Positions 1-30,296 of a stretch of 30,296 nt of DNA are shown here, in pieces. Below the pieces are notes generated by a model that was given only the letters and a program-made list of their open reading frames with translations, was not told the DNA's origin and ran no database searches. Numbering within the stretch: position 1 is the first letter of the stretch; the number at the start of each line of letters is the position of its first letter. The translations under genes and the position numbers were made by a program. Source of the DNA: a virus; IMG/VR virus record IMGVR_UViG_3300032194_000148, positions 1 through 30,296 of that record. The stretch is one strand, 5' to 3'.

Positions 1-1
1 T

Positions 2-3000
2 CGTGCTTCTGATGACTCCTTCATCCAGTGCGTCTCGGTCTTCGCTGTTGGTTTCCACGATCACTTCCTGATGGAAAGTGGTGGTGACATGTCTATCACC
101 AACTCGAACTCCAACTTCGGTAACACCTCGCTCCACTCTATTGGTTTCAAAGGATTTGCATTCAACCAGGACAAAGGTGGTTACATCGATGCTATTATTC
201 CTCCCAAGGTTGTTAATACAAATCAGGAAGCAATCAAGAAGAATGCTTACTACACCCTTGACATTGAAGCATCCAACGATGTTGCTAACGACACCAAGCT
301 ATACCTAGCAGGTGATATCAATGTAGATCCAGCAACACGTCCTGCTGCATCCATCGATGGATACAGAATTGGTGCCAAGCAAGATGATAGACTATATGTC
401 AAACTACCTTCTGGTGGTGTAGGTGGTAAGCAAACTTACCATGGTACACTAGAACCATCTGGTATCACTACTTACAGAGCATCTCTGTCTACTCTAACAC
501 CTTCTAACCTGAACGTATTGTTCGATCTAGATGGTGATGGTAACGATGACTTTAACAAGGCATATGATGCTGCTAACCTCATCGAGAAGAACAGAGACTA
601 TCTGGCACAAGAAACTTATGGATATATCACTGATCTCTATCCAGCACTGCTGACTAATCAGTCTCTGACTATCACCAAGTGTGAAAGAGACATCGGATTT
701 ATCACTGATGCAGTCGTAAAAGACCTTCGCGTTGGTGGTAACATTAACACTGTATATGCTGCAGAGTCTTACATCTCTGGTGGTAACGTATCCTATGTTG
801 ATGGAGAACTTACCGAGACTCTGATTGCTTATGACTATCTGAAGAGATTGATCTTCGGTGTAATCCGTAATGGCACACTGCTAATCAAGAACTGCACCAC
901 GTCTACCAGCAGCACCAACGTTATTGTTGGCGACACTTCTGGTCTTGTACCTGGTATGCAGGTCAATGAGTATGCTGAATCTGACTTCACCAATGGTCTT
1001 CTAAACGAAGGTGCTGTTCCTCTGGGCACTAACTTGCTCGGTGGTAGTCCACTAATTATTGGTCAGATTGTTAATGCGACCACAATCGTGTTGACTGATC
1101 CTAACACTGGTCAGACATATCAACCACAGCAAGATAGCACAACTGCATGGTTGTACTTCGAGAATTCTAATATCTACTCTGGTGCTCAAAGAGTCGTTGA
1201 CCTCTCGATCACTCAAGACGATACATATCCCGAGTGTACTAACATTGCGTCCGCGATCGAAGGATACTTCGATGTTGTGAATCTGGTCCTCAATGGCAAT
1301 GCTAATCAGGTAACTAGAGTTGAACCTATCATTGAGTCTTCGGCTCTGATTGGTAGAGCAACTGTATTCACGATTGATACTGGTCTAGGACAGACCGACC
1401 CTCATGGATTCCAAACTGGAACCCCTGTAAGACTTGTTCCAAGAGCAACTAATGCTGGCGTTGATAAGCGCCTAGTCAGACTACCTCGTGGTTTTGAGAC
1501 TAACAGACCATACTATGTAATCGCTCCTGGCAGAGATACATATCCAAATTCGTTTAATAATACTTCAGAGTTCGATAATACTGCAGGCACCAAGTTGATG
1601 CTTGCTGCTACTAAAGAAAACGCTGCTGCTGGTATTTACATTTACTCTTCAGAAACGGAGAGCATGAGCCCAGATGTTGAACTACTAGTCCAACAACAGG
1701 TTCTTGACGAAAGTTATGATCTGCACAGATATGTTTGTAATGTCTCTGGTATTTACATCGAAACGGATATTCCACACGTATTCGACGTTCCTGTACCAAA
1801 TGTCCCTGCACAAACAATTTTCTTCGCTACATCTGGCGATGCAAGTTCTCAACTCCCAACTATTTCGGGCGCTGGCGACGTGGCAACAGATGTGTATTAC
1901 TACCCACGTTTTATCACCAAAACGAAGTTTAGTGTTCATACCACACAAGCGGATGCTCAAGCTGGCACAAATGCTGTCATATTTACTTCAGGTAGCGGAA
2001 GCGACTTTATCGTCTATGGCAATAAAAAGACTTCCCCCCTCAAGTACGACCCAGTTGACTTCCAAAGATGGTACTTGAATGTCAAACCTGAATCTGCAGG
2101 TGGTCTTGATCCTAATGCTATCCTCACTAGATTCCACCAGTCCGACTTTGTAGATGGAACTGGTAACCTGTTTACCCCAGATACTTGGTACGAAAGAATT
2201 CTGGATGAAAGACCTGCTCTCGACAGAATCTATCGTTTGCGTTATGTTCTGCCACAATATCTGCAGACAGTTCGTGAACCTCTCAATGGTTATGTCATTA
2301 AGACAAGAACTGACGACAGAAGACGCCTGAAGCCACAGAAGTTCTACCTAGAACCCTTCAGCAACGGCGCTCCAGACGTTGCACAGTTCTTTAACCCTGC
2401 TCGTGCTGGTGAGCAGCTGGGTCTCTCCCTGGCGGACCTAGATGCCGCTAACGTCGATGTTAGTGGTGGATTCTATGATCCATACGAAAATCCTCTACAG
2501 ATCGAGTTTGAGTCCAAGATTGCAACTACTATCCAGTCTGCTAGAACCATTGAGGTTGATCCTCAAGGTACAGGAACCCTGGTGGATAGACTTGAGTTGA
2601 CTGTATTTGATCATACGATCATCAACCAGCAACTGAAGAATGAAATCTTCACTGTTATTGAGATTGGAACTCCACAGGGTGCAGGTATTCAAACCAGCAT
2701 CTACAACAGCGATGACTCCAACTATGTTAGCTGGACTGGTTACTGCTCTGGATCTGCTTATGTTCACGCATACTATCAGGCAGATGCTACTGCGTTTGTA
2801 ATCCTTAAGAACATCACTGGAAAACTAGACTACTCTGGTAACAGTGCCACTACATTTGTTCAGAACAACGGTACGTTCTTCAACCTTTCTGGATATCCTG
2901 ATGCATATCCAACAACACTCTCTAGATCTAATAGAAAGAACTATCTCTATAGAATCGAGGGCGCTAATGTCTACACCGTAGTACCTGGTGATAAGATTAC

Positions 3001-6000
3001 TACACCTGGTGGCGACACATACACTGTCACTACACTAGAGGATGTACCTGAAATTGATGATACCTTCTACATCTTTGATGTTGAGACTATCCAAGAGCAG
3101 ATTCCTCTACAGCAAGATGGTATCTACTATCTGACATGTGTCCGTGGTAACATCTCTCCATATCCTCTGGGTGCTGGTGTTGGAACTAACTTCCACTACT
3201 ACAGGTTCTCCCAACCTATTTCTAACCTGTATCCTCTAGACTACAAGAATGACCCACTGTGGTTCCAGATCAATGTTGACACTGGATCTAGAGATGCAAC
3301 GGTTCTTGATCCCCCAGCATCTGCTGCGGCTGCTGACAACTACGTTCACGGTCTTGTTACTCTTAACGACTACAAGTTCAGTGAAACGAAGGAAGCGATC
3401 GTTGATTTGACTAGAACGCTACCTTTCTCTGGTTTTGATTATACCAATACCACAAGCGATCTGAACAGTGTGATTCTGGATAACAGAATTCAAGCACAAG
3501 AAGGTAACGCATCTGTAGGTTCCGAGAACAGACAGATTCCTATCTCTGGTGACTCTGTATATCCTCTAGACAGAAGATTCTACACTGAACTGCGTCGTCC
3601 TTCGATTGCAAGATCTGGTAACCATACGTTTGAATACCTTGGTTTCGGTCCTGGTAACTACTCAACTGGTTTCCCACTGCGTCAGGAAGTCGTTCTATCT
3701 GATAAGCAGGACTTCTACGCACAAGCGAAGCGTGAGGACGCTGGTATCGTCTTCTACACGGGTCTAAACTCCAACGGTGACCTCTATATTGGTAACCGTA
3801 AGATCAACGCTATTACAGGCGAAGAGACGTTCCTTGAGCAGGCAGTTCTTGAGGACAGTGGTGACGACGATGAAGGAATCGGCGCACTCGTCACTACCTT
3901 CGATACAGCAGTTACCTTCAATGACAAGGTAACCATCGAGGGTGACACCTTCCTGAACAATCCTGTTACTATCAACGTCGATCCTCTAGAAGGTGATGCA
4001 CTTCGCATCCTGTCTCTGGTTGACACTGGTGACGATCCTACACAAGATAGATCCTCCTTCAGAGACACTAGAGATGGTGATGTTATTATCACCAAGAACC
4101 AGGTTGATGCTGCAGTTTATAAGTTTAACCCACGCGGTAACGTAAACGATCCTGGTCAAGGTTACAGCTGGAGAACTCACTACACTGGTGGTCTTCCTTC
4201 TAACACTTCTCCTGACAACACTGGTCTTCTGGCTGATGGTCAAGGTGGCACTGCCTTCTACACCCTACAGAACATCAGTTATGGTTCTTCTATCCTACCT
4301 TCTTCTGGTGATGTACTCTACAAGGGTCTAGAGGTTGGTAGTAGTGGTTCGATGGGTTGGGTCTACTCCAACTTCTTTACCGAACTGGCTGACAACCAAA
4401 TCTTCACTATTGCATCTAACAATACTTCAGAACTTACAATTACCTGGGCTGCTGGTCTGGATAACGCTGGTCTGGGTATTAGAGTTGGTGAGAAACTACG
4501 CATCTCCAACTTCAGTAACTCCTTCTTCAATGGTTCTTGGGCAGTTCTTGCTGGTGGATTCTCTTCTTCTGGTAACACCTGTAAGATCAGAATTTTCAAT
4601 GAGATTGCACAGAACGTCTACACCTGGGCTGATGAAGGTCCTGGTGCGAAGATGGAAATCTCCAAGTCCAGATGGAAGGAGACTGGCGTCATTGGTGCTG
4701 AAACACTTCGCACGAGAACTGAAGTACCTGGTGATTACAGACTGGGTATCAACACTGTCGGCAGAATGGCGAAGGAAGGTGTACTCACCGCCTCTGTAAC
4801 TGCTGAAACGGATCCAAGATCTAACTTGGATGTTGTTGGTAACGCATTTATCAGTGGTAAGGCTCTCGTAACTTATGACGGTGTTGGTGCAGTAACTGCA
4901 AACAACTACCTAGCAGAACCTTCTGTCGGTAAGACATACTTTGCACTCACTAACGCATTCTTGGTTGGTGGTGATAGTGCTGATCCTGATGACTTTGCTA
5001 CACTTCGTGTTGCAACTTCTGATCTGGCAGTTGCTGATCAATCTTCTACCTACAGAACAGGTGGTCGCGTTGGTGTTAACACCAGTATCGGTCTAGATGC
5101 ATCTACCGAACTCGATAGAAACTTCGTTGTAATCGGTGACTCTAGATTCTCTGGTAACATCACTGCACAGGATGACTTGAGTGTTGACGGTGGAGACATC
5201 AACTCTACTGCCGAAACATTCAGATTCCTGACCGAGAACGTTGACTTCCTGATTGCTGCTAGTGACGCAGAATCGTTCAACATCGGTAACAACACCACTA
5301 GTGACCAGCTTATCAACATCGGTAACAATGTTTCTGATACTTCTTCTCATACCTTGAGAATTGGTGCTAACGCTGGTGTAACTACCTTTGAGGTACATAA
5401 GCGTTCTACTAACGCATTTGTTGACATTGCATCGGTAGAAGATGTAGTAGGTGCTGCTTGCTCTATCAAGATTGGTGGTGCTGCTCCTAACCTGAACTCT
5501 CAAACTCTGATCGGTACATATCAGACCAAACTGAATGGTACTCTGGAAGTTGGTGCTTTTGCTGGCACATCCACAACCAGAATCTTCACCACCGCAGCAA
5601 CATTGAACGTTGGTGATGGTCAGAACACTACGAGAGTTACCCTCGGTGCTAACTCTTCTACAGTTGATATTGCAGCACTTGGTGGTCGCACAACGATTAG
5701 AAACTCTCTACTTGTACAAGGTAGCACCACATCTAACTCTACCATCAAACTATCTGGTGGTCTAAATGCTGGTATTATTGAGATTGAGAGATCAAGATTT
5801 GGCACTACTCCATCGGAGCACATTGTTGGATCTCTTGACAATCCTAACATCACGTTCCTCAAGTACATCCAACTTGGCAGACAAATTGATACTGCTGGTG
5901 TTGGACCTTGGGGTGGTGATCAGTATCTCCTATCTGGTGGTCAGATTGCTGCAATCGACAACATCACTCCAGAGCAAAGTGCTACATGGGTTGCTAACGA

Positions 6001-7945
6001 AACCTATTCGTTCATCCAACCAACTGGTGGTACAGGTAGCGGTGCTCTGTTCACTGTTCAGGTTCTATCTGACGGAACAGCAGACATCACTCTAGTATCT
6101 CCTGGTTCTGGTTACTCTGACAACGATCTGTTGACCATTGAGGCATCGAAACTAGGTAACTCCAACGGTGCTGACCTATCCTTCAGAGTTAATGGAACTA
6201 ATGATTCTGGTAACGTATACTTGCTACCAATCACCAGACCTTCTGTCAATGACTTCCAGATCGGTGATCTACTGTTTATCGAAAGAGACACAGCAGTAGA
6301 TGGACAGGACACAAACATTTCTCCTGTTGGTGAAGAGTACAGCGAACTCCTTGAGGTTGCTGGTCTAACTAACATCTCCGACCCTGCTGATCCTCTCGGT
6401 TTCAGAATTCTGGTTACTCGTGCTAAAGATGGCACAACTGCTAGAACTGATCACCCAGATAATGCAATCATCTCCAAGTTTGACAAGCAGATCAATGCTT
6501 CGTTCATCACTGGATTTGACTTTGATAATAGCGGAACTCTAGATCCTACATCTAGTGTTACGATCAATGATAGTTCTATCTTGACGATTGTTGCTGATGG
6601 CACTGATATTGTTACAGTCAACTGGAACAGTGAAACTAACGATAGTGTTGGTGCTGATTACGGTGAGTTTATTACAATCGCTGGCACGAACATTGTTGGT
6701 CTGAATGGTACGTGGCCAATTCAAGGTGGCATCACTGGAACTGCTTCTTCTCTTCAAATCAAGACAAGTCAGTATGTTTCCACAGGAACTTACATCTGGT
6801 CTGATCAGGTAGCAGCTGCTGAACTTAAGATCAACAGCGGCGCTGGTCTCCTCGCAGATAGTGTTGATGTTAGAATCGGTGTTGCAGAATTTGGTGGTGT
6901 TCTAACCACCAGTGATTACCTGCTCCTATCTGATTCTGAAATCGTCAAGGTTTCTGAATTGGTATCTACCGATATTCAGTCCCTGGTTGTTACAGACGGT
7001 GGTGATCCTGAAGTTGAGGTATTCAAGGTTGAGTCTACAACTGGTAACACATTTGTAGGCAACACGCTATCGGTCGGACAAGGATTTAACAAGTTCGTTG
7101 TTGATGGTGGAACTGGTGATACCGTAACTCAAGGTAAACTAACCACTAATGATTCTCTGACGGTAAGAGGATCTGTTGTAGAACTGACCCAGTTCTTCAC
7201 TCTAACTAACGGTGGATCCCAGAACATCGCTGAAAGAAACACGCTCCGTGTTGACACCGCAACTGGTGATCTTGAGATCTATGGCGGTGACTTCAATATC
7301 TTTGGACCTGATGGCACTACACCACGTCTTCAGTTCAGCAATTCTTCGGGTGACTTTACTACCTACGGTTCGTTCTCTGCTCTAGGAACAGGAACATCAA
7401 CATTCGGTGGTAGCATTGTTGCTGGTGGTGATCTGACTCTCAATGGTGGTGATCTAACAGTCAACTCTGATGGCAATAAGATCTTCTCGGTTGAGAATGA
7501 TGGTGCTGTCAATATCGCTGGCATTAGCAACTACTTCTCACAAACTGGTGGACGTAAGTGGGAGTACAGCGACAACTTTGTAGTTGAGGCAGAAGCAAAC
7601 GTTAACTACTTCCTCAATGTTACTCAAAATACCGTTGTTAAACTACCTACAAACGCTCTAATCGGTGACATGATTCGCATCGTGGACATCGGTGGTCTTC
7701 TAACTTATAACCTCACGCTGGTTGTAAGAGCACCATCTACGATTAGAGTACAAAATGCAACCGACAACACAGGAACCACTCTATTGACAGGTAATACTGC
7801 TGACCTAAATGGTTATGATGGTGGTGAACTAGTTGTTCAAACACCTAACGCTGGATTCGCACTAGTATTCGCTGGTACATCTACTCCAGACGGTAACACT
7901 GCAGTTCCAACAGGAAAAGACGGATGGTTCTTAATCGAGGTCTGA
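2..7945 (+). CDS. Giant virion structural protein, 5' end outside the window
   Basis: The frame is open to the left edge: 23 sense codons precede the first in-window Met at base 71, so this is the C-terminal part (at least 2647 residues) of a larger protein. The visible start, with a G-F-H-D-H stretch and an S-N-S-N-S-N-F-G stretch, looks like the end of a beta-helix. The middle holds mixed domains rich in Tyr, Asn and Thr. From about 3.9 kb on, short beta repeats of the kind seen in trimeric phage fibres dominate (N-I-G-N-N, T-L-N-V-G-D-G, D-L-T-V-N). A roughly 80-residue domain occurs twice (about 4394-4640 and 6569-6810). The C-terminal ~140 residues form a compact beta domain ending in G-W-F-L-I-E-V. 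Proteins of this size and composition occur in the baseplate/tail-fibre region of T4-like cyanophages, usually annotated only as structural protein. It is followed 5 bases later by a tail-collar gene. The virion role is well supported; the exact part is not. Confidence 0.85.
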   Translation, partial: RASDDSFIQCVSVFAVGFHDHFLMESGGDMSITNSNSNFGNTSLHSIGFKGFAFNQDKGGYIDAIIPPKVVNTNQEAIKKNAYYTLDIEASNDVANDTKLYLAGDINVDPATRPAASIDGYRIGAKQDDRLYVKLPSGGVGGKQTYHGTLEPSGITTYRASLSTLTPSNLNVLFDLDGDGNDDFNKAYDAANLIEKNRDYLAQETYGYITDLYPALLTNQSLTITKCERDIGFITDAVVKDLRVGGNINTVYAAESYISGGNVSYVDGELTETLIAYDYLKRLIFGVIRNGTLLIKNCTTSTSSTNVIVGDTSGLVPGMQVNEYAESDFTNGLLNEGAVPLGTNLLGGSPLIIGQIVNATTIVLTDPNTGQTYQPQQDSTTAWLYFENSNIYSGAQRVVDLSITQDDTYPECTNIASAIEGYFDVVNLVLNGNANQVTRVEPIIESSALIGRATVFTIDTGLGQTDPHGFQTGTPVRLVPRATNAGVDKRLVRLPRGFETNRPYYVIAPGRDTYPNSFNNTSEFDNTAGTKLMLAATKENAAAGIYIYSSETESMSPDVELLVQQQVLDESYDLHRYVCNVSGIYIETDIPHVFDVPVPNVPAQTIFFATSGDASSQLPTISGAGDVATDVYYYPRFITKTKFSVHTTQADAQAGTNAVIFTSGSGSDFIVYGNKKTSPLKYDPVDFQRWYLNVKPESAGGLDPNAILTRFHQSDFVDGTGNLFTPDTWYERILDERPALDRIYRLRYVLPQYLQTVREPLNGYVIKTRTDDRRRLKPQKFYLEPFSNGAPDVAQFFNPARAGEQLGLSLADLDAANVDVSGGFYDPYENPLQIEFESKIATTIQSARTIEVDPQGTGTLVDRLELTVFDHTIINQQLKNEIFTVIEIGTPQGAGIQTSIYNSDDSNYVSWTGYCSGSAYVHAYYQADATAFVILKNITGKLDYSGNSATTFVQNNGTFFNLSGYPDAYPTTLSRSNRKNYLYRIEGANVYTVVPGDKITTPGGDTYTVTTLEDVPEIDDTFYIFDVETIQEQIPLQQDGIYYLTCVRGNISPYPLGAGVGTNFHYYRFSQPISNLYPLDYKNDPLWFQINVDTGSRDATVLDPPASAAAADNYVHGLVTLNDYKFSETKEAIVDLTRTLPFSGFDYTNTTSDLNSVILDNRIQAQEGNASVGSENRQIPISGDSVYPLDRRFYTELRRPSIARSGNHTFEYLGFGPGNYSTGFPLRQEVVLSDKQDFYAQAKREDAGIVFYTGLNSNGDLYIGNRKINAITGEETFLEQAVLEDSGDDDEGIGALVTTFDTAVTFNDKVTIEGDTFLNNPVTINVDPLEGDALRILSLVDTGDDPTQDRSSFRDTRDGDVIITKNQVDAAVYKFNPRGNVNDPGQGYSWRTHYTGGLPSNTSPDNTGLLADGQGGTAFYTLQNISYGSSILPSSGDVLYKGLEVGSSGSMGWVYSNFFTELADNQIFTIASNNTSELTITWAAGLDNAGLGIRVGEKLRISNFSNSFFNGSWAVLAGGFSSSGNTCKIRIFNEIAQNVYTWADEGPGAKMEISKSRWKETGVIGAETLRTRTEVPGDYRLGINTVGRMAKEGVLTASVTAETDPRSNLDVVGNAFISGKALVTYDGVGAVTANNYLAEPSVGKTYFALTNAFLVGGDSADPDDFATLRVATSDLAVADQSSTYRTGGRVGVNTSIGLDASTELDRNFVVIGDSRFSGNITAQDDLSVDGGDINSTAETFRFLTENVDFLIAASDAESFNIGNNTTSDQLINIGNNVSDTSSHTLRIGANAGVTTFEVHKRSTNAFVDIASVEDVVGAACSIKIGGAAPNLNSQTLIGTYQTKLNGTLEVGAFAGTSTTRIFTTAATLNVGDGQNTTRVTLGANSSTVDIAALGGRTTIRNSLLVQGSTTSNSTIKLSGGLNAGIIEIERSRFGTTPSEHIVGSLDNPNITFLKYIQLGRQIDTAGVGPWGGDQYLLSGGQIAAIDNITPEQSATWVANETYSFIQPTGGTGSGALFTVQVLSDGTADITLVSPGSGYSDNDLLTIEASKLGNSNGADLSFRVNGTNDSGNVYLLPITRPSVNDFQIGDLLFIERDTAVDGQDTNISPVGEEYSELLEVAGLTNISDPADPLGFRILVTRAKDGTTARTDHPDNAIISKFDKQINASFITGFDFDNSGTLDPTSSVTINDSSILTIVADGTDIVTVNWNSETNDSVGADYGEFITIAGTNIVGLNGTWPIQGGITGTASSLQIKTSQYVSTGTYIWSDQVAAAELKINSGAGLLADSVDVRIGVAEFGGVLTTSDYLLLSDSEIVKVSELVSTDIQSLVVTDGGDPEVEVFKVESTTGNTFVGNTLSVGQGFNKFVVDGGTGDTVTQGKLTTNDSLTVRGSVVELTQFFTLTNGGSQNIAERNTLRVDTATGDLEIYGGDFNIFGPDGTTPRLQFSNSSGDFTTYGSFSALGTGTSTFGGSIVAGGDLTLNGGDLTVNSDGNKIFSVENDGAVNIAGISNYFSQTGGRKWEYSDNFVVEAEANVNYFLNVTQNTVVKLPTNALIGDMIRIVDIGGLLTYNLTLVVRAPSTIRVQNATDNTGTTLLTGNTADLNGYDGGELVVQTPNAGFALVFAGTSTPDGNTAVPTGKDGWFLIEV
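4394..4640 (+). repeat. Internal duplicated domain, copy 1 (in giant structural protein)
   Basis: This encodes about 82 residues with the pattern I-x-T-I...T-I-T-W...G-E-x-L-x-I-S-x-F...N-G-S-W-x-V...Y-T-W-A-D. The same pattern recurs about 2.2 kb downstream in the same protein. The similarity is at protein level only, so the duplication is old or the domain was acquired twice. Confidence 0.6.
6569..6810 (+). repeat. Internal duplicated domain, copy 2 (in giant structural protein)
   Basis: This is the second copy of the roughly 80-residue domain: L-T-I-V...V-T-V-N-W...G-E-F-I-T-I-A...L-N-G-T-W-P-I...Y-I-W-S-D. It aligns by eye with copy 1 along its whole length with few gaps. It separates two stretches of fibre-like beta repeats. 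Confidence 0.6.
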
Positions 7946-7949
7946 TTTA

Positions 7950-9305
7950 ATGTTTTATCAGGAAGCAAAAACAGCAAGATCGGCGGTGGTTGGCACCATC
8001 ATGCCGTGGACGGGGGGATTAAGTAGCATCCCTCCTGGGTGGATTCTATGTGATGGTGGTGTTGTAGATGCAGCAGATTATCCACTGCTTACACAAGCTA
8101 TTGGTAATACATATGATGCTTTGGGGGGATCTATTACAGGCAATTTCCCTGCTTATACTGGAACGGTCAAGTTACCTGACTTGAATGAAAAAACATTGAT
8201 GGATATTGAATCGAGTTACTTCGCTCCCGTTGCAAATGGTGGTACAGGTAGAGATGCAGACATAGATTCTGATGCTCTCACCATCATCTCACCAATCATT
8301 GGAGAACATGATGACAATGGTATTACAATTTCACCAACAGATGTTACTGTTGATGTTTTGTTTAATATAAACGCTGGTGATAGAACTGGATATTCAGGAA
8401 AGATCACGGGTAATACAAAAGAAGATGGAGAAGGTGTTGCAACGGTTTACATCGGTCCTAGAAAATTAGGAAGAAAGCACATTAAGAGACATAACCATCC
8501 AGGAACATATCCAACACTGGATGATCAAAACCGAAAAAGACCTGGTAGAGGTGTTTCTGCATTCGAGAATATTAAATATACACTATATCACTCACACGTT
8601 GATAACGAGGGTGGTGGTGATCAAGGTGATACCTACTACTTTGGTTGGACTAGTGAAACTGCTGGTGATGGTAGCGCAGGTACAGTTGATGAACGCCCTG
8701 GTATTGCAATCGGAGATGCAACGTCAATTCCAAGTGGTCAAGAACTTGACTATACACTAACTTGGCCAGAAGCAGGTGATGTTATACCTGATGGACATGG
8801 TGGTGGAACGCAAGGTGTTGTCGTAGCACACGTAATATCCGAGAGTCCTCCTGTTAACTTGAAACCTAAAGACCTTTTATCAACTCCTATTTCAACTCAA
8901 TTTAAGGTAACTAATTTGAGACCTGAAGGACCATTTCTAGATTCGGGTAGAGCAGTTCCAGCAGCTTCTAGAGGCGGTAGTTTGAATATTCCCACTGGAT
9001 TTACAAATTACTATGATGATAACAACCAAAACGCATCACAACTTCGTGATACACTGATGAGTCATATTGGACTCAATTTTACAAACACTGAACCTGGTGG
9101 TGATTTCATTGAAGCTCATGACCATGGAGAATTTGATGTTGAGTTTGATTCATCTGGATTGAGACCCAATAGTAGTATTGTATGTGAGGTTAACCTTCCA
9201 GCAACAGTCAATGTAGATAATACACAGAATGAAAAAGCATTGCAAATTGACGTGAACATCGCACAACCAACTCTTTCTTGCATATACATCATCAGAGCAT
9301 ACTAA
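7950..9305 (+). CDS. Tail-collar domain protein (short tail fibre-like)
   Basis: The 451-residue product begins with a phage tail-collar domain at about residues 14-80: V-G-T-I-M-P-W, then P-P-G-W-I-L-C-D-G-G, Y-P-L-L, and a closing K-L-P-D-L. This is the signature of T4 gp12-type short tail fibres and related receptor-binding proteins. Histidine pairs near residues 178 (R-H-N-H-P), about 213 (H-S-H) and 388 (A-H-D-H-G) recall the H-x-H metal-coordinating motifs in trimeric fibre tips; metal binding here is inference. The start is 4 bases after the upstream stop, with GAGG at 7937-7940 as a plausible ribosome binding site. The gene lies between the giant structural gene and a second collar gene. 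It probably acts at the baseplate in adsorption. T4 gp12 orthology cannot be claimed from the collar domain alone. Confidence 0.85.
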   Translation: MFYQEAKTARSAVVGTIMPWTGGLSSIPPGWILCDGGVVDAADYPLLTQAIGNTYDALGGSITGNFPAYTGTVKLPDLNEKTLMDIESSYFAPVANGGTGRDADIDSDALTIISPIIGEHDDNGITISPTDVTVDVLFNINAGDRTGYSGKITGNTKEDGEGVATVYIGPRKLGRKHIKRHNHPGTYPTLDDQNRKRPGRGVSAFENIKYTLYHSHVDNEGGGDQGDTYYFGWTSETAGDGSAGTVDERPGIAIGDATSIPSGQELDYTLTWPEAGDVIPDGHGGGTQGVVVAHVISESPPVNLKPKDLLSTPISTQFKVTNLRPEGPFLDSGRAVPAASRGGSLNIPTGFTNYYDDNNQNASQLRDTLMSHIGLNFTNTEPGGDFIEAHDHGEFDVEFDSSGLRPNSSIVCEVNLPATVNVDNTQNEKALQIDVNIAQPTLSCIYIIRAY

Positions 9306-9306
9306 A

Positions 9307-10224
9307 ATGGGAAAGTCTATATCTACTAATTACGCCAGACAGAAATCTCACTGGGGTGGTGTTCCTGGAACTATTCAGATTCATACCGTTCCTGGTATGG
9401 GATTTAATAATGATCCTACTACTGCAGTGTTTAAAGATAACCTGCCTGGTGGATTTTTAAGATGTAATGGTGCTATTTTAAATGCAAAAGATTATCTGCT
9501 ATTGTCTAGAATTTTAGGTGTAGGCACTGAATGTAGATTTGCAAAACCAAATGCTATTCTGCGCGATCCTGATCCTGAAACAGGAGATCTTGGATCATTT
9601 CAGTTACCTGATCTAGGATCTAAAGTTATGATTGGTGGTAGAGGATCGGGTGAATACCGTGAGACAACCTTGAGCAATAAACCCAACCAAAACAAGGTTG
9701 GTGTTGAGGTTACGCCAAACACACCACTTGGTGAAAGATTGATTACAAACTATATCTCCAATACTGGAGACGGCATGAAAGTTACGGCGCAATCAAGTAT
9801 TGATTTTAGGGGTAATCTTAAGTTTAACATGCCTAGGAATGTTGAGCCTACTATCATTTCGATTGAACAGTTCCAAGCACACCAACATGACGCTGATTTG
9901 CGTATTTTGAATACTACATCTGATGGTTATAATACTGATGGGGATGGACTTACTGGTGACGCTGATTCGGCATTTGATGCAAACGTAGAAGCACAAAACA
10001 TCCTAGATGAAACTCAACCAAATGTGCCAAGAGGTTCGGTTCAACACGATCATAGAATTACAAAACCTTTTACCTACAGTAATCACTTCACTTATTCATT
10101 CCCAGCTACGAACGTACCGTTGGATGACATGGAATCATATATCGATGTTGATACAACCAACTTGGAGGTTTTGAATCAAGTGGTAACTCCATTCATCATG
10201 GTACACTATATCATCAAGTTCTGA
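9307..10224 (+). CDS. Second tail-collar domain protein
   Basis: The 305-residue protein has a collar-type segment at about residues 45-115: G-G-F-L-R-C-N-G-A, D-Y-L-L-L-S-R-I-L-G, then F-Q-L-P-D-L-G. This matches the layout of the preceding protein, though the domain is more diverged. Histidine-rich motifs follow at about residue 190 (A-H-Q-H-D-A-D) and 245 (Q-H-D-H-R). The C-terminus (M-V-H-Y-I-I-K-F) resembles the ends of the preceding protein (C-I-Y-I-I-R-A-Y) and of the 1035-residue collar fibre (K-Y-I-I-K-A-Y), suggesting a shared terminal strand. It starts one base after the upstream stop and is followed one base after its own stop by the first adhesin gene, so the set is probably one late transcript. 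The likely role is a short tail fibre or fibre tip; the receptor is unknown. Confidence 0.8.
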   Translation: MGKSISTNYARQKSHWGGVPGTIQIHTVPGMGFNNDPTTAVFKDNLPGGFLRCNGAILNAKDYLLLSRILGVGTECRFAKPNAILRDPDPETGDLGSFQLPDLGSKVMIGGRGSGEYRETTLSNKPNQNKVGVEVTPNTPLGERLITNYISNTGDGMKVTAQSSIDFRGNLKFNMPRNVEPTIISIEQFQAHQHDADLRILNTTSDGYNTDGDGLTGDADSAFDANVEAQNILDETQPNVPRGSVQHDHRITKPFTYSNHFTYSFPATNVPLDDMESYIDVDTTNLEVLNQVVTPFIMVHYIIKF

Positions 10225-10225
10225 T

Positions 10226-11737
10226 ATGGCTACGTATAACAATACCTACACGTATAGTAGCAGTCAGCGTTTAAGATCAGATGTAAAGCAAGTTAATTAC
10301 ATTACTGTTGCTGGTGGTGGTGGCGGAGCCCGCCCTAATGCTGGTTTTGGTAGATCTCCTAATAATGGTCAAGATACTAGACTGAACACCACAGGATTAT
10401 GGTCGCAGGGTGGTAGACATGGAGAACTAAATCGTGGTGGTTATGGTGGATATGGAAACTACAGTTATGGTAGGAATGGTCAGATTAACTATTCTGGTGG
10501 TCAGTATCAACGTGCTGCATCTGGTTATGGACCATATGGATCTGGTGGTGCAGGACAGTGGAGATCGCCTAGTTTAACTGGTGGTGGTGGCGGTGGTGGT
10601 GCCTCGCGCTCAACATACTATCGAGGATCGAGTGGTGCTATCGCTGGTCAAAGAGTATATTGGACGATCGGGCAAGGTGGTACACAAGGTGGTAATGGTA
10701 ATAGAAGAAGGGGTGACAATGGGGCAATCTACATCTCTCAAACTACATATGACCGCCCTTCTGCTAGCATAAGTGCAAGCCCAACTAGTATTGTTTTGGG
10801 GAACAGCAGTACATTATCGTGGAGCTCAAGTGGAGATATTAATTCAGTTAATGTGCAGCCTGGTATTGGAAATGTAAGCACAAGCGGATCATTTAATGTC
10901 TCTCCAGCCTCTACGACTTCATATACAATTACGGCATCTAATCCAGCATATACAACAACTGATACTGTCACAATTACTGTATTGATTCCCCCGCAAGTTA
11001 ATATGACTGTTGACGATCCTACTATTGTCTTGGGAGAGAGCACTACCTTGAGATGGAATGTTACTGGTGATGCTAATAATATGACGATTGACAACGGAAT
11101 TGGAACCTCTAACCTTGTTGGTCAGCAAGTAATTACACCAACATCAACCATAGTTTATACAGGAACTGCTACTGGTCCTGGTGGAACAGGTAGTGACACT
11201 GCGGTTGTTACAGTATTGCCACCACCAACATTGAGTGTTTCTGGTCCAATTGTGGTTGGATATGAAGATCCAATGCCTTTTAGTATAGAAGCAACAACTG
11301 CACCAGGTGGTGTTAGTTATGTCTATTCACAGGTTAATACTGACGGTAGTACAGAAGCCGTGACAACTCCAGTAACAATCCCAGGTAGCACTGGAGATTT
11401 GGTTAACATCACTGATTTTGAATTCACTCCTGTATATGATAACTTTGGACCATCGTCGGTGACAATTACGTTCACTGCCAATGGATATGGTGGACTGCTA
11501 GCACAAGAAGTAGAAGTAATTCCTGTCAATATTGACCAGACTCCTAATGCTATTGATATTCCCTCAACTGAAGATAAGTTGAGAGATGAAGAACCTGTTA
11601 TCACACCTAACGTTGAGGTTACAACCGAACAGATTGTAGTTGAGGATATTGATATCCCTGTTGAGATTAAGTCTGACTATCCTATTCAAGTTGAGATCGA
11701 GAATAGTGATGTCTGGTATGATGTGAGGGAGATCTAA
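10226..11737 (+). CDS. Modular tail adhesin A: glycine-rich head, Ig-like stalk, conserved 70-aa tail
   Basis: The 503-residue product has four parts. Residues 1-170 are very Gly-rich (runs of G with S, Y, N, R), like the glycine-rich heads of phage tail adhesins. Residues ~174-252 and ~253-334 are two Ig-like beta domains, each with a P-x-x-I-x-x-G-x-S-x-T-L-x-W entry and a T-T-x-Y-T-x-T-A exit. Residues ~335-433 are a third beta domain. Residues 434-503 are a tail shared with the three following genes (N-I-D-Q-T-P-N-A-I and D-E-E-P-V-I-T-P). It is first of four tandem paralogues. In T4-like phages Gly-rich heads can bind the host surface directly (the gp38 adhesin type), so receptor binding by the head is a reasonable inference. 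The shared tail probably docks the protein to the virion. No signal peptide is seen. Confidence 0.75.
   Translation: MATYNNTYTYSSSQRLRSDVKQVNYITVAGGGGGARPNAGFGRSPNNGQDTRLNTTGLWSQGGRHGELNRGGYGGYGNYSYGRNGQINYSGGQYQRAASGYGPYGSGGAGQWRSPSLTGGGGGGGASRSTYYRGSSGAIAGQRVYWTIGQGGTQGGNGNRRRGDNGAIYISQTTYDRPSASISASPTSIVLGNSSTLSWSSSGDINSVNVQPGIGNVSTSGSFNVSPASTTSYTITASNPAYTTTDTVTITVLIPPQVNMTVDDPTIVLGESTTLRWNVTGDANNMTIDNGIGTSNLVGQQVITPTSTIVYTGTATGPGGTGSDTAVVTVLPPPTLSVSGPIVVGYEDPMPFSIEATTAPGGVSYVYSQVNTDGSTEAVTTPVTIPGSTGDLVNITDFEFTPVYDNFGPSSVTITFTANGYGGLLAQEVEVIPVNIDQTPNAIDIPSTEDKLRDEEPVITPNVEVTTEQIVVEDIDIPVEIKSDYPIQVEIENSDVWYDVREI
11525..11734 (+). repeat. Conserved 70-codon C-terminal module, copy A
   Basis: This is the last 70 codons before the stop of adhesin A. 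It aligns without gaps to the last 70 codons of the next three genes. Invariant blocks include E-D-K-L-R-D-E-E-P-V-I-T-P and P-I-Q-V-E-I. It is strongly acidic. Confidence 0.9.
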
Positions 11738-13086
11738 TGCCACAGATTAGTATTTCATGGGCTAGAAACGCAGGCGATAGTAACTACCTATATGGTATGC
11801 CTGGTGGAACCATTGGTCCCAATGGTGGTAGTAGAACTGCGAATGTTGGGTGGAACCAGGTATTTAATCTATCTGCTAATGGCAGTGGTCCTGGCAATGT
11901 TGCTATGAGAAGATTAAATAGTCAGACTTTAGGTTTAGATGATAGACAAGGAGCTGGCGCTGATGGTGACTTCAATGACATGCTCATATATGTCAATGGT
12001 GGACAATTTATTAATGATAGTCAGTATCAAGGTCCAATTGCTATCTATGGTTGTACTAATTCAGGTGCGATTAACTACAATCCTAACGCAGATCTTGATG
12101 ATGGTAGTTGCATAGTTGTCAATCCAATACTAAATCTTGACGCTAGTTCTACCAGTATTATTTTGGGTAATAGCACTACGCTATCTTGGTCTGCTAGCGA
12201 TTCGCAGTATATACAAGAAGCTACCGTTGATCCTGTGCCTGGTGCTGTAAATACATCTGGAAGTGCTGTTGTTACGCCAATAGAGACGACAACATATTTC
12301 TATACTGTTAGATGGGCAAATGGAACTAGACAAACGCAGCGTACAGTTACGGTACTAATACCACCACAAATTACGGTATCATTAGATAATAATCCGATTA
12401 TTCAGGGAGAGACCACCACATTACGGTGGAGCACTACTGGTGATGCTTCTACCATGACTATTACTCCTGGTATTGGTGCAACTAATTTGTCTGGTGCTCA
12501 AGCAGTAACACCAACACAAGACACTACCTATACTCTTACCGCTAGTGGACCTGGTGGTACAGATACTGAACAGATTACTTTAACTGTCATTCAACCACCA
12601 GAACTAGATTTAACTGGTCCTCTTGCAATACCTTACGGTCAATCTACTGTTGATTTTTCATATGAAGCAGTAAATGCATTGAGCATAGATGTATCAATAA
12701 TACAGAGAGATCTAGACAACAGTGATGATTTCTTCACCGATACTGCTACAACTGATGGTAGTGTGTATACATATACACCAACGTGGGGCAATAGAGGACC
12801 ACAATCAATTCTGGTCACAATGACTGCTAATGGGCAAGGTGGACTGCAAACAGTAAGACAAGCTACCGTACCTGTTAATATTGATCAGACTCCAAATGCT
12901 ATTGATATTCCATCAACAGAAGATAAATTACGTGACGAAGAACCAGTTATTACGCCTGATGTTGAGGTAGTTAGTGAACAAATTGTAGTTGAGGATATAG
13001 ATATTCCTGTAGAGGTAAAATCTAACTATCCAATTCAGGTCGAGATTGATAATTCCAACGTTTGGTATAACGTACAAGAACTATGA
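11737..13086 (+). CDS. Modular tail adhesin B: DUF4114-like head, Ig-like stalk, conserved 70-aa tail
   Basis: The 449-residue paralogue of adhesin A has a different head. Residues 1-106 contain G-A-D-G-D-F-N-D-M-L-I-Y, reminiscent of the acidic D-F-N-D core of DUF4114 domains. Residues ~107-125 hold one G-C-T-x-x-x-A-x-N-Y-N-x-x-A...D-D-G-S-C unit, a short two-cysteine repeat also known from secreted bacterial proteins. Ig-like domains follow at ~130-205 and ~206-287, a third beta domain at ~288-379 and the shared tail at 380-449. The start overlaps the upstream stop by one base (TAATG), indicating translational coupling. DUF4114-like D-rich loops might bind calcium; that is inference. It probably forms a virion projection together with its paralogues. 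Confidence 0.75.
   Translation: MPQISISWARNAGDSNYLYGMPGGTIGPNGGSRTANVGWNQVFNLSANGSGPGNVAMRRLNSQTLGLDDRQGAGADGDFNDMLIYVNGGQFINDSQYQGPIAIYGCTNSGAINYNPNADLDDGSCIVVNPILNLDASSTSIILGNSTTLSWSASDSQYIQEATVDPVPGAVNTSGSAVVTPIETTTYFYTVRWANGTRQTQRTVTVLIPPQITVSLDNNPIIQGETTTLRWSTTGDASTMTITPGIGATNLSGAQAVTPTQDTTYTLTASGPGGTDTEQITLTVIQPPELDLTGPLAIPYGQSTVDFSYEAVNALSIDVSIIQRDLDNSDDFFTDTATTDGSVYTYTPTWGNRGPQSILVTMTANGQGGLQTVRQATVPVNIDQTPNAIDIPSTEDKLRDEEPVITPDVEVVSEQIVVEDIDIPVEVKSNYPIQVEIDNSNVWYNVQEL
12874..13083 (+). repeat. Conserved 70-codon C-terminal module, copy B
   Basis: This is the last 70 codons of adhesin B, the same length as in the other three paralogues with no gaps. Only the final residues differ (V-Q-E-L instead of V-R-E-I). 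Confidence 0.9.
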
Positions 13087-14762
13087 CAGTAACACAGAGT
13101 AGATATAGTCCTGGGCAGGTAACTTGGTCTGTCCCAGCAGGTGCCACTAATGTTTCCTTTACTATTGCCGCTGGTAGTGGTGGTGGATCTAAATCGCCTT
13201 CTGATGGTAGTCTGTGGAATCATAGTAGAGGTGGATTTGGTAGAGCTGGTAACTTCACTATCGCACCAAGAAGTGGTTCATACAATCTAACATTTTACAT
13301 TGGTGGGCAAGGTGGCAATGGAGTAGGACCCCAGAATCCTGGTGGCAGTGGTGGTTCTTCCCCTCTCGCTGGTGGTGGTAGTGGACATAGATCTGGTGGA
13401 GGCGGTGGCGGCGCTACTGCTGTATACGATAGCTGGCTTGGTAGATATATTGCATGGACTGGTGGTGGCGGCGGTGCTGGTAGATTCGGTCAGGACACTG
13501 GTATCAGTGGGTATTACACTGCTGGTCGTGGTATTGGTGGTGGTGCAACTAGCAGCTCACCCTCGTGGAGAACTGGACAATCTGCTCCTGCTGGTCACCG
13601 TGGTGGCGGTGGTGGAGGATCCACTAGTGGTGGTGCAGGAAGTTTGGGTGGTGCTCAAACTAGCAATGGATATGGTGGTATTGGTGGTAACTCTGGTTGG
13701 TATAATAATGGAGATATTGGTTGGATTACTAACAGTGGTTATGGAAACTTTGGTAACGGATATGCAGTTCTTACTTATGTAAATCCACCACCATCGATTG
13801 ATACGTTTACTGCTAGCCCCAGCACATTGGTTCTTGGCAATACTTTTCAGTTAAACTGGAGTGTATCTGGTACTGTGAATTCGGTCAACATTACTGACGT
13901 TGGAAATGTGAATACATCTGGAACTGCTACGATACTACCAGGTGGTGATATCACTTACACAATAACTGCTACTGGTCCTGGTGGAACGGTTGCAAAGAGT
14001 GTTGCCATTGATGTCCATATCCCACCGCAGATTAGTTTCAGTGTTGACAAATCTCAAATTGTTGGTGGAGATACTGCCACTTTAACGTGGAGTGTTACTG
14101 GCGATGCTGATACAATGAGCATCAATCCTGGTATTGGTGGCACCAACCTTTCTGGCACTCAACTTATACAACCATCACAAGACACTACATATACTGCTGT
14201 TGCTAGTGGTCTTGGTGGTACAGATACTGAACAACTTACTGTTGAGGTTGTATATCCACCTGAAGTTTCCTTGACTGGACCACTATCTACTGACTATGGT
14301 AATGATATAACTTTGACATTTAATGCAGACAATGCTGTTACTTCATTACAGTTGTTGAGAAAGTATGTCAGTCAGGGAAATGTTGACCCAGACTGGACAT
14401 TAGTGGAAAATTTACCGACAGGTCAAAACACATCTGGAACCTTACTATTCTCTCCAGATTATGATAATTTTGGACCAGATGTTGTTCAGTTCCAGTTATA
14501 TGCCGTTGGTGAAGCAGGATTGAACGATACTGCTACTTTTGATGCATTCATCAATATTGACAGAACGCCTGATGCTATTGATATTCCTGCATCCGAAGAT
14601 AAATTGCGTGATGAAGAACCAGTCATTACTCCTGATGCGGTAGTAACATCAGAACAAATTGTGGTTGATGATATTGATGTTCCTGTTGAGATCAAAGCAG
14701 ATCAACCTATTCAGGTTGAGATAGATGATAGCGGTACATTCCAAGATATTAGGGAGATCTAA
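13083..14762 (+). CDS. Modular tail adhesin C: second glycine-rich head, Ig-like stalk, conserved 70-aa tail
   Basis: The 559-residue product overlaps the preceding stop by four bases (ATGA). The head (~1-232) starts with a V-T-W-S-V-P-A-G-A-T-N-V-S-F-T-I-A-A-G strand pair and continues as a long Gly-rich array with G-G-G-G-G-G runs. That entry is characteristic of glycine-rich domains in phage and bacterial tail proteins. Aromatic and Ser/Arg residues are interspersed, consistent with a polyglycine sandwich whose loops bind a surface. Ig-like domains lie at ~235-314 and ~315-396, a third beta domain at ~397-489, and the shared tail at 490-559. A 47-bp stretch of the tail (14590-14636) is identical to one in adhesin D, so the two genes recently recombined or are under strong constraint. 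Receptor binding is inferred. Confidence 0.75.
   Translation: MTVTQSRYSPGQVTWSVPAGATNVSFTIAAGSGGGSKSPSDGSLWNHSRGGFGRAGNFTIAPRSGSYNLTFYIGGQGGNGVGPQNPGGSGGSSPLAGGGSGHRSGGGGGGATAVYDSWLGRYIAWTGGGGGAGRFGQDTGISGYYTAGRGIGGGATSSSPSWRTGQSAPAGHRGGGGGGSTSGGAGSLGGAQTSNGYGGIGGNSGWYNNGDIGWITNSGYGNFGNGYAVLTYVNPPPSIDTFTASPSTLVLGNTFQLNWSVSGTVNSVNITDVGNVNTSGTATILPGGDITYTITATGPGGTVAKSVAIDVHIPPQISFSVDKSQIVGGDTATLTWSVTGDADTMSINPGIGGTNLSGTQLIQPSQDTTYTAVASGLGGTDTEQLTVEVVYPPEVSLTGPLSTDYGNDITLTFNADNAVTSLQLLRKYVSQGNVDPDWTLVENLPTGQNTSGTLLFSPDYDNFGPDVVQFQLYAVGEAGLNDTATFDAFINIDRTPDAIDIPASEDKLRDEEPVITPDAVVTSEQIVVDDIDVPVEIKADQPIQVEIDDSGTFQDIREI
14550..14759 (+). repeat. Conserved 70-codon C-terminal module, copy C
   Basis: This is the last 70 codons of adhesin C. 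It contains the 47-bp block (14590-14636) that is identical in copy D (16149-16195). Confidence 0.9.
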
Positions 14763-14764
14763 CC

Positions 14765-16321
14765 ATGGGCGCAATGGGCAACCTGCACACCTTTGATTCG
14801 TATTACAACCCCACGGGTGGTGATACTTTTTACACCTCAAATCCTGGTGGAGAGAACTTGGCTGCATATAACTTTGTTGCTAGTAATGTGTGGAAACTCT
14901 TCATGTCTGCTAGCGTCCCAGGTATCCCATATGGTCAATCGGTAGGAACTATCTACAGATTTTATAGCAGCAATCTTGTAGATCACTTGTTTAAGTTTGG
15001 GTCTAGTGTTCCTAGTAGTGATTACTATCTGGAAGGTGCTATTGGAGTTGCATTTACACAGAATGGATCTTATCGTCAACCAGTCTATAGATTTTATAAT
15101 TCTAGTAACGGTGACCACAAGTATAAAACGAGCAGTAATACACCTAGTGGATACGTCTATGAAGGTGTTGCGTGGTACTCTCCAATTCCTGTCTATGGGT
15201 GTAAAGATTCTAGTGCTACCAACTATAATCCATGGGCAAATCAACCAAGCACTGGATGTACCTATATTGTCTATGGATGTACTGATCCCAATGCTAGTAA
15301 CTACAATTCTAGTGCTACAAATAATGATGGTAGTTGTCAATACCCCAATCCAACTGTTTCTTTAAGCGTGAGTCCCAATTCAATTATTCAGGGAGAGAGT
15401 GCATCATTGTCATGGAGTACATTTAATTCTACATCACAGTCAATTACAAATATTGGTGGAGTTTCTAGTTCTGGTAATATTAATGTATCTCCTAGTTCTA
15501 CAACAACATATACACTCACTGGAAACTATTATGGATATACATCTGCGAGTGTAAGTAGAACTCTCACGGTGTATACACCACCAAGTATTTCATTTACTGT
15601 GGATGATAGTGAGATTGTTAGATTAGATACTACAATATTACGTTGGAGTGTGAGTGGTAGTGTAAGCACAGTGACCATCAGTCCTGAAATTGGTTCTACT
15701 AATATATCTTCTCAAGCGACTATTTCTCCAACAACAACCACTACATATACTTTGTCTGCAGATGGTCCTGGTGGAGCTGCTAGCGCAACAGTTACTGTTA
15801 CTGTAATAGATCCACCATCAGTTTCTCTTAATGGTCCTCTGGCAGTATCTTATGGAGATAACATAACACTCTCCCATGAGATGTCTAGAGCAACAGCATC
15901 ATATTTGCTGTACATAGAGGAGACAGATCTTGACGGCAATGTAACTACTCCGTCTGTCAGTCCTGTTGATCTTGGGGCAGGAAATTCCGCAAATGCTTCT
16001 TACACTCATTTAGTTACTTATAATGATAGAGGACCTGCTTCTATACAATACTCACTAACTGGAATTGGTAGCGGTGGATTGACTGATGTGGATGTTGTCA
16101 CTGTACCTATCAATATCGATCAAACACCTAATGCTATACAGATTCCATCATCCGAAGATAAATTGCGTGATGAAGAACCAGTCATTACTCCTGATACAGA
16201 AGTAACAACTGATCAAATTTTAATTGAGGAGATTGATATACCTGTGGAGGTCAAATCTGATTATCCTATTCAGGTTGAAATTGAAAACAGTGGAACATAT
16301 ATTGAGGTCAGAGAGATCTGA
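14765..16321 (+). CDS. Modular tail adhesin D: DUF5648-like head, two GC-D-GSC repeats, Ig-like stalk, conserved 70-aa tail
   Basis: The 518-residue product has a head (~1-142) with repeated Y-R-F-Y-x-S-x-x-x-D-H and Y-x-Y-E-G-V-A-W-Y motifs. These resemble DUF5648 repeats, which occur in secreted and phage proteins, often beside glycan-active domains. Two short cysteine units follow (~143-191), each with G-C-x-D-x-x-A-x-N-Y-N and a closing cysteine; the second ends D-G-S-C, like the unit in adhesin B. Two Ig-like domains (~194-272, ~273-354), a third beta domain (~355-448) and the shared tail (449-518) complete the protein. The ATG at 14765 is used; an alternative at 14774 differs by three residues. 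It is the last of the four paralogues and is followed by a late-promoter-like motif. Confidence 0.75.
   Translation: MGAMGNLHTFDSYYNPTGGDTFYTSNPGGENLAAYNFVASNVWKLFMSASVPGIPYGQSVGTIYRFYSSNLVDHLFKFGSSVPSSDYYLEGAIGVAFTQNGSYRQPVYRFYNSSNGDHKYKTSSNTPSGYVYEGVAWYSPIPVYGCKDSSATNYNPWANQPSTGCTYIVYGCTDPNASNYNSSATNNDGSCQYPNPTVSLSVSPNSIIQGESASLSWSTFNSTSQSITNIGGVSSSGNINVSPSSTTTYTLTGNYYGYTSASVSRTLTVYTPPSISFTVDDSEIVRLDTTILRWSVSGSVSTVTISPEIGSTNISSQATISPTTTTTYTLSADGPGGAASATVTVTVIDPPSVSLNGPLAVSYGDNITLSHEMSRATASYLLYIEETDLDGNVTTPSVSPVDLGAGNSANASYTHLVTYNDRGPASIQYSLTGIGSGGLTDVDVVTVPINIDQTPNAIQIPSSEDKLRDEEPVITPDTEVTTDQILIEEIDIPVEVKSDYPIQVEIENSGTYIEVREI
16109..16318 (+). repeat. Conserved 70-codon C-terminal module, copy D
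   Basis: This is the last 70 codons of adhesin D, colinear with copies A-C and sharing a perfect 47-bp block with copy C. Confidence 0.9.
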
Positions 16322-16327
16322 TAAATA
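16320..16327 (+). promoter_or_regulatory. Candidate T4-type late promoter (GATAAATA)
   Basis: GATAAATA spans the stop codon of adhesin D and lies 31 bases upstream of the next ATG, in the longest gap (37 bases) of the structural module. It matches the NATAAATA late motif described for T4-like cyanophages and 7 of 8 positions of T4 TATAAATA. It would give the 1035-residue fibre gene its own late transcript. Confidence 0.6.
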
Positions 16328-16358
16328 CTACAGAAATTGTGACCATCGCCTGCGTTAA

Positions 16359-19300
16359 ATGACCTTTTCGTTCGGAACTACACCAGTATATGTAAGCGAA
16401 GGACAAACTATTCGCCTGAAGTTTAAAGCACCTTCGGCGTGGGATACGACCCAGAGTGTAACGGTTCAGATTGGTGATCAGCAAACAATCTGGTATATCT
16501 CTACAGTTCCAGAAGACTTTGCTCCTGATCCATTCCCATTTACACCATTAGATGATGCAACACCAGACGTTATGTACGTCTATGGTGATGGTACTAGAGC
16601 ACAAGAAGATATTATTGAGGTTGCTGGTCTAACACCTGGATCATCTGCGAGTGTTTCTCTAGTCTCATCTTATCTTGGAACTAATATTGATGACTATTCT
16701 GTTCGTATTCAGTTAGTACACCAAGGTGAAGCAGATTTTGGTGACTGGGTTATTCCAACTAGTAATATCTTTGTACAAAATGGTGACAGACTTCAGTTAA
16801 GACTCAAGTCTAATGATACTGGTGGTCTAACTAGAACTGCTGACCTGACTATTGGTGCAAGAACCGAGAGATGGACGATCACATCAGCGATTCAACCACC
16901 CAACATTCCAGAACCATTCCCTGACTTTAATGAAATTACTGGTGCTCCAGTTGATGAAGATGTTTATAGCGAGATCTTAAGAGTCACTGGTCTAAATGCA
17001 CAGGCAGTGGTCAATACTGATAATAATGCTAGAATTGGTATCTCTTCTAGTAATACTTTCGTTGTAAACGATCTAGGATACAGTGTTCTAGATGGTGTTA
17101 CTTTTGTTGATTCTAGCACCAATCCAACCATTCAGAATGGTGAGTATCTACAGTTAGTATTAACCACTCCAGTAACATCAACTACTACAGTTACAAACTT
17201 GTTAAGCATTGGTGATGCTGTCGCTGGATCTAGTTGGGGTGTTACCACTGGTAGTTTCCCATCAACCACACCACAATCATTCGTATTTACAGATGAACCA
17301 AGTGCAGAAGAAGATGCACTGATTGCGTCTGATGTAAAACCAGTTGGTGGAATCACTGGACTGGGTGCTGGTGTATCTGTACCTGTAACACTAGTATCTA
17401 CAGATGGTACGGAACCAAGAGTTAAAATTTACTATGACGATGGTAGTGAGAGTTCTGTCGGAATCTTCCCTACAGATGTAAGCAACGGAGATAGTATTCA
17501 GATCTATAACAGATCTAGTGCTACATTCAGTGGTACAGTACAAACTACGATTAAAGTTGGTACACTACAGGTTCCTACATGGTCTATCGTTACAAATTCT
17601 GGTCCTGATACTGAAGCTGACTTCACAGCACCAGCAAGTCTTACAAATAAAGCTCCCAACAGACAGTATGTTAGTTCTGTTGTTAGTGTTTCTGGTATCA
17701 ACAGAGATATTACAATCGCAGGTACAAATAATGTACTGATTTCTATTGACTTTGACGCACCAGTTGAGGGACCAAGAACATTTACACCCTCCAACAGTAG
17801 TGTCCAGTTCTATCTAACTTCTGGTGGTCTTGCAAGCACTGTGAGCACTACTATCGCTATTGGTACTGGCAACAGCAATCAATTTACTTGGAACGTTTCA
17901 ACATACGCTGTTGCTCCACCAGCTCCAGAATTACTGGGAACATGGTATAGTAGGAAGAACTCTTACACATATGAAGACTCTAATGGTGATCTCCAACTAC
18001 GAAATTCAAAGGATGATGGTCTCGCTATTGGTACAGTTCTTTCCATTCTTAAGCAACCAGGCGGAAGTTATGGTACAATAGATGGTGATCTAGATTCTAG
18101 ATATCCTGGTTTCATTGAGTGTGATGGCAGAAGTCTTTCTAAAGATTCTTATGGAGATCTATTTGCTGTCATCGGATATACTTATGGTGGTTCTGGTGCT
18201 AACTTCAATGTTCCAGATTATAGAAACAGGAAACTCACTGGTTGTGGTGTTGTTGATGGAAATAGAGCATCTTCTGCTTTCTTACCAACAAACAATATCA
18301 ATGAACCAGGTAACATTGGAGGATGGTGGTACATTGATAAGGTAGACGTTGCTGGTGATAATCCTTATGAGCAGATCATTGGTACTGGTAACACAGGTAA
18401 CGAGAGTAACTTCTTTAACTTTGGTACAGTAAAGACCCAGTTCAACGCACCTATCGAAGCTGACATTGAGTTTTCTGTTGCTGGTACAGTAACGGCACAG
18501 ATTGGACAGTTGCAGGAGAAACTAATTGATGTTCCTGTACACACTCACCTATACGTTAGTGCCATCACTGATGATGTTGGTTCAACAGGTTTGATTCCAT
18601 GGGATACTCAAGTTCTAGCTAGTCCTGGTGCCTTTGAAAACAGCACTCCGCTTGGAACAACTGGTCTAGGTGCGGGTCCTTATGTTAACTACATCGGTGG
18701 CGGCGGTACTGACGAACTATTCCGAGAGGAACCTGAAAACTGGTATAACCTATGGATTGCAGAATTAAATGCTACAGTAGGTAGAAATGACTTCTCATCT
18801 GTTTGGGATGATATTTTATTAACTAATAAAGGAGTTAACTTTAAGGCAGAAATTCTTGAGTGGGTTGGTACTTGGCCAGCTTCACCTCTTGGTGAGGGCG
18901 ATCCTGCAGCAAAAGTATCACGTACATTGTCTGCAAAAGTATGGTGGACATCACCTTTTTCCCAGCTTGATAGTGGTGACGTTGAATCTCTAGATACTCG
19001 ACTCAACAATATGCAGAGATATCCAGAAGGAGTATATGGTCAAGATCGTACTGGTCAAACCGCTGTTTCTGGTGCTATTGACGTTGAAGGAAGAAGATTT
19101 AGAGTTGAAGCATATACTCCACCAGCAATTCTAGAAGATAGTGATACTACAACCTCTTCTCATAACCACTTGATGGGTCTAACTCCTGTTTTAGATCCAA
19201 CCCAAGACTTTAGTTATGGCAACCAGAATGGTCCTGGTTCTTTCAAAGAAGGACTAGGTAGTTTCGGTAGTACGCTTAACGTCACTTTTGATAATAATCA

Positions 19301-19466
19301 ATTCAATGGTAATACAGCACCTGTTGGTCTTATACTAAATACTGGTACATTTGAGCTCAACCAAAACATTAAGAAACCAATTCCTAGTGTCACTATGGAA
19401 CCCAATAGACAGGTTCCTGTCATTGAGGAGTTCCACAAAGTCAAATATATAATTAAAGCATACTAA
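16359..19466 (+). CDS. Large repeat fibre with tail-collar domain
   Basis: The 1035-residue protein has an N-terminal half (~1-525) built of about four beta repeats of roughly 120-130 residues. Each contains a segment like N-G-D-x-L-Q-L-x-L-x-S...T-x-x-I-G...W-x-I-x-T (near residues 10-50, 135-175, 255-300, 380-420 and, partial, 480-510). A tail-collar segment follows at ~564-622: G-F-I-E-C-D-G-R-S-L, Y-G-D-L-F, then F-N-V-P-D-Y-R-N-R-K. Histidine motifs H-T-H (about 728) and S-H-N-H-L (about 933) resemble those of the two upstream collar proteins, as does the C-terminus K-Y-I-I-K-A-Y. The start is firm because a stop codon immediately precedes the ATG (TAAATG); no clear Shine-Dalgarno is present. 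It is likely a tail fibre or baseplate spike with a receptor-binding tip. Confidence 0.8.
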   Translation: MTFSFGTTPVYVSEGQTIRLKFKAPSAWDTTQSVTVQIGDQQTIWYISTVPEDFAPDPFPFTPLDDATPDVMYVYGDGTRAQEDIIEVAGLTPGSSASVSLVSSYLGTNIDDYSVRIQLVHQGEADFGDWVIPTSNIFVQNGDRLQLRLKSNDTGGLTRTADLTIGARTERWTITSAIQPPNIPEPFPDFNEITGAPVDEDVYSEILRVTGLNAQAVVNTDNNARIGISSSNTFVVNDLGYSVLDGVTFVDSSTNPTIQNGEYLQLVLTTPVTSTTTVTNLLSIGDAVAGSSWGVTTGSFPSTTPQSFVFTDEPSAEEDALIASDVKPVGGITGLGAGVSVPVTLVSTDGTEPRVKIYYDDGSESSVGIFPTDVSNGDSIQIYNRSSATFSGTVQTTIKVGTLQVPTWSIVTNSGPDTEADFTAPASLTNKAPNRQYVSSVVSVSGINRDITIAGTNNVLISIDFDAPVEGPRTFTPSNSSVQFYLTSGGLASTVSTTIAIGTGNSNQFTWNVSTYAVAPPAPELLGTWYSRKNSYTYEDSNGDLQLRNSKDDGLAIGTVLSILKQPGGSYGTIDGDLDSRYPGFIECDGRSLSKDSYGDLFAVIGYTYGGSGANFNVPDYRNRKLTGCGVVDGNRASSAFLPTNNINEPGNIGGWWYIDKVDVAGDNPYEQIIGTGNTGNESNFFNFGTVKTQFNAPIEADIEFSVAGTVTAQIGQLQEKLIDVPVHTHLYVSAITDDVGSTGLIPWDTQVLASPGAFENSTPLGTTGLGAGPYVNYIGGGGTDELFREEPENWYNLWIAELNATVGRNDFSSVWDDILLTNKGVNFKAEILEWVGTWPASPLGEGDPAAKVSRTLSAKVWWTSPFSQLDSGDVESLDTRLNNMQRYPEGVYGQDRTGQTAVSGAIDVEGRRFRVEAYTPPAILEDSDTTTSSHNHLMGLTPVLDPTQDFSYGNQNGPGSFKEGLGSFGSTLNVTFDNNQFNGNTAPVGLILNTGTFELNQNIKKPIPSVTMEPNRQVPVIEEFHKVKYIIKAY

Positions 19467-19481
19467 TATTATTTTATTGTA

Positions 19482-20165
19482 ATGGCAGAACAAGGCATCC
19501 CTCCTTATCGTCCCCTGAAACTGATGAAGGATCCAAAAATCACCAAGTTTGATTTTACGGATTTTATTGGTGTATGGGAAAACTTCGTACCCCCTAATCT
19601 ATGTGATCAACTCATTGATTATGGAGATAGAGTTCTAAATGAAGACGTGTCGTCGGTCATTGATCTAGAACTAGATGATGATGCAACAGACGCTGATAGA
19701 GTCCCTATGGTGGGTTCTGAAATGTACGGATCTTCATATACTAGAGAAGATAAGTCTTTCATGCTAAATTATGCATCATCGAAGTTCACTATGAACGTCA
19801 ATCAGATGTTGAAATCTTGTGCTTCTCATTACTGTACGCATTATTCGACACTGAAGAAGACTAGGATGGTGTCTACTGATATCAAGTTCCAAAGAACTCC
19901 TCCTGGTGGTGGATATCATGCATGGCATTATGAGAATGGTACGTTTGAGTGCGCTGCCCGTGAATTGGTGTGGATGATTTACTTGAATGACATCGAAGAG
20001 GGTGGCGAAACAGAATTTATGTATCAGAAACGTAGAATCAAACCTACTCAAGGCACGATGGTTATTTTCCCCGCTGGCATGACACACGTTCATAGGGGCG
20101 GTTTTCTTCTTGGCGACAAGAATAAATACATAGTAACAGGTTGGTATATGAAAACCCATGGCTGA
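19482..20165 (+). CDS. 2OG-Fe(II) oxygenase, prolyl-4-hydroxylase-like (1 of 4)
   Basis: The 227-residue protein resembles the prolyl-4-hydroxylase branch of the 2-oxoglutarate/Fe(II) dioxygenases. Visible features are the strand Y-L-N-D-x-x-E-G-G-E-T-E-F (~167-179), the candidate proximal iron ligands H149-Y-E151 in place of the usual H-x-D, the distal histidine within T-H-V-H (H202 or H204), and K215 before a Y-I-V-T-G-W strand as candidate 2OG-carboxylate contact. Members hydroxylate protein side chains or small molecules using O2 and 2OG; the substrate here is unknown. Cyanophages are rich in such enzymes. It follows the fibre genes by 15 bases and overlaps the next gene by 8 bases. H-x-E instead of H-x-D is unusual but tolerated in some members, so activity is probable, not certain. 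Confidence 0.75.
   Translation: MAEQGIPPYRPLKLMKDPKITKFDFTDFIGVWENFVPPNLCDQLIDYGDRVLNEDVSSVIDLELDDDATDADRVPMVGSEMYGSSYTREDKSFMLNYASSKFTMNVNQMLKSCASHYCTHYSTLKKTRMVSTDIKFQRTPPGGGYHAWHYENGTFECAARELVWMIYLNDIEEGGETEFMYQKRRIKPTQGTMVIFPAGMTHVHRGGFLLGDKNKYIVTGWYMKTHG
20121..20128 (+). promoter_or_regulatory. Candidate late promoter (AATAAATA)
   Basis: AATAAATA followed by C lies inside the end of the oxygenase gene, 29 bases before the next ATG at 20158. It is the only other ATAAATA I found besides the one at 16320, and both sit just upstream of a gene start. It could be chance in AT-rich coding sequence. Confidence 0.4.
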
Positions 20166-21108
20166 TATCGAAACAACTATTAGGAGAAGTGTTTTGGAGA
20201 TTGATCTCCTGAACAGTCTTGTGATTGACGCTACTCATATTCTCGATCTACCTAATGGTACAAAGATCAATCAACCAATCAAAATCCTTCCTGATGTTAT
20301 GGAAAGATTTAAGACAGAGGTTGTTGGTGACACATTTCACACGGAAGGTGATGAACTACAGCATGTTATTTTCTATAGTGATGACACTGCAATTATCCAA
20401 CGTAAAAAGTTAAAGTACGATTTTGCGACAGATTCATCAACTGCAGTGCAGTACATCTTTAACGGTGCTACAACAGAGCAAATTCTGGCACTAAAAGCGA
20501 GAGTGATAGATCTAATTTCTGCTTCTCGTGTTGTCAGAGAGAAACAGATCCAGAATAAGATCGTTAAAATTTCTGAAGAGCAACTATTTTATGATGTCAA
20601 GATGAATAAGAGGCTAGAAGAAAGAAAAGCAATGCTGAAGGGTTCTGACTGGCGTGTTCTTCCTGATATTGAAGATTCTTACGAAGGTGAGAAGGAGATG
20701 TGGAAGAAGTGGAGAAAAACACTTCGAGAAATGGACGTGTTCACTGCTACATACGAGGACAATCTTGCTCTCTTCAAAGCACTTCATCATATGAAGTGGC
20801 CAATCGATCCATCAATCTTTAGACAAGCATTTCCAGATGGTGTAGATATCGATGGCAATCCCGTTGAATATCTCGGAACAGATGATCAGTGGACAAAAAG
20901 AGACATTGACGCATCTAAAGACTATGTTGGTGATAGAATGGCTAGTGTCATTGAGTGGAGAGATAGATCGACTAATGCGAAGAGAAACGTAGCACAGTCT
21001 GTTGAGGAACTAATGAAACTGATGCGTGTTGAGGATTTCGTTGAAAATGGTATTGACTATTCTGAATTTTACGATGAGGAAGATATAAATGATTTGGCAA
21101 CTGAATGA
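20158..21108 (+). CDS. Putative tail-fibre assembly chaperone-like protein
   Basis: The 316-residue product is charged, without membrane segments or a signal peptide. Residues ~152-193 carry a pattern (E-E-R-x-x-x-L-x-x-S-D-W-R-V-L-P-D, then M-W-K-K-W-R-K-T-L-R-E) that resembles phage tail-assembly-chaperone domains, where S-D-W-x-x-x-x-D and W-x-x-Y-R-x-x-L-R are typical. A predicted helical stretch (~105-160) precedes it. The C-terminus is acidic. It overlaps its neighbours on both sides (8 and 20 bases) and lies between two oxygenases downstream of the fibre genes, which fits a role in fibre or tail assembly. The N-terminal ~100 residues are unrecognised. The chaperone call rests on a short motif only. 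Confidence 0.5.
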   Translation: MADIETTIRRSVLEIDLLNSLVIDATHILDLPNGTKINQPIKILPDVMERFKTEVVGDTFHTEGDELQHVIFYSDDTAIIQRKKLKYDFATDSSTAVQYIFNGATTEQILALKARVIDLISASRVVREKQIQNKIVKISEEQLFYDVKMNKRLEERKAMLKGSDWRVLPDIEDSYEGEKEMWKKWRKTLREMDVFTATYEDNLALFKALHHMKWPIDPSIFRQAFPDGVDIDGNPVEYLGTDDQWTKRDIDASKDYVGDRMASVIEWRDRSTNAKRNVAQSVEELMKLMRVEDFVENGIDYSEFYDEEDINDLATE

Positions 21109-21736
21109 TGTTCTAACCACTGCCCAGTGTGACAATATACTCTCTGTATACCAAGAGCATAGATTCCACTGTGGTAGTGACAGCAACCCCCGAGAGGGTG
21201 TAAAGAAGGCGAGTGTATTAGATTATGATGATGCAGATTATAGGAAATGTGTTGACTATCTCTTTACTCCAATACAAAAAGCAACAGCAGATCACCTAAT
21301 CAGGAGAGCTGGACAACCATACTTTGTTTGGTACAAGACTGGTGGGTTCTATGATTGGCACTTGGATGCATTTCCCATCTCTGGTATTGCACCACACTAT
21401 AGTATGACTATATCTCTCAATGACCCTGATGAATATGAGGGTGGAGAGTTAGTTCTTCGTGTTGGTAATGTTGAAAAAGAACTAAAACCACCGAAAGGAT
21501 CAATGGTTTTATACAATACTGGTCTGTGGCATAAAGTCAATAAAGTCACTGCAGGTGATAGAAAGGTTGCTATTGCGTGGGCGGAGAGTTATGTCACCGA
21601 ATCTACCATGAGACAGAATCTAATTGATCTTAAATTTGCAATCAATAATGTTGCGGATGATATCAGTCATGACCAGCTAGAGCAACTGGAGCAGGTGAGA
21701 ATGAATTTTATTAGAGAATGTGTTGATAGACCATGA
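21089..21736 (+). CDS. 2OG-Fe(II) oxygenase, PKHD/PiuC-like (2 of 4)
   Basis: The 215-residue product has the complete facial triad and co-substrate residue of the PKHD-type hydroxylases: H91-L-D93 (in Y-D-W-H-L-D-A-F), H148 (in L-W-H-K-V) and R158 (in G-D-R-K-V-A-I-A-W). The intervening strands S-L-N-D and Y-E-G-G-E-L-V-L and the G-S-M-V-L-Y-N segment are typical. The layout matches the PiuC/YbiX subfamily, whose substrates are mostly unknown. About 45 C-terminal residues are helical. It overlaps the upstream gene by 20 bases and the downstream oxygenase by 4 (ATGA), so the enzymes are probably made together. An active enzyme is expected. Substrate candidates include tail proteins encoded just upstream, but nothing in the sequence proves this. 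Confidence 0.85.
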   Translation: MIWQLNDVLTTAQCDNILSVYQEHRFHCGSDSNPREGVKKASVLDYDDADYRKCVDYLFTPIQKATADHLIRRAGQPYFVWYKTGGFYDWHLDAFPISGIAPHYSMTISLNDPDEYEGGELVLRVGNVEKELKPPKGSMVLYNTGLWHKVNKVTAGDRKVAIAWAESYVTESTMRQNLIDLKFAINNVADDISHDQLEQLEQVRMNFIRECVDRP

Positions 21737-22269
21737 AATACACCATTGACGACGTTGTACAATATGATAACTTCTTTGATAAAGAAGATTTTCAAGAGAT
21801 TCAGAATAAGACTGGATATGGATCTGCGTGGAACTTTGGTCACACATCATATGGAAGAGATCATCCAGAGCATCAATATTGCACACCATTCTGGAAGATT
21901 GATTTTGCTACAGATACATTCTTTAAAGATCACCTTCTAAATAAGATACAGGAGAAACTAGAGACACGATTTAAACTACAGCATGTGTATGCCAATGGGC
22001 ATACTTACGGTCAAGATGGGTCAATTCACGTTGATGCACAGACTGATAACGGAAGAACACTACTGTTATATGTAAATCCTAAATGGCATCCAATGCTAGG
22101 TGGGGCAACAAACTTCTACATCAATGATGGTGAAGCACATAGTATCTTCCCTAAAGCTAATAAAGCAGTATTGTTCCCTGGTCAAGTACCACACTGTGCT
22201 GCACCGTGTACTAGGAACTTCAAAGGATTAAGAGTCACCATCGCCTGGAAATTGTTTATCGATGATTAA
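21733..22269 (+). CDS. 2OG-Fe(II) oxygenase (3 of 4)
   Basis: The 178-residue product retains an H-x-D...H...R arrangement: H99-V-D101 (in S-I-H-V-D-A-Q), H154 (in Q-V-P-H-C-A-A-P) and R167 (in G-L-R-V-T-I-A-W). G-G-A-T-N-F-Y and A-V-L-F-P-G are the expected strands between them. It is shorter than the preceding oxygenase and not obviously its recent duplicate, since only the core motifs match. The start overlaps the previous stop (ATGA). The next gene starts 8 bases inside its end. It is probably a non-haem iron dioxygenase acting on an unknown phage or host protein. Confidence 0.8.
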   Translation: MKYTIDDVVQYDNFFDKEDFQEIQNKTGYGSAWNFGHTSYGRDHPEHQYCTPFWKIDFATDTFFKDHLLNKIQEKLETRFKLQHVYANGHTYGQDGSIHVDAQTDNGRTLLLYVNPKWHPMLGGATNFYINDGEAHSIFPKANKAVLFPGQVPHCAAPCTRNFKGLRVTIAWKLFIDD

Positions 22270-22615
22270 CCAAAACTATCAGATCTTCAATCTACAAGAG
22301 ATTCTTGGACGCTATGCACTAGCGGCAGGCAAACCATTGGCTTTCATTAGAGTGACTGGGTGGAACAATAGCACTGATGTTGATGCTATTAACACATCTA
22401 TTGCTAGATATACATCAATTCTGGAGACAGATCTCATCGCTGACATGAAAGAGTCAGAGTATGTGATTGTAGAACTTGAGCGACTAGACCAAGGTGTCAT
22501 GGAATACTTTGAAGATAACTTCCCAGAGAATCAAGCGTCTGTTGCTAATCCAGAACTCTATATCTTCTATGCATTATATAATAAAGACGGACAACTTATC
22601 GCATCGAACGAATGA
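22262..22615 (+). CDS. Hypothetical protein (117 aa) in oxygenase cluster
   Basis: I do not recognise this protein. It is acidic and soluble, with an N-terminal segment L-Q-E-I-L-G-R-Y-A-L-A-A-G-K-P-L, a central helix-like region and an aromatic C-terminal strand (E-L-Y-I-F-Y-A-L-Y). There are no cysteine or histidine clusters suggesting metal binding. It overlaps the upstream oxygenase by 8 bases and the next gene by 4 (ATGA), which strongly supports it as a real coupled gene. Confidence 0.7.
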   Translation: MINQNYQIFNLQEILGRYALAAGKPLAFIRVTGWNNSTDVDAINTSIARYTSILETDLIADMKESEYVIVELERLDQGVMEYFEDNFPENQASVANPELYIFYALYNKDGQLIASNE

Positions 22616-23613
22616 TCTTCTCCGATATCTACACAGTTAATGAAGTATACAGTGTATTGAGGCAGGAGCATCTATACACTAGTTCATCGATGCCATGGTT
22701 GTACACATCATTGAAAGATGTGAAGTATCAACCTGCACTAGAACATAATATTCGTAACCAGTTGAATGAGATATTTGTTTTTGAATATATGCTTGGTGGT
22801 GGTACATGTCCTGCTATTAAGAATGAACAAAAACATCTTGTGGTGAATCACAATGGTGATCAGCACTTGTCTTACGAAACTGTTGTAGATCTATCTTTCA
22901 ATGATTTGTATGTGCAAGGAGGCAACTTCAAGAATTTAATCAACCAGACAAATACTTCTCACTTGAGTGCTGTGTATGACAAAGCAGTGGAGGCTCTACT
23001 AACACAACATGTTAATCCACTGGCAAATAAAACCTGTCATCATGGATCACACTTTTTTGGATACCTGCATGACAGTTCTGGTATTGCCACTGCTATCAAG
23101 GTAGGGCAGTCACAACAGTGGTCTAAATCGTTTAACCCCACTGGTAATGACCTGATGGATAGACTCGTTGCACATTGCAATAGAAGTCCTGTATATCTCA
23201 AACCAGAAAAGATCTTCCATATTGATGGTAAAGAATCAGTCAGGTTGAATTGTAAGTATCCTGAAGCATTTTGGAAAGAGAGAAAGTCTAGTGCCAAAGA
23301 GGGTAGATCAAAGATAACACCTGAAATCAATTCACAAAAGATTGAGTTAACAACAGAACAAGTCTGTAGAAAACATCTGTATGGTTTATCATCTGCAGTG
23401 GGTAACTTCTTGACAGAAGAGCAAGGACAATACATCTATAGTGTATTTCCTGACGTTCGTCAAAGAGTATATGAGGATGGAAGAGATAGAAAAGGATTCC
23501 AGAACTTCAGACTTGACTTTGAGTTTGTGTTTGAGAATAATGAATTGGTAGATATTCTATTGTTTAGGACAACACACTATCAGTTTGATGAGGTAGAGAC
23601 CCTGATCCCTTGA
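22612..23613 (+). CDS. Hypothetical protein (333 aa) ending the oxygenase cluster
   Basis: I do not recognise this protein. The 333 residues are soluble and mixed in charge. Notable features are an aromatic N-terminal region (M-P-W-L-Y-T-S, F-V-F-E-Y-M-L-G-G-G-T), a histidine-rich patch C-H-H-G-S-H-F-F-G-Y (~143-152) and a C-terminal beta-like stretch L-D-F-E-F-V-F-E-N-N-E. The histidine patch does not match the H-x-D...H pattern of its oxygenase neighbours. It starts in an ATGA overlap with the upstream gene. Its stop codon is embedded in the -35 box of a strong promoter, so it marks the end of the cluster. A structural or assembly role is possible from context only. Confidence 0.75.
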   Translation: MIFSDIYTVNEVYSVLRQEHLYTSSSMPWLYTSLKDVKYQPALEHNIRNQLNEIFVFEYMLGGGTCPAIKNEQKHLVVNHNGDQHLSYETVVDLSFNDLYVQGGNFKNLINQTNTSHLSAVYDKAVEALLTQHVNPLANKTCHHGSHFFGYLHDSSGIATAIKVGQSQQWSKSFNPTGNDLMDRLVAHCNRSPVYLKPEKIFHIDGKESVRLNCKYPEAFWKERKSSAKEGRSKITPEINSQKIELTTEQVCRKHLYGLSSAVGNFLTEEQGQYIYSVFPDVRQRVYEDGRDRKGFQNFRLDFEFVFENNELVDILLFRTTHYQFDEVETLIP

Positions 23614-23638
23614 CAACCATGGTCAACTGCTGTATGAT
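23610..23638 (+). promoter_or_regulatory. Near-consensus sigma70 promoter (TTGACA-17-TATGAT)
   Basis: TTGACA at 23610-23615 is a perfect -35 box. TATGAT at 23633-23638 matches 5 of 6 bases of the -10 box, and the spacer is the optimal 17 bases. Transcription would begin near 23645, about 20 bases before the ATG at 23665. The -35 overlaps the stop codon of the upstream gene. This is the clearest promoter in the window and marks the change from the late-type to the early-type gene block. Confidence 0.85.
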
Positions 23639-23649
23639 TAGACAGTTGA
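23623..23649 (+). promoter_or_regulatory. Inverted repeat flanking the -10 box (possible operator)
   Basis: TCAACTG (23623-23629) and its exact reverse complement CAGTTGA (23643-23649) bracket the -10 box, with half-site centres 20 bases apart, about two helical turns. A further TTGAC/GTCAA pair (23610-23614 and 23622-23626) overlaps the -35. A repressor could bind here; a chance repeat cannot be excluded. Confidence 0.4.
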
Positions 23650-23664
23650 TCGCCCCACTACATC

Positions 23665-23961
23665 ATGCAAGGTTCTCTGCCCGATCGCAGCACCCTGTCT
23701 GTCAAGGATGCTGCTGCTCTCGCCCCGTTCTTCGCTGCTCAACGCCCTCACGGTGCCATTCCTACCCGCCAGGAACTCCGTGCGCGTGGTCTGCAGTCTA
23801 AAAAGCGTGAAGACTCTCTCAAGAACGTCTGTGACGCTTACAATGCTGTCTACCCTGGTAGTCTTGACTTCAGTGTAGTTGAACAGGCACGCAAGCGCAA
23901 GGCAGCAGAAGCAAAGGCAGAAAAACAACGTCTCAAGGAGGCAGCATGTACGAAGAGCTAA
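23665..23961 (+). CDS. Small basic protein, first gene after strong promoter
   Basis: I do not recognise this 98-residue protein. It is basic: the centre has I-P-T-R-Q-E-L-R-A-R-G and the C-terminal third is a Lys/Ala/Glu-rich helix (K-R-K-A-A-E-A-K-A-E-K-Q-R-L-K), as in nucleic-acid- or ribosome-associated proteins, but no fold is identifiable. Codon choice is markedly C-ending and the gene is GC-richer than its neighbours, as expected for a highly expressed gene. It is the first gene behind the TTGACA/TATGAT promoter, with a leader of about 20 bases and no obvious Shine-Dalgarno. These features suggest an abundant early protein. Function unknown. Confidence 0.75.
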   Translation: MQGSLPDRSTLSVKDAAALAPFFAAQRPHGAIPTRQELRARGLQSKKREDSLKNVCDAYNAVYPGSLDFSVVEQARKRKAAEAKAEKQRLKEAACTKS

Positions 23962-24125
23962 ATTGTTTTGAGGAGGCACTTAAACACTTTGGGACTAGAG
24001 TTGAAGTTATCACTGCTATGGAGATGTCAAGGAGAATCTCTCCTGAAGATGCATATCAGATGATCAAAGACGAACTCAAAGAAGTTAAGAAGTGCCGTAA
24101 ACTGTTTAATAAGGAGCAATGCTAA
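23946..24125 (+). CDS. Small hypothetical protein (59 aa)
   Basis: The frame ATG(23946)-TAA(24125) encodes 59 residues, mostly helical and charged: E-E-L-N-C-F-E-E-A-L-K-H-F-G at the start and D-E-L-K-E-V-K-K-C-R-K near the end. A near-perfect Shine-Dalgarno AAGGAGG (23935-23941) lies 4 bases before the ATG, inside the upstream gene, which it overlaps by 16 bases. The next gene starts in a TAATG overlap. Function unknown; the translation signals make it convincing. Confidence 0.75.
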   Translation: MYEELNCFEEALKHFGTRVEVITAMEMSRRISPEDAYQMIKDELKEVKKCRKLFNKEQC

Positions 24126-24361
24126 TGTCCCAATCCGAACCACGCCAACGCGACCCACAAGATCCACTCTACGATCCCAACGATAAGTGGAATGAGTATA
24201 AAGTAGACTTTCATGCCAATGAGACACACTCACCTGATGAGTGGGATCCAAAGACTGAAGGTAAGATCGCTGATCCACAAGAACGTCACAAAGACAAAGT
24301 TTTGGATAAGTTCTGTGATGATCACCCTGGTTCTCCCATGTGTAAGGTGTTCGACGAGTAA
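24125..24361 (+). CDS. Small acidic protein (78 aa), conserved cyanophage-type hypothetical
   Basis: I chose the ATG at 24125 over the in-frame ATG at 24119. It overlaps the preceding stop (TAATG) and lies 8 bases after AGGAG, whereas 24119 is only two bases from that site. The 78-residue product is hydrophilic and rich in Asp, Pro and Lys (R-D-P-Q-D-P-L-Y-D-P-N). It ends in a motif with two cysteines (F-C-D-D-H-P-G-S-P-M-C-K-V-F). I believe similar proteins recur in cyanomyoviruses without known function, but I cannot verify this here. Confidence 0.7.
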   Translation: MSQSEPRQRDPQDPLYDPNDKWNEYKVDFHANETHSPDEWDPKTEGKIADPQERHKDKVLDKFCDDHPGSPMCKVFDE

Positions 24362-24387
24362 TATATACAAACACTGACATTACAATT

Positions 24388-24567
24388 ATGGACGATCTTA
24401 AACGACAAAAACGAATTGATGCTTTCCATTTGTTTTATGAATCTGTTCTGAAACCAGACCATGAACTTCGTCAGGCAGCACATGAGCAACTATGCTATCA
24501 TGAGTTGATGGAATGGCGTGGTGACATTATCAAGTATCTTGACGAGAGACGAAACTTTGAGCTCTGA
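24388..24567 (+). CDS. Small hypothetical protein (59 aa)
   Basis: The frame from ATG 24388 to TGA 24567 gives 59 residues, helical and rich in Leu, Glu, Arg and His (L-K-R-Q-K-R-I-D-A-F-H-L-F-Y, H-E-Q-L-C-Y-H-E-L-M-E-W). A 26-base gap separates it from the previous gene. No good ribosome binding site is visible. The downstream membrane-protein gene starts inside it. Function unknown. Confidence 0.6.
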   Translation: MDDLKRQKRIDAFHLFYESVLKPDHELRQAAHEQLCYHELMEWRGDIIKYLDERRNFEL

Positions 24568-24706
24568 ACCACAGAATCCCACCGTGCCACTAGTGTTATC
24601 ATTGGTGGCATGTTTTTTGTTTGGCATTAGCATCATTGTTGCTGGTTACTTCAAGGGTAACATGCATATTGAAACTGTCTGGCACAACCTACACAACTTC
24701 AACTAA
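24518..24706 (+). CDS. Small single-span membrane protein
   Basis: The product contains one clear transmembrane helix (V-P-L-V-L-S-L-V-A-C-F-L-F-G-I-S-I-I-V-A-G-Y) followed by K-G-N and a short polar tail. The start is uncertain: no ATG is in frame. GTG at 24518 or 24521 gives ~62 residues, and TTG at 24557 gives ~49 with the helix nearer the N-terminus and only an 11-base overlap with the upstream gene. The stop overlaps the next ATG (TAATG). It is likely an inner-membrane or thylakoid-membrane early protein; function unknown. Confidence 0.6.
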   Translation: MVTLSSILTRDETLSSEPQNPTVPLVLSLVACFLFGISIIVAGYFKGNMHIETVWHNLHNFN

Positions 24707-25170
24707 TGAAAGAGTTTGATTATGGACTGGATTACAAACAACTTGACTTCACAGATCCAGAGACTCGCAAACTTTATCGTATTGGAAGGGGAGAGCAAGG
24801 AGTGCTACTGGTACGCCCTTACACTAACGACATTTGCGCTCACTGGCGCTTTGTAGATGAACCTACTGCTCGCAAATCTGCTGATAAGATATACCAAATG
24901 TACCTTGGATTTAAAGCCAAAGGAGACTTCATTGGTATGGACATGGCAAGGAAGTTCCTGGAGATGGGTTTTACGAGAGCACGTCGCTATGCAAATCACT
25001 CCAGTGGACGGAAGTACGATAAAACATCTGGTAAAGTTAGACCCCAGGAGAAAGATTGGAGAACCTCTACCAAAGCCAAGAGTGCTGCTATTTTTAAACA
25101 AATGCGAGAAAAGGTTACAAGCGATGCTATATACCAAAGTTTAAGAAAACAATGGAGAGCATCGGAATGA
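24706..25170 (+). CDS. DUF4385 family protein
   Basis: The 154-residue protein shows the hallmarks of the DUF4385 family. These are D-Y-x-x-L-D-F near residue 9, L-Y-R-I-G-R-G-E-Q-G-V-L-L-V-x-P-Y (~23-39), H-W-R-F (46-49), and G-D-F-I-G-M-D-M-A-R-K-F-L-E-M-G with T-R-A-R-R-Y-A-N-H-x-S-G-R-K-Y-D (~73-105). The length is close to that expected. The domain occurs in phages and bacteria; its biochemical function is not established. The conserved Arg/Lys/His clusters suggest nucleic-acid or nucleotide contact, which is inference. It starts in a TAATG overlap with the membrane-protein gene and overlaps the next gene by four bases. Confidence 0.85.
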   Translation: MKEFDYGLDYKQLDFTDPETRKLYRIGRGEQGVLLVRPYTNDICAHWRFVDEPTARKSADKIYQMYLGFKAKGDFIGMDMARKFLEMGFTRARRYANHSSGRKYDKTSGKVRPQEKDWRTSTKAKSAAIFKQMREKVTSDAIYQSLRKQWRASE

Positions 25171-25364
25171 CAAAGCATGATATGTTAATTGACTCCATCA
25201 ACATCAAACTGTATGAAGTGTTCAACATGGGTAGAACTCTCGATGACAGTGACTGGGATGAAGATGCAGCGTCACAAATTTCACAACACATTCTAGAATT
25301 AGTAGAAGAATTTCAAGCAACACGGAGAACTAGTAGTTATGGACAATGGCGAGCAACTGACTGA
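25167..25364 (+). CDS. Small acidic hypothetical protein (65 aa)
   Basis: The ATG at 25167 is preferred over 25152 because it overlaps the DUF4385 stop as ATGA and lies about 9 bases after GGAG. The 65-residue product is helical and acidic (D-D-S-D-W-D-E-D-A-A-S-Q-I-S-Q-H-I-L-E-L-V-E-E-F). No family recognised. It overlaps the next gene by 26 bases. Confidence 0.65.
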   Translation: MTKHDMLIDSINIKLYEVFNMGRTLDDSDWDEDAASQISQHILELVEEFQATRRTSSYGQWRATD

Positions 25365-25626
25365 ACAGGAAAAGAATAACCTTGCAGTATGTAAGGAGCA
25401 AGGACTTCCTGATCACGCAGAACTAATTGATGATGTATTTTACATTTGGAAGACTAGGTTTGGTCTATTCTCTACGATGACTAAACAGGGACGTAAGATG
25501 CTCACTGGTGCTACCAGAGATGGTGTCATCATGATGACACATTGGCACCTCAAGTGTGAGCAAGATGGTACACTTGAACAATACTCTAGAGTAGTTGGTT
25601 CTGCTATTGTTGGTGGTAAGTTGTGA
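25339..25626 (+). CDS. Hypothetical protein (95 aa)
   Basis: The 95-residue product is soluble, with a patch K-T-R-F-G-L-F-S-T-M-T-K-Q-G-R-K-M-L and a strand-rich C-terminus (G-V-I-M-M-T-H-W-H-L-K-C). No family is recognised. It is embedded in the coupled array: it overlaps the preceding gene by 26 bases, and the next gene starts on its stop codon (TGATG). Confidence 0.65.
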   Translation: MDNGEQLTEQEKNNLAVCKEQGLPDHAELIDDVFYIWKTRFGLFSTMTKQGRKMLTGATRDGVIMMTHWHLKCEQDGTLEQYSRVVGSAIVGGKL

Positions 25627-26297
25627 TGGAGTCTTTTACTAATGAATTGACAAATGATAGGATAGAGATTGATACATTAGAACTCTTTCCTACACCATGT
25701 ATTGTTACACCATTCCCAAAGCATAATCAATACAAGTGGAAGTCATTTGAGAGAGTAAATAGAAAACCAGATCAGTGGTTCACTCCTCTCAATACATCAT
25801 TTCCAGATCTCACGGATGATGATCCATACGTTGATGCAGAGACAAATGCTAGAATAAGAAAAGACATTATGGATCACCTAGAAAAGGTGTTCCAATGTTA
25901 TAACATGCCACATCAGATTCGTTATAGTGCATTTTGGTATAATGCATATTATGAAGGTGATGGTCAGGAACCACATGATCATCTATCTCCTGACAATAAT
26001 AATCCATATTGGTGTGGCATATACTTTGCCAAGAATTGTCTGGGCAATCAACTAGTATTTCAACAGAAGAACTATGGATTGCGTTTACAACAGACATATG
26101 CTTATTCTGAAAGTAGACTGGGGAAATACTATGAGGATCTATGGTCATCATCAATTCAAGATGGCATGATTATCTTGTTTCCACCACATCTCACGCATGG
26201 TATCAAGGTAGGTATAGAAAATCGTAACAAAATGCGGTTGACGTTCAGTTTCAATCTTGCTATAGATGGTGTATTGCTACCAAATAATGTGCGGTAA
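25626..26297 (+). CDS. 2OG-Fe(II) oxygenase, 2OG-FeII_Oxy_5-like (4 of 4)
   Basis: The ATG at 25626 overlaps the previous stop (TGATG); a GTG one codon earlier is possible. The 223-residue product ends with the pattern of the putative 2OG-FeII_Oxy_5 family. E-P-H-D-H-L-S-P (H117, H119) is followed by W-C-G-I-Y-F, then G-M-I-I-L-F-P-P-H-L-T-H-G (H191), then R204 in M-R-L-T-F-S-F-N. The family uses H-x-H/D...H...R arrangements, so here H117 and H119 replace the classic H-x-D and catalysis is less certain. It stands apart from the three oxygenases at 19.5-22.3 kb, among early-type genes, so it probably acts on a different substrate or at a different stage. Confidence 0.75.
   Translation: MESFTNELTNDRIEIDTLELFPTPCIVTPFPKHNQYKWKSFERVNRKPDQWFTPLNTSFPDLTDDDPYVDAETNARIRKDIMDHLEKVFQCYNMPHQIRYSAFWYNAYYEGDGQEPHDHLSPDNNNPYWCGIYFAKNCLGNQLVFQQKNYGLRLQQTYAYSESRLGKYYEDLWSSSIQDGMIILFPPHLTHGIKVGIENRNKMRLTFSFNLAIDGVLLPNNVR
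26238..26266 (+). promoter_or_regulatory. Weak candidate promoter (TTGACG-17-TATAGA)
   Basis: A 5/6 match to -35 and a 4/6 match to -10 with a 17-base spacer lie at the end of the oxygenase gene, about 27 bases (predicted start site to ATG) before the gene at 26300. The sequence also encodes the conserved R-L-T-F-S-F-N motif, so it may be constrained by coding. Confidence 0.3.
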
Positions 26298-26299
26298 GT

Positions 26300-26809
26300 A
26301 TGAACATCTTCGTAACAGACAAGCATCCATCTAAATGTGCTACTTGTCTACCTGACAAACATATTGTCAAGATGCCACTAGAGTGCTGTCAAATGCTCTC
26401 TATCGTGGCATCATCTTGGTATCATGGTTATGGTGAACTACCACGAAAGGATGGTACACCATATGCCACAAAGAAAGGTGCGTTTCGTAATCATCCATGC
26501 ACAGTGTGGGCAGCAGAGTCTATCCACAACTCATGGTGGTTAATACAGTGGGGCATTGAGTTGTGTGGTGAGTATTCACTGCGATATAATAAACAACATT
26601 CATGCTATAATACACTGACTAGTGCATACTTTATGTTCCCACAGGGCAGTATTGCTGGTGTCACACCATTTGTGAGAGCGATGCCTGATAGATTCAAGCA
26701 CGATACTAGTATAGATACATTTACAGCATACAAATGGTACATTGCATCCAAACCATGGGTGCGTGATAACTATCTACGTATGCCAGACAGAAAACCGAGT
26801 TGGATTTAA
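26300..26809 (+). CDS. Conserved phage protein, possibly pyrimidine-dimer glycosylase-like
   Basis: The 169-residue product belongs to a family frequent in myoviruses with the layout M-N-I-F-V-T-D, D-K-H-I-V-K-M-x-L-E (19-28), an N-H-P-C-T-x-W motif (64-70), S-x-x-N-x-x-W-L (74-81), and L-C-G-E-Y-x-x-R-Y-x-x-x-H (88-100). Members are sometimes annotated as pyrimidine-dimer DNA glycosylases. The similarity to T4 endonuclease V is not obvious by eye, so I give the family with fair confidence and the repair activity with little. The strictly spaced His, Glu, Arg and Trp residues suggest an enzyme. The gap to the previous gene is 2 bases. A UV-repair role would suit a phage of sunlit water. Confidence 0.65.
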   Translation: MNIFVTDKHPSKCATCLPDKHIVKMPLECCQMLSIVASSWYHGYGELPRKDGTPYATKKGAFRNHPCTVWAAESIHNSWWLIQWGIELCGEYSLRYNKQHSCYNTLTSAYFMFPQGSIAGVTPFVRAMPDRFKHDTSIDTFTAYKWYIASKPWVRDNYLRMPDRKPSWI

Positions 26810-26813
26810 TAAC

Positions 26814-27035
26814 ATGGCATTATCACAATCAGTCAACGATTCACTAGATGAAGCAGAGAGTAACCTACGCAATGCACTAGCATATGCTGCGAGACAAGAG
26901 AAACCATTTGTGTGTAATATTATTGCAGAAATGATCACAAAGATTGATTCTATGAAGCAAATGGATAATATAATGGACAAGCTTGAAAATCGTAGCGAAG
27001 GAGACAGTGGCACATGGGGACCAATCGTAGAGTGA
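26814..27035 (+). CDS. Small helical hypothetical protein (73 aa)
   Basis: The start is ATG 26814, 4 bases after the upstream stop; an in-frame ATG at 26742 lies deep inside the previous gene and is unlikely. The 73-residue product is almost entirely helical (S-L-D-E-A-E-S-N-L-R-N-A-L-A-Y-A, M-D-N-I-M-D-K-L-E-N). The next gene starts 22 bases before its stop. Function unknown. Confidence 0.65.
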   Translation: MALSQSVNDSLDEAESNLRNALAYAARQEKPFVCNIIAEMITKIDSMKQMDNIMDKLENRSEGDSGTWGPIVE

Positions 27036-27187
27036 ACATTGAACTAGGACCAGATCTACAGGATGAATATGAGTATTGGTTAGAGGCAAAGCGATCATTA
27101 TGTTTAGAACGTAGCATCAATTCATTTCTCAATTTCATAGCAGTATATGGCACATTCGACAACCCAAGGGACCCTAACGAAACGTGA
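27014..27187 (+). CDS. Small hypothetical protein (57 aa)
   Basis: The frame ATG 27014 to TGA 27187 gives 57 residues. AAGGAG lies 10 bases before the ATG. A GTG at 27032 overlaps the upstream stop and is an alternative start. The product is helical and acidic at the start (G-P-D-L-Q-D-E-Y-E-Y-W-L-E-A-K). It fills what would otherwise be a gap between coding frames. Function unknown. Confidence 0.55.
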   Translation: MGTNRRVNIELGPDLQDEYEYWLEAKRSLCLERSINSFLNFIAVYGTFDNPRDPNET

Positions 27188-27350
27188 GGCAGTGTGGATC
27201 TGCCGCAGAATGATTAAGATTTGGCATAAAGAACTGCGTGGAGATGCGCCAGGTAAGCAATTATACTGGCGCTTTTTCCTTGACACACTGCACCAGTGTG
27301 GTAGAATATCTGACGAAGACTACGCAACATGGCAATGTCCGTTCAAGTAA
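27147..27350 (+). CDS. Small hypothetical protein (67 aa)
   Basis: The 67-residue product is basic and aromatic (R-E-A-V-W-I-C-R-R-M-I-K-I-W-H, Y-W-R-F-F-L-D-T-L-H). Its composition looks like a genuine folded helical protein. The exact start is unsure because the ATG at 27147 lies 41 bases inside the preceding gene and lacks a clear ribosome binding site; internal GTG at 27192 is possible. A promoter-like element lies within its 3' part. Confidence 0.6.
   Translation: MAHSTTQGTLTKREAVWICRRMIKIWHKELRGDAPGKQLYWRFFLDTLHQCGRISDEDYATWQCPFK
27280..27307 (+). promoter_or_regulatory. Candidate promoter with palindromic spacer (TTGACA-16-TAGAAT)
   Basis: A perfect -35 (TTGACA, 27280-27285) and a 5/6 -10 (TAGAAT, 27302-27307) are separated by 16 bases. 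A perfect 7-bp inverted repeat, CACACTG (27284-27290) and CAGTGTG (27294-27300), fills the spacer. The predicted start is just before the gene at 27329. It lies inside a coding sequence. Confidence 0.45.
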
Positions 27351-27517
27351 CACTCTCAAAGGCAGAACTTAATATCATCTGGAGCGCACTGAATCACCTG
27401 ACGCGGGGACAAGAGAGTATCATCACGACAAAGTATGGTAGTGTGTCCAATCTTGCTGCTAAAGTGAATGGTCTCCTGTCTACAGGACACCAGCGTAAAG
27501 ATCTAGACCTGTTGTGA
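27329..27517 (+). CDS. Small hypothetical protein (62 aa)
   Basis: The 62-residue product (60 if ATG 27335 is used) is helical and amphipathic, with S-K-A-E-L-N-I-I-W-S-A-L-N-H-L-T-R-G-Q and T-K-Y-G-S-V-S-N-L-A-A-K-V. It overlaps the preceding gene by 22 bases. It may be transcribed from the internal promoter-like element 20-50 bases upstream. Function unknown. Confidence 0.65.
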   Translation: MAMSVQVTLSKAELNIIWSALNHLTRGQESIITTKYGSVSNLAAKVNGLLSTGHQRKDLDLL

Positions 27518-27571
27518 CACCTTACAAACCGCCACATCACAAGTCGCCGCGCACACGCTGCGCTCTACAAT

Positions 27572-27763
27572 ATGAAGGTACTCAACACCAGACACCTGAT
27601 GAACAAGAAGTACGAACTCACCATCCAATCCAAAAGTGGAACATTTCTTCAGCGACACATCGTTTCTCGACAAACTGCACAAACTGTCTGCGATTTCGTC
27701 AAATACAATGGATACGGAAACTACGCCGATGTCAAACTCATTGTCGCAGAGTGCTGCTACTGA
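27572..27763 (+). CDS. Small basic hypothetical protein (63 aa)
   Basis: After a 54-base gap, ATG 27572 opens a 63-residue basic product with beta-like segments (K-Y-E-L-T-I-Q-S-K-S-G-T-F-L, A-D-V-K-L-I-V-A). The pattern suggests a small beta-alpha fold, but no family is recognised. The gap before it shows only a short GCGC inverted repeat (4 bp) and a TACAAT just before the ATG, with no convincing -35. Its 3' end overlaps the next gene by about 56 bases. Confidence 0.6.
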   Translation: MKVLNTRHLMNKKYELTIQSKSGTFLQRHIVSRQTAQTVCDFVKYNGYGNYADVKLIVAECCY

Positions 27764-27854
27764 TATTGACGAAGCATTTGACATGGCACTCGAAGAATGT
27801 GCAGCAGCACATGAGGTTACAGTAGATTATTACTTGGAAGAGTTTCTTGTGTAA
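27708..27854 (+). CDS. Small acidic hypothetical protein (48 aa)
   Basis: The last ~35 residues (D-I-D-E-A-F-D-M-A-L-E-E-C-A-A-A-H...V-D-Y-Y-L-E-E-F) look strongly coding: acidic and helical. The start is uncertain. ATG 27708 gives 48 residues and ATG 27729 gives 41; an in-frame ATG at 27636 would need a 128-base overlap with the previous gene. Function unknown. Confidence 0.55.
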   Translation: MDTETTPMSNSLSQSAATDIDEAFDMALEECAAAHEVTVDYYLEEFLV

Positions 27855-27861
27855 ATATACT
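27834..27861 (+). promoter_or_regulatory. Weak candidate promoter (TTGGAA-16-TATACT)
   Basis: A 4/6 -35 and a 5/6 -10 lie at the end of the 48-aa gene, 24 bases before the ATG at 27885. A 30-base gap follows, so a new transcript could start here. Only weak support. Confidence 0.3.
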
Positions 27862-27884
27862 CCGTAGTAAACACACTATCTACC

Positions 27885-28028
27885 ATGACTGATTCTGAAA
27901 AGGCAATGGTTGAAGAGATGAGTGAACTCATTAAGGATCAAAACAAGAAGATTTGTGATCAGTATGCTTACATCCAAGAACTTCTATCACAGATGGGAGA
28001 CATGCGCGACAGGGAGTACGACTGCTAA
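27885..28028 (+). CDS. Small helical protein (47 aa), likely coiled coil
   Basis: ATG 27885 to TAA 28028 encodes 47 residues with a heptad-like pattern (M-V-E-E-M-S-E-L-I-K-D-Q-N-K-K-I-C-D) and acidic and basic ends. The stop overlaps the next start (TAATG), which supports the reading. Function unknown. Confidence 0.65.
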   Translation: MTDSEKAMVEEMSELIKDQNKKICDQYAYIQELLSQMGDMRDREYDC

Positions 28029-28225
28029 TGTATCCTGTAGGTACAGAGGTAGAGTACGAAGATCACGTCGGTGTGGTAAATTTCTGTGACGCAGAATCTG
28101 GGTGCTGTACTATCTGCATTAAAGTCATACCTGATGACATACCTAGACAAGTATGCATCGTGGTATACAAACACGACTTCCACAAAATCAAACTAATCAA
28201 CGGCAATCAAAAAGGACGATCTTAA
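28028..28225 (+). CDS. Small beta-rich protein (65 aa), SH3-like
   Basis: The 65-residue product opens with Y-P-V-G-T-E-V-E-Y-E-D-H-V-G-V-V-N-F-C-D, a pattern of small SH3-like barrels in which a short E-Y-x-x-x-x-G turn joins two strands. C-C-T-I-C-I-K-V and Q-V-C-I-V-V-Y follow, giving five cysteines. Similar small proteins seem common in cyanomyoviruses, with unknown role. It is coupled to the preceding gene by TAATG. Confidence 0.7.
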   Translation: MYPVGTEVEYEDHVGVVNFCDAESGCCTICIKVIPDDIPRQVCIVVYKHDFHKIKLINGNQKGRS

Positions 28226-28227
28226 TC

Positions 28228-28377
28228 ATGGAACAGTACAACTTTGACATGGGCAACTTTGAAGGTGACTGGGCTGATGACCCAGCAGTGCGGGAGTCTA
28301 TCCTGCGCGAAGCAGCAGAGCAGGTGCTGTGGGACAGTGTAGAAACTGTTCCTGAAGACCTGCTAGAGGACTTCTGA
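28228..28377 (+). CDS. Small highly acidic protein (49 aa)
   Basis: The start is ATG 28228, two bases after the previous stop, with AAGGA about 11 bases upstream; an in-frame ATG at 28153 inside the previous gene is less likely. The product is strongly acidic (F-E-G-D-W-A-D-D-P-A, P-E-D-L-L-E-D-F). Small acidic early phage proteins can be DNA mimics or inhibitors of host enzymes, but nothing specific shows this here. Confidence 0.65.
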   Translation: MEQYNFDMGNFEGDWADDPAVRESILREAAEQVLWDSVETVPEDLLEDF

Positions 28378-28392
28378 CCCCTATACTAGGTC

Positions 28393-28647
28393 ATGTCACC
28401 ATCCACATGGGATCTAATGCAAATTGACGAGCGACTGGAGCAAACTATCAAGTCCCTTCAGGAGGCGCTACAACGTGCCGAAGCAGCAACGTGCCTGGAT
28501 TCCCCTGTGGATGTCCATGGAGCGCCCTTCCTGGACCCTGTAGACGACTCTCCTGCCCCTTCTTACTCATATGCTGTAGGTCTGTTGTCTGCACAAATAG
28601 ATATTGCTCTATTTGATCTGGAAAACATTCGTAAGCAATTAGTATGA
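28393..28647 (+). CDS. Hypothetical protein (84 aa), helix-loop-helix
   Basis: The 84-residue product has an N-terminal amphipathic helix (E-R-L-E-Q-T-I-K-S-L-Q-E-A-L-Q-R-A-E-A), a Pro/Asp-rich linker and a C-terminal helix (S-A-Q-I-D-I-A-L-F-D-L-E-N-I-R-K-Q-L). No family recognised. It is coupled to the next gene by ATGA. Confidence 0.65.
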   Translation: MSPSTWDLMQIDERLEQTIKSLQEALQRAEAATCLDSPVDVHGAPFLDPVDDSPAPSYSYAVGLLSAQIDIALFDLENIRKQLV

Positions 28648-28871
28648 AACTAGACAGTAAAGCAAGGATTGTAGGCAGTGTTGGAGTCATCACTGCCTAT
28701 TTTTGTATCTTGCATGTGAGTGTGATTGTTGGTGTTATCATCAACTTCATAGCAGATTTAATCAGTATTCCATACTTCATTCGCACCAAATCGTGGGATG
28801 TGGTGATCATGTTGTCATTCCTACTGGTGATCAGTGCGTCCAAGCTGACCACTTCGGGAACTGTCCACTAG
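28644..28871 (+). CDS. Small membrane protein with two transmembrane helices
   Basis: The 75-residue product has a long hydrophobic stretch (~11-45, including V-I-V-G-V-I-I-N-F-I) and a second one (W-D-V-V-I-M-L-S-F-L-L-V-I), joined by a short charged loop (R-T-K-S). Charge placement suggests both ends face the same side. It overlaps the preceding gene by four bases. Its 3' end and stop lie within the strong hairpin at 28853-28890. A role in the host membrane is likely; the exact function is unknown. Confidence 0.7.
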   Translation: MKLDSKARIVGSVGVITAYFCILHVSVIVGVIINFIADLISIPYFIRTKSWDVVIMLSFLLVISASKLTTSGTVH

Positions 28872-28890
28872 AGTGGCACAGCACCCCGAA
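28853..28890 (+). terminator. Strong RNA hairpin across a stop codon (possible terminator or processing site)
   Basis: TTCGGG (28853-28858) pairs with CCCGAA (28885-28890). Inside, CTGT+CCACT (28861-28869) pairs with AGTGG+ACAG (28872-28881, one bulged C). It is followed by a gap before the next gene but not by a U-tract, so it may be an RNA-processing or stability element rather than an intrinsic terminator. Confidence 0.45.
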
Positions 28891-28927
28891 ACCATGTATA
28901 TTACATACATCGACAGGACACCACCCA

Positions 28928-29167
28928 ATGCAACTGCTCAACTCCGCCACTCAAGTTGACTACTATCCCGTCACTCCTGCTGGCAACCGTTTCGTGCGTC
29001 GTGTGACCTGGCATCCTGGTTCTGACACCGAGATGACCACATTCTCCACCATTGTCAAGACCGAGATGATGTATGATGCTAACCAGCGCATTGCTAATGG
29101 TGCTGAAGTGACAGACTTCAACATTCATTGTTACAACGGTTCAGACTATTCTCCCATGGCATGTTGA
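28928..29167 (+). CDS. Hypothetical protein (79 aa) with high-expression codon use
   Basis: The start is ATG 28928; the upstream extension of the frame is inside the membrane-protein gene and reads as non-protein-like. The 79-residue product (Y-Y-P-V-T-P-A-G-N-R-F-V-R-R-V-T-W at the start, E-V-T-D-F-N-I-H-C-Y-N near the end) is probably a small beta protein. Codons are C-ending and the gene is GC-richer than its neighbours, as in the gene at 23665. It follows a 56-base gap with the hairpin. TATATT at 28897 could be a -10, but no good -35 accompanies it. Function unknown. Confidence 0.65.
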   Translation: MQLLNSATQVDYYPVTPAGNRFVRRVTWHPGSDTEMTTFSTIVKTEMMYDANQRIANGAEVTDFNIHCYNGSDYSPMAC

Positions 29168-29230
29168 TACGAGGGTCTATGTAATTGTGTCTCCAGCCGC
29201 GAGACCTCCCCTCACTCTTTCTTTATCATC

Positions 29231-29392
29231 ATGCTCAAAGCAACTATCGTCAAGACTATTCAAGAGTGCTGCAAAGGTACTGCACTGACCAAGGTTGAGA
29301 AGTTCCAAGTCTTCTGTCATGTATGTGATAACATGCTTGCAGAAGGACATATCACCAAGACCCAACACGAACGCTACACCAACGTATTCTGA
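29231..29392 (+). CDS. Small hypothetical protein (53 aa)
   Basis: ATG 29231 to TGA 29392 encodes 53 residues, helical with four cysteines (Q-E-C-C-K, F-C-H-V-C-D). A C-C/C-x-x-C arrangement could bind a metal, but spacing and flanks do not match a known zinc finger. It follows a 63-base gap (29168-29230) that is pyrimidine-rich towards its end and shows no clear promoter. The next frame starts on its stop (TGATG). Confidence 0.6.
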   Translation: MLKATIVKTIQECCKGTALTKVEKFQVFCHVCDNMLAEGHITKTQHERYTNVF

Positions 29393-29568
29393 TGGAAAAC
29401 ATTAGTTCCAGAACTGATCTGCCCCAACCGATGAACACTGACATCGGTATTGATGGTTGTACAACAGTCAATCTCACGACACGACAATGGAAACGACAGC
29501 AAAAGAAAACAAAGAGTTCGTCAACTTTCTCTTTGATAAACTCTTTGAGCACACAGACACAGACATGA
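29392..29568 (+). CDS. Possible small gene (58 aa), uncertain
   Basis: This frame starts in a TGATG overlap and runs 58 codons. The first half (L-P-Q-P-M-N-T-D-I-G-I-D-G and R-Q-W-K-R-Q-Q-K-K) looks protein-like. The Ser/Thr-rich second half overlaps the next gene by 82 bases in another frame and may be an artefact. It is included because the 94 bases before the next gene hold no other coding frame. Confidence 0.4.
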   Translation: MENISSRTDLPQPMNTDIGIDGCTTVNLTTRQWKRQQKKTKSSSTFSLINSLSTQTQT

Positions 29569-29633
29569 TTGATTTGCATGATGATGATTCATGCTGTGAT
29601 CACCTTGAGTTTGAACAACTTGCATTATTCTGA
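29487..29633 (+). CDS. Small acidic hypothetical protein (48 aa)
   Basis: ATG 29487 to TGA 29633 encodes 48 residues. Features include K-E-F-V-N-F-L-F-D-K-L-F-E and the acidic, Cys-containing run H-D-D-D-S-C-C-D-H-L-E. The C-C-x-H pattern near Asp residues might bind metal; this is inference. The stop overlaps the next start (TGATG). Confidence 0.6.
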   Translation: METTAKENKEFVNFLFDKLFEHTDTDMIDLHDDDSCCDHLEFEQLALF

Positions 29634-29833
29634 TGACTGACATTCCATTTGTGCCACCCTGGAGACAACATATCAAGGGTTTATTGTCTGATGTAATTGC
29701 AGATTACATGAATGATGAGAATCTGTCACCTGATGCATTGATTGATGACATCAAAGAGGAAGTGAAATCATGGGCAGACTATCATAAAGACAATTACGTT
29801 AAAGCAACTGAAATCTACGACAAACTCTCATGA
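29633..29833 (+). CDS. Small hypothetical protein (66 aa)
   Basis: The 66-residue product is acidic and helical (L-L-S-D-V-I-A-D-Y-M-N-D-E-N-L and L-I-D-D-I-K-E-E-V-K-S-W). It starts on the preceding stop (TGATG) and ends in an ATGA overlap with the next gene. Function unknown. Confidence 0.65.
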   Translation: MTDIPFVPPWRQHIKGLLSDVIADYMNDENLSPDALIDDIKEEVKSWADYHKDNYVKATEIYDKLS

Positions 29834-29934
29834 CCGTCTCTGTTTCACGTTGGGCAACATACATCCACTGGTTGGATGACTGTCAATCTGGAGATGAAAT
29901 GCTCCTCGTTCTTTCTATTATCAACAATGACTGA
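29830..29934 (+). CDS. Very small gene (34 aa)
   Basis: The ATG overlaps the previous stop as ATGA, and the next gene starts 8 bases inside its end. The product includes W-A-T-Y-I-H-W-L-D-D-C-Q-S-G-D-E-M-L, a plausible helix. It is the only frame linking its two neighbours. Short length limits confidence. Confidence 0.5.
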   Translation: MTVSVSRWATYIHWLDDCQSGDEMLLVLSIINND

Positions 29935-30292
29935 TCCTAATCCTTATCGTGTGCCTGGTCTTTATGATGATGCACCCAAGCAATCACCACTAGAACGTAT
30001 TATCCTTGAACAGTTCAAGAAATTGAATTGGGAGATGGATGATGACATCAGCATTGAGATTGCTGGTTCACAAGTATATGAGATTGAGGGTGATGGTACA
30101 CGTTGGAAACCAACAAAAGGCACAGTAAAGTATAACAAAGATGCATTTATTGTGATCAAGAACAAGGACCGTAGTCCATACACTCCCTCTGTGCCACCAC
30201 CAGTGGTCAGTGAGGAAACTGTCACCATGGAAGCCCAGCAGGGCGAAGACCCCCTTATAATTAAGACATCAACAGGGGACACCACTCCATGA
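29927..30292 (+). CDS. Hypothetical protein (121 aa)
   Basis: The ATG at 29927 is chosen; an in-frame start at 29876 would enlarge the overlap with the 34-aa gene. The N-terminus (P-Y-R-V-P-G-L-Y-D-D-A-P) is followed by a helix (L-E-R-I-I-L-E-Q-F-K-K-L-N-W-E-M), a small beta region (I-S-I-E-I-A-G-S-Q-V-Y-E-I) and a Pro/Glu-rich disordered tail. No known function. It ends in an ATGA overlap with a further gene. Confidence 0.65.
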   Translation: MTDPNPYRVPGLYDDAPKQSPLERIILEQFKKLNWEMDDDISIEIAGSQVYEIEGDGTRWKPTKGTVKYNKDAFIVIKNKDRSPYTPSVPPPVVSEETVTMEAQQGEDPLIIKTSTGDTTP

Positions 30293-30296
30293 CCGT
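30289..30296 (+). CDS. Start of next gene (partial, cut by window edge)
   Basis: ATG at 30289 overlaps the preceding stop as ATGA, the coupling used repeatedly in this array. Only two complete codons (Met-Thr) are visible. Confidence 0.35.

Follow-up and report, generated by a model that had tools for sequence, protein, structure and literature searches.

A tandem array of cyanophage virion proteins with differing heads on a common Ig-like stalk and tail, and its probable role as a set of exchangeable adhesins

The window, that is, the whole stretch of DNA analyzed here, is a viral contig of 30,296 bases in which four neighbouring ORFs on the plus strand, abutting or overlapping by 1–4 bases, form an array at positions 10226–16321. 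The encoded proteins, A1 to A4, have 503, 449, 559 and 518 amino acids, respectively. A1 (10226–11737) consists of a glycine-rich head, H01 (residues 1–177, 10226–10756, with the border taken from the stalk HMM); a stalk of three Ig-like domains, Ig1, Ig2 and a third beta domain (residues 178–433, 10757–11524); and a tail formed by the final 70 residues (11525–11734), which is matched to its genome (see below) and is predicted to be flexible from the low pLDDT of this region in the models of A3 and A4. The other three genes, all on the same strand, have the same plan: A2 (11737–13086) has the head H04 (residues 1–130, 11737–12126), a Cys-bearing linker (GCTN...DDGSC), the stalk and the tail (12874–13083); A3 (13083–14762) has a glycine-rich head, H02 (residues 1–236, 13083–13790), followed by the stalk and the tail (14550–14759); and A4 (14765–16321) has the head H03 (residues 1–195, 14765–15349), two Cys linkers, the stalk and the tail (16109–16318).

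The C-terminal blocks of the four proteins (318–326 aa) are 47–53% identical to that of A1 in an alignment of 339 columns, which features runs of invariant residues within the tails. A search with A1 as the query retrieves the other three proteins with E-values of at most 1e-74, and a tail profile applied to all six frames of the window matches the ORFs of A1–A4 and no others. Chance is excluded as the source of this C-terminal likeness, and the original prediction of four consecutive genes with a common stalk and tail is thus confirmed. The four heads, also as predicted, differ, being mutually unrelated or barely related. Two are glycine-rich (the Gly content is 28% in the head families of A1 and A3); that of A4 matches DUF5648 (PF18885) at residues 63–140 with 46.9 bits against the Pfam cut-off of 25; and that of A2 resembles DUF4114 (PF13448) only below the cut-off (20.2 against 27 bits). 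Both DUF4114 for A2 and DUF4214 for another family, H05, are such sub-cut-off matches, and these names mark resemblance only.

The array is bordered upstream by a gene for a tail-collar protein (PHROG 4714; 9307–10224, +) and downstream by a gene for a short tail fibre protein (PHROG 4924; 16359–19466, +). At the loci with distances given, 0–13 bases separate the collar gene from the array and 38–61 bases separate the array from the fibre gene. The order of the cluster is conserved, namely collar protein, array, short tail fibre, 2OG oxygenase and tail chaperone, and three collar-domain fibre genes share the cluster with the array. A late-promoter-like motif, ATAAATA (16321–16327, +), lies between the array and the short tail fibre gene, and [AC]TAAATA is present in this gap in all ten aligned phages (the window and loci L005, L006, L007, L009, L016, L021, L031, L046 and L079), suggesting that the fibre gene has a late promoter apart from the array. 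The collar protein of S-CAM1 (L006, 8895–10676) has 593 amino acids, about twice its length in other phages. Four 2OG-Fe(II) oxygenase genes are found within 7 kb beside the fibre cluster (19482–20165, 21089–21736, 21733–22269 and 25623–26297). One of them, 21733–22269, scores above the Pfam cut-off as a 2OG-Fe(II) oxygenase and carries the PHROG 274 label “DNA endonuclease V”, propagated through many cyanophage records; a pyrimidine dimer glycosylase (Pyr_excise) is encoded at 26300–26809. Judged by these domain matches, the label looks wrong.

All four proteins of the window match PHROG 2155, “virion structural protein”, with E-values from 1e-129 to 4e-168. The structure prediction proposed earlier was carried out for A3 and A4 with AlphaFold2, using 25 and 22 natural sequences, respectively (models m3504b1555299 and mc9b7da4fca11). 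In both models three successive beta-sandwich (Ig-like) domains have a pLDDT of mostly about 90 or higher, the heads are less confident, and the last 60–70 residues have low pLDDT. The two Ig-like domains of the original prediction are therefore retained, and its “third beta domain” also looks Ig-like in these models. The stalk resembles tandem Ig structures such as titin I67–I69 (Foldseek; TM about 0.55 by target length), and in the viral structure library the A3 model matches virion proteins from ACG-2014, S-CAM3, S-RIM44 and S-PM2 that are its homologues. In the PDB, no match was found for the tail sequence and only weak SNF6 matches for the sequence of A4; the NCBIfam search gave no match.

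The members of the array are the same proteins as those annotated as “virion structural protein” under PHROG 2155 and T4-GC 737, 738, 739, 1047 and 1048, an annotation present in S-PM2, Syn1, S-CAM and ACG-2014 genomes. The S-PM2 array has three members, p221–p223; in the GenBank record S-PM2p222 is annotated as a virion structural protein, the record annotation being the basis, and p221 and p223 are labelled hypothetical. These annotations are silent on the common stalks, the exchangeable heads, the copy number and the matching of tails, and in the open-licence literature searched we found no description of cassette behaviour of these proteins. The array proteins are an already annotated family, to which no function is assigned.

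The array is not specific to the window and occurs at the same position, with two to six members, in many marine cyanophages: at least 12 species of cyanomyovirus as well as dozens of contigs from IMG/VR. It was found in S-CAM1, S-CAM3, S-CAM4, S-PM2, S-RIM32, S-RIM44, Syn1, ACG-2014e, ACG-2014i, ACG-2014j, S-H9-2, Sf-CH11 and Sf-FP1. In total, 244 tail-bearing ORFs were collected from 83 loci in isolates and IMG/VR contigs, and 47 arrays, with 2 to 6 genes each, are complete from collar to fibre; the array of S-CAM3 has six members. In ACG-2014h the fibre gene directly follows the collar gene, with no array between them and no tail match. Since this phage keeps collar and fibre without the array, the array is accessory rather than core.

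Once linkers and Ig repeats are masked, clustering of the heads at 30% identity and 60% coverage yields 21 families; unless masked, the Cys-rich linker common to the heads merges families, and the family borders of glycine-rich heads, which are repetitive, are soft. No head family is repeated within any array; for 34 representative arrays this means 0 duplicates, compared with 14.6 ± 2.9 in shuffles, a contrast that is indicative and not a probability, as the arrays are related to each other. PA14 is found above the Pfam cut-off in H12 and H15, in a part to which H10 is homologous; a DxSGS metal-site-like motif is present in eight of eight H08 heads; and several families are glycine-rich. Fused array genes with two tails per polypeptide were observed in ACG-2014j US23 (L007, 16239–21824) and ACG-2014e (L017, 10629–15998). 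In Sf-CH1b (L094, 12879–19325), two genes located where the array normally lies match Ig domains and, weakly, the tail, and end in domains like those of other phages’ short tail fibre proteins (phmmer E about 1e-18), hinting at possible domain traffic between fibre and array. The H05 array gene of L033 (5746–6981) stops early within the tail, probably due to a frameshift in the contig.

One possibility offered by the original prediction was a cassette that allows heads to be exchanged. This is well supported, among other things by pairs of isolates. S-RIM44 Np_42 (L021) and W2_07 (L022) have flanks with 98.4% and 98.8% identity along 11.6 kb per side; their first array genes are 85% identical, the second genes carry an H10 and an H14 head, respectively, and identity is back to 97–100% from inside the tail code of the second gene. 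Two ACG-2014j isolates with flanks 93–95% identical have H10–H06 in one case and H10 plus an 1861-aa protein in the other, homology being lost where gene 2 begins and returning around its tail. This 1861-aa protein consists of two fused array members; the H08 head of the second shares 69% identity with an unfused H08 head in ACG-2014i.

Transfer of a head between genera onto a local tail gives further support. The PA14-like H10 heads of S-RIM44 Np_42 and ACG-2014j are 89% identical, whereas identity is 48% for the collars and 55% for the tails; we rely on collar identities for this case only, where the collars are of ordinary length, as those of the S-CAM1 clade vary in length. Across the border of head and Ig1, the DNA identity of these H10 genes falls from about 0.9 to 0.55. 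The H04 genes of L050 and L060 have 83–99% DNA identity, but 0.63 over the final 50 residues. The cassette reading is also supported by nested domain insertion: in H11 (L059), with flanks 88–90% identical to S-CAM1, a DUF4114-like head is split by some 145 inserted residues that contain a DUF5648-like domain. Breakpoints map to the linker between head and Ig1, to Ig2 and to the beginning of the tail.

Two further cases carry less weight. Relative to its relative L073, the array of L079 lacks H05 and the H06 head, and in its gene 3 an H03 head seems to be joined to the stalk and tail that belong to H06 in L073. This chimera is a single metagenome contig with a possible repeat collapse in assembly, and it is not strong evidence, because a search of further contigs found only that same one at high identity. 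We also considered a loss of the H05 cassette from the clade of the window via tail–tail recombination and rejected it: the A4 tail of the window shows no preference between the H03 and H05 tails of L031/L034. In the nearest relatives of the window the heads are conserved (80–100% identical), with no visible diversifying change. The heads are thus not hypervariable by substitution; variety arises as entire heads are gained, lost or replaced.

To determine what travels with the head and what with the genome, we compared the parts of the proteins separately, a comparison across cyanophages that had been suggested earlier. In 34 representatives, with genome labels shuffled within head families, tail identity within genomes is 0.645 versus 0.551 ± 0.006 in permutations. 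The excess is smaller for Ig2 (0.476 versus 0.430) and the third stalk domain (0.308 versus 0.277), and is not clear for Ig1 (0.305 versus 0.300 ± 0.004). For 53 genes from 16 distant genomes, the closest tail comes from the same genome 32 times and from the same head family 12 times, while the closest Ig1 has the same head 37 times and the same genome four times. These counts show that Ig1 is inherited with the head and the tail with the genome, a contrast that again fits a cassette with exchanged heads. At identical residues, codon agreement in the tails is highest for the same genome (0.586, compared with 0.565 for the same head and 0.528 for neither), a sign that DNA is exchanged rather than that parallel selection alone is at work. 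Agreement of synonymous codons within genomes is raised in both Ig2 and the tail. The array offers an example of concerted evolution, in which the putative attachment part is kept common across the set while the working heads change.

Building on the architecture, spread, head turnover, tail homogenisation and breakpoints observed here, we consider it likely that the array encodes accessory virion adhesins with interchangeable, recombining heads, an Ig spacer and a docking C-terminal tail. The N-terminal head would be the outward, probably surface-binding part; PA14 in H12 and H15 and the metal-site-like motif in H08 are head types of the adhesion kind. The three Ig-like domains would form a stiff spacer, and the conserved, acidic and flexible C-terminal tail probably docks every member to one partner, which, judging from the gene context, may be the tail or baseplate fibre complex encoded alongside the array. 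Heads could be gained and lost by homologous recombination among array members or between phages that co-infect a cell. The positions of the breakpoints imply that an incoming head lands on the tail of the local genome; the fit of all members to one local partner, together with recombination via Ig2 and tail DNA, would explain why tails are genome-specific. Display of several heads on one virion, the other possibility in the original prediction, is plausible, because no array repeats a head family and one S-PM2 member is recorded as a virion structural protein. More tentatively, and leaning slightly towards doubt, we suggest that the tail has two jobs, as a genome-specific docking peptide and, with Ig2, as homology for recombination, with phages trading at least 20 heads and each virion showing a non-redundant set of two to six.

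An unlikely but still serious alternative is that the proteins decorate the capsid, with the C-terminus on the head shell, the Ig domains projecting and the heads weakly catching cells or particles. T4 Hoc, encoded by a single gene without swapped heads, has tandem Ig domains and a conserved non-Ig attachment part at the C-terminus by which it sits on the capsid. The array proteins likewise have an Ig tandem with the conserved non-Ig part at the C-terminus, the structure matches of the A3 model include proteins named outer capsid protein, and PHROG files the family under “head and packaging”. Yet the class within PHROG is the generic “virion structural protein”, the Pfam search gave no Hoc match, and in all array-bearing phages examined the genes lie within the cluster of collar, short tail fibre and tail chaperone.

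It is distinctly improbable that the proteins are structural parts or assembly factors of the fibre complex, whose heads touch other virion proteins instead of the host and track partner fibres. Such a role would suit a cluster shared with three collar-domain fibre genes. It would also suit the evolution of S-PM2d on Synechococcus WH7803 in three chemostats, for which the text names mutations in genes 218, 219, 220 and 224, on either side of the array, but in none of the array genes 221–223 (PMC9910659); this experiment counts against the adhesin reading and gives the host-range role raised in the original prediction no support. However, in the S-RIM44 and ACG-2014j pairs the heads change beside fibre genes that are 91–99% identical at the DNA level, which a fixed partner would hardly tolerate, and the PA14 and metal-site motifs among the heads are typical of adhesion domains.

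A conserved C-terminus behind differing folds is a hallmark of phage fibre chaperone domains, and the tail is predicted to be flexible as a monomer; it might then be an intramolecular folding chaperone or an oligomerisation element, possibly cleaved, and no anchor. This we regard as less probable still: Pfam gives no match to Peptidase_S74 or another chaperone in the tails; a shared local partner accounts for the genome-specific matching, whereas self-folding does not; and tails also occur inside fused proteins with another head after them, although cleavage could explain this. Finally, strictly vertical inheritance of an ancient, fixed set of paralogues, with no exchange of heads, may hold for the narrow clade of the window, whose nearest relatives retain all four heads and their order, and would suit the H01 family (50 genes in 50 loci), which leads 20 of the 34 representative arrays, but for the whole family it is already contradicted by head replacement between isolates, cross-genus head transfer and differing head sets between near-identical flanks, and is hardly credible.

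Recognisable versions of several T4 tail-fibre genes are lacking in T4-like cyanophages (wac, g10, g11, g12, g34, g35 and g37 are listed as missing in PMC2984593), and the array provides a defined set of candidate receptor binders for them. It also provides pairs of sequenced isolates in which the head genes differ and the flanks are nearly identical.

Among known systems, T4 Hoc resembles the array in its tandem Ig-like domains, of which the models give the array proteins three, and differs in being a single gene with no swapping of heads and a capsid site; no sequence match between the two was found. Modular swapping at the C-terminus of T4-like fibritin (PMC3797505) is similarly an exchange of domains in the fibre genes of T4-like phages, but it concerns one gene, affects the C-terminal part and is placed in the distant past. 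In its logic, the array comes closest to the tailspike cluster TSP1–4 of Ackermannviridae (CBA120; PMC8825819, PMC11414711), which gives one phage several receptor binders. The attachment part of TSP1–4 is N-terminal, the heads are tailspikes and the cluster is branched, whereas the array has the opposite polarity, with the conserved block at the C-terminus, an Ig-like spacer and small head domains that have no Pfam match of the tailspike type (beta-helix, glycan-cleaving). Both systems have tandem genes, differing heads and a shared attachment part, which in the array would be the C-terminal tail.
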